Source: an uncultured Desulfobulbus sp.
Lineage (GTDB): Bacteria; Desulfobacterota; Desulfobulbia; Desulfobulbales; Desulfobulbaceae
DNA length: 64,000 bases
Assembly: GCF_963664075.1 (NCBI RefSeq)
Contig: NZ_OY760916.1
Location: 1,552,001 to 1,616,000, forward strand
Direction: 5' to 3'
Positions 1-64,000 of the stretch are shown in pieces (position 1 is the stretch's first letter; each line of letters begins with the position of its first letter). A program made the translations under genes and the position numbers. The notes under the pieces are model-generated. The model saw nothing but the letters and a program-made list of their open reading frames with translations, did not search any database and had not been told where the DNA came from.

Positions 1-2
1 TC

Positions 3-1406
3 TTTATCAACACCGTCAAAACAGGTGAAGACACCTATCTGGCCCATATTATGAAAATGGTCGAGGATTCCCTGGCCAACAAGGCGCCGGTGGAGGCAAA
101 GGCGGATGAGCTGGCAGGGAAGTTGATGAAGGTTGGCTTTGCCGCGACGGCCCTGACCCTGCTGCTGACTCTGGACCCCATGCGGGCCCTGACCGTGATG
201 CTGGTCATGAGCTGCCCTTGCGCAACCGTGCTCGCCGCCTCTTCTGCCATTACCGCAGCCCTGGCCAACGCGGCAAAACATTCGATCCTGATCAAGGGCG
301 GGCTCTATCTGGAGACAATGGGCAAAGCGGATATTTACTGCTTTGACAAGACCGGAACCCTGACCATGGATCAGCCGGAGGTGATCGCTGTGTACGGGCG
401 TACGCCTTCCATTGGTGAAGATACGATTCTCGCCATGGCAGCCACTGCCGAGTCGCATAACCACCATCCCATGGCCAAGGCCATCCTTGCTGCCGCCGAG
501 GAGCGTAACCTCAGTCCGGAGCCGCATGCGGTCTGTGATTTCAAAGCCGGCCGCGGGGTGCTCTGTACCGTGGGCGGTGACGCGGTTGTTCTTGTAGGGA
601 ACCGCCAGTTCATGGAGGAGCATGAGGTCGATATCCGCTGGTTTGATACAATGGCGGAGCGCCAGCGCTCTTTGGGGAACACTGTGGTCTACGTTGCCAG
701 AAACGGCAGTATTCAGGGGATGCTGGGAGTGGCCAATCCGGTTCGTCCGGAAGCGGTGCGGGTACTCAATTGTCTGCGCCGCGATGGTGTACAGTCTTTG
801 AGCCTGGTCACCGGTGACAGCCAGGAGATTGCCGAGAGCCTGATGAGCGTGTTTCCCTTTGACGAATGCCGGGCCGAGTTGATGCCCGAAGAAAAGGCCC
901 AGCGGGTTGAGGAATTACGGCAAAACGCTTCTGTGGTCATGGTGGGCGATGGCGTCAACGATGCCCTGGCACTTGCCCGTGCAGATATCGGTGTCGCCAT
1001 GGGAGCAGCCGGGGCCGAGGTCGCACTGGAAGCGGCAGACATCGCGCTTGCGGATTCGAATCTGGAAGGTCTGATGAAGGTGCGTAATCTCAGCCACCAG
1101 ACCATGAACATCATCGACCAGAATCATTTTCTTGCGGTTTCCACGGACTTGATCGGGGCAGCTCTGGCCATGTTTGGTTTTCTCTCACCGGTTCTGGCCG
1201 GCTTGATCCATATTGTCCATACCGGCGGGATTTTGTTGAACTCGGGCAGATTGCTCAACTGGGAGCCCCCCGTGGATCCGATGGATTGCTGTAAACGTTG
1301 CCAACGATCCGACCACACCTGTGGCAGCAGTGATCACCGTCAGGATGCTCTGTTTGTTCTGCCGGAAAGACAGGAACCCCAGCTCAAGCTGATGAAGCGT
1401 AACTGA
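3..1406 (+). CDS. P1B-type heavy-metal-transporting ATPase, 5' end outside window
   Basis: The open frame runs in from the window edge, so the N-terminus and part of the actuator domain are missing. Visible P-type ATPase landmarks are the intramembrane CPC metal site (nt 213-221, context SCPCAT), the phosphorylation motif DKTGTLT (345-365), a nucleotide-domain HHP motif, and the hinge GDGVND (945-962). It should pump a transition metal across the inner membrane or into an internal compartment. The C-terminal tail is Cys/His-rich (CCKRC, then HTCGSSDH), which could bind metal. The last codons and stop lie in an inserted MITE; without the insertion the frame would end PMSTSDD. The downstream HMA-like, hydrophobic and FeoA genes suggest iron or manganese, but the metal is inferred. 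Confidence 0.93.
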   Translation, partial: FINTVKTGEDTYLAHIMKMVEDSLANKAPVEAKADELAGKLMKVGFAATALTLLLTLDPMRALTVMLVMSCPCATVLAASSAITAALANAAKHSILIKGGLYLETMGKADIYCFDKTGTLTMDQPEVIAVYGRTPSIGEDTILAMAATAESHNHHPMAKAILAAAEERNLSPEPHAVCDFKAGRGVLCTVGGDAVVLVGNRQFMEEHEVDIRWFDTMAERQRSLGNTVVYVARNGSIQGMLGVANPVRPEAVRVLNCLRRDGVQSLSLVTGDSQEIAESLMSVFPFDECRAELMPEEKAQRVEELRQNASVVMVGDGVNDALALARADIGVAMGAAGAEVALEAADIALADSNLEGLMKVRNLSHQTMNIIDQNHFLAVSTDLIGAALAMFGFLSPVLAGLIHIVHTGGILLNSGRLLNWEPPVDPMDCCKRCQRSDHTCGSSDHRQDALFVLPERQEPQLKLMKRN

Positions 1407-1555
1407 TCACGGGGTACTTCCCGAAAATACAGCGTATCATCGAAACCGTAAGCGGTTACGGGGGGCCGGATATGCTAGGCATCGTCCTGTGCAGCGTACA
1501 CCTGTACGTAATCAGGGTGATAACACCGCAGATTCGGTGCCCCGTGATCGCTTAC
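1399..1555. mobile_element. 157-bp IS66-type MITE with perfect 8-bp target duplication
   Basis: Terminal inverted repeats of 16 bp match at 14 positions: left GTAACTGATCACGGGG (1399-1414), right the complement of GTAAGCGATCACGGGG (1540-1555). The element is flanked by identical 8-bp repeats GATGAAGC at 1391-1398 and 1556-1563. An 8-bp duplication and GTAAGCG ends are IS66-family hallmarks. It contains no ORF but several hairpins: CCGTAA/TTACGG (1446-1461), ATGC/GCAT (1472-1482), CGTAC/GTACG (1495-1508) and CACCG/CGGTG (1524-1539). It inserted into the last codons of the upstream ATPase, supplies that gene's stop codon, and separates it from the yceI-like gene. Confidence 0.88.
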
Positions 1556-1601
1556 GATGAAGCCCATGAGCACAAGTGATGATTAATACAAGGAGCGTAT
1601 T

Positions 1602-2132
1602 TTGAAGTATGTTTTGACCGACAACAGTCGGGTCAATTTTGTTGCCCATGCCCCCCTGCACCGATTCAAAGGTTGGGCCGAGAAAGGGGTTCAAGGAGGG
1701 CTTGAGATCGATCTTGCGGGTGGGGTGGTGCGTAGCCTCCATGCCGAGGTGGAAACCAGTTGCCTGCAAACACCGGATCAGGAGCGCACCCAGGCCATGC
1801 GTCAATTTTTCAACTTTGCCGATCATCCGTATGCAACCTTTAAGCTTGCCCAGGAAGCCGCTTTGCGTCCTGTAGGCACAGATCGCTGGAACACGCAAAT
1901 GCCGGGTATCCTCTCCTTTGTGGATATTCATCGGCAATTGCCGGTCAAGGGAATGTTGCGAAGGGAAAACGAGCGATTGATCTGGGAGCTGCAATGCAAA
2001 TGGTCGTTCAAGGCGTACGGGCTGAAAGCACCACGCTTATTGATGCTTACTGTTCGGGATATTGTCGATATATCCGCACGCCTTGAATTTATACCCAAGT
2101 ACGATAAGGATCTAGAAAATGTACACCAGTGA
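1602..2132 (+). CDS. YceI-like domain protein
   Basis: A 176-aa protein with the YceI lipocalin-like pattern: an N-terminal strand with NSRVNFVAHAPLHRFKG, then charged and hydrophobic alternation ending in a motif around RLEFIPKYD. YceI-fold proteins bind hydrophobic or isoprenoid ligands, often in the periplasm, but no signal peptide is visible, so this one may be cytoplasmic. The TTG start at 1602 is chosen because AAGGAG (1590-1595) lies at good distance. Before the MITE insertion the preceding ATPase would have stopped at 1584-1586, so these genes formed a tight operon. The downstream gene overlaps by 14 bp. The family is fairly clear; the role in a metal cluster is unknown. Confidence 0.7.
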   Translation: MKYVLTDNSRVNFVAHAPLHRFKGWAEKGVQGGLEIDLAGGVVRSLHAEVETSCLQTPDQERTQAMRQFFNFADHPYATFKLAQEAALRPVGTDRWNTQMPGILSFVDIHRQLPVKGMLRRENERLIWELQCKWSFKAYGLKAPRLLMLTVRDIVDISARLEFIPKYDKDLENVHQ

Positions 2133-2466
2133 ACAGATCGTTGATGGTTTGCTCGATCATATGCTGTATCTGCATGTTGCCCATCACGTCCCCGGTAGGA
2201 TTCGAGTCAAGGCCAGTTGGAGTGGTGCCACCAAGCTGGGTAATGTCAACGAACAGGAGTTGCATACTCTTGTCGCCTCCATTCCAGGCATCCAGGGGTA
2301 TCGCATCAATAAGAAGGCACTTTCCGTTATCATTGAATACGACACCGATACTCTCACTCCCCAGCTTTGGGAAGAGGTGGCCTCTGTGGGCCAATATCCG
2401 GGAAAGCGTGAGACGGTTCGCGGCCAACTCTTAACGCTGCTTGAACACAATGGTGAAAACCGATGA
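2119..2466 (+). CDS. HMA-like (HMA_2-type) small protein
   Basis: A 115-aa protein resembling the HMA_2 domain that accompanies P1B ATPases. It has the signature HHVPGRIRVK (about residues 22-31) followed by a beta-alpha-beta pattern and SIPGIQGYRINKKALSVIIEYD. It lacks the CxxC of classical copper chaperones, so it is more likely an assembly, docking or regulatory partner of the ATPase than a soft-metal chaperone. Its start overlaps the end of the yceI-like gene by 14 bp, implying translational coupling. The same GR-containing pattern is weakly visible at the N-terminus of the ATPase at 4048. Confidence 0.75.
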   Translation: MYTSEQIVDGLLDHMLYLHVAHHVPGRIRVKASWSGATKLGNVNEQELHTLVASIPGIQGYRINKKALSVIIEYDTDTLTPQLWEEVASVGQYPGKRETVRGQLLTLLEHNGENR

Positions 2467-2536
2467 GAGGATGCCCGGCCTTTGAAGGCTTGGTACAGCA
2501 ACGATGTACAATGTGGTTTCAGGAAAGGAGAATACA

Positions 2537-3232
2537 ATGGAACAGGAAGAGCAGGGCAAGCGTGTTCAGGAAAACACCACCGCTCCAGAGTCTTCCCCGG
2601 AAGAACAGGGAAGGGCGGAACCCGGAACAGAACAGGGAGCAGACGAGAAAGCTACCCCCCTGCATGAAGCAGGAAGCGGTGTAACAGGTGCCAATACATC
2701 GGCTGAAGCCCCAGAAGGGGGGGCTCAGCAACCCCATCACCAGTACGCGCAACAGCCCCAGTATGCACAGCAACCACTGCCTCCCGGTTACACCGTTGAT
2801 CCGGTAAGTGGTCAGGTTGTCTATGTCGGGCAGCCCTACCAGCAACCCGTCTATCAGCAGCCGATTCATCCCGGAATCGCGCAGCCCGGTGTCGTCTATG
2901 TACAAAGCGAGACTGCGGAACAGGCTGCGGCTAGGCAGGCGTTGGAACAGCAGCGTTACGGCCAGATTATGCAATCTTTTGAACAGTTCATGCAGGGAGA
3001 AGCTACGGTCTCGGATGTGGTAAAAACGTTGTACACCAATACCGCCCAGTACGACCAGCTCTGGAAAGGGGCCCTGGTCGGTGCGGCGGCCACTTTTCTC
3101 TTAACCAGTAAACCGGCGCGTGAGGCCATGGGCAAGACCTTTAGCAGCGTGTTTCCGGGAATGAAATCAACAAAGAATCAGGCCGCTGAGCAAGCAGCCA
3201 AGGTTGATCCCACCAAAACCGCGAAGGAGTGA
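2537..3232 (+). CDS. Gln/Pro/Tyr-rich protein with hydrophobic C-terminal segment, metal-cluster accessory
   Basis: A 231-aa protein with two parts. The first ~115 residues are low complexity, acidic then rich in Q, P, Y and G (repeats such as QYAQQPQYAQQP), and probably disordered. The rest has a helix and a hydrophobic stretch LWKGALVGAAATFLLTS containing GxxxA-type packing, then a basic tail. An almost identical hydrophobic motif occurs in the protein at 3703. The ATG at 2537 is preferred to upstream 2504 because AAGGAG (2525-2530) precedes it. I do not recognise a named family. A membrane-attached scaffold or adaptor of a metal compartment is a reasonable inference. Confidence 0.72.
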   Translation: MEQEEQGKRVQENTTAPESSPEEQGRAEPGTEQGADEKATPLHEAGSGVTGANTSAEAPEGGAQQPHHQYAQQPQYAQQPLPPGYTVDPVSGQVVYVGQPYQQPVYQQPIHPGIAQPGVVYVQSETAEQAAARQALEQQRYGQIMQSFEQFMQGEATVSDVVKTLYTNTAQYDQLWKGALVGAAATFLLTSKPAREAMGKTFSSVFPGMKSTKNQAAEQAAKVDPTKTAKE

Positions 3233-3237
3233 ATTGT

Positions 3238-3663
3238 ATGGAACAGTATAGTAATGCAGCAAGTGGTATGGCTTCCGGACAGGCAGCGATGGATCAGGGG
3301 ACAGCCATGGCCCAGAACCAGAACAACCCCCTGTACGACGGCACAGGGATCCAGCAGAGCATGGTGCCTGTGAGTACTCTGCCCGCAGCTCCGGTGCAGA
3401 CCTCGCAGATATTGGTAGCTGGTCTTTTTGGTATGGTTGTGGTTGGGACCGGTACCATGGGCGCCAACCTGCACAAGGTCAGCGAGGGGGAAATGAGCAT
3501 GGGAGAAGCGCTTGGCCAGAGTGTCTCCAGGGGAACAGTCGGCGGCATTGCCACGGCTGCTGCCACCGCGGCCTCTTCCTCTCTGACAAGCGGTGGCCTG
3601 ATTGGCCTGGCAGTCACTCTGGCCACGGCCACAGGTGTGAACTATCTTTTGACCAAACCCTGA
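3238..3663 (+). CDS. Small Gly/Ala-rich double-hydrophobic protein
   Basis: A 141-aa protein. The N-terminal ~45 residues are polar and rich in Q, M, A and S. A first hydrophobic segment, ILVAGLFGMVVVGTGTMGA, and a second Gly/Ala/Thr-rich segment near residues 100-135 flank a charged loop. Repeated GxxxG and small-residue spacing suggests tight helix packing in a membrane. The ATG at 3238 is chosen over an in-frame GTG at 3229 because AAGGAG (3224-3229) is correctly spaced for it. It lies 5 bp after the previous gene. No family is recognised. Gly-rich hydrophobic proteins of this kind occur in organelle-type clusters (magnetosome, ferrosome); that link is inference. Confidence 0.7.
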   Translation: MEQYSNAASGMASGQAAMDQGTAMAQNQNNPLYDGTGIQQSMVPVSTLPAAPVQTSQILVAGLFGMVVVGTGTMGANLHKVSEGEMSMGEALGQSVSRGTVGGIATAAATAASSSLTSGGLIGLAVTLATATGVNYLLTKP

Positions 3664-3702
3664 CATAACAACCTAGATTTTATAAAATAAAGGAGATAAT
3701 TC

Positions 3703-3993
3703 ATGGACCAGAATAATCCCAACCAGGTGTACTATCAACCCGTTGCTCCCCAGGTATATCCCACAGCCCCGGCGACCAGTTTTCTTGGGCTTGACCTGCA
3801 GAATAATCAGTTCTGGAAGGGCGCGCTCATTGGTGCAGCCGTCACCCTGCTGGTCACGAATGAGAGCGTGCAAAAAGGCGTGGTCAAAGCCATTGCCAAG
3901 GTTTCTGCCGCTGCCCAGGGGGGGATCGAAGAGATGAAGGAAAAATTTGAGGACGCCCGCGCAGAGGCCATCGCCGAAAGCGAGAGCGAATAA
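3703..3993 (+). CDS. YtxH-like small membrane-anchored protein
   Basis: A 96-aa protein. A Pro/Tyr/Gln-rich head (about 30 residues) precedes QFWKGALIGAAVTLLV, a single hydrophobic helix with GxxxA spacing, and then an amphipathic, charged coiled tail ending in acidic SESESE. The layout (glycine-rich TM, then long charged helix) is that of YtxH/DUF5132-like proteins. The WKGAL(I/V)GAA motif repeats the one in the 2537 gene, so the two are probably paralogous partners. A Shine-Dalgarno AAAGGAGAT precedes the ATG. A strong terminator follows 7 bp after the stop. Confidence 0.72.
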   Translation: MDQNNPNQVYYQPVAPQVYPTAPATSFLGLDLQNNQFWKGALIGAAVTLLVTNESVQKGVVKAIAKVSAAAQGGIEEMKEKFEDARAEAIAESESE

Positions 3994-4000
3994 GACTATC

Positions 4001-4036
4001 GCCCCGGAGTCGTCTCAGGACCTCCGGGGCTTTTTT
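4001..4036 (+). terminator. Rho-independent terminator or attenuator ahead of the second ATPase
   Basis: A 9-bp GC-rich stem GCCCCGGAG (4001-4009) / CTCCGGGGC (4022-4030) with a 12-nt loop is followed by six T residues (4031-4036). The next gene's ATG is only 11 nt further on with no clear ribosome site. The signal therefore either ends the small-protein operon or attenuates expression of the ATPase. Confidence 0.85.
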
Positions 4037-4047
4037 GTGTCCACAGT

Positions 4048-6249
4048 ATGCAACAGCCAATCCAACACAGAATCCGCCACCGGACCAGTTATCGTACCCG
4101 TATCCAGATACCGGCCCTGAAGGGGCAGCCTGGGCTCTGTCAGGAGCTGCAGGGTTCTCTTCGTCGGTTTGCAGGGGTGGATGCAAGCGAGGTGCGTGCA
4201 CGCTCCGGTTCGGTCATTCTGCTCCATGCAACAAAGTGGGTGAGCCTGTCGCAGGTTCTTGGCCATATTGCCTCCCTGGTGCAACAGTCCGGATCAAGAC
4301 GAGTCGCCACCCGCATCGACTGCGGAGCTCTGGCCGCTCCCAGGCACGACCGGGAGTCCAGGGGGCATGTTCCTGGTCCTCTGCTTTTGCTCTCAGGGCT
4401 CTACCTGCTGTATCTCTATGCCAAACGCATGGTGAGCACCCTGAGCCCGACCCTTGTTTCAGCCTCCCGTCTGCTCACTCTGCCCGCCCTGGTTACCTTG
4501 GCAATCTCCCTGCCTGTCCAACGTCAGGCCCTGGAAAATCTGCGCCGCACCGGCAAGGCGGATATGGGCCTCATCTCCACGGGGATTCTTTATTTCTCCT
4601 TGCTTAGCGGGAATACGCTGGCCGCATTCACCGTCTTTTGGCTCTTTAATCTCTCCAGTTGGCTTGAAGATCGAATCCGGATTCAGACTCGGCAGGCAGT
4701 CCGGGAGATGCTCTCCAATGATTGCCGCCAGGCCTGGCTCCTTCGAGACGGGGTGGAGATAGAGGTGGATGCGGCTGATCTGCGAAGAGGTGATGTGGTG
4801 GTTTTGCGTAAGGGAAACGTCATCCCCGCCGATGGTGTGGTCGTCTCCGGCCAGGCGCTGATTGATGAGGCGGCGCTCACCGGAGAGGCGGAGCCGGTTG
4901 CTCGCTCAGTGCGGGAAGCGGTACTCGCCGGGACGGTGATGGTGGATGGCTTTGTCCAGGTACGCGTGGAGCAGGCCGGTGAGGACACACGCCTGGCAGC
5001 GATTATTCGTTTGATCGAACAGGCCGAGCGGGATCCCGGCTCCTTGCAGCTCTCCACCCGCCGATTTTCCCAGACCATGGTGCCGGTCTCTCTGGGGCTG
5101 GCTGCCACAGCATTTTTTTTAACCGGAAGCCTGATGCAGGCCATGGCCGTGCTCATTATCACCTGTCCCTGCGCTTTGCGGTTATCCACTTCGGTGGCGG
5201 TCAGCGCAGCCATGAGCACCGCAGCCCGCAACGGTATTCTGATCAAAGGCGGGCGGTATGTGGAAATTGCCAGCCAGGTTGATGTGGTAGTGGTCGACAA
5301 AACCGGCACACTCACAGATCGTCTGGCAGAGGTGACCCACATCACCCTCTTTGATCGCAGATACCGGGAAGACACGGTTATACGCCTTGCCGCCAGTGCC
5401 CAGCAGGCGTGGGCGCATCCCTTGAGCCGGGCCCTTGTCGAGAAGGCGAAAGAGCACCAGCTCACCCTGCTTCCGGTTACGGATTCCGAACTGGTTGTGG
5501 GGCAGGGGGTGCGCGCCCGGATAGGGGCGGATACCCTGGTACTCGGGCATGCAGGTTTTCTTGAGGCCAACGATATACAGCTTGCTGCTTCCCTGGAGGA
5601 GCTGTGCCGCTCAGAGCACCAGCAGATGCTCGTTGCCTTGAATGGCCGTCTGATAGCTGCCCTGGGGATGCTACACCGGCAGCGACCGGGGACGGCTCCA
5701 GCACTTGTTCGGCTCCGCAGCCTGGGCGTCCGGCACCTGGTTCTCCTGACCGGGGACAGCCGGTTGGGCCTGGATCCAGAGCTTGAGCAGGCCTTTGATA
5801 CGGTGCTCACCGCTCAAACACCTGAAGATAAGGCAGCCTGGATCAGCACTTGGAAGCGTGAGCACCCGCAGGATGTGGTGGCCATGGTCGGTGATGGGAT
5901 TAATGATACACCCGCATTCGCGGCCGCCGATCTCAGCCTGGCCATTGGCCAGGGAGGGGCAGATGTCTCCGTTGAGTATGCAGACATTGTCCTGAAGCGG
6001 GGTGGGCTGGACCAGACAGCGGATGCCATTGATTTAGGCAGGCGCACACGGAAGACCATCCACCAGAGCTATGCCCTTGCTCTGGGAGCGAATGGGGCTA
6101 TTCTGGCCCTGACAACACTTGGGGCGCTCTCGCCTGTCGGCGGTGCTCTGCTGCACAACCTGACCACTGTGGCCGCTGTGGCCAACGCCTCGTCTTTAGC
6201 TCGCAACTCCGGGCAACGCGCTTTGGATGTGGCGGGGCTTAATCCGTAA
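4048..6249 (+). CDS. P1B-type heavy-metal-transporting ATPase, complete
   Basis: A 733-aa metal pump. Residues ~1-90 form a degenerate HMA-like domain without CxxC. Membrane segments start near 110, the actuator TGEA is at 278-281, CPC at 373-375 (TCPCALRLSTS), the phosphorylated Asp at 417 (DKTGTLT), the HP pair at 457-458 and GDGIND at 615-620. All catalytic motifs are intact. Only one membrane pair follows the hinge, as usual for P1B pumps. No good Shine-Dalgarno precedes ATG 4048, which lies directly behind a terminator, so the true start or expression mode is uncertain. A decayed partial duplicate lies at 9009-9870. FeoA follows at +58 bp. Iron or a similar divalent metal is the likely cargo by context. 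Confidence 0.93.
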   Translation: MQQPIQHRIRHRTSYRTRIQIPALKGQPGLCQELQGSLRRFAGVDASEVRARSGSVILLHATKWVSLSQVLGHIASLVQQSGSRRVATRIDCGALAAPRHDRESRGHVPGPLLLLSGLYLLYLYAKRMVSTLSPTLVSASRLLTLPALVTLAISLPVQRQALENLRRTGKADMGLISTGILYFSLLSGNTLAAFTVFWLFNLSSWLEDRIRIQTRQAVREMLSNDCRQAWLLRDGVEIEVDAADLRRGDVVVLRKGNVIPADGVVVSGQALIDEAALTGEAEPVARSVREAVLAGTVMVDGFVQVRVEQAGEDTRLAAIIRLIEQAERDPGSLQLSTRRFSQTMVPVSLGLAATAFFLTGSLMQAMAVLIITCPCALRLSTSVAVSAAMSTAARNGILIKGGRYVEIASQVDVVVVDKTGTLTDRLAEVTHITLFDRRYREDTVIRLAASAQQAWAHPLSRALVEKAKEHQLTLLPVTDSELVVGQGVRARIGADTLVLGHAGFLEANDIQLAASLEELCRSEHQQMLVALNGRLIAALGMLHRQRPGTAPALVRLRSLGVRHLVLLTGDSRLGLDPELEQAFDTVLTAQTPEDKAAWISTWKREHPQDVVAMVGDGINDTPAFAAADLSLAIGQGGADVSVEYADIVLKRGGLDQTADAIDLGRRTRKTIHQSYALALGANGAILALTTLGALSPVGGALLHNLTTVAAVANASSLARNSGQRALDVAGLNP

Positions 6250-6307
6250 GCAGGGTACTGAACAACCTATCTCAAAATTTTTTTAGCTTACTTTTTTTGG
6301 AGAAACA

Positions 6308-6577
6308 ATGCGTCCTTATCACTGCTGTACCGAACAGCATTCACAGCGTCCCCTTTTCCCCCTTGCCATGTCCGGCGAGGGGGAAAGAGTCACGCTGGTA
6401 CTGATTCCCAAGGGAATCAAGATTCATGAGCGGTTGCTCAGTATGGGCATCGCAATGGAGGACACGGTCACCGTGGTGCAGAAACAACCCGGTGGTGCAG
6501 TGGTGATCTCTAAAGATGGGAGCCGCTATGCTTTGGGTGGCGGCATGGCAATGAAGATTCTGGTGGTCAAGGCCTGA
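6308..6577 (+). CDS. feoA: FeoA-domain protein
   Basis: An 89-aa protein with the SH3-like FeoA fold pattern: PLAMSGEGERVTLVLI, then a helix HERLLSMGI, then DTVTVVQKQPGGAVVISKDGSRYALGGGMAMKILV. FeoA normally interacts with the Fe(II) permease FeoB. No feoB is present here, so this copy probably serves the neighbouring ATPase cluster, or is a stand-alone paralog. GGAG (6299-6302) precedes the ATG. Its presence is the main local hint that the cluster deals with iron. Confidence 0.85.
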   Translation: MRPYHCCTEQHSQRPLFPLAMSGEGERVTLVLIPKGIKIHERLLSMGIAMEDTVTVVQKQPGGAVVISKDGSRYALGGGMAMKILVVKA

Positions 6578-6612
6578 GAAAGCCACGTGGTACGGGAGCA
6601 TCGAATGGGCTC

Positions 6613-6629
6613 TCGGCTATTTTGATTCA
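6613..6629. repeat. 17-bp direct repeat, copy 1
   Basis: TCGGCTATTTTGATTCA here is identical to positions 8967-8983. The two copies bracket the higBA and IS110 segment, and the second lies just upstream of the partial ATPase duplicate. Confidence 0.8.
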
Positions 6630-6635
6630 GAAAAA

Positions 6636-6962
6636 CTATACAGAAGGCTGATAACGCTTGCTTTGTGAAGCCTGGTAAGGCCTGACTTCTTTCTTAATCT
6701 GCAAGCCGACTTTTTCTTGGGCAACTTTCATGTTGTAACGTAGCTGGAGGTTGAGCCAAAACTCCGGCTCTATACCGAAATATTGACCAAGCCTCAGCGC
6801 AGTGTCTGCAGTTATTTCTCTTTTTCCACGAACAATCTGATTTATGCGATTTGGGGGAACATTGAGATCTCGTGCCAATTGAGCCTGTGAAATATCCATA
6901 GGCTCTAGGAACTCTTCGTACAGGATCTCGACAGGGGATATGGGAGCAAGTTTTTCGGCCAT
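6636..6962 (-). CDS. higA: HigA-type antitoxin (Xre HTH)
   Basis: A 108-aa protein with the HigA/VapI architecture: SPVEILYEEFLEPMDISQ, a helix-turn-helix QLARDLNVPPNRINQIVRG, then TADTALRLGQYFGIEPEFWLNLQ. It should neutralise HigB and repress the module's own promoter. It is read from the minus strand, 9 nt after the stop of the disrupted toxin gene, whose TGAGG end supplies the ribosome site. The toxin is frameshifted, so this is probably an orphan antitoxin or a decaying module. Confidence 0.92.
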   Translation of the reverse strand: MAEKLAPISPVEILYEEFLEPMDISQAQLARDLNVPPNRINQIVRGKREITADTALRLGQYFGIEPEFWLNLQLRYNMKVAQEKVGLQIKKEVRPYQASQSKRYQPSV

Positions 6963-6971
6963 TTTTTTACC

Positions 6972-7248
6972 TCAATGATAATCGACTATTTCGACATTAT
7001 CCGCATCCCCATCAATCCATTCGAAGCAAATTCGCCATTGATTGTTGATGCGTATAGAATATTGCCCTTTTCGATCTCTTTTTAATGCCTCCAAACGATC
7101 CCTCGGTGGGACGCGCAAACAGTCAAGAGAGAGTAGCATTCAGGATTTCCAACTTGATACGAGCTTTTCTTTCGATTTGGCGAAGTCTTTTTACGCCGTA
7201 ATCGTTGAACAATTTTTCCGTATCTTTGCACTTAAAAGAGGCTATCAT
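6972..7248 (-). pseudogene. higB: HigB-type toxin gene with +1 frameshift
   Basis: Reading the minus strand from ATG 7248 gives MIASFKCKDTEKLFNDYG, a typical HigB/RelE start, and then a premature TGA after about 41 codons. Shifting one base at the CTCTCTCT run (about 7125-7133) restores the family's second half: LDCLRVPPRDRLEALK, then GQYSIRINNQWRICFEW, ending in DYH at 6972. The total length is 92 codons plus one base, so a single-base insertion in a short repeat explains it. The catalytic C-terminal half would not be made unless the ribosome slips. A sequencing error cannot be excluded. Confidence 0.85.
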
Positions 7249-7925
7249 GGTTCATAGAATATGACGCAATACGTCATGCGTTAATAATTTTTCTGAAGGT
7301 GAAAGTCACCAGTGGAGCAAGAACATTACCAATATTGATGGCATCGTAAAAAGTCAAAAAAACAAAATCTTGCCTTAATAAATTCAGCATGTTACGAAGC
7401 TCGGAACGTCGTTCTCGGGGCTTTTTACGAGAACGACATCCATGATAAGTATAGTCAAGGGGAAAACGGAGATTTCCCGTATCCCCCTGGTATTAAGCCA
7501 ATTCAGCTTTGCCGCTGACCTGATCCTGCCTCTGCTTCGTTGGGAGCGGAGGCAGGAGGGACGTTCCGAGAATGGGCCAGAGTGTAGCTCGTCGGAGGAA
7601 CGGGCCTCCGGCTGGAGCGGGTGCAAGCTCGGTGTAATACCTAGAGATTTTCAATCACTCACCGCAATCCGATCTTTTTCATCCTGTTCCATGGGCCAAC
7701 GTGATCACGCGACCAGACATCCATTTGCTGCATTCGAGGCCGGATACGGTTCATGTTCTCCCTCTATCCTCATTGACCTCGGCAGAAGATTGAGTTTGGG
7801 TCAACCCACCGGCCTCGAAACAATTTTATCGCAGTATCGCAAAATTCGCTTACAGAGTCGTTCTCGGCGAGGACCGACGGGAAGATCGTGGTTTTGGTAG
7901 AGCGTATGTTGTGCGTATAATTCTT
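7249..7925. other. Gene-free stretch between higB and IS110, with a perfect hairpin
   Basis: No convincing gene is seen; the open frames are arginine/serine-rich and have no family resemblance. It holds a perfect hairpin, GTCGTTCTCG (7408-7417) and CGAGAACGAC (7428-7437) around a 10-nt loop. It probably consists of IS110 flanking sequence and remnant repeats. Confidence 0.5.
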
Positions 7926-8840
7926 CTAAGCTGCTTTTTGTTCCTCACGGAAAACGAAGTCGGTTTGGCTTTTGTCAACTGACATCATGTACGCCACCAG
8001 CCTTCTGGCCACGGCAAGCGTTGCCCTGTTTCGGTTGCCTTTGCCCAGTTCCCGTTGATGTACGGCTGCGAGTTGAGGATTCCAACGCGGTGCCAGTTTC
8101 GCGGCCTCGACCAAGATGGTCTGGAGGTTTTTGTTGCGTTTCTTGGAAATCGGCCCTCGCTGTTCCTTGCCGGCGGATTCCCGTTGTGCACTGCACAGGC
8201 CACAATAACTGATTGCTTGGCGAATAGAGCTGAATCGTGACGGAGGCCCGACCTCAAGTACCCAGGTCAGCGCAGTAACCTCGCCAACTCCAGGAATAGT
8301 CATCAATCGACCAACCCTTTCCTGGATTAAAGGATTTGTGCGCAAGGCCTGAAGTAGCCGTTTTTGAAAAGTTTGGAACATCTCAAATCCGCTACGGCTT
8401 AGCATGAGCAACTCCTTAACCGAAGATGGGACCTCATCAAGTCGATCCAATAACTCATGAAAATATTTTTTGCCTCGAAGGCGCTTTTTATTGTAGCCCG
8501 CTCCAACCTCCATCAGTAGACCGGACATTTTGTTGTGCATTCTGACCGCTGTTCGTAACAGGTGGTTGCGATATCGCAGAACCCGCCGCAGTTCCCTGAT
8601 TTCTTGCGGAAGCATGGTGCATTCCGGTAAGAGGTTGACCCGCAGGAGATCGGCAATTCTTTCCGCATCGGCCCGATCGTTTTTTTTCTTGGCAGCGGTG
8701 ATAGCTCTGAGCATCTCAGGATGGGCCACTTTTAACTCAACGGCATAAGGTGCAAGAAAATCGTAAACCCAGCCAGTGAACATCGTGGCCTCCATCGCAC
8801 CAATCCAAGGGCCAGGTAAGCCTTTTGCCCATGTTTTCAA
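7926..8840 (-). pseudogene. IS110-family transposase, N-terminally truncated
   Basis: A 304-aa open frame carries most of an IS110 DEDD transposase: the Glu region GAMEATMFTGWVYDFL, the Asp pair NDRADAERIADLL, a long helical linker, and the C-terminal Transposase_20 part with MTIPGVGEVTALTWVLEVG and SYCGLCSAQRESAGKEQRG. Related proteins carry about 45 more N-terminal residues with the first catalytic Asp. Here an in-frame TAG lies 14 codons upstream of the TTG at 8840 and no other frame supplies the missing part, so the element is broken at about 8840-8885. IS110 elements lack classical inverted repeats, so outer ends cannot be set. Confidence 0.85.
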
Positions 8841-8934
8841 CGATGTTCTGTCAGAGCGTTTTGCTTCACCGCGCCTCTATGAAAGCCTGGGGCCAGGAAA
8901 TAAGGAAGGCCACGCCGCTCGAATATCGCGTGGG

Positions 8935-8965
8935 ACACTAGGGGAGCGATACGCTCCCCTAGTGT
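8935..8965. repeat. Perfect 14-bp-arm palindrome
   Basis: ACACTAGGGGAGCG (8935-8948) and its exact complement (8952-8965) flank a 3-nt ATA loop. The hairpin lies between the broken IS110 and the second 17-bp repeat, with no T-tract, so it is probably an element end or recombination structure rather than a terminator. Confidence 0.8.
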
Positions 8966-8966
8966 G

Positions 8967-8983
8967 TCGGCTATTTTGATTCA
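8967..8983. repeat. 17-bp direct repeat, copy 2
   Basis: Identical to 6613-6629. It lies 2 bp beyond the palindrome and 25 bp before the point where homology to the upstream ATPase begins. Confidence 0.8.
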
Positions 8984-9008
8984 TCCCTCCTGGAGGAAGT
9001 CAGCAAAC

Positions 9009-9870
9009 TCACCTGTCCCTGCGCTTTGCGGTTATCCACTTCGGTGGCGGTCAGCGCAGCCATGAGCACCGCAGCCCGCAACGGTATTCTGATCAAAGGC
9101 GGGCGGTATGTGGAAATTGCCGGCCAGGTTGATGTGGTTGTGGTCGATAAAACCGGCACACTCACAGATCGTCTGGCAGAGGTGACCCACATCACCCTCT
9201 TTGATTGCAGATACCGGGAAGACACGGTTATACGCCTTGCCGCCAGTGCCCAGCAGGCGTGGGCGCATCCCTTGAGCCGGGCCCTTGTCGAGAAGGCGAA
9301 AGAGCACCAGCTCACCCTGCTTCCGGTTACGGATTCCGAACTGGTTGTGGGGCAGGGGGTGCGCGCCCGGATATGGGCGGATGCCCTGGTGCTCGGGTAT
9401 GCAGGTTTTCTTGAGGCCAACGATATACAGCTTGCCTCTTCCTCGCTGGAGGTGTGCCTTTCAGAGCGCCAGCAGATGCTTGTTGCCTTGAATGGCCGTA
9501 TGATAGCTGCCCTGGGGATGCTTCACCGGCAGCGACCGGGGACAGCCGGCTGGGCCTGGATCCAGAGCTTGAGCAGGCCTTTGATACGGTGCTCACCGCT
9601 CAAATACCTGAAGATAAGACAGCCTGGATCAGCACTTGGAAGCGTGAGCACCCGCAGGATGTGGTGGCTATGGTCGGTGATGGGATTAATGATACACCCG
9701 CATTCGCGGCCGCCGATCTCAGCCTGGCCATTGGCCAAGGGGGGGTAGATTTCTCCGTTGAGTATGCAGATATTGTCCTGAAGCGGGGTGGGCTGGACCA
9801 GACAGCGGATGCCATTGATTTAGGCAGGCGCACACGGAAGACCATCCACCAGAGCTATGCCCTTGCTCTG
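9009..9870 (+). pseudogene. Partial, decayed duplicate of the 4048-6249 P1B ATPase
   Basis: This stretch matches 5159-6084 of the intact ATPase with a few substitutions, from the CPC motif through DKTGTLT and GDGIND to just after the hinge. It lacks the first ~370 residues and the C-terminal membrane pair. A 64-bp piece is missing exactly between two 10-bp repeats (gaccggggac, at 5684 and 5748 in the intact gene), which frameshifts the copy. The 3' break coincides with the GTAAGCGG end of an IS66 remnant. It cannot make a working pump. Confidence 0.95.
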
Positions 9871-10667
9871 TAAGCGGTTATTTAACAGCCTTCATAGCGT
9901 CATGGATTACAATATCCTCAAGGCTGAAATTCATTGGCAGCAACGCCTCATACTCCTTTTGCGTTTCAGCAAAGGGGATTTTCTCAAAGAGATAACGCAG
10001 GTATCGGTAAGGCTCCAGGCCGTTGGCTTTTGCTGTCTCGATCAGGCTGTAGAGATCGGCACTCGCCTTCGCTCCTGCGGGCGTTCCAGCGAACAGCCAG
10101 TTCTTCCTGCCGACAACAAATGGTCGAATAGCATTCTCGGCACTGTTGTTGTCTGGTGTCATTTCCGGATGTTCCAGGTAGATAGACTACCAGTCTGTCC
10201 CACTGATTGAGCGTGTAGCGTACAGCTGTGCCCAGCAGACTTTTTGGTACAACCTGGCTCGCTTTCTTCTGGAGCCACAAGAGAAATTCATCAACAAGTG
10301 GCTTTGCCTGCTTGTGGCGCACTGCGAGCAATTGCTCTGGCGTTAACTTTTTCCGTTGTGCCTCAGACTCAATACGATAGAGCTTAGCGATATACTTCAA
10401 CGCTACATGCGCGCTGCCGCTTTTGCCTTTACTTTGCCCTTTGGCAGCTTCGTCAAATTTGCGGCGAGCATGGGCCAGGCAGCCAGAATGGATGATCTTC
10501 GAGTGTGAATCAAGAAAATCATACCCGGCATACCCATCGGTCTGCACTATACCGGAGTGGGAGCATCCGATACTTATGGCATCATTTAACCCGTCGGATC
10601 CTCTTCGGTCGTGATGCTTGCAGCTGCTTTGCGTTTTGCTCATACTCCTCGAAAAAAGAATCGAATT
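9870..10667 (-). mobile_element. IS66-family remnant with frameshifted TnpC
   Basis: The left end is an IS66 inverted repeat, GTAAGCGG at 9870-9877, joined directly to the ATPase duplicate. The minus strand encodes the C-terminal half of an IS66 TnpC: GIVQTDGYAGYDFLDSH, CLAHARRKFDEA, then PDNNSAENAIRPFVVGRKNWLFAG in a second frame (stop at 9878). The frame changes near 10176-10184, where four extra bases separate LVVYL from EHPEMTPDNN. Recognisable homology ends near 10580. The N-terminal half, tnpA and tnpB are missing, probably lost when the neighbouring IS66 arrived. Confidence 0.85.
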
Positions 10668-12359
10668 GTAACTACTCCCCCCTATTCTTCGGCATCAGGC
10701 AGAGTTCCTGCCAGTGCCAACTGGATAGCGACAAGAGGATTGATCCCCTGGCTTGCCATGGTCTGCAGGTAGCTTGAAATCCTACAGTAAGCCTGGGCAT
10801 ATTGTTTACGTCGAAAACAACCGGATATTTTCTGTTTTACCTTAGCCATGCGAAGATCCCTTTCCGCTCTGTTGTTGGTGAACGGTACATGTGGTTCTTT
10901 GGCAAAAAGCAAGACTGCCGCCTCATGCTTTTGTAATCGCTCCCAAAGATTGTGCGCATCGGATTTGGCTATCCTGCCGCGCTTCCCTTGTGGTTTCGGA
11001 GGGATCTTGGGCAACTCCTTGCTGCCACGCGTAAGGATATTACGGTAGCGCTTCTGCAGGTTGGCATACTCCCGTTCGGTAAGACATTTTTCCGGACGTT
11101 GAGCCACCGTACGACACGTTTGCTGGAGCACCGCTTTTAGATTGCGGGCCCACCGGTATTGGTTTGAGTCAACGACAAACGTCAACTCTCGTAAAAGGTG
11201 CGAGCCGCAAAGTCCGTGACCGCAATGGTCGTAGGATAAATATGATGCCCAGCAATCATGGATGATCACCCCGCCATACCGAGGGATGATATTCAATCCT
11301 TCGATTGCCTCCTTGCCCCGCTTTCGATGCAGTACTTTCAGGGTTGTTTCGCCGGAAGAATAGACGTGAATCCAGTGATTCTTCCCTTCAACCCGAAACG
11401 AGGTTTCATCCACATGCAGGGATGGAGCCTGCAGCAGCCTATCAATAGCTCTGGATTCCCATGCTTCGAGTGATTGGTACAAGCGCAAAACAAATTTGAG
11501 CAGGCTGGCCTCGGAGATTACGCTACCGATCATGGCTGCTATCTGTTTTTGAACCCGGTTTAAAGCGACCATCTGGCTGATAACCAAATGAATGGCAAAC
11601 GCTTTAAGCCCATTGCCGTACTGCAGCTTACCCGGCATATCGTCAGGGAAACGCCCTTTGACCGTGGCCTCACAATTAGGACATTGCTTTATTTCTGCGT
11701 CAATGTGCTCGACAACTTTTTCAAAAACGATGTCGATTTTTGTCCGACGTTCATGCCCCTGGCATGCAACGTTTTCCAGCACCATTCCGCAGGTATCACA
11801 CACCTCGACCTGAGCAGTGGTGACTGATTCTTTGACGCGTGTATTACCAACACGCCCATTGACGTGTTTTCCCTTGCCGGTAGTGGTGCAGTGCTTGGTC
11901 GCAGTTTCGTCTTTCTCGGTTTGCGAAGAAGGAATGCTCGAGTTTTTGTTTCCCTTGCGCGTTGTCTTCTCAAGAAAGATAGAGAGTATCAACTCGACGA
12001 CAACCAACAGACTGTTGAACAGGACCCGTATCTCAGAGGAGACTTTACCGTCGGAACAAAGCTGTTCAAATTCCTGTTTGAGGAGATCGACTTCTTCGCG
12101 AACCCTTATTTTATTTACTGTTCCCATGGGTTTACTATACCATGGCTTTTTTCGACCTCCTGTGCGCCCATGAGTTGAACGATTGAACGCTATCGCATCT
12201 GTTTGCTATCGGAACGCAATATTGGAACGATTTAGAGACGACCAAGCGCGTTGATGGGCATTTTTGTTGACATTCCTGGCTATTGGGAAAAATTTTAGTA
12301 AAAACCTGTCAAGTTATTTATTTGGCTTTGAGCTTTTTTTAGAGGGTGTGAGTAGTTAC
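10668..12359 (-). mobile_element. IS66-family insertion sequence, stand-alone transposase type
   Basis: Imperfect terminal repeats begin GTAACTACTC at both ends (10668 inward and, complementary, 12359 inward). One transposase gene fills the element with no tnpA or tnpB, as in the ISBst12 subgroup. The flanking 8-mers (10660-10667 and 12360-12367) differ, so no target duplication survives. That is consistent with a deletion on one side, which also removed the rest of the IS66 remnant and the 3' end of the ATPase copy. Confidence 0.8.
10682..12127 (-). CDS. IS66-family transposase
   Basis: A 481-aa protein with an N-terminal coiled coil (about 10-55), a basic low-complexity linker, and a zinc-finger region with CDTC (110-113) and CPNC (149-152). 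The DDE catalytic core has Asp240 (HVDETSF), Asp291 (IIHDCWASYL) and Glu422 (NNRAERDLRM). The length is normal and all catalytic residues are present, so the enzyme may be active. The gene occupies nearly the whole element at 10668-12359. Confidence 0.93.
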   Translation of the reverse strand: MGTVNKIRVREEVDLLKQEFEQLCSDGKVSSEIRVLFNSLLVVVELILSIFLEKTTRKGNKNSSIPSSQTEKDETATKHCTTTGKGKHVNGRVGNTRVKESVTTAQVEVCDTCGMVLENVACQGHERRTKIDIVFEKVVEHIDAEIKQCPNCEATVKGRFPDDMPGKLQYGNGLKAFAIHLVISQMVALNRVQKQIAAMIGSVISEASLLKFVLRLYQSLEAWESRAIDRLLQAPSLHVDETSFRVEGKNHWIHVYSSGETTLKVLHRKRGKEAIEGLNIIPRYGGVIIHDCWASYLSYDHCGHGLCGSHLLRELTFVVDSNQYRWARNLKAVLQQTCRTVAQRPEKCLTEREYANLQKRYRNILTRGSKELPKIPPKPQGKRGRIAKSDAHNLWERLQKHEAAVLLFAKEPHVPFTNNRAERDLRMAKVKQKISGCFRRKQYAQAYCRISSYLQTMASQGINPLVAIQLALAGTLPDAEE

Positions 12360-12403
12360 CAAATTTGAAATTTGGATAATACAGATCAGAAAGGGACATG
12401 AGC

Positions 12404-13666
12404 TCAAGTGGTTGCGTGCGTTTGTTCCCCTGAGGAGTCGGTACGAATAAGGTATGCCGCTAAAAAACTCAGGCTACAGAGAGCAAATGCTGTCAGCAAA
12501 AAAGCAACATGCATGCCAAAGAAATCAAGCCCTGCGCCAGCAACAATCGCTCCTGAAAATACCCCAGCGCTCATGGCCAGGTTGAAAACTCCCATCATGG
12601 TCCCATGTCCATAATGTTCCCTGCCTTCTTCTACCGCATAAGCGCCTAGAACAGGCCAGAGAACAGCTTCTCCAATTCCAAGGAAAAGATAGATTGCAAC
12701 CATGGCTCCAAAAGAGTGGATATAGGGAATGCCGGTAACAGCCAGGCTCATGCAGACAGTGCCAGCCAGGAGAAGAGGTACCTTTTCCATGCGATCGGCA
12801 AGTTTGCCCAAGGGGTACTGTAGGAGTGCATTCATAAGGGTGCGACTTGCTATGACCAATCCGGTTTGCATGCTGGTGCTGCCGGGCCAGTCATGCATGT
12901 GAACTGGAAGAAATGCCATGGTAGGGACCATCATCAGCACAGTTGCAAAGCGGGCGAGAAGGATGCCCATAGTTCGTTTTCGACGTATCATAGCCTTGAT
13001 GCTGATCATGAGACCAAGGGGCGGTTTGCGTTCAATGGGGCTGCAGGAGGGGAGGGTGGTGATGACCAGAAGAAATGCAGCAAAGCACAGTGTGGCCATG
13101 ATATAAAAAACAGAAGCTATTCCCCAGAAGTCAGAGAAAAATCCACCGACTATCGGTCCACAGCCTATGCCGCAAAAAATGGCGATGTTGATAACACCCA
13201 TGGAGCGCCCTTCATGGCCTGGAGGTGCTAAAAAACTCGCATATGCCATGGCAACTGGAACAATCATAGCGGCCCCTATTCCTTGAAACAGGCGAATATA
13301 AATAAGATGAGTGACGTCGGTAGCCAGAGGGATAATGAGGCCCACTATCCCATAAATGAGAAGACCGGCCATGAGAAATCCCTTGCGGCCCCAGCGATCA
13401 GAGATGTTGCCAACCAGTGGCTGAAGCAGGCCACGGCTCAATGAAAAGGCAGCGGTGATGAGCCCTAAGGTAAATCCTGTGGCTCCCAGGGTTGTGGCAA
13501 ACACGGGGAGGACCGGAATAACTATACCAACTCCCAGAAGGGCAATGAAGACTGAGAGGACTACGGTTATAAGAATGGGATTGGGCATAAAGGACGAAGG
13601 CGCTACCAGTAAGCGGCGGGGTGAGAACGATGAAAGGGGAAAGGGGAGCACCTGATTTAATTTCAT
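12404..13666 (-). CDS. MFS transporter (drug/proton antiporter type)
   Basis: A 420-aa integral membrane protein with about 12 hydrophobic segments. The cytoplasmic loop between the second and third carries the MFS signature NISDRWGRKGFLMAG (about 87-101), and a second-half copy reads GKLADRMEKVPLLLAG. An antiporter-like GIGCGPIVGGFFSDFWG occurs in the fifth segment. The substrate cannot be told. The N-terminus may start at an internal Met (MPNPILITVVL, about residue 28), since the first 25 residues are polar and Pro/Ser-rich. The gene reads away from the divergent reductase at 13930. Confidence 0.88.
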   Translation of the reverse strand: MKLNQVLPFPLSSFSPRRLLVAPSSFMPNPILITVVLSVFIALLGVGIVIPVLPVFATTLGATGFTLGLITAAFSLSRGLLQPLVGNISDRWGRKGFLMAGLLIYGIVGLIIPLATDVTHLIYIRLFQGIGAAMIVPVAMAYASFLAPPGHEGRSMGVINIAIFCGIGCGPIVGGFFSDFWGIASVFYIMATLCFAAFLLVITTLPSCSPIERKPPLGLMISIKAMIRRKRTMGILLARFATVLMMVPTMAFLPVHMHDWPGSTSMQTGLVIASRTLMNALLQYPLGKLADRMEKVPLLLAGTVCMSLAVTGIPYIHSFGAMVAIYLFLGIGEAVLWPVLGAYAVEEGREHYGHGTMMGVFNLAMSAGVFSGAIVAGAGLDFFGMHVAFLLTAFALCSLSFLAAYLIRTDSSGEQTHATT

Positions 13667-13787
13667 TTTCTCTTCTTACCATCCCTCCGAAGGAAATACA
13701 AATTCCTGTTGAAATTCTTATGAGAGTATGAGTGCACCTCATCGAGGCGATCAATGATAAAAAATAATTGCAGGATTTGCCTTGGCT

Positions 13788-13815
13788 TTGAAAGATAAAT
13801 TCAATGATGTAAAGT
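13788..13815 (+). promoter_or_regulatory. Possible sigma-70 promoter
   Basis: TTGAAA (13788-13793) and TAAAGT (13810-13815) are separated by 16 bp in the divergent interval upstream of the reductase at 13930. The match is moderate and the leader would be over 100 nt. Confidence 0.3.
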
Positions 13816-13929
13816 TATTATGGCTAATATCATTGTTTTATGTCTGGTTGCTCAACCTGGCTAAACCACGTATATTGAGAATACTCCACTTTGTCACCTA
13901 TGCGATGAAATCTTACTCGGGAGGAATCC

Positions 13930-14940
13930 ATGGAAGAGACCTGCTTCAAAGCTTTGATCGTTACCGAAAACGAGGATAAACAGTTTGCCCGAACCATCGG
14001 CCAGCGCCGTGTGAGTGAGTTACCGGCGGGGGATGTCCTGATCCGTGTCTCCTACAGTTCTCTTAATTACAAAGATGCACTTTCAGCTTCCGGCAACAAA
14101 GGGGTTACCCGCAACTATCCTCATACTCCTGGAATTGATGCCTCAGGTGTGGTCGCCCAAAGTAACGATGCTCTTTTTCAAGAAGGTGATCGTGTCCTTG
14201 TAACCGGCTTTGATCTGGGGATGAACACCAGTGGGGGTTTTGCTGAGTATATTCGAGTGCCTGCTTCCTGGGTTGTACCTTTGCCTGAAGCTATGAGTCT
14301 GCGTGAAGCCATGATCTATGGGACTGCCGGTTTTACTGCAGCACTCTCATGTTATCGTCTGATTACCAATGGTGTTCTCCCTGAACAGGGACCGGTTTTG
14401 GTTACCGGAGCCACAGGTGGGGTGGGATCCATTGCAGTGGCGCTTTTAGCGAAATCCGGGTATGAGGTGGTCGCCGTGACAACCAAGGCGAAGGAGATAG
14501 CCTATTTGCAGGAAATTGGAGCCAAGGAAGTGCTCTCTGCCGTTGAGGCGGACGATCAAAGTGGTCGTCCGCTGTTGAAACCGCGTTGGGCTGGCGTCGT
14601 CGACACCGTGGGGGGGAATATTCTCAGCACGGCAATAAAAACTACCCGATACGGAGGAACCGTCACCTGTTGTGGCAATGTGACCTCGGGCGAGTTGCAG
14701 ACCTCAATCTATCCCTTTATTCTCAATGGGATTAGCCTTTTGGGAATCGACTCGGTCAATTGCCCAAACCCCTTGCGCACCGATGTCTGGAAAAAACTGG
14801 CCGTGGAATGGAAACTGGATCATCTTGAAACCATCACCACGGAACTTCCGAGCCTGGAAGCGCTGGAGGAACGGATTAACCTCATTTTAGAGGGGAAAAA
14901 CAGGGGGCGGGTCATTATTCGTATCTGCGCGACTCAATAA
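13930..14940 (+). CDS. YhdH/AcuI-family NADPH quinone oxidoreductase (acrylyl-CoA reductase type)
   Basis: A 336-aa zinc-independent medium-chain reductase. It has the family start FKALIVTENE, SSLNYKDALS in the substrate region, PGIDASGVV, and a Rossmann motif VTGATGGVGSIAVALL (about 157-172). The YhdH/YhfP/AcuI branch reduces acrylyl-CoA to propionyl-CoA, or quinones, with NADPH. GGAGG (13920-13924) precedes the ATG. The ligase/acyltransferase gene follows after 22 bp, so the two are probably co-transcribed and may handle acyl-CoA intermediates. The exact substrate is not shown by sequence. Confidence 0.88.
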   Translation: MEETCFKALIVTENEDKQFARTIGQRRVSELPAGDVLIRVSYSSLNYKDALSASGNKGVTRNYPHTPGIDASGVVAQSNDALFQEGDRVLVTGFDLGMNTSGGFAEYIRVPASWVVPLPEAMSLREAMIYGTAGFTAALSCYRLITNGVLPEQGPVLVTGATGGVGSIAVALLAKSGYEVVAVTTKAKEIAYLQEIGAKEVLSAVEADDQSGRPLLKPRWAGVVDTVGGNILSTAIKTTRYGGTVTCCGNVTSGELQTSIYPFILNGISLLGIDSVNCPNPLRTDVWKKLAVEWKLDHLETITTELPSLEALEERINLILEGKNRGRVIIRICATQ

Positions 14941-14962
14941 CCTCAGGAACAAGCACACACGT

Positions 14963-17440
14963 ATGAGCACAACCCTTTTGACCGATCACCATAAAACTGC
15001 TCTTGTTGTCCTTGAGCAAAGCCTTTCCTATACGCAACTCCTCAAGATGGCGCATAGCTACGCCACTTGCATTCCCCAAGCAGGGGAACGAGTACTGCTC
15101 TATGCGGAAAACAGACCTGAATGGGTCTACAGTTTATACGCAATCTGGCAGGCAGGATGTACGGCAGTCCCTGTTGATTTCCAGGCAACCGTTGATGAGG
15201 TCGCCTTTATTCTTGCTGATTGTCGGCCAGCAGTGCTTTTTTGCTCGAGCGAGCGTCAAGCTATCTTGGGAGAAGCCTCAAGCAGGCTGGACTACACTCC
15301 GCTGTTGCTGGTTTTTGAAGAGTTGGAGCTGAATGCAGAGGAGAAAAATTATTCCCCCATAGTGGCGGAAGATCCGGAGAAGACGGCTCTGTTGATTTAT
15401 ACATCCGGAACAACCGGTAGCCCCAAAGGGGTTATGCTCTCCTTTACTAATCTTATCGCCAATATCGAGGCGGTCACCCTGGGGACTCCTATATACAACC
15501 GCCAGGAACGAGTTTTGATGCTCTTGCCCTTGCATCATATTCTTCCCCTGCTGGGAACAGTGATTCTTCCTTTTCAGATTGGTGCCACAGTGGCTCTCTG
15601 TCCCTCGTTGGCGGCCGCTGATATTCTCCAAACCCTGCAGAAGAATCAGATCACCATCATCATTGGAGTCCCCCGTCTCTACAGCCTGATTATGAAATCG
15701 ATTCAGGATAAAATTGCTGCCTCCAAGCTGGCAACGCTGCTCTACCTCTTGGCAAAAAAAATCAGCAAGCCAGGCTTTTCACGTCGTATCTTTGGTTCGG
15801 TTCATCGAAAATTCGGTGGACATATTAAGTATTTGGTCAGTGGTGGAGCAGCCCTTGATCCCGAAGTCGGGCAACAGTTTACGACCCTGGGGTTTGAAGT
15901 GCTGGAAGGATACGGTATGACAGAATCCGCACCTATGATTACCTTTACCAGACCTGGCGAGGTGGTGATAGGGGCAGCTGGCAAGGCCATGAGCTGCACC
16001 TCCCTTGAAATTCGCGAGGGGGAGATTGTGGCTTCCGGGGCCAATATCATGCAGGGCTACTGGAACAGACCGGATGAAACTGCAGAAGTGCTGAAAGAGG
16101 GATGGCTCTATACCGGTGATCTCGGCTATCTGGATGATGAGGGGCGGCTTTTTGTAACCGGCCGTAAAAAAGAGATTATTGTTCTTGCCAACGGGAAAAA
16201 TATTAATCCTGTCCTTATTGAGCAGGAACTTGAAACCCGTTATCCAACAATTGCTGAGATCGGTATTTTTCTTAAAGATGATCAGCTACAGGCAATTATT
16301 CGTCCCAATTTGATCCTCATCCGGGAACAGGGGATTGCCCAGATTGACGAGTATTTTCGCTGGCAGGTCATTGATACTTATAATAAAAAATCGTCTCCTG
16401 CCAAGCGATTACACCGAATGAGCTTGGTGGAGTGTGAGTTGCCCCGGACCCGTCTTGGTAAGCTCAAACGGTTTCAACTTCCCGAGTTAATCAGTGTGCG
16501 TGAGGAACAACGCAGTCGTGCTGAGCAACCCCAAGGGGAAGAGTTTCATATCCTGCAGAATTTCCTTGAAACTCAGACCTCTCGCATGATCGGAGCTGAT
16601 GATCATCTGGAGATCGATGCAGCACTCGATTCCCTGGATAAGGTCAGCCTGCTTGTCTTTATCAAGCAAAGTTTTGGGGTGGAGATAGCCGAGGAAAAAT
16701 TGATGCATATCCCGACGCTGCGTCAACTGGCAGTCTTTATTGCCGAACGCAAAGAACGGGTAGCTGTGGAGTTGATTAACTGGCGGGAGATCGTGAGAGA
16801 GCGGGTGGATACCGGCCTTCCCCGGACTTGGGTGACCATAAACTGGATTAAAAACTGCAGTCGGCTGTTGCTAGGCTGTTATTTTCGTTTCTGCACCGAA
16901 GGTCGAGAACACATTCCCGATTCTCCCTGTATTATTGCCCCTAACCATCAAAGTTTTATCGATGGTCTTCTTGTCGCCGCTGGACTGAAAAATTCCCTTA
17001 TGGAGCGGACCTGTTTTTATGCTAAGGCCAAACACCTGCAAAATCGCTGGCTCCGGTTTATTGCCGATCGCAACAATATCGTGATTATGGATATTCATGC
17101 AGATGTACGCCAATCCATTCAAAAGGTGGCGACCCTGCTGCAAAACGGGAAAAATGTGATAATTTTTCCAGAGGGTACACGGACCCGGGATGGCGCTCTG
17201 GGCGAGTTTAAAAAGACCTTTGCCATTCTCAGCAAGGAACTCAATGTTCCCGTAGTTCCGGTGGCGATTCGTGGTGCCTTTGATGCCCTGCCATCGGGCT
17301 CTCTTCTTCCCAAGCCGTTTCGCAAAATATCGGTTTGTTTCCAACCCCCGGTCTTTCCTGAAGGTCACTCCTACGATTCGCTTAACGCTCTGGTACGCGA
17401 CCAGGTGCAACAGTGCCTTGTCCACTCTGTGCAAAAGTGA
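14963..17440 (+). CDS. Acyl-CoA/acyl-ACP ligase - ACP - PlsC acyltransferase fusion
   Basis: An 825-aa three-domain enzyme. Residues ~1-500 are an AMP-forming ligase with the phosphate loop YTSGTTGSPKG (about 145), GYGMTESAP and YTGDLGYLDDEGR. Residues ~525-600 form an acyl-carrier-like domain with the phosphopantetheine site DSLDKVSL. Residues ~640-825 are a PlsC acyltransferase with NHQSFID (HX4D, about 661) and FPEGTRTRDG. It probably activates a fatty acid, holds it on its own carrier domain and transfers it to a lysophospholipid, like Aas. In E. coli Aas the acyltransferase comes first and there is no carrier domain, so the order here is different. Confidence 0.88.
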   Translation: MSTTLLTDHHKTALVVLEQSLSYTQLLKMAHSYATCIPQAGERVLLYAENRPEWVYSLYAIWQAGCTAVPVDFQATVDEVAFILADCRPAVLFCSSERQAILGEASSRLDYTPLLLVFEELELNAEEKNYSPIVAEDPEKTALLIYTSGTTGSPKGVMLSFTNLIANIEAVTLGTPIYNRQERVLMLLPLHHILPLLGTVILPFQIGATVALCPSLAAADILQTLQKNQITIIIGVPRLYSLIMKSIQDKIAASKLATLLYLLAKKISKPGFSRRIFGSVHRKFGGHIKYLVSGGAALDPEVGQQFTTLGFEVLEGYGMTESAPMITFTRPGEVVIGAAGKAMSCTSLEIREGEIVASGANIMQGYWNRPDETAEVLKEGWLYTGDLGYLDDEGRLFVTGRKKEIIVLANGKNINPVLIEQELETRYPTIAEIGIFLKDDQLQAIIRPNLILIREQGIAQIDEYFRWQVIDTYNKKSSPAKRLHRMSLVECELPRTRLGKLKRFQLPELISVREEQRSRAEQPQGEEFHILQNFLETQTSRMIGADDHLEIDAALDSLDKVSLLVFIKQSFGVEIAEEKLMHIPTLRQLAVFIAERKERVAVELINWREIVRERVDTGLPRTWVTINWIKNCSRLLLGCYFRFCTEGREHIPDSPCIIAPNHQSFIDGLLVAAGLKNSLMERTCFYAKAKHLQNRWLRFIADRNNIVIMDIHADVRQSIQKVATLLQNGKNVIIFPEGTRTRDGALGEFKKTFAILSKELNVPVVPVAIRGAFDALPSGSLLPKPFRKISVCFQPPVFPEGHSYDSLNALVRDQVQQCLVHSVQK

Positions 17441-17471
17441 TCGCTTCCTTTTTTGAGTAAGGATTTTTTAT

Positions 17472-18896
17472 ATGCAACACAGTGTTGTCGATGCTCGCAT
17501 CAGCCCTAACGGTAGCCTGGATGTACTCTCACGTCTGGAAGTAAGCAAACTGCTCAATGCCAGTCAGGGTGAGCTTTATCCCGTATTTCGTAACAGCTCT
17601 CTGGCGGTTCTCAACTATGGTGATCATTTAGATGATGGTCGTGAATTGCTCAAACGGTTTGAGGATTTTGACATCCGTGTCATTCAGGAAGAACGCGGCA
17701 TAAAGCTTGCTCTACGTAACGCGCCCGCAAGTGCCTTTGTCGATGGAAAGATGATTCGCGGTATCAATGAGCATATTTTTGCTGTGCTCAGGGATATTGT
17801 CTACGTTGATGACACCATCAAAAACAATCCCCGCTTTGATCTGGCAACAAGTGATGGCATCTCCAACGCGGTTTTTCATATCCTCCGTAATGCCCGTATC
17901 ATGCGACCTCGAACCAATCCTCACCTGGTGGTTTGTTGGGGAGGTCATTCCATTTCTCCAACAGAATACGATTACAGTAAAGAGGTTGGCTATCAGCTGG
18001 GGCTTCGAGGACTCGATATTTGTACAGGCTGCGGTCCCGGGGCAATGAAGGGACCGATGAAGGGGGCAACCATTGGCCATGCCAAACAGCGCATCTACAA
18101 CGGTCAGTACCTGGGAATCACCGAGCCGGGAATCATTGCCTCAGAATCACCCAACCCCATCGTGAACGATCTGGTCATTATGCCAGATATTGAAAAACGG
18201 TTGGAAGCCTTTGTTCGCCTTGGCCATGCAATTATCGTTTTTCCCGGAGGTGTGGGCACCGCTGAAGAAATTCTTTATATGCTGAGTATTCTTCTTGATC
18301 CGGCCAACTCCCGTATTCCCACTCCACTTATTTTTACGGGTCCTGCTGAGGCAGTAGAATATTTCGAGCAAATAGACCAGTTTATTACCCAGACTTTGGG
18401 ACCGGCTGCCCGCCAGATGTACCGTATAGTCATTGATGATCCGGAAACAGTGGCTCAACTGGTACGAGAGGGGATTGAGCAGGTACACCAGTTCCGGCTC
18501 AAGACCGATGACGCCTTTTATTTTAACTGGCTCTTGAAGATCGACCTGTCACTGCAGCTTCCCTTTGAACCAACCCATGCCAATATGCGCGCTCTGAACC
18601 TGCACCGAGAGCAGCCACCCCATATGTTGGCTTCCAATCTACGGCGAGCGTTCTCTGGCATTGTCACCGGAAATGTCAAAGATGTTGGTATTCGAGCCAT
18701 TGAGGAGCATGGTGTTTTTGAAATATATGGGGATGAGGAGATAATGCAGCCTCTGGATAGCCTTTTGAGCGCTTTTGTTGAACAAAATCGAATGAAACTA
18801 CCAACAAGCGGCTATAATCCCTGTTACCGTCTCACCAGTCAGGAAACAGAGACGTTCACGGATTCAGGAGAGAGCCCTGAACGGCCGCCGCACTAA
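17472..18896 (+). CDS. ppnN: PpnN (YgdH) nucleotide 5'-monophosphate nucleosidase
   Basis: A 474-aa LOG-family protein matching PpnN over its whole length. An N-terminal regulatory domain contains EVSKLLNASQGELYP. The catalytic Rossmann-like core has CWGGHSIS, CTGCGPGAMKGPMKGA and the signature FPGGVGTAEEILYMLS. A C-terminal PpnN domain follows. The enzyme splits purine and pyrimidine monophosphates into base and ribose-5-phosphate and in E. coli is stimulated by (p)ppGpp. AAGGA lies 8 nt upstream of the ATG. The gene follows the fusion acyltransferase by 31 bp. Confidence 0.92.
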   Translation: MQHSVVDARISPNGSLDVLSRLEVSKLLNASQGELYPVFRNSSLAVLNYGDHLDDGRELLKRFEDFDIRVIQEERGIKLALRNAPASAFVDGKMIRGINEHIFAVLRDIVYVDDTIKNNPRFDLATSDGISNAVFHILRNARIMRPRTNPHLVVCWGGHSISPTEYDYSKEVGYQLGLRGLDICTGCGPGAMKGPMKGATIGHAKQRIYNGQYLGITEPGIIASESPNPIVNDLVIMPDIEKRLEAFVRLGHAIIVFPGGVGTAEEILYMLSILLDPANSRIPTPLIFTGPAEAVEYFEQIDQFITQTLGPAARQMYRIVIDDPETVAQLVREGIEQVHQFRLKTDDAFYFNWLLKIDLSLQLPFEPTHANMRALNLHREQPPHMLASNLRRAFSGIVTGNVKDVGIRAIEEHGVFEIYGDEEIMQPLDSLLSAFVEQNRMKLPTSGYNPCYRLTSQETETFTDSGESPERPPH

Positions 18897-19096
18897 GATT
18901 GAACTGTTCTATTTTGGGACACATGGTTGTTTTTTGACTGCTTTTTCGGTGCTCTCAAGAGGAGATGTTTTTTCCCGATCACAATGGCAGCGGTATAAAA
19001 CCTTCAACAACAGTTCCCTGCAGCGTTGAAATACGACTTTGACGCTGAAGAACCACTTCGTTTTTCAGGTAAAATACGGTAAGGAGGGGAAGACGA

Positions 19097-19141
19097 GTGA
19101 AGGATTATTCCCTTTTTGCACCTGACGAAGCAACTGCGTAA
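19097..19141 (+). CDS. 14-codon leader ORF coupled to the deacetylase gene
   Basis: GTG at 19097 opens a 14-codon frame, MKDYSLFAPDEATA, ending in TAA at 19139-19141. The last A of this stop is the first base of the deacetylase ATG (TAATG overlap). A perfect AAGGAGG (19081-19087) lies 9 nt before the GTG, whereas the deacetylase itself has no good ribosome site. Translation of the main gene may therefore depend on re-initiation after this leader. The peptide has no recognised attenuation codon run. Confidence 0.5.
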   Translation: MKDYSLFAPDEATA

Positions 19142-20100
19142 TGGAAAAAAATTATCAAGTTACCATTGTCACGGATCCCGCTTTTGATCTTCATGACACC
19201 GGAGGCGGTGAGCACCCTGAGGTTCCAGAACGGATGCAGGTGATCACCGATCAACTCAGAAAAAGTCATTTTGCAGATCAAATTCGTTATCTCCCGACCC
19301 GGCCAGCCACGCGGGAACAGCTCCTAACCTTCCATACCGAGGGCTGGCTGTTTCGTTTCGAAGAACAGGTCCTTTCTGGCCGTACCTACATCGATCATCC
19401 CGATAACCAGGTCTGTTTTCAATCCTTTGATATCGCTACCCTTTCTGCAGGCTCAGGCTTGGTTGGTGTCGATACTGTTGAGCAGGAACCCGGATCCATA
19501 ATTTTTTGTCAGACACGTCCACCTGGCCATCATTCCGAACCGAATCAACCCTATGGTTTTTGTTTTTTTAATAACTGCGTTATTGCGGCACGCTATTGGC
19601 AAAGTCAATACAAGCGACGTCGAGTCTGTGTGTTCGATTTTGACGCGCATCATGGGAATGGCATTCAGACTGCCTTTGAGGAAGAAGGGGAAACCTCGTA
19701 TATTTCAATCCATGAGCACCCCAGTTTCAGTTATCCGGGCACCGGCTGGGCAGAGGATAAAGGGATAGGCGAAGGAAAGGGGACTATCCTCAACCTTCCG
19801 CTTCCCCCAGGTGCCGGGGCAAAGCATGTCAATCGTCTCTTACCCAAAATTAGAGAGTTCTTGGATTTGATACAGCCTGATGCCTTGATTATCGGCGCAG
19901 GATTTGATGCTCACCGGCTGGATGATATGTCCGGCCTGGCGTTTACTGTCGATCTCTATCGACATCTTGGGATTTTTGTCCGTGAGTTGGCACATGACTA
20001 CACGGAAGGTCGTATGCTCTCTATCTTAGAGGGCGGGTATTATTTGGAAAAACTTGGTGTGTGCGTTGAGGCCTATCTTTCGGGGCTGTTAGAGACTTGA
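19141..20100 (+). CDS. AcuC-like histone-deacetylase-family protein deacetylase
   Basis: A 319-aa zinc hydrolase of the HDAC/AcuC/acetylpolyamine amidohydrolase superfamily. The catalytic His pair is 130-131 (RPPGHH). Zinc ligands are Asp168, His170 (DFDAHHGNG) and Asp256 (GAGFDAHRLDD), and the transition-state Tyr is in LEGGYY. All are present. Its neighbours (AcuB-like protein, acetyl-CoA synthetase, GNAT fusion) favour a lysine deacetylase that reactivates acetylated acetate enzymes, as AcuC does for AcsA in Bacillus. An acetylpolyamine role is possible but less supported by context. It may be translationally coupled to the leader at 19097. Confidence 0.88.
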   Translation: MEKNYQVTIVTDPAFDLHDTGGGEHPEVPERMQVITDQLRKSHFADQIRYLPTRPATREQLLTFHTEGWLFRFEEQVLSGRTYIDHPDNQVCFQSFDIATLSAGSGLVGVDTVEQEPGSIIFCQTRPPGHHSEPNQPYGFCFFNNCVIAARYWQSQYKRRRVCVFDFDAHHGNGIQTAFEEEGETSYISIHEHPSFSYPGTGWAEDKGIGEGKGTILNLPLPPGAGAKHVNRLLPKIREFLDLIQPDALIIGAGFDAHRLDDMSGLAFTVDLYRHLGIFVRELAHDYTEGRMLSILEGGYYLEKLGVCVEAYLSGLLET

Positions 20101-20211
20101 GGGAAGCTTGGTGATTTTTTCTTCCCATCCCGATTTCAAGAGGAAATAATTCAAGTGACCCGAACATCGTGATACTTACTCAGCGAGGAACCAGAGGGAG
20201 TCTTTTTAGTT

Positions 20212-20868
20212 ATGTTTATTCACGATCATATGACGCCGTCGCCGATTACTGCTCTGCCTGAGCAGACAGTGGCCGAGGCAATTGCAATCCTGGAACAATA
20301 TTCCATTCGACATCTGCCGGTGGTCGATAAAGAGGGAAGCCTCCTGGGAATTCTTTCCGACCGCGATTTGCGTTCGGCCAGACCCTCTTCCGTTGCTCAA
20401 AGCAAGGAGCGGTGCACGGTGGAACAGCAGGTGAACTGCACTCCCGTTTCCATTCTCATGACCCGTGATATACTCTTTTTACGGCCTCATACAACGCTGG
20501 ACGATGCACTTATACTCTTCCAGTCGCGCAAGATCGGAGTCTTGCCGGTGGTCGATGATGATGAAAAATTGGTAGGGGTGTTTACTACTGCTGATCTGAT
20601 GAATGCTTACCGAGATCTTTTTGGTCTGGGGGCCAAGGGATCGGTTCTGGTGTCCATTGAGGATAACGATGACCCGCAGGCCTTGAGTAAACTGGTCAAG
20701 ATTATGGAAGAAAAACAGATCCAATTTACCCGGCTTGTGCGGGCGGAAGGTAACGAAAAACGCTCGGCAATGATTTATCTGCGAATCAATACCTATAACG
20801 TCCGTGCGGTCTACCGGGCCATTGAAGCCGAAGGGTTTACTATTCATGTTCCGGAAACATCGATTTAA
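20212..20868 (+). CDS. AcuB-like CBS-CBS-ACT regulatory protein
   Basis: A 218-aa protein with two CBS motifs: DHMTPSPITALPEQTVAEAI ... IRHLPVVDKEGSLLGILSDRDL (about 1-70) and ILMTRDILFLRPHTTLDDAL ... IGVLPVVDDDEKLVGVFTTADL (about 80-140). A C-terminal ACT-like domain (about 145-210, VLVSIEDNDDPQALSKLVKI) completes the architecture of AcuB. CBS pairs bind adenylates, so it may sense the ATP/ADP/AMP state or adenylate products of acetate activation. It lies between the deacetylase and the ADP-forming acetyl-CoA synthetase, 11 bp before the latter's ATG. Confidence 0.85.
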   Translation: MFIHDHMTPSPITALPEQTVAEAIAILEQYSIRHLPVVDKEGSLLGILSDRDLRSARPSSVAQSKERCTVEQQVNCTPVSILMTRDILFLRPHTTLDDALILFQSRKIGVLPVVDDDEKLVGVFTTADLMNAYRDLFGLGAKGSVLVSIEDNDDPQALSKLVKIMEEKQIQFTRLVRAEGNEKRSAMIYLRINTYNVRAVYRAIEAEGFTIHVPETSI

Positions 20869-20879
20869 ACGAGGTGCCT

Positions 20880-22985
20880 ATGCTGGATAAACTGTTTTCC
20901 CCGGAATCGATAGCCGTTATCGGTGCCTCTAAAACCGTGGGTAAGGTCGGCTATGATACCATGTCCAATCTGGTGAAAAGTGGCTTTGCCGGGCCGATTA
21001 TTCCGGTCAACTCCGCGGGCGGAGAGCTCTTTGGGCTCAAAGTCTATCCACAGATTGCCGATTACCCCGAGCCTGTCGATCTGGTGGTGATCGCTGTGCC
21101 TGCGGATATGGTCCCGGCAGCAGCCCGGGAGGCGGTCAAAAAAAAGGCCGGTGCCATCGTGGTTGTTGCCTCAGGCTTTAAAGAAACCGGTGATGTGGGC
21201 AGGGCCCTGGAGGCAGAGTTAACCGAGATCTGTCAGCGGGGCGGGGTTCGTCTGCTGGGCCCCAACTGTCTGGGGATCATTAATACCGCAATCAAGCTGA
21301 ACGCCTCCTTTTCCAAACGTATTCCCCAGGCTGGACATCTGGCTATCTTTTCCCAGTCCGGTGCCCTATGCACGGCCATGATGGATATCGCCGATGAGCG
21401 TGAACTGGGCGTTTCCAAGTCGATCTCCATTGGTAATAAAGCCGATATCACCGAAGTTGATGTGTTGGCAGCGCTTGCCCATGATGACGAAACCAAGGTT
21501 ATTGTTGGCTATCTTGAGGACATCAGCGACGGTGATCGCTTTGTCAAGGCGGCTGAAGATGCCAGTAGCCAGAAACCAGTTGTCGTGCTCAAAGCGGGGA
21601 CGACTGAGGCGGGGTCCCGGGCTGCTGCCCACCACACAGGGGTGCTTGTGGGTAAGGATACCGCCTATGGTGCGGCTTTTAAGCGGGCAGGGATCTGCCG
21701 GGCCGATTCCTTTGAAGCCCTCTTTGATTATGCCACCGCCTTTGCCCTGCAGCCGACCCCCAAGGGAGATCGAGTACTTATTATTACCAACTCCGGTGGT
21801 TCCGGTACCATGGCTGCAGATGCGGTGGAAAAATCCGGGATGTCGGTAGTTGGTCTGAGTCGAGCCTTAAAGGAAAAATTTCAACAGGTCCTACCTGCAA
21901 ACGCCTTTGTCGCAAATCCCATTGATCTCTCTGCCGATGCTGAGCCCAAGCATTACTCAGCAGCCATCGATATTGCGGTTGAAGACGGATCCTTTGATGC
22001 CATTTTGGTGGTCCTTGCTCCCCAGTATATGACCCAACCCGCTCCCACTGTCCGGGCTATCGTTGCCCACATGGATGAATCCATGCCGGTACTGGCCTCC
22101 TTTCTTGGTGGCTCGGATATTATGCCTTCTCGGAAAGAACTGGCCGCAGCGGGCCTGCCTTTTTATGACTCCCCGGAACGGGCCGTGGGAGCGCTGAAGG
22201 CCATGTACGAGTATGGTGTCTGGCGTCGTCGACCCGCTCGCCAGGTGGTTCGTTTTCCGGTGAATCGGCGCCGGGTTGAGCGGATCATCACCCGTAGACA
22301 ACGCACCGGTCGATTGCGCCTGGATGAGGTCAAATCCAAAGATATTCTCAAGGCCTACGGATTTCAAATTATGGAAGGCCGACTGACCTCAAGCCCTGAG
22401 GAGGCCGTAGAATATGCCCGTTTTATAGGATTTCCTGTGGCGATGAAGGTGGTTTCTCCCCATATCGTGCACAAATCAGACCTTGGCGGGGTTCGACTCA
22501 ATATCGGATCCAGCCAGGAGGTGGCCGATGCCTATGACCTGATGATGTTGCGTATCAGAAAACACGCACCCATGGCCCGGATTGAAGGCATCTATGTGGA
22601 GAAGATGGCAGATAAGGGGCTGGAGGTGATTATCGGTATGACCCGTGATCCCCAGTTTGGTCCCATGTTGATGTTTGGTTTGGGAGGTATCTTTGTTGAG
22701 GTGATGAAAGATGTGACCTTCCATTTAGCCCCCATCACCGAAGAGGAGGCGGTGCAGATGTTGAAGTCAACCCGATCCTATCAGTTGCTTGAAGGCAAGC
22801 GGGGACTCAAAGAGGTCGATATCAAGGCCATTGCGGTCAGTCTTCAGCGTATCAGCCAGCTGACCACTGATTTTCCCCAGATCAAGGAGCTGGATATCAA
22901 CCCGCTGATTGTCGGTGAAATGGGCAATGAACCGGTCGTTGCCGATGCGCGTATGACCTTTGCCCGACCTCTTGCTCAACCGTGA
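20880..22985 (+). CDS. Acetate-CoA ligase (ADP-forming), fused alpha and beta subunits
   Basis: A 701-aa protein. The N-terminal CoA-binding Rossmann domain begins SPESIAVIGAS. Ligase-CoA segments follow (LLGPNCLGIIN, IFSQSGALCTAMMD, ISIGNKADITEVD), with the phosphohistidine region AAAHHTG at about 251-252. After ~465 comes the ATP-grasp beta part (KDILKAYGFQIMEGR, GFPVAMKVVSPHIVHKSDLGG). It interconverts acetyl-CoA, ADP and phosphate with acetate, CoA and ATP, conserving ATP during acetate production. ATG 20880 is preferred to GTG 20874 because GAGGTG directly precedes it. It lacks the C-terminal GNAT domain of the related PatZ acetyltransferases; a GNAT is instead fused to the next gene. 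Confidence 0.9.
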   Translation: MLDKLFSPESIAVIGASKTVGKVGYDTMSNLVKSGFAGPIIPVNSAGGELFGLKVYPQIADYPEPVDLVVIAVPADMVPAAAREAVKKKAGAIVVVASGFKETGDVGRALEAELTEICQRGGVRLLGPNCLGIINTAIKLNASFSKRIPQAGHLAIFSQSGALCTAMMDIADERELGVSKSISIGNKADITEVDVLAALAHDDETKVIVGYLEDISDGDRFVKAAEDASSQKPVVVLKAGTTEAGSRAAAHHTGVLVGKDTAYGAAFKRAGICRADSFEALFDYATAFALQPTPKGDRVLIITNSGGSGTMAADAVEKSGMSVVGLSRALKEKFQQVLPANAFVANPIDLSADAEPKHYSAAIDIAVEDGSFDAILVVLAPQYMTQPAPTVRAIVAHMDESMPVLASFLGGSDIMPSRKELAAAGLPFYDSPERAVGALKAMYEYGVWRRRPARQVVRFPVNRRRVERIITRRQRTGRLRLDEVKSKDILKAYGFQIMEGRLTSSPEEAVEYARFIGFPVAMKVVSPHIVHKSDLGGVRLNIGSSQEVADAYDLMMLRIRKHAPMARIEGIYVEKMADKGLEVIIGMTRDPQFGPMLMFGLGGIFVEVMKDVTFHLAPITEEEAVQMLKSTRSYQLLEGKRGLKEVDIKAIAVSLQRISQLTTDFPQIKELDINPLIVGEMGNEPVVADARMTFARPLAQP

Positions 22986-23041
22986 AGATATGATCAAAAC
23001 GTTGACCAAACCGTTAACACCCATCGCACAAGGGGCTTGTC

Positions 23042-24922
23042 ATGGAATATGAACAGAACTGGCAGGAAAAATACAATGACATGATCGCCACTCCGGATCA
23101 GGCCCTGAGGAATCTCAAGGCCGGTCAACGGGTGTTCATCGGGACGGGGTGCGGCGCTCCCCAGGAACTCATTGCCGCCATGACCAAGCGGGCCCGGGGA
23201 TTGACCAATGTCGAGGTGATTCAGCTGATCACCAAGGGTGATGCGCCCTATGCCAACAAAAAGATGTCGGACTCCTTTGCTATCAACGCCTTTTTTATCA
23301 GCTCTAACGTCCGCTCGGTGATCCAGGAGGGGTTTGGCGATTATACCCCCATTCTCCTCTCCGATGTCCCCAAGCTCTTCGATTCGGGCAGTTTGCCCAT
23401 TGATGTGGCCCTGATTCAGGTCACCCCACCCGATAGTAACGGTCGGGTCAGTCTGGGTATTTCTGTTGATATCGTCCGCAGTGCCATTGATAATGCCTCG
23501 CTGGTCATTGCCGAGGTCAATCCCAACATGCCCTGGACCCATGGCGACACCCTGGTCGAGGTCTTTGATCTGGATATACTGGTACCGGTTGATCAGCCCA
23601 TTCTCGAGCGGGTGGCTGATCCTCCCAATCCTATCAGCCGCAAGATCGCCCAGACCGTGGCGGCCCTCATTCCCAATGGGTCCACTGTGGAGCTGGGCTT
23701 GGGGCGCGTTCCCGGGTATGGCCGTATCCCCCAGGTGGTGATGGAGTTTCTCCATGATCGCAAGGATATCGGTTTTCATACTGAGATGATCTCCGACACC
23801 ATTATTCCCCTGATCGAAGCGGGGGCGGTTACCGGTGCCATGAAATCCATTGATCGGGGCAAGATTACCGCCTCGTTCTGTATGGGCACCAAGCGGCTGT
23901 ATGACTATATTCATGATAATCCGCTTTTTAGTTTTCGCCCCACAGAATACATCAATGATGCCAACGTCATTGGTAAGCATAAGCGGTTTATAGCCGTCAA
24001 TATGGCCCTGGAGATCGATCTTACCGGCCAGGTCTGTTCGGATTCGGTGGGGGGCAAGTTTTACTCCGGTATCGGCGGTCAGATCGACTTTAACCGCGGC
24101 GCGGCGAAATCCGAGGGCGGTCGGGCAATTATTACCCTGCCCTCACTCAATAAGGAGGGCAATGAGTCGCGTATTGTCTGTACCCTGCAACCTGGCTCTG
24201 GTGTTGTTATCAACCGGGCCAGTGTGCATTATGTCGTGACCGAGTATGGTGTGGCCTACCTTCACGGTAAATCCATCCAGGAGCGGGTGATGGCGCTCAT
24301 CTCTGTTGCTCATCCTGATTTCCGGGAACAGCTCTTTCGCGATGCGGTTGCGGCTAAATACCTGCGTCCTGATCTTGCCCGTTTTGGTAACCGCTTCCTC
24401 TTGCCCGCAGAGGAATCGGTTCGGGCCAACCTGCTTCTGGCCGATGGGACTGAGGTCAACTTCCGTTCGATCAAGCCCACGGATGAGCCGCATATGCGTG
24501 ATCTTATCTACAATCTCAGTCAGGAGACCATCTACTACCGGTTTATGAGTCGCCAGCAGCGGTTCACCCCCCGTCAGATTCAGGATTTTGTCTATATCGA
24601 CCATCGCCGGGACGTGGCGGTTGTCGGTACCTTGCCTGAGGCCCATGGCGACCAGATTATTGCGGTGGGCACCTATTATCTGAACGAAAAGACCAACCTG
24701 GCCGAGGTGGCCTTTGTTGTCCGAGACGGCTGGCAGAACAAGCGGCTTGGGACCTACATGTTCAAACATCTGACCAAGATAGCCAAGCGAAACGGCATTA
24801 CCGGCTTCACCGCAGAGGTTCTAAGAGAAAACGAGCGTATGCAGAATGTGTTCAACCATTCCGGACTCAAGGTAACCAGCCACCTGGAAGATGGTGTTTA
24901 TAGTTTCAACATGGAATTCTGA
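23042..24922 (+). CDS. Acetyl-CoA hydrolase/transferase fused to GNAT acetyltransferase
   Basis: A 626-aa fusion. Residues ~1-440 are a Cat1/ACH1-type CoA-transferase: GTGCGAPQELI near the start, the catalytic Glu248 in GFHTEMISDT, and the CoA-site stretch SVGGKFYSGIGGQIDF. Residues ~455-626 are a GNAT domain (VNFRSIKPTDEPHMRDLIYNL, EVAFVVRDGWQNKRLGTYMFKHL) with the acetyl-CoA loop Q/RxxGxG as QNKRLG. The CoA-transferase moves CoA between acetate and other acids. The GNAT may acetylate lysines on this or neighbouring enzymes. It follows the synthetase by 56 bp, matching a deacetylase/acetylase pair in one operon. Confidence 0.9.
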   Translation: MEYEQNWQEKYNDMIATPDQALRNLKAGQRVFIGTGCGAPQELIAAMTKRARGLTNVEVIQLITKGDAPYANKKMSDSFAINAFFISSNVRSVIQEGFGDYTPILLSDVPKLFDSGSLPIDVALIQVTPPDSNGRVSLGISVDIVRSAIDNASLVIAEVNPNMPWTHGDTLVEVFDLDILVPVDQPILERVADPPNPISRKIAQTVAALIPNGSTVELGLGRVPGYGRIPQVVMEFLHDRKDIGFHTEMISDTIIPLIEAGAVTGAMKSIDRGKITASFCMGTKRLYDYIHDNPLFSFRPTEYINDANVIGKHKRFIAVNMALEIDLTGQVCSDSVGGKFYSGIGGQIDFNRGAAKSEGGRAIITLPSLNKEGNESRIVCTLQPGSGVVINRASVHYVVTEYGVAYLHGKSIQERVMALISVAHPDFREQLFRDAVAAKYLRPDLARFGNRFLLPAEESVRANLLLADGTEVNFRSIKPTDEPHMRDLIYNLSQETIYYRFMSRQQRFTPRQIQDFVYIDHRRDVAVVGTLPEAHGDQIIAVGTYYLNEKTNLAEVAFVVRDGWQNKRLGTYMFKHLTKIAKRNGITGFTAEVLRENERMQNVFNHSGLKVTSHLEDGVYSFNMEF

Positions 24923-24931
24923 TCTGATCCC

Positions 24932-26977
24932 GTGCAGGCTTTAACCTACTCAAGCGATATTCCCTTTGAAATTGTCTCCGAGTTCACCCCTTCCGGTGAT
25001 CAGCCCGCTGCCATTGAGCAGTTGGTGGCGGGGCTTGAGGCGGGGGCGCGCGATCAGGTGCTGTTAGGGGTAACTGGCTCAGGAAAGACCTTTACCATGG
25101 CCCAGGTGGTTGCCCAAATTCAGCGACCGACCCTGGTAATGGCCCCCAATAAAACCCTGGCCGCACAGCTTTTTGCGGAGTTTCGCGAGCTTTTTCCCAA
25201 CAACGCAGTGGAGTATTTTGTCTCCTATTATGATTACTATCAACCCGAGGCCTATATCCCAGCCTCGGATACCTATATCGAAAAAGACTCTTCCATCAAT
25301 GACGCCATCGACAAACTGCGTCACTCCGCCACCCGCTCTCTGCTGACCCGGCGCGATGTCTTGATTGTCGCCTCGGTCTCCTGTATCTACGGTCTTGGCT
25401 CACCTGATGAATATAAGAATATGCATCTCTTTCTCCGTGCCGGTGAAGACTACCCCATGGAAGAGGTGCAACGGCGCCTGGCCTTTATGCTCTATGAGCG
25501 CAATGAGTTTTCCTTTCACCGTGGGACTTTTCGGGTGCGCGGCGATGTCATCGATATTTTTCCGGTGCATGAGGAAGACAGGGCGGTGCGGGTGGAATTT
25601 TTTGGCGATACCATCGATGCCATCGCCATTATCGATCCCTTGCGGGGAGAAGTGATTCAAGACGTAGGGGAGATGACCGTTTTTCCCGGCAGTCACTTTG
25701 TCACCAGCCAGGACAATCTCAAGACCGCTATGCGCTCGATTCAGGATGAACTGCAGCTTCGCCTGACCGAACTGCAGAGTGAAAATCGGCTGGTTGAGGC
25801 CCAGCGGCTGGAACAGCGGACCATGTTTGATCTGGAGATGATCAGTGAATTGGGCTACTGCAACGGCATTGAAAATTACAGCCGCCATCTGACCGGCAAG
25901 GAAGAAGGGGCACCGCCACCGAATCTCTTAGATTACTTTCCTGATGACTACCTGCTCATTATTGATGAGTCGCACATTGGCGTTCCCCAGATCGGTGGTA
26001 TGTTTAACGGCGACCGTTCCCGTAAGCAGACCCTGGTCAATTACGGGTTTCGCTTGCCCTCAGCCCTGGATAACCGTCCCCTGCGCTTTGATGAGTTTGA
26101 GGCACGTATTCATCAGGCGGTTTATGTTTCCGCGACCCCGGGACCCTATGAGTTGAAAAAGGCCGACGGACGCATTGTTGAACAGCTCATCCGGCCCACC
26201 GGTCTGCTGGATCCTCAAATCGAGGTTAGACCTGCCTCTTCCCAGGTGGACGATCTCTTGGAGGAGATCCGCAACCGTACCGAGCGCAATGAGGCGGTGT
26301 TGGTGACCACCTTGACCAAGCGTATGGCCGAAGATCTGACCCAGTATTACGAGGACCTCGGGGTACGGGTGCGCTATCTCCATTCTGATATCAAAACATT
26401 GGAACGGGTGGAACTGATCCGCGATCTGCGCAGGCGTGAGTACGACGTGCTCGTGGGGATTAACCTGTTGCGTGAAGGACTTGATATTCCGGAGGTCTCG
26501 CTGGTGGCCGTGCTTGATGCGGATAAGGAGGGGTTTTTGCGCTCCGAGCGTTCTCTGGTGCAGACCTGCGGTCGTGCTGCACGCAATGCCCAGGGGACGG
26601 TGATCCTCTATGCGGATAAAATAACCCCCTCCATGCGCTACACCATGGATGAAACCGTTCGCCGTCGTTCAATTCAAGAGCGTTTTAACCGCGAACATGG
26701 CATTACTCCCCAGACCGTTATCTCTGAGATTAAAGATTCCATGGCCCAGCATCTCAAAGCCTCGGGCTGGGAAGCTGCCGATGATCATCCCCAAGCAGGG
26801 ATGCTTCAGGCTGCAGAGGCAGAAAGTGTCTACCACAGTGTGGAAGAGCTCCACCAGGAGATTGCCCAGCTCGAGAAACAGATGCAGGAGGCAGCCGCCA
26901 TGCTTGCCTTTGAAGAAGCGGCCGCGTACCGCGATCGCATTAGAGAACTGAAAATGATGGAGTTGGCTGTTGGCTGA
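24932..26977 (+). CDS. uvrB: Excinuclease ABC subunit B
   Basis: A 681-aa protein of normal UvrB length. It has Walker [11 protein letters not shown] (about 46-55), the damage-probing beta-hairpin region [20 protein letters not shown] in motif II, helicase motifs VSATPGPYE and [13 protein letters not shown], and a C-terminal UVR domain ([18 protein letters not shown]). It verifies lesions in nucleotide-excision repair with UvrA and UvrC, which are not in the window. It begins with GTG 9 bp after the CoA-transferase stop, and the next gene overlaps its end by 8 bp. The alternative start is not better supported. Confidence 0.97.
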
Positions 26978-27644
26978 TTGGTTACGGAGAACATCGCTGA
27001 TCGTTGTACCGCGCCTTATCTGGGGGCTGGTGGCACTCTGGTTTTCTACCCTGCGCCTCAAGGTGCGTGGCGGCAAGGAATTTACCGCCTATGCGCAGCA
27101 GGATACGGGGATTGCTGCTTTCTGGCATTATTCCTTTGCCTACCTCTTCTGGTATCTGCGCAAATATCCGGCGGTGATCATGGTCAGCAGCTCAAACGAT
27201 GGTGAATACATTGCCCGTCTGGCTGAGCAAACAGGCCATGTTGCGGTGCGGGGGTCGGCCAATCGTGGAGGGGTGAAAGCCCTGTTAGGGATGATTCGGG
27301 CAATGAAAAAGCATGCGCTAAATGGAGCCATTGTGGCTGACGGTTCTCAGGGACCTGCTCGAAAGGCTCAGGCCGGATGTATTCTAGCTGCGAGTAAATC
27401 AGGCAAACCTATTTTTCCCATGGCCTGGGCCTGCACCCGTTTTATACGCTTTCACAGCTGGGATAAGACCCTGCTGCCTCTACCTTTTTCCACCCTGCTC
27501 ATACGTCACGGTGAACCATTATCAGTTCCCGCCACCCTAACCCCTGAGCAGGTAGAAGCGTATCGCCAGGAGCTGGAGTTTCGTCTGAACAGGGTCTATG
27601 AGGCGGCATGGAATGAGTTGGGGCTGGAGATGCATGATACCTGA
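26970..27644 (+). CDS. DUF374-family lysophospholipid acyltransferase
   Basis: A 224-aa protein matching the DUF374/LPLAT group: hydrophobic N-terminus [31 protein letters not shown] in place of the classical HX4[28 protein letters not shown] and [15 protein letters not shown]. Members are thought to acylate lipid A or lysophospholipid at the inner membrane. The TTG start overlaps uvrB by 8 bp. The stop codon (27642-27644) lies inside the left arm of the inverted repeat at 27639. Confidence 0.85.
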
Positions 27645-27732
27645 ATCCGTGACGGCGGATGGGCACTGAACAACGCATCTTTCTGACCAGACAACGAAAT
27701 TGACGCCCTGATGATTGCTCACGGATTCAGGT
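27639..27732. repeat. 94-bp MITE-like element with perfect 14-bp terminal inverted repeats
   Basis: ACCTGAATCCGTGA (27639-27652) is exactly complementary to 27719-27732, with 66 bp between. GAT occurs immediately outside both ends, possibly a 3-bp target duplication. No ORF lies inside. The core CCTGAATCCG also appears as single copies at 40459-40468 and, inverted, at 49704-49713. The rest of the 27645-27855 interval shows no gene. Confidence 0.75.
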
Positions 27733-27855
27733 GATCGTCAGGGGGAGGACGCGGGCAAGCAGCAGCCCTCCCCGCTGAGTATCCGATTGAAGTATTGAAA
27801 TTATATTCTACATCACTGATGTGTCATTTTTGTGTTTGAACAAGGAACTTGAATT

Positions 27856-29238
27856 TTGGAACGAGTAAAGAGTGTGGTGTTGGCCGGTCTCAGTGGTGGA
27901 TCTGGGAAATCTGTAGTGTCAGTTGGTTTGATCGCTGCCCTGCGAAATCGTGGTCGCGGGGTGGCTGTTTTTAAGAAAGGGCCCGATTATATCGATGCCG
28001 GTTGGATGAGCATGGCAGCTGGACGTCCCTGTTACAATCTGGATCCCTACCTGATGAGTCACGAGGCTATAGCCACAACTTTTCAGGAGCATATTTACGG
28101 AAATGCCTATGCCGTAGTGGAAGGGAATAGAGGACTTTTTGACGGTGTCAGTGCCCAGGGAGAATATTCCACTGCCGAGTTGGCCCAGCAATTGGAACTG
28201 CCGATTCTGTTGGTGGTCAACTGCTCCAAAACGACCCGAACTATCGCCGCCGTGGTTCTTGGCTGTGAAGCCTTTGATCCACGCATCCGTATTGCGGGGG
28301 TTATCCTCAACCAGATCGCAACCCCCCGACACGAATCCATTATTCGCCAATCGATTGAAACCTATACTGATGTTCCCGTTTTGGGAATCATGCCCCGCCT
28401 CAAAGAAGATGTCTTTCCCATGCGCCATCTGGGGGTTACCCCCCACCAGGAATCGGCAACCGCCGATGAAACGGTGTCACGACTCGGTGCCCTGGCAGAG
28501 ACAAACTTTGACCTGGATGCCATTGTCGAGCGTATGCCGCGCAAAGTACCGGTTCCCCCCGAGGAAATTCGGGTGAGCGCCCCGAAAGTAACCATTGGTG
28601 TGCTGCGGGATGCCGCCTTTCAGTTCTATTATGAAGATAACCTTGAAGCGTTGACCCGCGCTGGTGCTCGCCTGGTGATGATTGATGCACTTCGTTCGAC
28701 CACTCTACCCCAGGGCCTTGACGGCTTGTATATTGGTGGTGGTTTTCCTGAAACCAGTGCTCGCCAACTTGCTGAGAACGAGAGCTTTCGGCAGTCCGTT
28801 CGAGATGCAGTGGAGCAAGGGCTTCCAGTCTATGCCGAATGCGGGGGCCTTATTTTTCTGGGCCGTTCCATTGTCCTCGATGGGCAGGAATACCCCCTTG
28901 CTGGTGTCTTTCCCGTGACCTTTGGTATCAGCCGAAAACCCCAGGCTCATGGGTATTCCAGTTTTGTGGTAGAACAGGAAAACAGTTTTTACCCGGTGGG
29001 GACAAAAATCAAAGGGCATGAATTCCGCTATTCAATGGTACGCAGCTTCGATGATCCTTTGGAGTCACTGGTGTTGCGTATGGAGCGTGGTACCGGATTT
29101 ATTGAGGGCAGAGATGGCCTGGTAAAAAATAACGTACTAGCCCTATACACACATGTGATAGCCTCAGGGACACCCCAGTGGGTTGAAGGGCTTATTGGAG
29201 CTGCACAGCGGTTTGCTCGAGGAAAATCCGGCCAATAA
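27856..29238 (+). CDS. cbiA: Cobyrinate a,c-diamide synthase
   Basis: A 460-aa amidotransferase. Its N-terminal P-loop ATPase reads LAGLSGGSGKSVVSVGL (about 9-25), with KKGPDYIDAGWM and EGNRGLFDG typical of CbiA/CobB. The C-terminal class-I-like glutaminase has GLYIGGGFPE, the nucleophile Cys329 in YAECGGLIFLG, and the GHEFRYSM region. It amidates the a and c side chains of cobyrinate using glutamine and ATP. It starts with TTG after AAGGAA. No other cobalamin genes are adjacent. A related tetrapyrrole diamide synthase (CfbB-like) is a less likely alternative. Confidence 0.88.
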   Translation: MERVKSVVLAGLSGGSGKSVVSVGLIAALRNRGRGVAVFKKGPDYIDAGWMSMAAGRPCYNLDPYLMSHEAIATTFQEHIYGNAYAVVEGNRGLFDGVSAQGEYSTAELAQQLELPILLVVNCSKTTRTIAAVVLGCEAFDPRIRIAGVILNQIATPRHESIIRQSIETYTDVPVLGIMPRLKEDVFPMRHLGVTPHQESATADETVSRLGALAETNFDLDAIVERMPRKVPVPPEEIRVSAPKVTIGVLRDAAFQFYYEDNLEALTRAGARLVMIDALRSTTLPQGLDGLYIGGGFPETSARQLAENESFRQSVRDAVEQGLPVYAECGGLIFLGRSIVLDGQEYPLAGVFPVTFGISRKPQAHGYSSFVVEQENSFYPVGTKIKGHEFRYSMVRSFDDPLESLVLRMERGTGFIEGRDGLVKNNVLALYTHVIASGTPQWVEGLIGAAQRFARGKSGQ

Positions 29239-29306
29239 GAGAGGTGATTTTTGCAGATCGATTGCAAAAAAAACGACATAAGCAGAATAGGGAAGGCGTA
29301 GGGTTT

Positions 29307-29335
29307 TTGACAATCGTTTAGCGGGGCTATATAGT
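29307..29335 (+). promoter_or_regulatory. Strong sigma-70 promoter for the kinase/HD-GYP operon
   Basis: TTGACA (29307-29312), a 17-bp spacer and TATAGT (29330-29335) give a near-consensus promoter about 45 bp upstream of the kinase GTG. Confidence 0.75.
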
Positions 29336-29379
29336 TAATCAATTATTCATACACCCCACTACAACGGATTGTCCTGCCC

Positions 29380-31374
29380 GTGAACAAACTACTGTTGATC
29401 AGCGGCTGTCTCGTCTTATTTTTTCCCTTGACTGTATCAGCTGCTCAGAAAATTATTCTTTCCTCTGCCTCCTTTGGCTTCATTGTTGGCCTTCCTGCAC
29501 TTATTGCGGTGCTGGTCATTGTCCTGTGCCTGCGTCAACTCTTTCAACTCAAACGTCAAAACCAGGCCTTGGGGACTGAACTGGGCCTGCATCGGGAGCT
29601 GATTGCAGGCGCCCCATTTCCCATTATTCAAATAAATGATGAGCTGAAGATCATCTCCGCCAACCGGGTTGCTCAAGAACGGTTTGGTCCAGACCCCTTG
29701 GTTGGTGGTTCCTTCCCTAAATTGTGCCCCAGAGAAGCAGCGCACCCTTTACTGCAGGTGTTGAAATCCGGTGATCTGCCTGCAGATATCGGGGAAAACA
29801 CTGAAGGGATGGGGGGAGCCACTTTTCGTCTCTACCAATCCGATGGCAAGTGTTTTGGCCTCTGGTATGGCCCTCCCCAAAAAGAACAATGTCTGGAAAG
29901 CTCAGAGTCCTTTATTGCCCAGGCTGAAGATTCAGCTAACCGCATGAAAAGTGAGTTCATCGCCAATATCAATCATGAAGTTCGCACCCCGATGAATGCT
30001 ATTATTGGCTACACCGAGATGCTGGTGAACTCGCCCATTGGTGATAAAGAACGTCGATTTGTCCGAACCATCCATAAAAGCAGTATGGCTCTGGTTGCCA
30101 TATTTAACGACATTATGGAGCTCTCCAAAATCGACTCCGGGCGTTTGCAGATTATGACCAGCTCCATTCGGCTTGACTCTCTTGTTCGTGAAGTTGAGGG
30201 GCTGTACCGTGACCAGGCCCGGGAAAAAGGTATTCATTTGGAATATCAGCTCGAAGCCCACCTGCCAACTTCTTTTATTCTTGATGGGGTCCGCATCAAG
30301 CAGGTTTTGCACAACCTGGTGAGCAACGCCATCAAATTTACCAGTGAAGGCTGCGTTCAGCTTCTAGTTGATGGTGTTGCCTCCAAAGAAAAGCAAGACT
30401 GCTATGACCTCAGCTTTACTGTTCAAGACACTGGAATTGGCATAGCTAAGACTGATCAGCAGAAAATATTTGAAGTTTTTAGTCAGCAGGAAGATACCAT
30501 GGCCAAACGCTATGGTGGGGTTGGGCTTGGTTTAACACTCTGTTCCCGGCTGGTAACCATGATGGGAGGCCAGATTGAACTTTTTAGTACTCCGGGTGAG
30601 GGCTCACGTTTTACGGTGCTCTTTTTGAGGGTTCCCATTGCTGATTCACCTCAAGAGCAACCGGTAATTGAGCTGGATGCCGGTATGATTCCAGCCCCGA
30701 TGACAATGACTCTGTTGGTGGTTGATGATGTTGATTTGATCAAAGATGTTTTTATCGATTTTTTTCAGGAGAGTCCGCATAAGGTTATCACTGCAAACAC
30801 TGGTGAAGAAGCCTTGGAAAAGGCAGCGCAAGAGCATCCTGATCTCATTTTCATGGACTTAAATCTCAGTGGAATGGATGGTCGTATGGTAACCGAGCAA
30901 ATCCGTAAAGACGATTCGCTCAAAGCAATACCTGTGATAGTCATGACCGGTGAGATGCTTGAAGAGGAAGACTATCAGCCTCTTTTCGATGGTTTTTTGC
31001 AAAAACCCTTTCGACTGGATTTGCTCAATGAGTTGATTCGAGAGTATGCAACCAAGAAGGCTCTGTTGTTGGAGCAACAGGTATTATCCGCCGAGCCTGA
31101 TGGTGCGGCCCTGGAGGTGACTCTTGGGCAAAGTGTTCAAGCCGTTTGGAATGATGAACTTGATCAGTTGCTCAGGCAGGCTGTTCGTTCAGGGAGTCTC
31201 AGTGACGCCGCTGCCTTGGGAGCGGCGGTGGGGAAGGCTGGAGAGGAGAATAAAGACGGTTTAGTGAGAACCTTTGGTGGTGATTTACTCCAGTTTTCTG
31301 CCGAACCCAATATCATGGGGGTTGATCGTATGCTTGCAAAACTATCCCATTTTGTAAACCGGAAGGATGTATGA
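29380..31374 (+). CDS. Membrane hybrid histidine kinase with receiver domain
   Basis: A 664-aa protein with two N-terminal hydrophobic segments (about 1-21 and 32-53), a PAS-like sensor (about 70-150), HisKA with His199 (NINHEVRTPMNAIIGY), an HATPase (NLVSNAIKFTSEG, VQDTGIGI, GVGLGLTLC), and a receiver with Asp493 (LIFMDLNLSGMDG). The last ~90 residues have no His-phosphotransfer motif and no recognised fold. The GTG start lies ~45 bp after a consensus promoter. The stop overlaps the ATG of the HD-GYP gene by 4 bp, so the two form a coupled phosphorelay pair. The signal sensed is unknown; almost no periplasmic domain is visible. Confidence 0.9.
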   Translation: MNKLLLISGCLVLFFPLTVSAAQKIILSSASFGFIVGLPALIAVLVIVLCLRQLFQLKRQNQALGTELGLHRELIAGAPFPIIQINDELKIISANRVAQERFGPDPLVGGSFPKLCPREAAHPLLQVLKSGDLPADIGENTEGMGGATFRLYQSDGKCFGLWYGPPQKEQCLESSESFIAQAEDSANRMKSEFIANINHEVRTPMNAIIGYTEMLVNSPIGDKERRFVRTIHKSSMALVAIFNDIMELSKIDSGRLQIMTSSIRLDSLVREVEGLYRDQAREKGIHLEYQLEAHLPTSFILDGVRIKQVLHNLVSNAIKFTSEGCVQLLVDGVASKEKQDCYDLSFTVQDTGIGIAKTDQQKIFEVFSQQEDTMAKRYGGVGLGLTLCSRLVTMMGGQIELFSTPGEGSRFTVLFLRVPIADSPQEQPVIELDAGMIPAPMTMTLLVVDDVDLIKDVFIDFFQESPHKVITANTGEEALEKAAQEHPDLIFMDLNLSGMDGRMVTEQIRKDDSLKAIPVIVMTGEMLEEEDYQPLFDGFLQKPFRLDLLNELIREYATKKALLLEQQVLSAEPDGAALEVTLGQSVQAVWNDELDQLLRQAVRSGSLSDAAALGAAVGKAGEENKDGLVRTFGGDLLQFSAEPNIMGVDRMLAKLSHFVNRKDV

Positions 31375-32435
31375 ATAGAAAGAAGCCACTTATTTTCATC
31401 GTCGACGATGTTCCGGAAAATATTCAGATAGCCATGTCGCATCTTCGTGAGTTGGACTGTGATTTTGCCTATGCCACCTCGGGAGAACAAGCCCTGGAGC
31501 GTATCAGAGCCACCCATCCGGATTTGATTCTCATGGACGTTATGATGCCGGGAATGAGTGGGTTTCAGGCTGTTGAAATGCTTAATCAGAATAAGGAAAC
31601 GCACTCCATTCCGGTGATTTTTCTTACCGCCCGCGCTGAATCTGAAGATGTCGTTCATGGATTTAATCTGGGAGGGGTCGATTACATCATTAAGCCGTTT
31701 AAGGGGGTAGAGTTACGCTCGCGCGTGCGTAATCACCTTGAACTGCATGCCTATAGAAGTAGTCTGGAGCGACTTGTAGAAGAACGCAGCCGAGAAGCGG
31801 AATTGCTCAAAGACGTTATCATTGAGGCCATGGGTGAGCTGGCAGAGTATCGCGATCCAGAGACCGGCAGCCATATTCACCGGACCAGGGCTTACGTCCA
31901 GTTACTGGCAGAACGCTTGGTGCTCAATGGTCACTACTGTGACATATTAACACCTGAATACATTGTCCTTTTGTGGAAGTCTGCACCATTGCACGATATT
32001 GGTAAGGTGGCTATTCGTGACTCAATCCTCCTTAAGCCCGGCAAACTTTCAGCGGAGGAGTTTGACGAAATGAAGAAGCACACCCTCTACGGTGAGGAGG
32101 TCATTGCTAATCTCGAGCAGATGGCAGGGCAACCCACCTCCTTTCTCAGTTGCGCCAAAGAGATCGCAGGCTCTCACCATGAGAAATATGATGGAAGTGG
32201 CTATCCTCGTGGTATCGTAGGGGAAGATATTCCCCTTGCGGGGAGGATTATGGCTATTGCCGATGTCTATGATGCGCTTATTTCCAAACGGGTCTACAAA
32301 AGTTCCATGTCTCACCAAGAGGCCATGGGGATCATGATCGAGGGCAAGGGAACGCATTTTGATCCGCTCTTGATCGATGCCTTTTTAGAGGTTGAACCGA
32401 TCTTCTCCCAGATTGCTGCAACCAATGCTGATTAA
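31371..32435 (+). CDS. Response regulator with HD-GYP c-di-GMP phosphodiesterase domain
   Basis: A 354-aa regulator. The receiver domain (1-120) has phosphoacceptor Asp56 (LILMDVMMPGMSG) and a KPF Lys. A coiled linker (about 125-160) leads to an HD-GYP domain with RDPETGSHIHRTRAYV, His208-Asp209 (HDIGK), HHEKYDGSGYP and ADVYDALIS. All metal-binding and GYP residues are present, so it should hydrolyse c-di-GMP when phosphorylated. Its start overlaps the kinase stop (ATGA). The output probably shifts the cell between motile and sessile states. Confidence 0.93.
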   Translation: MNRKKPLIFIVDDVPENIQIAMSHLRELDCDFAYATSGEQALERIRATHPDLILMDVMMPGMSGFQAVEMLNQNKETHSIPVIFLTARAESEDVVHGFNLGGVDYIIKPFKGVELRSRVRNHLELHAYRSSLERLVEERSREAELLKDVIIEAMGELAEYRDPETGSHIHRTRAYVQLLAERLVLNGHYCDILTPEYIVLLWKSAPLHDIGKVAIRDSILLKPGKLSAEEFDEMKKHTLYGEEVIANLEQMAGQPTSFLSCAKEIAGSHHEKYDGSGYPRGIVGEDIPLAGRIMAIADVYDALISKRVYKSSMSHQEAMGIMIEGKGTHFDPLLIDAFLEVEPIFSQIAATNAD

Positions 32436-32503
32436 CCTGGGAACTCAATTGTAGCTGAAAGATGTGTGCTTGATTTTTTGACTCAATACCAAGAACTGGA
32501 ATT

Positions 32504-32920
32504 ATGAAAAGTTATCATAAAGAGCTGTGGTTTGATGTGCCCACCCGGCGTGCCTTTATAAATATCACCCCCCAGGTTGAGCAATGTATACAGGAAAGCG
32601 GCATTCAGGAAGGATTACTCCTCTGTAATGCCATGCATATCACAGCTTCTGTCTTCATCAATGATGACGAATCCGGGCTTCACCACGATTACGAGCAGTG
32701 GCTTGAGCGACTGGCCCCCCATGCACCGGTCGATCAATATCGTCATAACGGATATGAGGATAACGCCGATGCCCATATGAAGCGTCAGGTAATGGGACGT
32801 GAAGTGGTCGTGGCGATCACCGAAGGTCAGCTCCATTTTGGAACTTGGGAACAGATTTTTTATGGCGAGTTTGACGGTCGCCGAAAAAAAAGAGTGTTAG
32901 TTAAGATAATAGGTGAATGA
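32504..32920 (+). CDS. YjbQ/UPF0047 family protein
   Basis: A 138-aa protein matching the full YjbQ family: [58 protein letters not shown] and [22 protein letters not shown]. Members have weak thiamine-phosphate synthase activity and conserved His/Glu residues around a small active site; their true role is unsettled. It stands alone downstream of the HD-GYP gene, with an inverted repeat after it. Confidence 0.9.
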
Positions 32921-32930
32921 GTCCGGTCAC

Positions 32931-32962
32931 AGGCTAGACGGAAAAAAACAATCGTCTAGCCT
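32931..32962. terminator. Perfect inverted repeat after yjbQ, possible terminator
   Basis: AGGCTAGACG (32931-32940) pairs exactly with CGTCTAGCCT (32953-32962) around an A-rich loop. There is no T-run after it on the plus strand, so termination is uncertain. Confidence 0.4.
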
Positions 32963-33040
32963 GATTGTTACCGTATCTTCAGAAAAATAACCTGAATGGT
33001 ATCGAAAATTCGGGAACAACCCCATGTATTATAGAGCAAG

Positions 33041-34078
33041 GTGACTAATAGAAAAGTAAGGGTTCACTGGTCGATCATCGTTCTATTCATCTTTGTGGAA
33101 ACCTGTCTTGTTTCCTGCAACGGCGGAAAGGATAATGGCGAGAATGATAAAGAAATCAACCTTTTTGGCAATGTGGACATTCGAGAGGTTCAACTGGCCT
33201 TTGAGGATGGTGGACGAGTGGCCCGTCTTCTAGTGGATGAGGGAGAAGAAGTTGCAGCCAACCAGGTCGTGGCAGAACTTGATGCCACTCGTTATGCGCT
33301 TGAAGTGGAGCGACTGAGTTCCCTGGTGGATGCCCAGAAAGAGGTGGTCGCCAAACTGGAGCAGGGGAGTCGTCCCCAGGAGATCGCCAAGGCCAGGGCG
33401 GGACTTGATTCCGCCAAGGCAAGTCTGAAAGAGGCCAGACTCTATCTTGACAGGGTACAGGTGCTGCGTGTAACCAACCGCATCTCCCAGCAGGAGGTGG
33501 ACAGCGCCAAGGCGAAGGTCGAGACGCTTGAGGCCTCTGTGCGTGCTGCCCAAGAGGAGCTTTCCCTGGTCATTGAGGGGCCCAGAAAACAAGACATCAA
33601 GAGTGGGCAGGCGACACTGCAGGCATTGATTGCTGCCCGGGATCTCGCCCGGCAGCGTCTAGCTGACATAAAATTGCGGGCGCCTGTTGCAGGGGTGATC
33701 CGTTCACGTATTGTCGAAATGGGGGCTATTGTCTCTGCTGGCAGCCCGGTTTTCACCCTGGCTCTTACAAATCCACGTTATGTTCGAGCCTATGTCAATG
33801 AGCCTGATCTAGGCAAGTTGCGTTCTGGGATGAAAGCACAAATATTTTCCGATTCGTATCCAGACAAATCGTATCAGGGATGGGTCGGCTTTATCGCTTC
33901 AACTGCTGAATTTACACCGAAAACCGTAGAAACGACTGAACTACGCACCAAGTTGGTTTACCGAGCTCGAGTTCTGGTCTGCGACTCGGAAAAAGAACTC
34001 CGACTGGGCATGCCGGTCACCGTTTCGGTGGATACTACAGCCCAGCCGGTGGTGGCGCCGAATTGCTTAAACGAATGA
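33041..34078 (+). CDS. HlyD/RND-type periplasmic adaptor (membrane fusion protein)
   Basis: A 345-aa protein with an N-terminal hydrophobic segment and lipobox-like LVSC. The first lipoyl half has FGNVDIREVQLAFEDGGRVARL. A long alpha-hairpin (about 85-205) is rich in A, K, E and L, followed by the second lipoyl half (LRAPVAGVIRSRIVEMGAIV) and a beta-barrel domain (VRAYVNEPDLGKLRSGMKA). The pattern is that of YbhG-like adaptors, which bridge an inner-membrane ABC exporter to an outer-membrane channel. No exporter genes adjoin it. The GTG at 33041 is used; no strong ribosome site is visible. Confidence 0.88.
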   Translation: MTNRKVRVHWSIIVLFIFVETCLVSCNGGKDNGENDKEINLFGNVDIREVQLAFEDGGRVARLLVDEGEEVAANQVVAELDATRYALEVERLSSLVDAQKEVVAKLEQGSRPQEIAKARAGLDSAKASLKEARLYLDRVQVLRVTNRISQQEVDSAKAKVETLEASVRAAQEELSLVIEGPRKQDIKSGQATLQALIAARDLARQRLADIKLRAPVAGVIRSRIVEMGAIVSAGSPVFTLALTNPRYVRAYVNEPDLGKLRSGMKAQIFSDSYPDKSYQGWVGFIASTAEFTPKTVETTELRTKLVYRARVLVCDSEKELRLGMPVTVSVDTTAQPVVAPNCLNE

Positions 34079-34082
34079 ACCG

Positions 34083-34105
34083 GTGGGCACGTTGTTTGTG
34101 CCCAC
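34083..34105. terminator. Hairpin between convergent genes, possible bidirectional terminator
   Basis: GTGGGCAC (34083-34090) and GTGCCCAC (34098-34105) form a perfect 8-bp stem with a 7-nt loop, located between the converging adaptor and decarboxylase genes. No T-tract follows on either strand. Confidence 0.4.
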
Positions 34106-34130
34106 TGCAAGAGCTGCCCCCAGCTTCTCT

Positions 34131-36074
34131 TTACGCTTTCCTCGTTATATCCAACACATAGATCTGGCCATCATACATCCCCTGTATTCGCGTGTTTTGC
34201 GCGATGAGCATACGTAAGTACTCTATACTTTGTTGCTCAATGAGCTGCCCCGGTACCAATACCGGAATTCCCGGAGGGTAGGGAGTCACTAATCCGGCGG
34301 AGATCTGACCTACGGCATGTTCCATGTCAATGGTGGTGCGTTGACCAAAAAAGGCATCTGAGGGCAGGCAGTCCAGGGTGATGCCGGGGAGGGTGTTGAC
34401 CCGCTGTTTTTTGCCTCGACTCACCGGGAGCGCAACCTTTTTCTGATCCAATTTTTTGAGGGCATTATAGAGTCGGATCAATTTGGAACGTGTTCCACCC
34501 AGGGTGAGCAGGACGAGAATGGTCGCATGGGTGTACTTCTCAATCTCAAGACCTATTTCATCAAGCAGATAGCGATGGATCTCGTTGGTGGAGTACTCAA
34601 GTCGCGAGACATCAAGGAGGATTTTTAAGCTGTCATGTCCCAGATTATCCTCGCTGAAATGGGGAAACATGGCCTGAAAATCTGATTTTTCCAATATTCG
34701 TATCGACTGAAAAGAGCGCATTTGTTGCTTGAGCTCTTCCACCTGGCTAAGTAATCCCTTCAGCAGTCCGTATCCTTCCATCTCAAGCTGTTTGTGGCAA
34801 ACATCGAGTGAGGCGATAATCTGGTACTTAGGTGAGGTACTGGAGTACATCGAGTAAATCTCATGAAAAAAATCTGCATCAAAATCGGGATCGTTGACAT
34901 GAATATAGGATGCCTGAGAAAAGGCTGAAACCACCTTGTGGGCTGAATGAGTAATATAATCTGCTCCCGCATTGATTGCAGAATAGGGGCGAAATGTTGG
35001 GTGAAAGAGAGAGTAGGCAAACCACGCTTCGTCAATAAATACCTTGATGCCACTATCATGCGCCATCTCCACAACTTGACGTACATCGATAAGGAGTCCG
35101 TCATAGGTGCAACCGGTTAAAACGATCAGCTTGGTTTCAGGATTTTCTTCGATTTTTTTCCGAATTTCGGCCAGTGCAGGAGGCGCAAAGATTCCCAATT
35201 CAGGGCTGAGAATGGAACTGAGATACACCGGGTTGGCACGTGCCTGGAGGATGCCGTAATGGACAGACTTGTGGCAGTTACGATCGATAATAACCTTGTC
35301 ATCGCTGCGCAGCAGTGTCTGTAAAATGATCTTGTTCGAGGTGGAAGAACCATTGGTTATAAAATAGGTCTTTGTGGTTTCGAAAGTGTAGGCTGCTGCC
35401 TCCTGGGCCTTACCAATGGCGTTGGTTCCCTCGGTTAAGGAGCCCAGGCTGTCGACAGAAACTGAGAGATCACCAACAAAGACGCTGCGCCCGTAGAACT
35501 GATAAAAATCCTGTATATAGGGTGAATTGCGAAAGCTGAGTCCGCCGCTGTGCCCTGGGGTGTGCCAGGAGTCGTTTGCCTCAGTTATATAGCTCTTATA
35601 CGCACTCCAAAAGGGGGTCTGACAGCGGTCATCAAAGTCATTGAGGATGTAGCCCAGAATGGACTCCGGGTCGGCGATAATATCGTCCCGGAAGAAAAAT
35701 GATTCAATGTCGATTGATTCATCAATAATTTCAAGGCCTTTGCTTTCTTCGCCAAGGATGTAAATCGGCAAGCTGACTCGAATAGCCTTGATGGCGGCGA
35801 TGATGTCACAGCTTTTACTCACAGAAGCTGGAGCGGACTGCTGAGCAGAAACCCAGGTGTTTTCACTGTCCCAGCTGAGAATTACCGCCTGTATGTCAAC
35901 ATCGTTTGTTATTGCATCCTGAATTTCGCTGAAATTTTCTGCAGTGATAGTTTCTATCTCTATGTCCCGACGGTCAAATCGATGAACGCAGCGCAGGAGA
36001 TTCTCAACAATTTTCTTGAGTAAATCAGGGTCTTTTTCTATGATGAGTATTTTCAATACCGGAAGATGCATCAA
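34131..36074 (-). CDS. Orn/Lys/Arg decarboxylase with receiver-like N-terminal domain
   Basis: A 647-aa PLP enzyme. Residues ~1-140 form the wing or receiver-like domain (LKILIIEKDPDLLKKIVENL). The fold-type-I core contains DSWHTPGHSGG, TEGTNAIGKAQEAAA, NGSSTSNKIILQ, VFIDEAWFAY and the PLP-binding Lys380 in THSAHKVVSAFSQASYIHV. The C-terminal domain has TPYPPGIPVLVPGQ. The motif set is that of inducible arginine/lysine decarboxylases, which consume protons and make agmatine or cadaverine. Which amino acid is used is not clear. No antiporter partner adjoins it. It diverges from ybaK. Confidence 0.9.
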   Translation of the reverse strand: MMHLPVLKILIIEKDPDLLKKIVENLLRCVHRFDRRDIEIETITAENFSEIQDAITNDVDIQAVILSWDSENTWVSAQQSAPASVSKSCDIIAAIKAIRVSLPIYILGEESKGLEIIDESIDIESFFFRDDIIADPESILGYILNDFDDRCQTPFWSAYKSYITEANDSWHTPGHSGGLSFRNSPYIQDFYQFYGRSVFVGDLSVSVDSLGSLTEGTNAIGKAQEAAAYTFETTKTYFITNGSSTSNKIILQTLLRSDDKVIIDRNCHKSVHYGILQARANPVYLSSILSPELGIFAPPALAEIRKKIEENPETKLIVLTGCTYDGLLIDVRQVVEMAHDSGIKVFIDEAWFAYSLFHPTFRPYSAINAGADYITHSAHKVVSAFSQASYIHVNDPDFDADFFHEIYSMYSSTSPKYQIIASLDVCHKQLEMEGYGLLKGLLSQVEELKQQMRSFQSIRILEKSDFQAMFPHFSEDNLGHDSLKILLDVSRLEYSTNEIHRYLLDEIGLEIEKYTHATILVLLTLGGTRSKLIRLYNALKKLDQKKVALPVSRGKKQRVNTLPGITLDCLPSDAFFGQRTTIDMEHAVGQISAGLVTPYPPGIPVLVPGQLIEQQSIEYLRMLIAQNTRIQGMYDGQIYVLDITRKA

Positions 36075-36163
36075 ATATTCCTCGTTAAATCTTGAGTATA
36101 GTTACAAAAGTTATTTCTGTTTATCTGTATGTACGTTCTTATCATCTGTTCAAACAAGCTCTC

Positions 36164-36637
36164 ATGACTCCCGCAATCAAACTTGCCCAAAAAAAGAAGA
36201 TATCGCATACCGTTCATGAATACACCCATGACCCAAAAGTAACATCCTATGGTCTGGAGGCCGCGGAAAAGATCGGGGTTGCCCCCGAACGAGTGTTCAA
36301 AACCCTCGTCGTGAGTCTGGATAATCAACAGCTCGCCGTGGGGGTTGTCCCAGTGGAAGGGATGCTCAATATGAAACGTATGGCCAAGGCCACCGGGGCA
36401 AAAAAGGCTGCCATGGCCGATAGGGCCGTAGTTGAGCGGACAACCGGCTACATTCTGGGGGGTGTCAGCCCTCTGGCACAAAAGAAGCGGCTCTTAACAG
36501 TCATTGACGATTCTGCCCTTAACTTTGCTACCATCTTTGTCAGTGGTGGTCGCCGTGGGCTTGACATAGAGCTTTCACCCAAGGATTTACAGCAACTTGT
36601 TCAGGCACGTTTTGCAGAAATCAGTGATCAGGGGTGA
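36164..36637 (+). CDS. ybaK: Cys-tRNA(Pro)/aminoacyl-tRNA deacylase YbaK
   Basis: A 157-aa YbaK/EbsC protein with the family start MTPAIKLAQKKKISHTVHEY, KTLVVSLDNQQLAVGVVPVEG, and GYILGGVSPLAQKKRLLTVID. It hydrolyses mischarged Cys-tRNA(Pro). The ATG at 36164 is chosen because the protein then starts exactly like its homologs. An in-frame TTG at 36092 would add 24 residues unlike the family. Confidence 0.93.
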   Translation: MTPAIKLAQKKKISHTVHEYTHDPKVTSYGLEAAEKIGVAPERVFKTLVVSLDNQQLAVGVVPVEGMLNMKRMAKATGAKKAAMADRAVVERTTGYILGGVSPLAQKKRLLTVIDDSALNFATIFVSGGRRGLDIELSPKDLQQLVQARFAEISDQG

Positions 36638-36772
36638 ACCTCCTTCCAGAGATTAAACCTGATTCTATGTTGCCTTAGAGAACAACCCTTCTTATTTCTT
36701 TTACACTCATTCTTTATTTCATTTACTTGGTCTTTGCTGTCATCTAAGGGCCAAGGTCTTCGGGAGAAAATA

Positions 36773-37594
36773 ATGAAACAGTTCGCTAAACTCTGTATCC
36801 TTTTAACAGTGTGTCTCTTTGTTACGGTTCAACAGGCGTCGGCAGGAGAGCTGCAGCATCAGCTTCGAGCAGAATCAACCATTGAGCAGGTGTTGAAACG
36901 GGGGACGCTGCGGGTGGGGATGGATGTTTTTGTTCCCTGGGCAATGAAAGATAAAAAAGGTCAACTCATCGGCTTCGAAATCGATGTTGCCAAGCAGTTG
37001 GCTCAGGATATGGGGGTAAAGGTTCAATTTGTTCCCACAAAATGGTCAGGCATCATTCCGGCACTGATTGCCGGAAAATTTGATCTGATCATCGGCGGGA
37101 TGACCGTCACCTCTAAGCGGAATATGCAAATCAATTTTACTCGGCCCTATTATTACACCGGCCAGGGGTTGCTGGCCAATAAGAAAATGACCCAGGGTTG
37201 GCAGCTGGATGATTTTAATAAACCAGGTGTGACCCTGGCCGCCCGTCTGGGATCCACTGCTGCCGTTGCAGCCAAAAAGCGTTTTCCTTTGGCAACATTG
37301 CGCCTCTTTGACGATGAACCCGCCGCGGTACAGGAGGTCCGTAACGGACGGGTCCATGCCATGGTTGCGGGGCAGCCCTTACCGGCCCACAGTGCGGCTG
37401 ATGCCCCTGGATTACTTGTGGCCTATCCCGAGCAGCTGATGAGTGAGCCCATCAGCATGGGGCTCAATAAGGGAGATGTGGATACCCTCAATTTTCTGAA
37501 TAACTGGATTGAGCAAACACAGGCCAAGGGCTGGATTGCTCAGCGTTACGCCTACTGGTTTGATTCGACGCAGTGGAAAAATCGCGTCTGGTAA
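36773..37594 (+). CDS. Amino-acid ABC transporter substrate-binding protein
   Basis: A 273-aa periplasmic type-II binding protein. The signal peptide MKQFAKLCILLTVCLFVTV...ASAG is followed by SBP_bac_3 motifs: RGTLRVGMDVFVPWAMKDKKG, GFEIDVAKQLAQDMG, KFDLIIGGMTVTSKRNMQINFTRPYY. The start at ATG 36773, rather than 36734, gives a clean signal peptide and follows GGGAGA. It delivers a polar amino acid to the permease encoded 18 bp downstream. Confidence 0.92.
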   Translation: MKQFAKLCILLTVCLFVTVQQASAGELQHQLRAESTIEQVLKRGTLRVGMDVFVPWAMKDKKGQLIGFEIDVAKQLAQDMGVKVQFVPTKWSGIIPALIAGKFDLIIGGMTVTSKRNMQINFTRPYYYTGQGLLANKKMTQGWQLDDFNKPGVTLAARLGSTAAVAAKKRFPLATLRLFDDEPAAVQEVRNGRVHAMVAGQPLPAHSAADAPGLLVAYPEQLMSEPISMGLNKGDVDTLNFLNNWIEQTQAKGWIAQRYAYWFDSTQWKNRVW

Positions 37595-37612
37595 GCAGGC
37601 TCTGAACGCTCT

Positions 37613-38497
37613 GTGTATTGTTTTCAAAGGAAGAAGGAATTTGTTTTTCTGGATCTGATCCTTGTGCTGGTGCTGGTCTTCCTTGTCGCCTGTGGAGTAG
37701 ACCGCATCACCGGACAACTGCAGTACAATTGGAACTGGGGCGTCTTGCCTCAGTTCATCTTTTATTTTGATGAAGAAACGGGGCATTGGGTTGCCAATTA
37801 CCTGATGCAGGGGCTTTTTACCACTCTGAGGCTGAGTCTCTGGGCCGCTGTGTTTGCCCTTCCGTTGGGACTTTTATTGGCCCTGGCCCGCATTGGTCGT
37901 TTACTCTACGGCCGGCTGATTTCCCTGACTGCCATTGAGCTGCTGCGCAACCTTCCCCCGTTGGTGCTCATTTTTCTCTTTTATTTTTTTCTGGCGGATC
38001 AGCTTATTCCTGTATTGCAGCTGGATGCACGTGCCCAGGCAGCCTCACCACTGATGCAAGAAATTATTGGTCTGCTTTTTGCCGCACCTCATCAGCTTTC
38101 TGCCTTTCTCGCCGCTTTGATAACCCTGGCAGTATTTGAGAGCGCCTATATCGCAGAGATCATTCGTGCTGGTATCCAATCCATCGATCGTTCTCAGTGG
38201 GAAGCGGCGACGGCTCTGGGATTGACCCGTGCTCAATGTCTTCGCCATGTCATTTTGCCCCAGGCTTTTGCGCGAATAATGCCTCCGCTTGCAGGCCAAA
38301 TGATCTCTCTGATCAAAGATTCCGCCATAGTCTCGGTTATCTCCATCGAGGAGTTGACGTACCAGGGAACGCAACTCATGGCCTCAACCTATATGACCAT
38401 TGAAGTCTGGTTGACCGTTGCAGCGCTGTATTTTGTCTTGACTTTTCCCTGTTCCTGGTCGGTGAGTCGTATGGAACGACGGCAAAAGTATCTTTGA
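37613..38497 (+). CDS. Amino-acid ABC transporter permease (HisM/GlnP type)
   Basis: A 294-aa membrane protein of the polar amino-acid uptake family. It has NYLMQGLFTTLRLSLWA at the start of the permease domain, ELLRNLPPLVLIFLFYFF, and the EAA loop QWEAATALGLTRAQCLRHVILPQA that contacts the ATPase. The N-terminal ~55 residues include an additional hydrophobic segment. It begins at GTG. No ATP-binding subunit or second permease follows, so it may be homodimeric and share an ATPase encoded elsewhere. Confidence 0.9.
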   Translation: MYCFQRKKEFVFLDLILVLVLVFLVACGVDRITGQLQYNWNWGVLPQFIFYFDEETGHWVANYLMQGLFTTLRLSLWAAVFALPLGLLLALARIGRLLYGRLISLTAIELLRNLPPLVLIFLFYFFLADQLIPVLQLDARAQAASPLMQEIIGLLFAAPHQLSAFLAALITLAVFESAYIAEIIRAGIQSIDRSQWEAATALGLTRAQCLRHVILPQAFARIMPPLAGQMISLIKDSAIVSVISIEELTYQGTQLMASTYMTIEVWLTVAALYFVLTFPCSWSVSRMERRQKYL

Positions 38498-38582
38498 GCA
38501 TTCGCATCATCTTGCGCACTTTTTTCAGGCGCATTAGGCTTTACTCATGACTTCCACCAAATCAATTCTCCTGGATTGAATT

Positions 38583-40004
38583 ATGCTCCGAAAAAAAACT
38601 TCATTTCGATGCGTTGCTCTTCTGGCACTGGTTTTGTCCCTGCTTTTGCCTCTGCAGGTCTGGGCATTAACTCTAGGTGAGGAGAAGAAGATTGGAGAAC
38701 AACTGCTCTACACCATGCGTAAAGGGCTGCCCATATTGGATGAACCTGATATCAGTCAGTATATCAATGCACTGGGGCAGAAGGTCCTGGCTAACATTGG
38801 TCCTCAGTATTTTTCCTATCGGTTTTATGTGGTTAAATCGGAGCAGTTCAACGCCTTTGCAGCCCCAGCTGGGCTGGTTTTCTTTTATTCTGGCCTGATC
38901 GAACAGGTGCATAATGAGGACGAACTTTTAAGCGTTTTAGCCCATGAGATTGGGCATGTGGTCAGTCGACATATTGCCCAGCGGATGGAAAAAAATACCG
39001 TTATTGGTGCAGCGTCACTCCTGCTTGCCATTGCGGGCATTGCCATCGGCGTACCTGGTCTCTCCTCTGGAATCATGATGGGGTCCCTGGCCGCGGGGCA
39101 GGCAGCCAATCTTCAGTACAGTCGTGAGGATGAAGAGCAGGCTGACCGTCTTTCCTATGGTTGGATGCGTGCTATGCATCGTAATCCTGAAGCCATGGAA
39201 GATATGTTACGAACGATGCGTCGGATTACCCGTTACAGCATCGGCGGGGAAGTGCCCCAGTATCTGCTCTCCCACCCGAACCCGGAGACTCGTTTGGGTT
39301 ACATTCAATCTATGATTGAGGCAGATCAGCACAGAGGGAAAACAGGTGCCGTTCATCAAACCGATAATTTTGCCTTTCTTCGATTCAAGTACCGTGTCTT
39401 GATGCACTCCATCGACCATGAAAAAATCAAAATATACTGCGTCTCGCTGCTCAATGGCAAAACAGATCCAGTCCAAAAAGTGATGGCCAACTATGGCATG
39501 GCGCTTTTGGCTGCTGAGGCACATGATTTCGATGGAGCGTTGCGCTCTCTCGACACGGTGCAGGCCAGCTATCCCAATAAAAAAATTCTCAACGTGGATC
39601 GAGCGGTTATTTTACTGGATGCAGGAAACCTGGACCAGGCCCATGCCTTACTTGAACAGGCAGTACGCGAGGACGCCGATGATATGTACGGACTCTATCA
39701 GTTGGCCAAACTGGAATCTTTGCGCGGTCATCAGGCGAAGGCCGAACAGCTGTTACAACGCTTCAGGGCACTGATGCCCGAGTATCCTCCTCTGTATTTC
39801 GAACTTGGCCGTCTTGCAGCAAGCCAGGGACGGGAAGGGATGGCAGGATTTTATCTCAGCAAGTACAATCTCTACCGCGGTCGGGTGGAATTGGCTGAGC
39901 ACTATCTCAAGCGGGCGTCCAAGGATACATCTATAGCCGATAAGTATCGCAACGAGGCACAGGTACTGCTGGATAAATTAAAGGAACTTGAAAAAGGAAA
40001 CTAA
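38583..40004 (+). CDS. bepA: BepA-like M48 metalloprotease with TPR domain
   Basis: A 473-aa periplasmic protease or chaperone. It has a signal peptide (about 1-28, ending VWALT), a zinc site HEIGH (121-125), the downstream Glu in YSREDEEQADRL, then a C-terminal half of TPR repeats (about 275-465, e.g. NYGMALLAAEAHDFDGALRSL, LYQLAKLESLRGHQAKAEQLL). BepA helps assemble or degrade outer-membrane proteins such as LptD. NikR starts 5 bp after its stop, an unexpected operon partner. Confidence 0.92.
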   Translation: MLRKKTSFRCVALLALVLSLLLPLQVWALTLGEEKKIGEQLLYTMRKGLPILDEPDISQYINALGQKVLANIGPQYFSYRFYVVKSEQFNAFAAPAGLVFFYSGLIEQVHNEDELLSVLAHEIGHVVSRHIAQRMEKNTVIGAASLLLAIAGIAIGVPGLSSGIMMGSLAAGQAANLQYSREDEEQADRLSYGWMRAMHRNPEAMEDMLRTMRRITRYSIGGEVPQYLLSHPNPETRLGYIQSMIEADQHRGKTGAVHQTDNFAFLRFKYRVLMHSIDHEKIKIYCVSLLNGKTDPVQKVMANYGMALLAAEAHDFDGALRSLDTVQASYPNKKILNVDRAVILLDAGNLDQAHALLEQAVREDADDMYGLYQLAKLESLRGHQAKAEQLLQRFRALMPEYPPLYFELGRLAASQGREGMAGFYLSKYNLYRGRVELAEHYLKRASKDTSIADKYRNEAQVLLDKLKELEKGN

Positions 40005-40009
40005 GTTGC

Positions 40010-40420
40010 ATGTTGAAACGATTTTCTATCTCGTTGGATGAAAAACTCCTTGAGCAATTTGATAATTACATTCGTCCCCGTGGGTACTCCAACCGCTCAG
40101 AGGCGGTGCGCGATTTAATTCGCAAGGTATTGGTGAACGAAGAGTGGACCCAGGACTCTGAGGTGGTGGGGGTTGTCAGCATAGTGTACAACCACCACCA
40201 ACCTCAGCTGCAGGAAAAAATAACCGAAATTCAGCACGCGTATCACCACGCTATTACCTCGTCTACCCACGTGCACATGGACCATGACAACTGTCTTGAG
40301 GTGACCATTGTCAAGGGAAGAGCCTCGCAGGTACGGGCCCTGGCTGAGCAGATGATATCCTTGCGTGGTGTCAAAGATGGCAATCTCTCTATGACCAGTA
40401 CCGGTGGTGGGCTTCACTGA
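40010..40420 (+). CDS. nikR: Nickel-responsive regulator NikR
   Basis: A 136-aa ribbon-helix-helix repressor. The N-terminal DNA-binding arm is RFSISLDEKLLEQFDNYI, then GYSNRSEAVRDLIR. The C-terminal ACT-like nickel-binding domain has HHAITSSTHVHMDHDNCLEV, which contains the His, His and Cys ligands expected for square-planar Ni(II). It normally represses nickel uptake genes. No such genes are visible nearby; the adjacent genes encode BepA and, convergently, a sigma-54 activator. Confidence 0.95.
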   Translation: MLKRFSISLDEKLLEQFDNYIRPRGYSNRSEAVRDLIRKVLVNEEWTQDSEVVGVVSIVYNHHQPQLQEKITEIQHAYHHAITSSTHVHMDHDNCLEVTIVKGRASQVRALAEQMISLRGVKDGNLSMTSTGGGLH

Positions 40421-40505
40421 GGGAGCGTGGTTGGGTGAGGTTTGAGACAGGTAAGTATCCTGAATCCGAGATTATGAGAAAAGTACCTGTCCTTGGGGAC
40501 GTCGC

Positions 40506-41888
40506 TTATTCTTTTTTGTGTTTGCGCCAGTTAGGATGGGTGATGCCGAATTTTTTTATTTTGTAATTCAGAGCCCTGGGGCTGATGTCAAGGCATTTGG
40601 CAGCATCTTTTTGCACCCAGTGATTGTCGGCTAAGGCACGAAGAATCAGTTCTTTTTCATGCACTTCCAACGATTCTGCACCCTGAATAATTGGTGTACC
40701 CTGGCGACGTCCCATCTCTGGAATATGCATCGAGGAGAGGGAAATCTGGTCGTCGTCCTCAAGGATAACTGCCCGTTCAATGGTATTGGCAAGCTGGCGT
40801 ATATTCCCGGGCCACTCATATCCCTGGATCAGGGCGAGAACTTCATCCGAAAAGCCGGTGATATTACTTTTGTTGAGTGAGTTTTTTGATTTTTCAAGCA
40901 ACTTCCTTGCAAGGGGCGCCAGGCATAGAGAACGTTCTTGCAGGGAAGGCAGGTGGACCGGCAAGACGCTGATACGATAGTAGAGGTCTTCCCGGAATTT
41001 TCCCTGCGCAATCAGATCCTGGAGATCTTTGTTGGTTGCGGTTATGAGTCGTACATCCACCTTGATGGTTTTATTGCCGCCTATACGTTCAAAGGACTTG
41101 TCCTCTAGAACCCGTAATAGTTTCGACTGTATTTCCAGAGGTATTTCCCCGATCTCATCAAGAAAGATGGTGCCACCGTCGGCCTGTTCAAAACGACCAA
41201 TTCGTTGTTTGTCTGCACCAGTGAAGGAACCGCGTTCGTGCCCAAAGAGTTCCGATTCTAAAAGGGTCTCTGGTATATTGGCACAGTTAATTTTTATGAA
41301 AGGGCTTGCCTTGCGTGGTGAGTTGTAATGGACTGTTCCCGAGAGGTAGCTTTTGCCGGTTCCGGTTGCTCCGGTAAGGAGAATGGTGGCATCAGTGGAG
41401 GCAAATTTTGTCAGGCTTTTAATAACTGACTTGAAACATTCGCTTTCTGCAATGATGCGGTCAAAACTGTAAACGATATTCTGGGTGTGACGCAGGTAGG
41501 CTAACTCCTTATCCTGTCGATGTTTCTCGATTGCGTGACGAACGCTGCGTTTAATACGACCCGGTGAAAGAGGCAGATTGAGCACATCGTAGATGATGGG
41601 TTCAAAAGTTTTGTCTATTTCGAGCGCTTCTTCTGACTGACAGGCAAGAATGACAGGGGTAGCTGGCGTCTGTTCCTGGATTTTTTCAAGGAGTTGTTGC
41701 TTGGTACCATTCTCCTTGTGAAAATTCATTAAAATGACATCATAGGGCTTTTGGCTGACTTCTTTTTGAAAATTTAAGGGGTCGTTATGAAAACTCAGTT
41801 CAAAATTGTTCGCCAGGGCAGCTTCAATGCTGAGCCGATTTTCATCAGAACATTTATAGGCAAGAACAGTTGCTTTTTTGTTTCCCAT
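40506..41888 (-). CDS. Sigma-54 activator (NtrC family) with degenerate receiver domain
   Basis: A 460-aa protein. Residues ~1-120 look like a receiver, but the phosphoacceptor position is Asn55 (VILMNFHKEN) instead of Asp, so normal phosphorylation is unlikely. The AAA+ core has Walker A GATGTGKSYLSG, the sigma-54 loop as GSFTGAD, and Walker B GGTIFLDEIGEIP. A C-terminal Fis-type HTH (KDAAKCLDISPRALNYKIKKFG) ends the protein. It should activate sigma-54 promoters under a non-phosphorylation signal or constitutively. It converges with nikR and diverges from tadA. Confidence 0.92.
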   Translation of the reverse strand: MGNKKATVLAYKCSDENRLSIEAALANNFELSFHNDPLNFQKEVSQKPYDVILMNFHKENGTKQQLLEKIQEQTPATPVILACQSEEALEIDKTFEPIIYDVLNLPLSPGRIKRSVRHAIEKHRQDKELAYLRHTQNIVYSFDRIIAESECFKSVIKSLTKFASTDATILLTGATGTGKSYLSGTVHYNSPRKASPFIKINCANIPETLLESELFGHERGSFTGADKQRIGRFEQADGGTIFLDEIGEIPLEIQSKLLRVLEDKSFERIGGNKTIKVDVRLITATNKDLQDLIAQGKFREDLYYRISVLPVHLPSLQERSLCLAPLARKLLEKSKNSLNKSNITGFSDEVLALIQGYEWPGNIRQLANTIERAVILEDDDQISLSSMHIPEMGRRQGTPIIQGAESLEVHEKELILRALADNHWVQKDAAKCLDISPRALNYKIKKFGITHPNWRKHKKE

Positions 41889-42061
41889 TCAATGCGCCTC
41901 GCAGTTGCAAATTCGTATTTACAATCTCTATTTTGTAATTATACGAGTCGTGAGAAGAAAATCAAAAAAAGAATTGTCACAGGCCCATTCAGTGTCATTT
42001 TCGTGCGGCCTGTGTTTCCCCAAGGGGCTCTACTTCCCAGGATAAAAGGATAAAATAAAAA

Positions 42062-42538
42062 ATGACTTTGCACCATATACCGGCCGCCCCCAACGACGAA
42101 CATTTCATGAGAAGGGCTCTGGTTCAGGCCGATCTTGCCGCAGCCATGGAGGAAGTCCCTGTTGGGGCTGTGTTGGTTGATGCACAAGGGCAGGTGCTTT
42201 CCGAGGCGGGAAATAATTGTATAGAGGCCTCAGATCCTTCCGGGCATGCAGAAATGAGAGCCTTGCGTCGAGCCGCTTTGGCGCTGAATAATTATCGATT
42301 ACCGGGCACCACACTGTATGTCACCCTTGAGCCCTGTCCCATGTGTGCGGCTCTTTTGGTGCACGCGCGAATCGATCGTGTAGTCTTCGGTGCCACCGAC
42401 CCTAAAGGGGGAGGGCTGGTCTCAAAATACCAAATAGGCAGTGATAGCATGATGAATCACGGATTTAGCATTACCCAGGGGGTTTTGGCAGAAGAGTGCA
42501 GCCAAAAGCTGAAGGATTTTTTTCGAAGACGTCGTTAA
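42062..42538 (+). CDS. tadA: tRNA adenosine(34) deaminase
   Basis: A 158-aa zinc deaminase with the catalytic HAEMRALR and zinc pair PCPMCAALL, plus VPVGAVLVDAQG and DPKGGGLVSKYQI. It makes inosine at the wobble position of tRNA-Arg(ACG). Length and all catalytic residues are normal. The tRNA-Ser gene follows. Confidence 0.95.
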   Translation: MTLHHIPAAPNDEHFMRRALVQADLAAAMEEVPVGAVLVDAQGQVLSEAGNNCIEASDPSGHAEMRALRRAALALNNYRLPGTTLYVTLEPCPMCAALLVHARIDRVVFGATDPKGGGLVSKYQIGSDSMMNHGFSITQGVLAEECSQKLKDFFRRRR

Positions 42539-42545
42539 TTTTTTC

Positions 42546-42574
42546 TTGTAAAATTTATACCCACAGTATATAAA
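42546..42574 (+). promoter_or_regulatory. Sigma-70 promoter of tRNA-Ser
   Basis: TTGTAA (42546-42551), a 17-bp spacer and TATAAA (42569-42574) are followed by a GC-rich discriminator, a layout usual for stringently controlled tRNA genes. Confidence 0.6.
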
Positions 42575-42631
42575 AGGTCCCCACGCCGAACGGGCAATCA
42601 ACGCCCCAGGCGTTTACATACAAACGATTTT

Positions 42632-42717
42632 GGAGAGGTGACCGAGCGGTTTAAGGTGCACGCCTGGAACGCGTGTGTACGCAAGTACCGTGAGTTCGAA
42701 TCTCACCCTCTCCGCCA
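42632..42717 (+). tRNA. tRNA-Ser(GGA)
   Basis: The acceptor arms GGAGAGG and CCTCTCC pair, the encoded CCA ends at 42717, the T-loop GTTCGAATC is present, and the long variable arm (TGTACGCAAGTACC) is typical of type-II tRNAs. The anticodon loop CTGGAAC gives anticodon GGA (42666-42668), reading UCC and UCU. It lies ~58 bp after its promoter and 11 bp before a terminator. Confidence 0.96.
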
Positions 42718-42728
42718 TATACGAAAAG

Positions 42729-42762
42729 GCCTTGTAACTTTGACGAGTTACAAGGCTTTTTT
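42729..42762 (+). terminator. Rho-independent terminator of tRNA-Ser
   Basis: GCCTTGTAACT (42729-42739) pairs with AGTTACAAGGC (42746-42756), followed by six T. Confidence 0.9.
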
Positions 42763-43362
42763 GTTCTACGCAGTAGGCGTTCTATTGAGGTGAGATTACG
42801 TTTGGATCATACGCGTTAAGTGAACCACACCCCATTTAACGCAACAGTCTATTGGCAGTTTTCTTTCGCTACTCATTGCATGCGGGCACGCCGACGGTAT
42901 TCACTTAACTGCATGTAATGTATCCCCGTTCGATCATCCCGGTTCATCCAGCTTTCAAAATACCTTTCAAATAATTTTCCTTTTGCATCAGGTCATCCAC
43001 GTTTGCTCTGAAGAACCTGAAGTAAACCCTGCGCATATTGTCGTATATTTTGCTCCAACTATGGGGCCACCTATTCTTTGAGTCAACGAAGAGATAGAAC
43101 AAAAGTAAGAAGATGTTCACTGTTCTTTGTACGCTCACCCGTCATTAAGTCTCCTGAAAAGCTGTTGTCCCTTGATTTGGCTGAGGGACAAGGCGCAATT
43201 TCTGGTGATGGGGCTGTCACTGGGGAAATACTGGGAGATTATATTTTTAAAATATCCCCTTATCCAAGGTTTCGGTTCGAGCGGGTTCGTGTCTGCACCT
43301 TTCCCTTTCAGGTGATTCGTAAGAGGAGATTTTTGTCATTTTTATGAATTTTCTTCAATAGT
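42763..43362. other. 600-bp stretch without recognised gene between tRNA-Ser and IS21
   Basis: Short frames on both strands (for instance minus 42944-43138, 64 codons) show no family resemblance or good ribosome site. The region is more AT-rich than its neighbours. It lies directly downstream of a tRNA gene, a usual integration site, and ends at an IS21 boundary, so it is probably island debris. Confidence 0.4.
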
Positions 43363-43494
43363 TGCCTATTCCGGTGAAGTCGGCCACGCATTCCATCCGA
43401 AGGCGGCCGGGCATTCCGGGGGAAGCCGGCCACCTGTTCCGGTGATTCCGGCCACCCCGGTCGGAGCGTAGCGACGCGGTTGTTAATAGTGTCT

Positions 43495-44247
43495 CTACTT
43501 GCTGTCTTGTTGTTCTGCCAATGGGGTCTTTTTCCGCATCGATCCTCCTTTGAGTTTCAGGGTGTGGGCGTTGTGGACCAGCCGGTCAAGGATTGCATCG
43601 GCTGTGGTGGGATCGCCGATGTGTTCATGCCAGTGCTCAACCGGGAGTTGACTGGTGACCAGTGTTGAACGTAGTCCATGGCGGTCCTCTAAAATTTCTA
43701 AAAAATCATAGCGTTGTTCCCGGGTTAGTGGTGCCAGACCGTAGTCGTCAAGGATCAGCAGGTCGGCTTTGGCAAAAGTGGCCAGGAGTTTGATATAACG
43801 ACCGTCACCTCTGGCCAGTGCGAGATCTGCAAAGAGGCGCGCAACCCTGAGATACAGCACGCTGAAGCCTTCCCGGCAGGCGGTATGGGAAAGAGCGCAG
43901 GCTAGGTACGATTTGCCCACGCCGGTGGGGCCGGTGATGAGCAGGTTCTGTTTTTGCTTGATCCATTGGCAGGTAGCCAGTTGCTGCACCTGCGATCTGT
44001 CCAGGCCACGGGGGTGTTTGAAATCGATATCTTCAACTACCGTATTCTGGCGGAGTTTGGCTTTGCGGAGCCGGGTCTGCATCTGTCTGGTCCGGCGGAG
44101 ATCGGTCTCCCGGTCGACCAGTAATCCAAGTCGTTGTTCAAAAGACAGCTCATTGATTTCCGGTTGTTCCCACTGCTGTTTCAACGCCTGAACCATACCA
44201 TGCAACCGGAGTGATTCCAGTTTATCGAGGGTTGGATGAGTCAACAT
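43495..44247 (-). CDS. istB: IS21 helper ATPase IstB
   Basis: A 250-aa AAA+ ATPase with the IstB N-terminal helix LDKLESLRLHGMVQAL, Walker A LLITGPTGVGKSYLACAL (about 100-117), Walker B LLILDDYGLAPL and LVTSQLPVEHWHEHIGDP. It selects target DNA and stimulates IstA. Its start is 9 bp downstream of the istA stop. Full length, so probably functional. Confidence 0.96.
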   Translation of the reverse strand: MLTHPTLDKLESLRLHGMVQALKQQWEQPEINELSFEQRLGLLVDRETDLRRTRQMQTRLRKAKLRQNTVVEDIDFKHPRGLDRSQVQQLATCQWIKQKQNLLITGPTGVGKSYLACALSHTACREGFSVLYLRVARLFADLALARGDGRYIKLLATFAKADLLILDDYGLAPLTREQRYDFLEILEDRHGLRSTLVTSQLPVEHWHEHIGDPTTADAILDRLVHNAHTLKLKGGSMRKKTPLAEQQDSK

Positions 44248-44256
44248 GGCGCCTCC

Positions 44257-45807
44257 TTACTGCACAGTGGGGTGGTAATAGTGAGGGCCACGGATGTTAT
44301 CATGCACCACGGTACTTTGAGCGACCTCTTCCACCTCGTTGGTCTTGTCCAAGCCGTGCTTGAGGATGGAGTCAATGCTGCGGAAGGAGACCGCACCGAT
44401 GACCAGCGCCCGGCCACAGGCCTGCTCCAGTCGGTCATTGCCATAGCTCTTTCCCAAACGAAGAATACCCATCAGGCTGCGATAGGCCTGTTGCGGATGT
44501 ACCCGGGAGGTCAGGATCTTTTCCGTGAGTTGCGTGGTCAGCGGACCGATCTTGGCTGCCCAGCGGAGAAACCGCTCCGGTGACCATTCTTGATATTGCC
44601 GGTGCGACGGCGGCATGTGGTCGGTTACCGTGGTGTGACGCCCCTTATCCCGGCTTCGCTGATGACTGGCAACCCGTTGTCCCCGGTCAAAACATTCGAC
44701 GACGGACGAGGTGATGCGGATGTCGAGCCGTTTTTTCACCAGCCGCGAGGGAACACTGTAATAATGGCCGTCTACTTCGACGTGATAGTCGATATGTACC
44801 GTTGCCTTTTTCCACAGGGCAAACTCATAGGGCGTGGCCGGCAATGGCCTGAGAGCCGGTTTATCAAGACGCTCGAACAGGATCTGCCGTGAACCGGGGA
44901 GTTTCTGGAAGGGCTTGGTGTTGAGTACGCGCTGTTGTTGACTGATGGCCTGGTTCAACTCCACAAGAGTGAAGTACCGTTGGTGCCGCAGCCTGGCAAG
45001 GATCTGCCGTTCAACGATCTGGACCGCGGTTTCCACCTTGGCCTTGTCACGTGGTGCACGAACCCGTGCTGGCAGGATCGCCACCCCGTAATGTGTGGCC
45101 ATATCCTGGTAGGTGGGATTCAACTCCGGCTCGTAGCGGCAGGTTTTGGTTACCCCGCTCTTGAGGTTGTCCGGAACCACCGCCTCCGGAATACCACCGA
45201 GAAATGCGAAGCAACGAACGTGCGAACCGATCCAGTCCGATAACCCCTGGCTCCAGGTCGCTTCGCAGTATGTCAGGTTACTGGCTCCCAATGTGGCGAC
45301 GAAGATCTCCGCCTTGCGGATCTCACCGGTCTTTCCATCCAATACCTCCATGGTCTGACCGGCGTAGTCGACAAAGAGCTTCTCACCGGCGCGATGTTCC
45401 TGCCGCATCACCGAATCGACCGTGCCACGCCATCGTTCGTACTGTTGGCAAAACCAGCTGTATTGGCACCCGTCTGGATGCTTTTCTTTGTACTCCTGCC
45501 TGAGCAGGGCCAGGGTTACGCCTTTATGGCGTAGTTCTCGTTGCACTTCGGCCCAATCAGGTTGCGGCCTGCTTTGTTGCTTTTCAGGGCTTGCAGAGGG
45601 GAAGAGCAGCTTCTCCAATCCGGTCTCATCCAGCCCATCAGGTAATGGCCAGGATAGACCTGCAGCCTGAGCACGCAGCAGGTAATCCGCTACCGTGCTC
45701 CGGCTTACTGATACACTTAAGGCCACCTCGCGATTGCTCAACCCGTGACCATACTTTAACCGCAGTATTTCGTAAATTTTGCGCATGGATAATCTCTCCG
45801 CCGGCAT
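44257..45807 (-). CDS. istA: IS21 transposase IstA
   Basis: A 516-aa DDE transposase. The N-terminal HTH (GLSNREVALSVSVSRSTVADYL) is followed by the rve core with Asp in LFVDYAGQTMEV, Asp in AVVPDNLKSGV and Glu in KAKVETAVQIVE. The C-terminal beta-barrel includes HYYSVPSRLVKKR. All catalytic residues are present. istB lies 9 bp downstream. Confidence 0.96.
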   Translation of the reverse strand: MPAERLSMRKIYEILRLKYGHGLSNREVALSVSVSRSTVADYLLRAQAAGLSWPLPDGLDETGLEKLLFPSASPEKQQSRPQPDWAEVQRELRHKGVTLALLRQEYKEKHPDGCQYSWFCQQYERWRGTVDSVMRQEHRAGEKLFVDYAGQTMEVLDGKTGEIRKAEIFVATLGASNLTYCEATWSQGLSDWIGSHVRCFAFLGGIPEAVVPDNLKSGVTKTCRYEPELNPTYQDMATHYGVAILPARVRAPRDKAKVETAVQIVERQILARLRHQRYFTLVELNQAISQQQRVLNTKPFQKLPGSRQILFERLDKPALRPLPATPYEFALWKKATVHIDYHVEVDGHYYSVPSRLVKKRLDIRITSSVVECFDRGQRVASHQRSRDKGRHTTVTDHMPPSHRQYQEWSPERFLRWAAKIGPLTTQLTEKILTSRVHPQQAYRSLMGILRLGKSYGNDRLEQACGRALVIGAVSFRSIDSILKHGLDKTNEVEEVAQSTVVHDNIRGPHYYHPTVQ

Positions 45808-45969
45808 CTTGCCCTCCTATGAAAAAGGAGATCAGATACCAGTCATTATCCCGCGCCGCTACCCCTTCAAAAGGGTGGCCGCTTTCCACCGGAATACCCG
45901 GCCGGATTGAAACGGAATCACTGGCCGGATTCGACCGGAATTGGTGGCCGACTTGCTCCGGAATACGCA

Positions 45970-46631
45970 ATCTGGATACAAAAATAAAAACAGGGCTTCG
46001 TTAATCGGAACTTGATCGCTTTCTTATTCAGATTCGTGAGGGATTAGATATTGCAGAACGTAATGTGCAACGGGCTGCAGAACTTGTAAGCAGTTTTAAG
46101 CAGGTTGCAGCCGATCAGACAAGTGCTGCCCGCAGACGGTTTAATCTTCAGGACATGGTAGAAGATGTTCTATTGACTCTGCAGCCGACGTTGAAAAGAA
46201 CGGTACATAGGCTGCACGCAGATATTGCAGAGGATATCACCCTTGAAAGTTATCCGGGCGTTATTGGTCAGATATTGACAAATTTGATCACTAACGCCTT
46301 GATGCATGCCTGGGCGTCAGGAGATAGTGGAAATATATCAGTCTTGGCACAACGAATGGAAGAGGACATATTACGGTTATCAGTTGCTGATAATGGCAGT
46401 GGCATTGCTGAATCATTGAAAAAGAAAATCTTTGAACCATTTTTTACCACTGCTATGGGCCGCGGGGGGACAGGACTAGGACTCAATATTGCTTATAACA
46501 GTGCGCGAAACGTTTTGGGTGGTGTTCTTCTCTGTGAAGATGGGGAGACTGAGGGCGCCGTTTTTCATCTTGATATTCCACTTCATGCCCCGCATCTTAA
46601 CTCAAATGAGCAGGATACAATACGCAAGTAA
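45970..46631 (+). pseudogene. 5'-truncated sensor histidine kinase remnant with in-frame stop
   Basis: Directly after the IS21 end the frame reads LDTKIKTGLR, then TAA at 46002-46004, then SELDRFLIQIREGLDIAERN in the same frame. This matches the dimerisation region of a kinase family that continues NVQRAAELVSSFKQVAADQ. An HATPase follows intact: NLITNALMHAW, VADNGSGIAE, FEPFFTTAMGRGGTGLGL. The phospho-acceptor His and all upstream sensor parts are missing; the left flank of IS21 does not hold them. The gene is therefore dead through truncation plus a nonsense codon, although the HATPase part could be translated from GTG 46065. Confidence 0.85.
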
Positions 46632-46664
46632 AGACTCTTACAGGGACAGATGCCTGTTTCCATT

Positions 46665-49640
46665 TTAGAGTAGTTTCGCCAGAACTTCTTTGAGCTTTGA
46701 GAAAAGAAAGGGTTTTTCTAAAAAGGCTTGAATCGCTAGTTCATTATGGCCCACCATGACGTGCGATTCGTTATAGCCACTGGCCAATATAACTGGGATA
46801 TCGGGTGCTTTTTTACGAATAATAGCCACCGTTTCCCAGCCGTTGAGCCGTGGCATGACCACATCACAGAGTATACAATCTATTCTGGCCTGATGTTCAT
46901 TGAAGATTTCCACCGCCTGTGCTCCGTTGGCTGCCTCAAGGATCTTGTAGCCCAGGCGTTCAAGCATCTCACCGACAATTTTTCTGATTATTTCTTCATC
47001 ATCAACCACGAGAATAGTTCCCCCCTGGGAGGGATGTTCTTTCTGTTGCTCTTGTTTGGGATTCTCAACGATATTAAGCTGGAGAAGTGGAAAATATACC
47101 GTAAAAGCACTTCCTTGTCCTTCTCCTGTTTCTACGGTAACTGCCCCCTTGTGAGCGCGTATTATGCCAAGTACTGCGGATAACCCCATGCCGCGTCCTG
47201 TAAATTTACTTGAGTAAAATGGATCAAACAGACGGGCAATATCTTGTTCGCGTATACCAACACCTGTATCCCTGACCTCAAGCATGGCATACGATACATC
47301 TTCAGGAGTAAAATCGACTGGAAATCGGTTCTCGTTTGGGATGGCTGCACCTTCAATGGTGTCAATACAAAGAGCTACCTCGCCTTGATGATTAGGACAG
47401 GCCTCCCAGGCGTTTGCTACGAGATTCGTGAGAACCTGTTGAATGTTGTTTGCGTTAGCATTTATCATCAACCTCAGTTCAGTGGCCTGAAAACTGTAAT
47501 CGATACTTTCAGGAATTGTTGCCTTCAAAATGGGTTGATAATTGGTGCAAATGACACGCAGATCAAGCAGAGAAAATTGACAGGGAGCTGAGCCCAGGTA
47601 AATGAGCAACAGTTTACTGACTTCGGCGGCGGACGCTGCTGATTTAAGAGCTGAATCTGCGAGGTCTTGCATCTGAGATTTTTCTTTATGTTCAGGTGAA
47701 TGGTATAACACTTCCCCCATCATTTCCAGACTCATTGTCACCGCCTGGAGCTTGTTGTTAAAGTGGTGAGCAATTGCTCCAGCCATACGAGCGAGGCTCT
47801 CGGCTTTTTGCAGTTGTATGTTTTGGGTCTCGAGACGTTCTCGCTCTTCATCTGCCTGAATACGTGAGGTTATATCGTGGACAATGGCAAAGTTCACTGA
47901 GCTGTCCTGGATTGAGATAGATGCGGTGTGCATCTCCACCGTCCGCACTGACCCATCAGCTATCCTGTGGGGAACCGCAAATTCACTGAGCTCACCTCTG
48001 TCAATTTGAGACAAAATCTGTTCGATATTATCCTGGGGCAGGCAGCTGATCTGGCCTATATCCATCTTTTCGAGCTGTTCACGCGAGTATCCGTAAAATT
48101 CCGAAGCTGCGTGATTTGCCTTGATAATACGCCCGGTTTGGGGATCAAGCAGGAGCATAATCGCGCTGTGCTCTTCAAAGAGCAGACGAAATTGGGTCTC
48201 ACTGGCCTGGAGGGCCTGTTCAAGTTTCTTCCGTTCGGTAATATCTTTGACTAAGGCAACCATGCCTCGGACTTGGTTATCGGGAGAGGTGAGGGGCGTG
48301 CTATACCATTCGCAATCGATGAGGTTTCCTGATTTGGTCAGGTTTGCCTGGACACTCTTGCCGTTTTCCTGATGTGTGGCCTGGAGTAATGAAAGATTCT
48401 GACCGATGGCCTCTTCAGCGTTGTAACCAAAGACTTGACCTGCTGCCGGGTTCCAGGCGGTAATTATTTCGTGAGTATTCCATTCAATGACCGCAAGCGG
48501 TGATTGCTGAAAATAGAGAGCAAATTTTTGTTGAGTGAGAAGCTTATCGTGCATCTGATCAGCGATGATCAGAGCCTGGTGACGAGCTCTGCCCTGCATA
48601 AAAGCCAGGAGGCTTAAACCAATACTCATCAAGATTCCGGCGACCAGAAGAATTTGAGGCTGGTGCTGGTCAAAACCGTTGTCAAATTCCGGGAGCGAGC
48701 GAAAGGTTAAACACCAGGTGGTGCCATAGACTTCAATCGTTGTCGTTCGTTCAAATTTTGAAGGATAATCGACCTGGGGGGAGCGACGTTCTGCCTGCCA
48801 ACTACTGAACAGGAGTTGCTTTGTGTCAGGTTTGTTACCTGCATAAATGGAAAAATCGATATCCTGAGGCATAATTTTGAGAGCGCCATAGGCAAAATCA
48901 TCCATGCGAATTGGGCTGTATACATAACCCCGCAAGGCGGTTCTTCGCTCTTCAACAGTGCTCAGAGGCATACCTGCGCGATAGGAGGGAATATACATCA
49001 AGATGCCATTTTGCTTGATGACATTCATTTCCTGTACAAGGATGACTTTCCCGGTGATACTGGTTTTTCCTGTGTCGCGGGCAATATCCATGGCCGCCCG
49101 TCGAACCGGTTCAGAATACATGTCATAGCCAAAGGCCCGTTGGTTGGCCTTGTTAAAAGGCTCAAGCCAGACAATGGCAGTGTAAATATCTCGTGATTCT
49201 TCGGGGGTGACGTGAAATTGTGGAAACCCTTCCTGTCGAATTTCCTGTTCCAGCATCGGGACCTGGTCAGGTTTTAACCAGACAGTATATCCAAATCCCA
49301 GTATACCTGGATTGGTCTTGGTGAGGTTCAACGAGGAGGCATAGATATGCCATTCTAAACGGGTGAGCGATTCTCCACGAACTTCAAACAACGAGTTGCC
49401 GCCCAAAAGTACAGTCTCATTGTTTTGCAGCCGGCTAAGAAGTTGCCGAAGAATATCATCTGAATGGTTCTGGAAACGAGTTTGGGCACGCTTGCTGATG
49501 CGTTGGTCAATATTGTGCCACATCAGAATGGTGGTTGTCAGGGTAACCGCCAAGACCAAAAGGGGGAGAAGGAGCGAATAGAGCAGGGGGTGGCTGGATT
49601 GATTTGCCGTGTGCTGTGTATCATTGATCATGCGCAGCAA
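46665..49640 (-). CDS. CHASE-domain multi-PAS hybrid histidine kinase
   Basis: A 991-aa sensor. TM1 is at about 20-42, followed by a periplasmic CHASE domain (about 75-300, containing GFGYTVWLKPDQVP and RAFGYDMYSEPVRRAAM) and TM2 at about 325-345. Two PAS domains (about 365-600) come next. A HisKA of the AHHFNN type (AGAIAHHFNNKLQAVTMSLE) and an HATPase (NLVANAWEACPN, DTGVGIREQD, GRGMGLSAVLG) are followed by a C-terminal receiver (ILVVDDEEII, IDCILCDVVMPRLNGWE). CHASE domains bind small extracellular ligands; the ligand is unknown. The gene converges with the kinase remnant at 45970. Confidence 0.93.
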   Translation of the reverse strand: MLRMINDTQHTANQSSHPLLYSLLLPLLVLAVTLTTTILMWHNIDQRISKRAQTRFQNHSDDILRQLLSRLQNNETVLLGGNSLFEVRGESLTRLEWHIYASSLNLTKTNPGILGFGYTVWLKPDQVPMLEQEIRQEGFPQFHVTPEESRDIYTAIVWLEPFNKANQRAFGYDMYSEPVRRAAMDIARDTGKTSITGKVILVQEMNVIKQNGILMYIPSYRAGMPLSTVEERRTALRGYVYSPIRMDDFAYGALKIMPQDIDFSIYAGNKPDTKQLLFSSWQAERRSPQVDYPSKFERTTTIEVYGTTWCLTFRSLPEFDNGFDQHQPQILLVAGILMSIGLSLLAFMQGRARHQALIIADQMHDKLLTQQKFALYFQQSPLAVIEWNTHEIITAWNPAAGQVFGYNAEEAIGQNLSLLQATHQENGKSVQANLTKSGNLIDCEWYSTPLTSPDNQVRGMVALVKDITERKKLEQALQASETQFRLLFEEHSAIMLLLDPQTGRIIKANHAASEFYGYSREQLEKMDIGQISCLPQDNIEQILSQIDRGELSEFAVPHRIADGSVRTVEMHTASISIQDSSVNFAIVHDITSRIQADEERERLETQNIQLQKAESLARMAGAIAHHFNNKLQAVTMSLEMMGEVLYHSPEHKEKSQMQDLADSALKSAASAAEVSKLLLIYLGSAPCQFSLLDLRVICTNYQPILKATIPESIDYSFQATELRLMINANANNIQQVLTNLVANAWEACPNHQGEVALCIDTIEGAAIPNENRFPVDFTPEDVSYAMLEVRDTGVGIREQDIARLFDPFYSSKFTGRGMGLSAVLGIIRAHKGAVTVETGEGQGSAFTVYFPLLQLNIVENPKQEQQKEHPSQGGTILVVDDEEIIRKIVGEMLERLGYKILEAANGAQAVEIFNEHQARIDCILCDVVMPRLNGWETVAIIRKKAPDIPVILASGYNESHVMVGHNELAIQAFLEKPFLFSKLKEVLAKLL

Positions 49641-49983
49641 CTCCGATAGGGGAACTCAACCATAAGCCATTGACGCCGCAAGGGCTCGATAGATATTTGA
49701 TACCGGATTCAGGTGGTGCTTAAGTAACTTTACCGTATTTGAAAAAAAAACAGCAAATATCTAGGCGATTTTTTTTGGACAGTGCGTGGCATAGCAAAAA
49801 ACGTAAACGGGATGTGTAGGGAGTAAACCTGGATGAGGCATAAGTAAAATTTGCTTCAATGCATGAAAATCTCTACAATTAAAAAAAGCTAACAATCAGG
49901 CGCTTCCCCCTAATATGTTTTATTGATTTCGGCCTGCACCTACAAGGCCGTGACTTCGGGCCATGGAGGAGTTTTCGTTTATC
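49641..49983. other. Divergent intergenic region between two hybrid kinases
   Basis: No gene is seen. The 343 bp are AT-rich with poly-A and poly-T runs (about 49740-49780). They contain one inverted copy of the CCTGAATCCG core (49704-49713) that also forms the ends of the 27639 repeat. Promoters for both kinases should lie here, but none has a clear consensus. Confidence 0.4.
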
Positions 49984-52320
49984 ATGCAATTGTATAGACA
50001 GAAAACAACCCGCCACCTTTTACTGCTTGCCGGTGGGGTTATTATCCTGCTTGTTCTTTCCTGTTTTCTGGGGCTGACCGTCAAGCAGGAGAGCATGATC
50101 AAATCCTCGGTATATCTCTCTGCCCAACGGCTCTTTGAATCGATTGTTCTCACCCGCCGTTGGAACGCGCAGTATGGCGGTGTATTTGTTCAAAAAAAAA
50201 CTGGAATGCTATCCAATCCATATCTGGAGCATCCTGATATTTCCACAGCTTCAGGCCTTATCTATACCCTGAAAAATCCGGCGCTTATGACCCGGGAAAT
50301 TTCTCTTCTTGCGGAACAAAGTGGTCACTACCGCTACCATATCACCAGCCTGAAGTTAATGAATCTTGCTAACGTTCCCGACAATTGGGAGCGTGAGAGC
50401 CTGGAAAAATTTGAACAGGGGGTAGAAGAACGGGTACAGGTCGCTGTAGTTGATGGACAACAGGTGTACCGTTTCATGCGACCTTTGGTTGTTGAAGATG
50501 GCTGCATGTCTTGTCATGGCAAACAGGGCTACCAAAGAGGAGAAGTTCGTGGAGGTATTTCCGTGTCCTTGCCCTATAAGGACATCGCCGCGCATCTTGG
50601 AAGCAACCGTATCAAAATGGCGGGGCTCGCTCTCTCCATTATCGGGATATTTATTTTCTTGTTTTATTTTGTCATCTGGAGGTTGGTGGGGCATTTGTTT
50701 TCTATTTCCGGGGAGTTGAAGGAACAAAAACAACAGCTCGAATATCTTAACGCCGACCTGGATGAGATAGTCAACGAGCGAACTCTAGCCCTCCAAGAAA
50801 GCGAACAGCGATTCCGCTTACTTTTTGAGCAGGCTCCTGTGGGGATTTGTCATATTGGCTTGAATGGACAAATTCTCAGAGTCAATGACCGTTTTTGTGA
50901 GATATTTGGCTATGAAGTTTCCCAGCTTTTAGCCAAACAATTTCAAGATATTTCTTTTGATGCCAAAAAAATTTCCATGCTCGGTGAGTGGGAGGAGCTC
51001 CTTATTGGGGAGAAAGATTCCTTTACCCTGGAACAGCCATATCTGCGGGCTGATAATTTCGAGCTTTGGGTCTATCTTACCATTTCGCTGATTCGTCGAG
51101 AAAGTGGAGAGCCCCGTTATTTCATCTGTGTAGTCGAAGATCGCTCAGAACGCAGAAACCTGCAGCTGCAACTGCAGCAGGCTCAAAAAATGGAGGCCAT
51201 GGGTACGTTGGCCGGAGGTATTGCCCACGACTTTAATAATATACTGACTCCAATCCTGGGGTACACCGAGATGCTCATGGAGGATAGTCAAGCAAATGAA
51301 AAGCAATACAATTCACTCCAGGCGGTATTCAATGCGGCTACTCGTGCTCAGGAACTGATTCGCCAGATTCTTACCTTCAGCCGACGAAACGATACTGAAC
51401 AACATCCTTTAAATATTACCCTTGTAGTTAAGGAAGTTCTCAAACTGCTTCGGTCATTTCTACCTTCCAGTGTGGAGATCTGTCATTTACTCACCAAAGA
51501 AGACTGTATTGTCCGCGCTAACCCAACCCAGATTCACCAGGTGATGATGAATCTCTGTACCAATGCCTATCAGGCCATGGAAGAGGGCAGCGGGACGCTC
51601 ACCGTTGAACTGGATATACAGCATTTGGAAAATACAGAGGAACTGCTTTCGCTTCCAGCCGGACGTTATGGGGTTTTGCTCGTCAAGGATACGGGCTGCG
51701 GTATGGATGCAATAACAATTGAGCGTATGTATGAGCCCTATTTCACGACTAAAGACAAGGGGGAGGGGACCGGTCTGGGGTTGGCGATGGTGCATGCAAT
51801 TGTAGAAGACCTCGGGGGAGCGATAGAAGTTGTGAGTACTCCTGGGAAAGGGACCTGTTTTACCGTCTATTTTCCCATTGTTGTCAGAGAACCCACTTCT
51901 CGAGGCGTTGCAGCTCTTCCGTTGGGAGAAGGAATTCCTGGAGGGGAAGAATCAATTTTATTGGTGGATGATGAGCCTGCCATTGTCTCTATGCAGACGA
52001 TTATGCTTGAAGAACTTGGCTATCACATCACCTCGTTGAGCAACCCTGTGCGAGCGCTTGAGCTCTTTCGGGAAGATGCTAGTCGATTTGATCTCGTTAT
52101 CAGCGATATATCCATGCCGGAAATGAGTGGCGTGCTGTTGGCAAAAGAAATCAACAAGCTCAGAGCTGATATTCCTATTCTTCTTATCACCGGTTTCAGC
52201 GCTGAATATTCGAGGGAAATTTTTAAGCTTAATGCCGTACACGGCTTGTTGACCAAACCTATACTTAAACAAGATCTTGCTCGCTCGGTACGGCAAGCCC
52301 TGGATAAAAACACAAAGTAA
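49984..52320 (+). CDS. DUF3365 (c-heme motif) PAS hybrid histidine kinase
   Basis: A 778-aa sensor. TM1 is at about 12-32 and a periplasmic DUF3365/Tll0287-like domain at about 40-210. That domain includes the c-type heme motif CMSCH (nt 50503-50517, Cys174, Cys177, His178). TM2 lies at about 217-240, then a PAS domain (about 275-390), HisKA with LAGGIAHDFNNILTPILGYTEM, HATPase (NLCTNAYQAMEEGSG, GEGTGLGLAMVH) and a receiver (LLVDDEPAIV, LVISDISMPEMSG). The heme should sense redox state, oxygen, NO or similar. ATG 49984 is preferred to 49963, because the GGAGGA overlapping the upstream ATG then serves as ribosome site. Confidence 0.92.
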   Translation: MQLYRQKTTRHLLLLAGGVIILLVLSCFLGLTVKQESMIKSSVYLSAQRLFESIVLTRRWNAQYGGVFVQKKTGMLSNPYLEHPDISTASGLIYTLKNPALMTREISLLAEQSGHYRYHITSLKLMNLANVPDNWERESLEKFEQGVEERVQVAVVDGQQVYRFMRPLVVEDGCMSCHGKQGYQRGEVRGGISVSLPYKDIAAHLGSNRIKMAGLALSIIGIFIFLFYFVIWRLVGHLFSISGELKEQKQQLEYLNADLDEIVNERTLALQESEQRFRLLFEQAPVGICHIGLNGQILRVNDRFCEIFGYEVSQLLAKQFQDISFDAKKISMLGEWEELLIGEKDSFTLEQPYLRADNFELWVYLTISLIRRESGEPRYFICVVEDRSERRNLQLQLQQAQKMEAMGTLAGGIAHDFNNILTPILGYTEMLMEDSQANEKQYNSLQAVFNAATRAQELIRQILTFSRRNDTEQHPLNITLVVKEVLKLLRSFLPSSVEICHLLTKEDCIVRANPTQIHQVMMNLCTNAYQAMEEGSGTLTVELDIQHLENTEELLSLPAGRYGVLLVKDTGCGMDAITIERMYEPYFTTKDKGEGTGLGLAMVHAIVEDLGGAIEVVSTPGKGTCFTVYFPIVVREPTSRGVAALPLGEGIPGGEESILLVDDEPAIVSMQTIMLEELGYHITSLSNPVRALELFREDASRFDLVISDISMPEMSGVLLAKEINKLRADIPILLITGFSAEYSREIFKLNAVHGLLTKPILKQDLARSVRQALDKNTK

Positions 52321-52428
52321 GAAAAATGAAGAATTAAAAATTATTCTTAAGCAAGTCAGCCTCGAGTGATATAAAAAATAGAGAAGTTCTGACGGATATT
52401 TTTAGATATTTTTTGGAGGAATGGCTGT

Positions 52429-54822
52429 ATGAAAAGGTTCCAAAAAATCAGTACCCGCCTCACTTTACCCATAGCTGGTGCCACAATTATCTTTTCAGCC
52501 TTGCTCTACTTTGTGGCAGAAAACACCATTGGGACCATGTTAGCTAATAATCTAGAGCGTCTAGGACGATCGAAGATGGTTGATATGGTGGCCAGTGAAA
52601 AACGTATCTCTCAGGCAATGTTGGCTCAGGCTTCCTTATTCAGCGCCCAAAAGTCTGTGCTTGAAGCTTATCAGACCGCCTACCTAGGAGATATTTCTTC
52701 GGAAACTGATCCAAAGCTTGCTCAGGGAAGGGAACAGCTCAAATCTTTTTTTGCATCCATTCAAAAGGGATACAAGGCAAATAACGATAATAAATCCGTT
52801 CGTCTTCATTTTCACCTGCCACCGGCACGTAGTCTCCTCAGAGTTTGGAAATCCAAGCAGAATAAGAGTGATGATCTGACCTCATTTCGCCAGACCATCA
52901 CCACCATCAGTCAAACCAAACAACCAGTCGTTGGAATAGAGGTAGGACGCGGTGGATTTGTGATCCGTGGCTTGGCCCCTATCTTCTCAGATTCAGGCAA
53001 GTATTTGGGGTCTGTCGAGGCACTTTCTTCCTATGATCCTCTGGTTAAATATGGTGTCAGCAACGAAAAAGAGCAGATTGCCGTCTATATGAACAGTTCG
53101 CTGTTGCAGATTGCCACATCGCTGCAGGATAGTGCAAAGTACCCGGTCATTGATGGGAAGTATGTTTTTGTTTCTTCGTCCAATCGTTCCATTACCGATG
53201 CAGTTGTCAGTCCCGCCTTGCTCAACAGTGGTCGTGAGGGGCTGTTCATGCAAAGAGTGGGCGATGATTATGTCACCCTGTTTCCCATCAAGGATTATTC
53301 TGACAAGCAGATAGGGGTCATGGTCTATGTCTACAACGGTGCAGAGGACTTTGCACAAACCCGTAAAATTAAGCAGGGCATTCTTGGCCTGAGTTGTGGC
53401 CTGTTGCTGGTTATTTTGGTTCCGTTGGTCTTCAGCGTTCGCGGTGTGGTCAAGCCGATTAATCGCACGGTGGATATGTTGCGGGAGATTGCCCGGGGAG
53501 AAGGTGATCTGACCAAACGGATGGAAATTTTGAAAAATGACGAGCTCGGGGAACTTGCCCATTGGTTCAACCAGTTTCTTGATCGGCTCGAGCGGATTGT
53601 TCGAGATTTTGGCTCCAAGGCCAATACCCTGAGTCTGTCTTCTGAAACCTTGACCACGATTGCTCAAAATATGGCTCAGACGACCTCCAATTCCAACCAG
53701 CGTTCACAACGTGTGGCCACCGGAGCTGAGTCGATGAGTGCAAATATGTCATCGGTTGCGGCAGCCAGTGAAGAGGCTTCCACCAATGTCAATGCGGTTG
53801 CTTCAGCTGTGGAGGAGATGGCGGCGACGGTTCAAGAAATTGCGGGAAATTCTGAAAATGCCCGAATCATCGCTCAGAAGATGGCTGAATCGGCAGCCAT
53901 CACCTCCGAAAAGGTGAGTCTGCTCGGTTTTGATGTCGAGGAGATCGGAAAAGTTACTGAAGTAATAAATGAAATCTCTGAGCAAACCAACCTGTTAGCC
54001 TTAAACGCCACCATTGAGGCGGCCCGAGCAGGTGAATCCGGCAAAGGTTTTGCCGTTGTCGCCAATGAGATCAAGGAGCTAGCGAAGCAGACGGCAGAGG
54101 CGACTGGAGAGATTAAAGCAAAAATCAACGCAATTCAGAACTCGACTTCCGGTACTGTCAGTGAAATTGAAAACATTTCTAGTGTTATCAGTGATGTGAA
54201 TACCATCGTCGCCACCATCGCTACAGCTGTTGAGGAACAGTCAGTGGCCACAGCGGAAATTGCCCAGAATCTCAGTCAGGCCTCCATGGGGATTCAGGAC
54301 GTAAACCAGAATGTGACAGAGGTATCCGTAGTTACCGATGAGATCTCTCAGGATATTGTCGAGGTCAGCCATGCCACAGAGGATATGAATATCGTCAGTG
54401 CCGAATTGACGACCCATGCAAATGATCTGTTCCAGCTCTCAGAACAGCTGACAGACGTGGTGTTGAAATTTAGAACCCAGCAGGCCTGTTTCGATATTGG
54501 AAAGGTCAAAGCTGTCCACATGCAATGGCGCGGACGCTTAGAAGCTCTGCTTCATGGTAAACAGTCCCTGCGACCAGAGGAAGTCAGCTCCGATCATGAG
54601 TGTGATTTTGGCAAATGGTATTTTGGTGAAGGGCAGGTACTTTCAGGGAGACCGTATTTTAAGGAGGTGGGCCAACATCATGCCAAGGTCCACCAATACG
54701 CTAAACGCATAGCCGATCTCGTTGCCCAGGGTAATTCGCAGCAGGCCAACGAGGTGATGCTCGAATTCGAGCAGGAGCGGAAGGCATTTTTTAAAGCTCT
54801 TGATGAGTTGTATCTCTCGTGA
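52429..54822 (+). CDS. Methyl-accepting chemotaxis protein with C-terminal CZB domain
   Basis: A 797-aa chemoreceptor. TM1 is at about 13-33, a large periplasmic dCache-like sensor at 35-300 and TM2 at about 305-325. A HAMP domain ([21 protein letters not shown]) and a methyl-accepting coiled coil follow, with the hairpin tip [21 protein letters not shown]. The C-terminal ~100 residues are a CZB zinc-binding domain ([32 protein letters not shown]). CZB domains bind zinc through His and Cys and can sense zinc or hypochlorite. GGAGG precedes the ATG, and a strong terminator follows, so it is a single-gene unit. Confidence 0.94.
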
Positions 54823-54848
54823 GTCATTTTGGATAAAGAAAACTTGAT

Positions 54849-54882
54849 GAAGGCGACCAAAACTTCGGTCGCCTTCTTTTTT
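54849..54882 (+). terminator. Rho-independent terminator of the chemoreceptor gene
   Basis: GAAGGCGACC (54849-54858) pairs with GGTCGCCTTC (54867-54876), followed by six T. Confidence 0.93.
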
Positions 54883-55019
54883 GGGTAATTTTTCCTATTG
54901 GATTATTGAAATCATACCGAAAAATAGACAACATTTATAAATTCCCATTATCTCTCTGTTTTGTCTATAGCCTGTGAAGAAAACATGATTGTGTATGGGA
55001 TGAATTGTGAGATAGTTGG

Positions 55020-55625
55020 ATGAGAAGATTATCCTATCACCTGCTGTGTATCTGGTGCGCATGTTGGATGTGTGGCTGTTCTGAGAGTTTTTCTTTACAC
55101 AACGACGAGAAAAAGATGGATTCGGCTCGTGATTGGAACCTGCTGGCAAATCAGGTCGCCCATCGCATGAATCAGGAATTGGTGCGCAAAAAAATGTTCA
55201 AAACTCGAATTTATGTACATAACAGCTGTGGTGCCCCCAAGAAATGTACACCCAGTGATACCTTTGCCTTTGATGAAGGTTTTCATGATTTGGTTGTGAA
55301 TCAGCTGGTGAACTTTGGCGTACATGCGGTGAGTTCACCCCGAAATGCTGATTTGATTATGGAATACAAAGTCCAGACTCTTTTTCATCCACCACGTGAA
55401 ACCTCCTGGTACCGGTTTGATCAAGAGGGGTACTACGAAGTTTTAATGAGCGCCCAGATAGAAAAACAGGATAAATATTTGTTCTTGTTCTCGGATATTT
55501 ACAGTGTTCCTCTACGTGAATTTTGGCAATACACCATCATACAAGCTCCCCCAGAGATCAAATTGACCAGCCCTCATCCTCCCCCGTCTCCTTTGGTCAC
55601 GAAGGAACAAGCTGTTTCTCTATGA
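55020..55625 (+). CDS. Putative lipoprotein of unknown function
   Basis: A 201-aa protein with a short signal and an atypical lipobox (WMCGC, Cys20). The mature part has RIYVHNSCGAPKKCTPSDTFAFDEGFHDLVVNQL and NADLIMEYKVQTLFH, a pattern seen in small envelope proteins that assemble around secretion or flagellar structures. Two extra cysteines may form a disulfide. I do not recognise the family. Its stop overlaps an ATG that could start the next gene (ATGA, 55622), and the FlgO-like lipoprotein follows, so both probably act together in the outer membrane. Confidence 0.65.
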   Translation: MRRLSYHLLCIWCACWMCGCSESFSLHNDEKKMDSARDWNLLANQVAHRMNQELVRKKMFKTRIYVHNSCGAPKKCTPSDTFAFDEGFHDLVVNQLVNFGVHAVSSPRNADLIMEYKVQTLFHPPRETSWYRFDQEGYYEVLMSAQIEKQDKYLFLFSDIYSVPLREFWQYTIIQAPPEIKLTSPHPPPSPLVTKEQAVSL

Positions 55626-55660
55626 GTCTTGATGTGTTGAACAATGGAGGTGTGTGTCCC

Positions 55661-56311
55661 ATGGGCGCGAGGCCAAGTATTCCAGTGCTGAAGGTGTTGT
55701 TGATTGTGCTTGTAACACTTTGCCTGCTGAGCGGTTGCAGTCAATTTAATGGCACCCGTTTTGAACCCGTTTTAGGAAAAGATGTGAACCTCGTGCAGTT
55801 AGGAGACAAGGTGGTTGAGGAGTTGGTTGCCCAGCCTGTCCCGCCTTTGATACCCTTTCGTGGGGATCAACCAATTTTAGTGACCACGCCTGCCAATAAC
55901 GATGACTTGCAGCAGACCTCTTCCTTTGGCCGTAGCTTTCAAAATGACCTTGTGGCTGGTTTTGCCCAGAGAGGGTACGCAGTCAAAGAATTAAAACTGC
56001 GTCGGGATATAATGGTTAAGTTGCACCAGGGGGAATTTATGCTCACGCGAAATCTGGCAGAGATGGCCGCGGTTCAGCGAGCACAGGCTGTGGTTGTGAG
56101 TACCTATACCTTGGTCAATAGAGTTCTTTACCTCTCAGTGCGCCTGGTTTCTCCCGATAATCAGGCAATCCGTGGTGTCTACGAGGAAAAAATCGTTTTA
56201 GATGAGGAAACACTTCGTCTTTTAGGGTTTACCAGTCAAAAAAAGCAAGAAGATGATGAAACTGTAATCGTGCCTCCAAAACCATCGATACTTGACTCTC
56301 TACTCTATTAA
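55661..56311 (+). CDS. FlgO-family outer-membrane lipoprotein
   Basis: A 216-aa lipoprotein with lipobox LLSGC (Cys26) and the FlgO domain: LGDKVVEELVAQ, PILVTTPANNDDLQQTSSFG, GFAQRGYAVKELKLRRDIMV and RAQAVVVSTYTLVNRVLYLSVRLV. In Vibrio FlgO is needed for outer-membrane anchoring of the polar flagellum. The ATG at 55661 is chosen because GGAGG (55646-55650) precedes it and the signal peptide then starts correctly. No other flagellar genes are in the window. Confidence 0.8.
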   Translation: MGARPSIPVLKVLLIVLVTLCLLSGCSQFNGTRFEPVLGKDVNLVQLGDKVVEELVAQPVPPLIPFRGDQPILVTTPANNDDLQQTSSFGRSFQNDLVAGFAQRGYAVKELKLRRDIMVKLHQGEFMLTRNLAEMAAVQRAQAVVVSTYTLVNRVLYLSVRLVSPDNQAIRGVYEEKIVLDEETLRLLGFTSQKKQEDDETVIVPPKPSILDSLLY

Positions 56312-56419
56312 GTGCTTACCATGGTGAATGTTCAGCTCAAATGTATAGCTTGACTTGACATATATCGTGCTCTCCGAGTACCTAGAACATCTCACGAAGA
56401 TTAAGGGAAAGGAGACGCG

Positions 56420-57052
56420 ATGGCAAACACACTCACCCCCCGTCAAAATGAATTTTTTCAATATCTGCAGCAGTGCCAGAGCACGCAAGGCACATTCCCC
56501 AGCCTACGTCTGATGGCCGTCGATTTAGGTGTCAGTCATTCTGCGGTAGCTGATATGCTCCATACACTGCAGAGCAAAGGGTGGATCAGGCGTGAGGGGC
56601 GTTACAGTCGGGATATTACATTACTCAAATCCGGACCAAGAACTCTGCCAAATGGTGGCCGTCTTGTACCGATTATTGGTCAGGTGTCAGCAGGTCTGCC
56701 GTTATATGCTCAGCAGGAATCAGCAGGCGAGATCCTTGTTGATGGACGGGTGTACAGAGGTGAACAGCTCTTTGCCCTTCGTATCAGGGGGGACTCCATG
56801 TGCAATGCCGGTATTTACGCGGGAGATCTCGCCATCTGCGAACCTCGCCAGTACGCCGCAAACGGTGAAATTGTGGTCGCCCTCATTGGAGAAGAGGCGA
56901 CGGTCAAACGGTTTTATTATCTTGGCGATGTTATCGAGTTGCGCCCCGAAAACAAGCAATTTTCGATCATGCGTTACGAGCTTGGTGATGTGCTGATACA
57001 GGGAAAAGTGATAGGGATTCAACGTGGACCTGAAGAGATGTCCAGGCTCTGA
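56420..57052 (+). CDS. lexA: LexA-type SOS repressor
   Basis: A 210-aa repressor-protease. The N-terminal winged HTH (LTPRQNEFFQYL, FPSLRLMAVDLGVSHSAVADML) is followed by the Ala-Gly self-cleavage site in QVSAGLPLYAQ. The S24 catalytic pair is Ser in RGDSMCNAG and Lys in EEATVKRFYY. It should repress DNA-damage genes until RecA triggers autocleavage. GGAGA precedes the ATG. I could not identify a clear operator upstream. A different S24 regulator is possible because the HTH is somewhat divergent. Confidence 0.85.
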   Translation: MANTLTPRQNEFFQYLQQCQSTQGTFPSLRLMAVDLGVSHSAVADMLHTLQSKGWIRREGRYSRDITLLKSGPRTLPNGGRLVPIIGQVSAGLPLYAQQESAGEILVDGRVYRGEQLFALRIRGDSMCNAGIYAGDLAICEPRQYAANGEIVVALIGEEATVKRFYYLGDVIELRPENKQFSIMRYELGDVLIQGKVIGIQRGPEEMSRL

Positions 57053-57065
57053 GGGGACACTGTTA

Positions 57066-57114
57066 CAAAAAATAGAGGCCTTCTTTATTATACTGTTTCT
57101 ATAAAGAAGGCCTC
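57066..57114 (-). terminator. Terminator of the thi operon, possibly bidirectional
   Basis: GAGGCCTTCTTTAT (57075-57088) and its exact complement (57101-57114) form a 14-bp stem. On the minus strand it is followed by TATTTTTT (57067-57074), a good terminator directly after thiC. It also separates lexA from thiC. Confidence 0.85.
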
Positions 57115-57120
57115 TTGGGC

Positions 57121-58407
57121 TTATTGAGCCTCTAAAATATTCCGGCTCCGTTTGACTGCACAAAGATCACCGCACATGGTGCAGACCTCTTTGTCGATGG
57201 GTTGAGAGGATGCTCGATAGGCCTTGGCTTTCTCGGGGTCCATGGCCAGATCAAACATGGTGGTCCAGTCCAGTTCTTTGCGGGCCTTGCTCATGGCGTT
57301 GTCCCAGTCGATGGCACCGGGAATACCTTTGGCGATATCCGCAGCGTGGGCAGCAATCCGAGAAGCCATGATTCCCTCTTTCATGTCATCGGCGTCGGGC
57401 AGGCGCAGATGCTCGGCCGGGGTGACGTAGCAAAGAAAATCGGCACCATAGGTAGCGGCCAGAGCGCCACCGATGGCTGAGGTGATGTGGTCGTATCCGG
57501 GGGCCACATCGGTAACGATGGGGCCCAGTACATAAAACGGGGCACCGTGGCAGAGTTTTTTCTCCAGCTGCATATTGGCAACCACCTCATTGAGCGGCAC
57601 ATGGCCAGGTCCCTCGATCATGACCTGCACATCCGCATCCCAGCAGCGCTTGGTCAGCTCGCCAAGAATAATCAACTCCTGGATCTGGGCTGCATCTGTG
57701 GCATCGCGCAAACAGCCGGGACGGAGTCCGTCACCGAGTGACAGGGTCACGTCATAGAGTTGGCAGAGCTCAAGCAGGCGGTCAAAGTGCTCAAAGAAGG
57801 GGTTTTCCTGCTGGTTATTCTCCATCCAGTCGAGGAGGAGGGAGCCTCCGCGGCTGACCACATGGGTCAGGCGGGGATTGTTGCGCAACCGCTGCACCGC
57901 TGTCTGGGTCAGACCGGCATGGATGGTCATAAAGTCGACCCCGTCTTCGGCGTGCATCTTGACCACATCAAAAAAATCATCCACTGAAATTTTTGCCACA
58001 GCCTTGCCGTAACGGGCAACCGCATCATACACCGGGACGGTACCGATCATTACCGGGCTGATTTCGACGGCTCGGCGTCGAAAAGCCTGGGTATCGCCAA
58101 AGGTACTCAGATCCATGATGGCATCGGCTTTGAGTTCAACCGCACGCCGGACCTTGTCGAGCTCCTTTTCCACATTGCAGCAATCTTCGGAAACACCCAG
58201 GTTGACGTTTATTTTTGTGGAAAGCCCGCTGCCGATGCCTTTGCCGACAATGTTCACGTGGTTGTGGTTGGCCGGAATGGCAATTTTGCCACTGGCAACG
58301 CCTTCTAAAATGCGATCTTCAGTCAGGCGTTCCGCATCCAGTACCTGCTTCATTTGCGGGGTGAGAATGCCCTGTCGGGCCGCTGCCATCTGAGTTGTGA
58401 AAGCCAT
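57121..58407 (-). CDS. thiC: Phosphomethylpyrimidine synthase ThiC
   Basis: A 428-aa radical-SAM enzyme converting aminoimidazole ribotide to hydroxymethylpyrimidine phosphate. Family segments visible are [81 protein letters not shown] and the C-terminal cluster ligands CTMCGDLC. It is the short ThiC form. ATG 58407 is preferred to 58437 because AGGAG precedes it. It is the last gene of the thi operon. Confidence 0.96.
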
Positions 58408-58437
58408 GTTGATTCTCCTGTTCAGGTTGAAATGCAA

Positions 58438-59079
58438 TTATTTGCAGGCGGCCTGCAAACGGCCTACGGTTGCAGCTATATCGTTCGCGCCCACGATCTC
58501 GGTGACAAGACAGACCGTAGTGGCACCGCGGGAGAGGACTTCGTTGAGGTTGTGTTCTTTGATGCCGCCAATGGCGACAAAGGGCAGGGTGGCATGTTGG
58601 GCAGCATATTCCAGGTATGCAAGTCCAACTGCCTCGCAGACATCGTCTTTAGTCTGCGTGGTGTAGAGCGGACCAACGCCAATATAATCTGCTCCCGCGG
58701 GACCAGCGGCCTGAGCCTGCTCGGGGTTGTGGGTGGAGAGGCCGATGAGTTTATCGGGGCCAATGAGTTTACGGACTTCTGCCACCGGATAATCATCCTG
58801 GCCCACATGGACCCCATCGGCATCGACCATCAGGGCAATGTCCACGTAATCGTTGACGATGAAAAGGACTCCAGCCTCAAGGGTCATTTGCCGCAGTTCC
58901 TGACATTCGGCCAGCATCTGGGCAAAACTCTTCTGGGGACGTTTTTCCCGGTACTGGAGGATTTTTATTCCGCCTTTGATCATCTCCCGGGCAACTTCAA
59001 TATTGGAGCGGCCCTTGGAGAATTTTTCCGCAGTAATGCCATAGATACCGCGTGGAAAAAGAGGTTTAGTTGTATTCAT
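58438..59079 (-). CDS. thiE: Thiamine-phosphate synthase ThiE
   Basis: A 213-aa TIM-barrel enzyme joining hydroxymethylpyrimidine diphosphate and thiazole phosphate. Motifs are LQYREK (substrate diphosphate), VNDYVDIALMVDADGVHVGQDD, GLSTHNPEQA, DYIGVGPLYTTQTK and VAIGGI. It overlaps the end of thiF by 14 bp and lies 30 bp before thiC. Confidence 0.95.
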   Translation of the reverse strand: MNTTKPLFPRGIYGITAEKFSKGRSNIEVAREMIKGGIKILQYREKRPQKSFAQMLAECQELRQMTLEAGVLFIVNDYVDIALMVDADGVHVGQDDYPVAEVRKLIGPDKLIGLSTHNPEQAQAAGPAGADYIGVGPLYTTQTKDDVCEAVGLAYLEYAAQHATLPFVAIGGIKEHNLNEVLSRGATTVCLVTEIVGANDIAATVGRLQAACK

Positions 59080-59599
59080 TGAACACTCCTAAAATAAATT
59101 CAGTCATATAGTTAGCCACTGTGGTCACCTTGTGGCTGTAGAGTGGTGCCTGGGTACAGTCGGTGCTGAAGTCGCCCGCGATACACCCTTGTCCAAAGCG
59201 CTTGCTACAGACAGGTGCCAGTTCACTCCCTGCGATGCCGCTGGCTGAAACCACAATTTTGCTTGGCCCCAGGGTCTCAAGAAGCATTTTTTTATCCTGG
59301 CTCTGGTCAAAGCCCTCAACAACGAGCCTGCAGTCCTCAAAGAGGGGAACCACGTTTTCAGCGTTGATACGCTCGACAAGCGGGGTGATGCGAACCGCCG
59401 GATTGATCCGGGTCAGGTTGATGACCAGCGCTTCCACCTTGTACATGCCGATTTGGTCGGCAAAGTAAAACTGGCGGTTAAGGTTACTGGCCTCGACCCG
59501 ATCAAAATCAATGATGCTGAATTGCTCGACTCCGCTTCTGACCAGATTCAGGGCAACATTGGAACCAATGCCCCCAGCACCGGCAATGGCGATCTTCAT
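59066..59599 (-). CDS. thiF: Sulfur-carrier adenylyltransferase ThiF
   Basis: A 177-aa E1-like enzyme with the ATP-binding IAGAGGIGSNVALNLVRSG, DFDRVEASNLNRQFYF and ASGIAGSE. It activates the C-terminal Gly-Gly of ThiS before sulfur transfer. The ATG at 59599 shares one base with the thiH stop (TGATG), so it is preferred to 59608. This is the short ThiF form found with ThiH in anaerobes. Confidence 0.92.
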   Translation of the reverse strand: MKIAIAGAGGIGSNVALNLVRSGVEQFSIIDFDRVEASNLNRQFYFADQIGMYKVEALVINLTRINPAVRITPLVERINAENVVPLFEDCRLVVEGFDQSQDKKMLLETLGPSKIVVSASGIAGSELAPVCSKRFGQGCIAGDFSTDCTQAPLYSHKVTTVANYMTEFILGVFNEYN

Positions 59600-60705
59600 C
59601 AGATACAATCCCAGTCTTTGAAAATCGGTTGGTAGCCATGGGCCACAATGGCTTGGGCAACCTCATCAACGGAGCGAGCGTCGGTGATCTCAAACTGCGG
59701 GGGACGTTCCTCATCGACCTCGGTGTATCCACCAACTCCAGTTGATGAACCAGCCGAGAACCTGGTGGCGCCCAGGGGAAGAATGCTGTCGCGAAAGGCT
59801 GCATTTTCACGGGTGGATATGGTCAGTCCAGCTCGAGGCAGAAAAAGACGCAACGCTGTCATGAACTGCACAAAGGTTTTGTCGTCCACCAGGTAATCGG
59901 GCTTGAAGTCTCCCTCGGCCTCATTGAAGCGAGGCAGCGAGATGGCCGATTCGGTTTCCAGGTACTTGTCTTCCAGGTAGCGGGCATGCATGCCGGTGAA
60001 GAAAATTTCCCGGCGTGGTTCAGAAAGGCCCAGGAGTGCGCCCAGGTTCACTACCCGCATGCCTCCCTGAGCGGAACGTTCTGGAGCATTCAGCCGCCAG
60101 TGGTAGTCCATTTTTTTGCCGGCCAGATGGACTCGCTTATAAACGGCCTCGTCATAGGTTTCCTGAAACATGGTCATGGAGTCTACCCCGGCCTGGTTCA
60201 GCTGGCGGTATTCGTCGACTTCAAGGGGATAGACCTCGATGGCCACTGAGGCAAAGTAGCGCTTGAGCAGCTTGGAAACGTCCAGCAGATAGGACATCGG
60301 CGTCATGTGCTGGGCCTCACCAGTCAGGAAGAGCACATGCTGCATGCCGGTTTTGGCGATGGCCTTGGCCTCGATCTCGATTTCTTCCAGGGTGAGCTTA
60401 CGGCGCAGGATCGGGTTCTGGTGGTTAAAACCACAGTAGGCACAGCCGTTGTTACAGTGGTTGGAGATATAGAGAGGAATGAACATCTGAATGGTGCGAC
60501 CAAAATACTGCACTGTCAGCTGGTGTGCTTTGCGGGCCATGGCCTCCAGGTGATTTGCCGCCTGGGGACTGAGCAGGGTGAGAAAATCCATGGGGCTGGG
60601 TTTCTCTTTGGCAATGGCGCGAAGAATGTCTTCATCGCGCACCTTGTCAAAAAATCTGGGTACATCAAGATCTTGATACTGCTTGACTACCTCATAAAAT
60701 GACAT
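59599..60705 (-). CDS. thiH: 2-iminoacetate synthase ThiH
   Basis: A 368-aa radical-SAM enzyme. The cluster motif CNNGCAYC is in YISNHCNNGCAYCGFNHQN (about 82-100), then FLTGEAQHMTPM and the C-terminal SAGSSTGVGGY. It cleaves tyrosine to supply dehydroglycine for the thiazole ring, the anaerobic alternative to ThiO, which fits an oxygen-sensitive host. It lies 60 bp after thiG. Confidence 0.95.
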   Translation of the reverse strand: MSFYEVVKQYQDLDVPRFFDKVRDEDILRAIAKEKPSPMDFLTLLSPQAANHLEAMARKAHQLTVQYFGRTIQMFIPLYISNHCNNGCAYCGFNHQNPILRRKLTLEEIEIEAKAIAKTGMQHVLFLTGEAQHMTPMSYLLDVSKLLKRYFASVAIEVYPLEVDEYRQLNQAGVDSMTMFQETYDEAVYKRVHLAGKKMDYHWRLNAPERSAQGGMRVVNLGALLGLSEPRREIFFTGMHARYLEDKYLETESAISLPRFNEAEGDFKPDYLVDDKTFVQFMTALRLFLPRAGLTISTRENAAFRDSILPLGATRFSAGSSTGVGGYTEVDEERPPQFEITDARSVDEVAQAIVAHGYQPIFKDWDCI

Positions 60706-60765
60706 GGGTGGATCCTCGATAGTACGTGTATGAGTCTATGTCTGTTCAGAAAATCTGGATGGGCA

Positions 60766-61536
60766 CTAGTCTAGAAAGCCGGTTAATGGTGAGGATGCGC
60801 GAGCCAGTGTCGATTCCTCAGCCATCTCAGCCAGGTAGGCAGCACGGCCTGCCTTAACCGCCAGGTCAAAGGCACGCCCCATGGCCTCAGGATCCTGGGC
60901 AGTGGCAATGGCGGTGTTGACAAGAACCGCATCCGCTCCCATCTCCATGGCTGCCGCCGCCTGGGAGGGTTTGCCGATACCGGCATCGACCACAATGGGC
61001 AGTTGCGAGTTTTCAATGAGCATTGCAATCAGCGGTTTGGTCTCCAGTCCCCGATTGGTGCCAATGGGAGCGCCCAGGGGCATAACAGCCGCTGCGCCGG
61101 CGTCCTCGAGTCGTTTAGCCAGGGGGAGATCCGGGAGTACGTAAGGCAGGACCTGGAATCCTTCCTTGGCCAAGATTTCAGTCGCTTTGAGGGTCTCCCA
61201 GTTGTCCGGCATCAGGTACTTCATGTCGGTGATCACTTCTATCTTGATAAAATCACCACACCCCGCCTCACGGGCGATACGAGCAATGCGCACAGCCTGT
61301 TCTGCTGTACGAGCACCGGAGGTATTAGGCAGAAGCGTTACATCCTTCGGGATAAACTTCAGAATGTTTTCCGACTGTGCTGTGGTGTCGACCCGGCGCA
61401 GGGCCACGGTGATCATTTCTGAACCGCTGGCGGCCAGCATCTTTGGAATCTGCGCATGGGCGGCAAATTTGCCCGTTCCAGTGAGCAGGCGGTTGGTAAA
61501 TGTTTTTCCGCCTAAAATGAGAACATCATCCTGCAT
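60766..61536 (-). CDS. thiG: Thiazole synthase ThiG
   Basis: A 256-aa TIM-barrel enzyme with [11 protein letters not shown], the Schiff-base Lys in [48 protein letters not shown] and [11 protein letters not shown]. It forms the thiazole phosphate from ThiS-thiocarboxylate, iminoacetate and deoxyxylulose phosphate. thiS ends 3 bp upstream. Confidence 0.97.
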
Positions 61537-61539
61537 GGT

Positions 61540-61737
61540 TCAACCTCCTCCGACAAAACTGAGCAGTTCCAACCTGTCCCCCTCGTTGAGGGAGGTTGCC
61601 TGCCACTGTTCCTGTTTGATGATTTGCTGATTGAGTTCGACAACCAGCGCACCTGCATCGAGCCCCCTGCTGGCGACAAAATCGGCCAGGGTAGGAGATT
61701 CGGTGTGTTCCTCGTTACCGTTGATAAAAATTTTCAT
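61540..61737 (-). CDS. thiS: Sulfur carrier protein ThiS
   Basis: A 65-aa ubiquitin-like carrier, MKIFINGNEE...LLSFVGGG, ending in the required Gly-Gly. First gene of the thi operon, about 150 bp behind the riboswitch terminator. Confidence 0.95.
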   Translation of the reverse strand: MKIFINGNEEHTESPTLADFVASRGLDAGALVVELNQQIIKQEQWQATSLNEGDRLELLSFVGGG

Positions 61738-61887
61738 GGTCCTCCTGTTGGGTTGGGAAGAAACCGTGGTGAAAACCTGAAAGAGTGGGCATACGCACTG
61801 GCAATGCGCGTGTTTGGCACCACGGGTTCAGGGAAAAGCGCAGGGAGAGGGGAGAGAAATAGGGCAGGGAATGGAGAAAAGAGGCAT

Positions 61888-61927
61888 AAAAAAAAGCCGC
61901 TTGTCCTCCAGGAAGGGCAAGCGGCTT
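61888..61927 (-). terminator. Riboswitch-controlled terminator
   Basis: On the minus strand AAGCCGCTTG pairs with CAAGCGGCTT (61918-61927 and 61894-61903), followed by a run of T (61886-61893). It lies between the TPP aptamer and thiS, so TPP binding should promote termination here. Confidence 0.9.
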
Positions 61928-61969
61928 GATACAACCAGCCTAAAACCGGGGTACGCCGGTCTTATCGAA

Positions 61970-62055
61970 TCTTGTCCGCTTCCCTTCGCCGGTATTATCC
62001 GGATCAGGTTCAATGGGTATTATCTCAGGCGCTTAGCGCCACCCCTCGCGATGAT
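61970..62055 (-). promoter_or_regulatory. TPP riboswitch (THI element)
   Basis: On the minus strand the conserved aptamer signatures appear in order: GAGGGGTG, CTGAGATAATACCC, TTGAACCTGATC, GGATAATACCGGCGAAGGGA. Binding of thiamine diphosphate should lower expression of the whole thiSGHFEC operon. Exact borders are approximate. Confidence 0.96.
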
Positions 62056-62058
62056 CAA

Positions 62059-62087
62059 TCTTTAGAGTGTCTTTTTAGTTTTGTCAA
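62059..62087 (-). promoter_or_regulatory. Sigma-70 promoter of the thi operon
   Basis: On the minus strand TTGACA (62087-62082), a 17-bp spacer and TAAAGA (62064-62059) lie just upstream of the TPP aptamer. Confidence 0.75.
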
Positions 62088-62134
62088 CTCCTGATTGAAA
62101 GATACGTTCCAAATCAAATGATGAGATACAAGGT

Positions 62135-62536
62135 TCAATAGGCGGCTGCCGAAATGGAGGCATCGCCGTCTCTGTAAAATTTATGAGAACCATAGCGACC
62201 GGTATACATCAGACTGTTTGCCCATTTCGGGGAAACATTCACGTGGTGATAAAAGGTCGACCCGTGGGTGAAATCAGGGGTTACCATGGCTTTGAAGGCA
62301 ACGCGCAGGGATTCCTGCATGGGGTTGACTTCAAGGGGAACATACGATTTTTTGAGAAAGGTCCAGCTGAACTGCTTGGGGGCCATGATAACTTCGGCAA
62401 GGCTCTTGTGTTCGTCAATCGCACGATTGAGCGTTACGTGAGCAACCGCCAGTTGGCCTATTTCGGGTTCTCCACGGGACTCGTGGTACACATTCAGGCT
62501 TAACCAGAGTAGACTTTCAACAAAACCAAGGGGCAT
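62135..62536 (-). CDS. SleB/Hydrolase_2-type cell-wall hydrolase domain protein
   Basis: A 133-aa protein with the Hydrolase_2 pattern: LSLNVYHESRGEPEIGQLAVAHVTLNRA, with the catalytic Glu in YHESRGE, then PKQFSWTF and FYHHVNVSPKWA. SleB-like enzymes cleave peptidoglycan. There is no signal peptide and it is short, so export is unclear. It starts 4 bp after the NifU-domain gene. Confidence 0.82.
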   Translation of the reverse strand: MPLGFVESLLWLSLNVYHESRGEPEIGQLAVAHVTLNRAIDEHKSLAEVIMAPKQFSWTFLKKSYVPLEVNPMQESLRVAFKAMVTPDFTHGSTFYHHVNVSPKWANSLMYTGRYGSHKFYRDGDASISAAAY

Positions 62537-62540
62537 ATTC

Positions 62541-62774
62541 TTAATCGACCGCCTCTACGGCCCGGATGGTTGGAAGTTCACTCTTAACAAACTTCTCGAT
62601 ACCTTCCTTCAGTGTGACGCGTGACATAGGGCAGCCTTGACAGGCACCAGTCAGTCGAACATGAACAACGTTGTCATCATCCAGGCGAACGAACTCAACA
62701 TCGCCTCCGTCCCGCTGCAGGGTGGGGCGGATCTGCGCCAGCACTTTTTGAACATTTTCCTGCAATTGTTTCAT
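62541..62774 (-). CDS. NifU C-terminal-domain (Nfu-type) iron-sulfur scaffold
   Basis: A 77-aa stand-alone NifU domain: IRPTLQRDGGDVEFVRLD, then the cluster ligands CQGCPMS in LTGACQGCPMSRVTLKEGIE. Nfu proteins carry or assemble [4Fe-4S] clusters. ATG 62774 is preferred to 62792 since AAGGAG precedes it. It diverges from recD2. Confidence 0.93.
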   Translation of the reverse strand: MKQLQENVQKVLAQIRPTLQRDGGDVEFVRLDDDNVVHVRLTGACQGCPMSRVTLKEGIEKFVKSELPTIRAVEAVD

Positions 62775-62879
62775 CAACGACTCCTTTACCATACAGCAAA
62801 TATGGAGTAAGAATGCGGCAGACTATAATACTCTTGAAACGATCAGACAAGGAACAATTTTAATTTCGGTTGATCAGGA

Positions 62880-64000
62880 TTGGAACAGACGGATATTCAA
62901 GAAAAAATCCGTGGTATTGTCGAACGAGTCACATATCACAATGAAACCAACGGTTGGTCTGTACTCAGGGTCAGTCCGTTTGGTCGTATGGGTGAGCTGG
63001 AAACGGTCACCGTGCACCAGATGAAAGTCTATGCCGGGGCAACCATGGAGTTTATCGGTGCCTGGGTACAGCACCCGAAATTTGGCCGCCAGTTTAAAGC
63101 CAGAGTGGCAACTGAGCTGCGGCCTGCCACCGCCGGAGCTCTGGAAAAGTATCTTGGCAGTGGCCTGATCAAAGGGGTGGGGCCCAAAACCGCAGCCCGT
63201 ATCGTTCGCCACTTTGGTAAGGAGACGCTCAACGTCTTTGAAGAGGAGATCGATCGGCTGACCGAGGTCGAGGGAATCGCCCAGAAAAAGCTCGGCATGA
63301 TTCGCGCCGCCTGGATCGAGCACCGGGCCATCCGTGAAGTGATGATGTTTTTGCAGTCCCACGGCATCTCAACCCTCTTTGCCGTTCGCATCTTCAAACT
63401 CTATGGAGATCGATCCATTGCTTTGGTCCAGGAGAACCCCTACCGGCTGGCGCAGGATTTTTATGGGATTGGGTTCTTCTCCGCTGACCGGGTCGCATTG
63501 TCGCTTGGCTTTGCGCCGGATTCTGAGGTTCGTGTTCGTGCAGCCATTGCCCATGTTCTTTCAGCGGCCCGTGAATTTGGTCACTGTTATCTCCAGCTTG
63601 CCCAGATTATTTCCCAGGTCGAAGAGTTGCTGGAACTGACACTCCAGGCGGTTATTCCCTCACACCTTGAGATTATGGCCAAGGAGAACCAGCTGAAAAT
63701 ACGGCTGCTGCCCCTTGAGAAGAGCAAGGAACGCATCCCCTGTTACTATGCAAAATCACTCTATTATGATGAGGAGTATGTCGCCCGGCGTATAGCTGCA
63801 GCCGTGGGACGGCTGGAGGTCGATGGCGCACGGGTACAGGATTGGGTCCATCGTTACACTGGTGCCCAGGAGATGGCGCTGAGCCGTGAGCAGGTAGAGG
63901 CTGTCTGCTCGGTGGTTGATCAACGAGTCTCCATTCTCACCGGTGGACCTGGCTGCGGAAAAACCACGACTACTCGCGTCATCGTGGCCCTGTTGCGTGC
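62880..64000 (+). CDS. recD2: RecD2-like ATP-dependent DNA helicase, 3' end outside window
   Basis: The frame is open to the window edge; 373 codons are visible. The N-terminal OB-type part begins QTDIQEKIRGIVERVTYHNE. Helix-hairpin-helix regions (LIKGVGPKTAARIVRHFGKE, LTEVEGIAQKKLGMI) follow, then ENPYRLAQDFYGIGFFSAD, and Walker A GGPGCGKTTTT begins the helicase core (nt ~63943). RecD2 is a 5'-3' helicase active in repair outside RecBCD. The TTG at 62880 is the only start after an in-frame stop at 62871; its ribosome site (AGGA) is weak. Confidence 0.93.
   Translation, partial: MEQTDIQEKIRGIVERVTYHNETNGWSVLRVSPFGRMGELETVTVHQMKVYAGATMEFIGAWVQHPKFGRQFKARVATELRPATAGALEKYLGSGLIKGVGPKTAARIVRHFGKETLNVFEEEIDRLTEVEGIAQKKLGMIRAAWIEHRAIREVMMFLQSHGISTLFAVRIFKLYGDRSIALVQENPYRLAQDFYGIGFFSADRVALSLGFAPDSEVRVRAAIAHVLSAAREFGHCYLQLAQIISQVEELLELTLQAVIPSHLEIMAKENQLKIRLLPLEKSKERIPCYYAKSLYYDEEYVARRIAAAVGRLEVDGARVQDWVHRYTGAQEMALSREQVEAVCSVVDQRVSILTGGPGCGKTTTTRVIVALLR

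Follow-up and report, generated by a model that had tools for sequence, protein, structure and literature searches.

Does a row of genes for P1B-type ATPases and small hydrophobic proteins in an uncultured Desulfobulbus sp. encode a ferrosome, and which of its ATPases would then be the iron pump? Ferrosomes are membrane sacs that store iron in bacteria; they were described recently, and the cooperation of their membrane proteins is little known. Validated fez operons are those of R. palustris CGA009, S. putrefaciens and D. magneticus. The window analyzed here is a stretch of 64,000 nucleotides, positions 1552001-1616000 of a 4.78-Mb single-contig genome, for which an earlier note had proposed a ferrosome-like cluster with two P1B ATPases. 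Judged from its genes, and with a probability of about 0.8, the window carries the 3' half of a gene cluster of the ferrosome (fez) type for the storage of iron.

The start of the window cuts the cluster, which begins about 5.5 kb upstream, and the window carries its right part. Upstream genes are given in the numbering of locus L011, where the window position is the L011 position minus 12000. The 5' part of L011 includes feoB and feoA on the minus strand, genes for a small secreted protein and a DUF4198 protein, an iron-repressor-type regulator (L011 6501-6998, domains PF01325 and PF02742) and a small hydrophobic membrane protein (L011 6976-7338). These are followed by the P1B ATPase ATP1 (L011 7347-9470), a FeoA-domain protein (L011 9473-10240), two small minus-strand proteins, and ATP2, a P1B ATPase of 815 aa (L011 10959-13406, which is window -1041 to 1406) whose C-terminal part occupies positions 3..1406 of the window on the plus strand. 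The remaining genes are all on the plus strand of the window: a YceI-domain protein (1602..2132; PF04264, E 3.7e-9), the stand-alone HMA_2 protein HMA2 (2119..2466; PF19991, E 5.5e-7), WK1 (2504..3232), a Gly/Ala-rich protein with two hydrophobic stretches, here called MamC-like (3229..3663), the YtxH-like WK2 (3703..3993), the full P1B ATPase ATP3 (4048..6249), and a FeoA-domain protein (6308..6577; PF04023, E 4.8e-14) that closes the cluster. The genes and motifs listed in the earlier note are real and lie where it placed them, and their domains were confirmed.

Two further features of the locus were observed. Of the two small membrane proteins encoded on the minus strand before ATP2 and after the ATP1-FeoA block (L011 10250-10758), at least one is present in each relative locus that covers this stretch, L013 included; the profile of the larger one matched none of the 80 named FezB loci (best 80 of 527 relatives) and gave a match in L142. 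Directly upstream of feoB/feoA, in L012 and L011 1-1429, an apparent zinc-uptake set (ABC ATPase, permease and His-rich binding protein) and a Fur-family regulator were named by eye from the translations.

A PF00122 search of the genome returned six P-type ATPases, three of them within 11 kb and each with an HMA_2 match, which for ATP1 and ATP3 is significant but under the Pfam cut-off. Both P1B ATPases reported in the window are present, but the two-ATPase reading of the cluster was dropped, since a third one, ATP1, lies upstream. The TM4 motif of ATP1 is DYSC, and in a tree of 61 ATPases it is the sister, with a support of 98/94, of 20 fez-type operon ATPases that include those of Rhodopseudomonas; 19 of these 20 carry DYSC and the remaining one DYAC. 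We take this DYSC clade to be FezB (P1B-6), an assignment anchored in the Rhodopseudomonas operon and not in a named FezB sequence. In the same tree ATP2 and ATP3 are separate clades outside FezB, sisters of each other at 89/77; a quick tree disagrees and places ATP2 nearer to FezB and ATP3 nearer to the CPC pumps, at 82. From the tree of 61 ATPases, ATP2 and ATP3 were ruled out as FezB, and, judged by its sequence, the FezB-type ATPase of the cluster is ATP1, upstream of the window. What stands of the earlier assignment is the ferrosome-like character, by homology and synteny; what does not stand is that the ATPases seen then are of the FezB type, since both are CPC ATPases placed outside that clade and one of them, ATP2, is without TGE.

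Searched against plasmids, ATP1 pointed to operons of Azospirillum, Cereibacter, Arcobacter and Vibrio, in which the TM4 motif of the ATPase is DYSC, or DYAC in Cereibacter. R. palustris CGA009 makes ferrosomes from six fez genes, RPA2333-2338 (PMC12016538). A DYSC-type ATPase was found in five of 16 genomes of the genus Rhodopseudomonas; three have FezC-like, HMA2, MamC-like, WK2 and FezB genes in this order with room for one gene more, and in the version found in a fourth, G272, the head of WK2 is Pro-rich. Compared through these genus-mates of CGA009, the six-gene operon and the cluster have in common a FezB-type ATPase with DYSC and HMA_2, and the same order of HMA2, MamC-like, WK2/YtxH-like and FezB genes. 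In contrast to that operon, the cluster lacks FezC, has its FezB-type gene split off upstream, and includes WK1, long Q/P/Y heads and two more ATPases with CPC. The plasmid operons of Vibrio sp. THAF190c (L033) and Cereibacter azotoformans (L031) encode, like the cluster, a WK1-like protein (Pro-rich head, FWKGAM) at the same place, a MamC-like protein, WK2 and FezB, as well as an HMA_2 protein, located before WK1 in Vibrio and after FezB in Cereibacter; unlike the cluster, they have a single ATPase. The fez-type operon of Arcobacter (L032) shares HMA2, MamC-like, WK2 and FezB genes, and differs by having one ATPase and a DUF2202 protein between HMA2 and the small proteins.

The small proteins are as first described: HMA2, the HMA-like protein without CxxC, contains 0 Cys, and the WKGAL(I/V)GAA motif behind Q/P/Y-rich heads was found as the hydrophobic LWKGALVGAA in WK1 and as FWKGALIGAA in WK2, which has an acidic tail. 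In the long head of WK1, the 186 aa that precede the motif include 31 Q, 16 P and 11 Y, and within a set of 17 proteins WK1 and WK2 match each other with a BLASTP E of 3.9e-7. Named genomes scanned for the TM4 motif region yielded 527 relatives, and the best 80 were kept as the 80 named FezB loci. In these, window-trained profiles were applied: WK2 was matched in 79/80, adjoining the start of FezB in 78/80, and a stand-alone HMA2 in 70/80, or 74/80 if FezC-like and ATPase frames are admitted, the ten loci without a stand-alone HMA2 being mostly small contigs. The two profiles had 0 matches in 8139 shuffled ORFs. Given these matches in fez-type loci and the position of ATP1 as sister of the fez-type ATPases, the ferrosome reading is well supported; the companion small membrane and HMA proteins are also found in operon order. 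WK1 was rejected as a general fez gene, as its profile weakly matched 23 of the 80 loci (best 80 of 527), in all 23 on the WK2 gene.

A search for FezC, reported as a DUF4405-like heme protein of ferrosomes (PMC11334425), gave none in the cluster. The two-histidine part of FezC is in this genome a separate 96-aa protein encoded far from the cluster (genome 2313388-2313678, E 2.7e-10), which is 60% identical over 63 aa to the product of the gene after FezB in the Arcobacter operon (L032). Both FezC-like histidines are invariant in ten aligned members, and the profile of this part had one or more matches in all ten genomes searched, among them four that are positive or likely controls or carriers of other fez sets. 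The mini-protein gene adjoins the cluster in G002 and G021, is about 4 kb off in G014 and about 7 kb off in G085, and is on another contig in G006 and G033. Since C. difficile is described with FezA and FezB (PMC12574912) and FezC-like genes are present in 59 of the 80 named loci (best 80 of 527), FezC may not be obligatory.

ATP2 carries SCPCATVLAAS in TM4 and keeps DKTGT, and has NGR instead of TGE and NDALAL in place of NDAPAL. The TGE substitution is at window -75, and the loss was invisible in the earlier note because this site is 75 bases outside the window. ATP2 and its relatives form one clade in the quick tree (26 rows, SH-aLRT 100), and the TGE glutamate is found in 0/26 of them, the residue being Arg in 22, Cys in two, Gln in one and Val in one; it is present in 137/137 other P-type ATPase frames (128 by pattern, nine by eye), a non-random sample in which FezB relatives predominate. 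A loose TGE pattern tried as control also matched another TGE-like stretch, calling 20/26 ATP2 sequences positive, and aligned and narrower counts were used instead. Among the 26 relatives, DKTGT is kept in 25 and is DKTGA in one, NDALAL replaces NDAPAL in 21, and the proline of CPC-x6-P is absent in all; the copy studied here also has CNSC and CKRC motifs near its ends. TGE is called omnipresent and responsible for dephosphorylation (PMC10973460, PMC8880997). With its phosphorylation site retained and the TGE glutamate lost, ATP2 is read as a slow or arrested pump, most likely a metal- or phosphorylation-gated partner of FezB and not a transporter.

One alternative is limited to ATP2 and would still fit a ferrosome: ATP2 could be a working second pump in which another residue dephosphorylates the enzyme. 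In that case two or three pumps of the ferrosome would be active, and they might differ in metal or in direction (loading, release). The DKTG, HP and GDGxND motifs and CPC are all retained, the strong conservation (60-79% identity to seven relatives) indicates selection for something, and the Arg in 22/26 could also mean a selected new role. However, the occurrence of four different residues (R, C, Q, V) across 26/26 looks like loss and not like one new catalytic residue, and the description of TGE as omnipresent and responsible for dephosphorylation (PMC10973460) also argues against it; we regard a working ATP2 as unlikely, but worth keeping in mind. Eighteen of the 26 relatives are in fez-type surroundings, and for the other eight none were seen, some of them being on short contigs. 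Four relatives without fez neighbours (L172, L175, L176 and L178) are near P-type ATPases of ~1000 aa, and small frames with weak HMA_2-type similarity are also found nearby.

ATP3 has TCPCALRLSTS in TM4, an intact TGE and only a weak HMA_2 match; it forms a clade of its own and occurs in only part of the relatives, with no ATP3 beside WK2 in L019 and L028. A decayed-looking, gapped and partial second copy of ATP3 was observed at window 9009-9546 (95.9% identity over 538 bp) and 9534-9876 (96.8% identity over 343 bp), flanked by transposases of the IS110 type (7926-8840, minus strand) and the IS66 type (10682-12127, minus strand). Actinobacterial P1B ATPases encoded beside DUF1490, which we take to be CtpC-like, resemble ATP2 and ATP3 in having CPC in TM4 and in full-length similarity; they differ by keeping TGE and the proline after CPC, and ATP2 and ATP3 form their own clades. 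Both could move another metal. The pattern that, according to the earlier note, would speak against ferrosomes was that of ATPases in copper, zinc or CtpC-type clades together with small proteins without relatives in fez clusters; its first half is matched only loosely, since ATP2 and ATP3 are outside FezB but in clades of their own, and its second half fails, as relatives of WK2 and HMA2 stand in fez-type operons.

The CPC motifs bear on a second alternative, in which the locus would be a general heavy-metal efflux island, with three ATPases that export Zn, Cd, Mn or Co through the cytoplasmic membrane and small proteins that act as accessory metal sponges. ATP2 and ATP3 pass the cut-off of the cadmium-family model TIGR01512, a result that does not discriminate, because ATP1 and the Azospirillum operon ATPase pass it too. 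The best full-length plasmid relatives of ATP2 and ATP3 are Rhodococcus ATPases, one of them beside a DUF1490 gene, and the nearest NCBIfam model of the regulator is MntR, under its cut-off. In contrast, ATP1 belongs to the fez-type clade, WK2 and HMA2 are those of fez-type operons, FeoA-domain proteins and a regulator of the iron-repressor family are found around the cluster, and none of the cluster-region proteins searched against Pfam was of the CDF, RND, ArsR or MerR type; an efflux island is improbable in our judgement, and the ferrosome-type cluster is preferred. When the intergenic regions were scanned for palindromes, no shared site was found, and the one repressor-like inverted repeat was near feoA; this imperfect repeat (TAGGCTT...AAGCCTA) lies in the interval from which feoA and the gene of the small secreted protein diverge (L011 4757-4936), and we take it to resemble the sites of DtxR-type iron repressors.

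The window-type cluster was found in five of 23 genomes of the genus (G000, G002, G006, G014 and G021). Two other members, G018 (L021) and G013 (L029), have a three-gene fez-type set, formed by a FezC-like (HMA2-plus-two-histidine) protein, a small YtxH-like protein and a DYSC ATPase, and the window-type cluster was not seen there. The conservation of gene neighbourhood that the earlier note had proposed to check is evident for the core, whose order recurs in relatives and is therefore not due to chance; some relatives lack YceI, ATP3 or the last FeoA. Of the closer relatives, L013, L014, L016, L023 and L025 have the YceI gene between ATP2 and HMA2, and L019, L026 and L028 were found without it; its profile had no match in the loci of the phylum. 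The closing FeoA-domain protein also occurs in L013 and L016. We read ATP3 and YceI as additions of particular lineages. An operon of eight genes, all on one strand, is found in seven loci (L145, L146, L147, L148, L150, L152 and L177), which represent five genera of three other families; its order is ATP2, HMA2, WK1, MamC-like, WK2, mini-protein, ATP1/FezB and FeoA-domain protein, the HMA2 match of L146 being inside a longer frame, and parts of this operon are found in L142, L143 and L144. If the 8-gene operon is the older state, its genes were rearranged in the lineage of the window, where ATP3, YceI and the regulator were added. ATP2 is present (E 1e-140 or better) in 18/395 genomes and 14/245 genera of the phylum. 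It was not found in 398 genomes of the Rhodopseudomonas phylum, a weak negative, as scoring was limited to the two best candidates of each genome and the sample had no positive control.

The MamC-like protein was detected in 10/257 genomes of the class and, with a profile, in 12/395 of the phylum; in the same 395 genomes, ATP2 is present in 10/12 with the MamC-like protein and in 8/383 without it (Fisher p 1e-13, which ignores kinship). The window protein matches the NCBIfam MamC model (NF038051) with E 2.6e-5 and 24.5 bits, the cut-off being 100 bits. In an enlarged MamC-like set of 29 members, to which the upstream small protein and proteins of the operons belong, the model matches 11 (best E 6.4e-10), and it has a match in this genome and none in 14 control genomes. 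A MamC profile of two sequences from magnetotactic genomes was run against 9445 frames and 400 shuffled MamC sequences; MamC itself ranked highest, followed by the operon proteins of Arcobacter (E 2e-4) and Vibrio (E 1e-3). In the reverse search, the window-type profile reached MamC only at E 0.31 and the alphaproteobacterial one at E 0.2, and one of 400 shuffled MamC sequences scored 0.62. Profile-profile comparison of the window-type set with MamC gave P 6e-5 with a probability of only 65%, and that of the upstream small protein with MamC no match; the window profile matched the fourth gene of the alphaproteobacterial operons weakly (best E 0.0017). With the MamC-like set, a solved-structure search gave no credible match and a Pfam search led to nothing, and a term search found no mention of MamC-like or Mms13-like proteins or MamC homologues in the papers covered. 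The protein resembles MamC (Mms13) of magnetosomes in its two hydrophobic Gly/Ala stretches with a loop between them and in profile similarity, and differs by a score far under the family cut-off and by another gene neighbourhood; low-complexity composition could contribute to the similarity. The Gly-rich protein appears weakly related to magnetosome MamC. That the locus would encode a magnetosome-like mineral organelle instead of a ferrosome is very improbable in spite of the 11 matches in the set of 29 (best E 6.4e-10) and their absence from the control genomes, given the 24.5 bits against a cut-off of 100, the E of 0.31 in the reverse search, and the fez-type remainder of the cluster.

In a ferrosome encoded by these genes, WK1, WK2 and the MamC-like protein would shape and pack the membrane vesicle, into which ATP1 would pump Fe(II), and the cysteine-free HMA2 domains may recruit pumps or hand over ferrous iron. 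The FezC-type mini-protein would bind heme and handle the redox state of iron, ATP2, with its phosphorylation site kept and the TGE glutamate lost, may serve as a gated partner of FezB, and the DtxR-type regulator and the FeoA proteins would tie the cluster to iron supply. A bolder proposal, which we hold tentatively and at clearly less than even odds, is that ferrosomes of this phylum have a built-in arrested P1B ATPase, a transport ATPase turned scaffold, where ATP2 would be phosphorylated but not dephosphorylated and would act as a structural or iron-sensing switch docked on FezB via the shared HMA_2 domains, and that the MamC-like protein is an ancestral membrane component shared by ferrosomes and magnetosomes.

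Relative to the fez operons compared here, the multi-ATPase make-up and the TGE-less partner ATPase are new. A warning is that, by general family models, ATP2 passes for an ordinary heavy-metal pump. Should the weak relation to MamC be borne out, it would open an evolutionary link between ferrosomes and magnetosomes to testing, and the conserved 8-gene operon with its TGE-less partner ATPase provides a testable handle on whether such a protein is a scaffold, a sensor or a gate.
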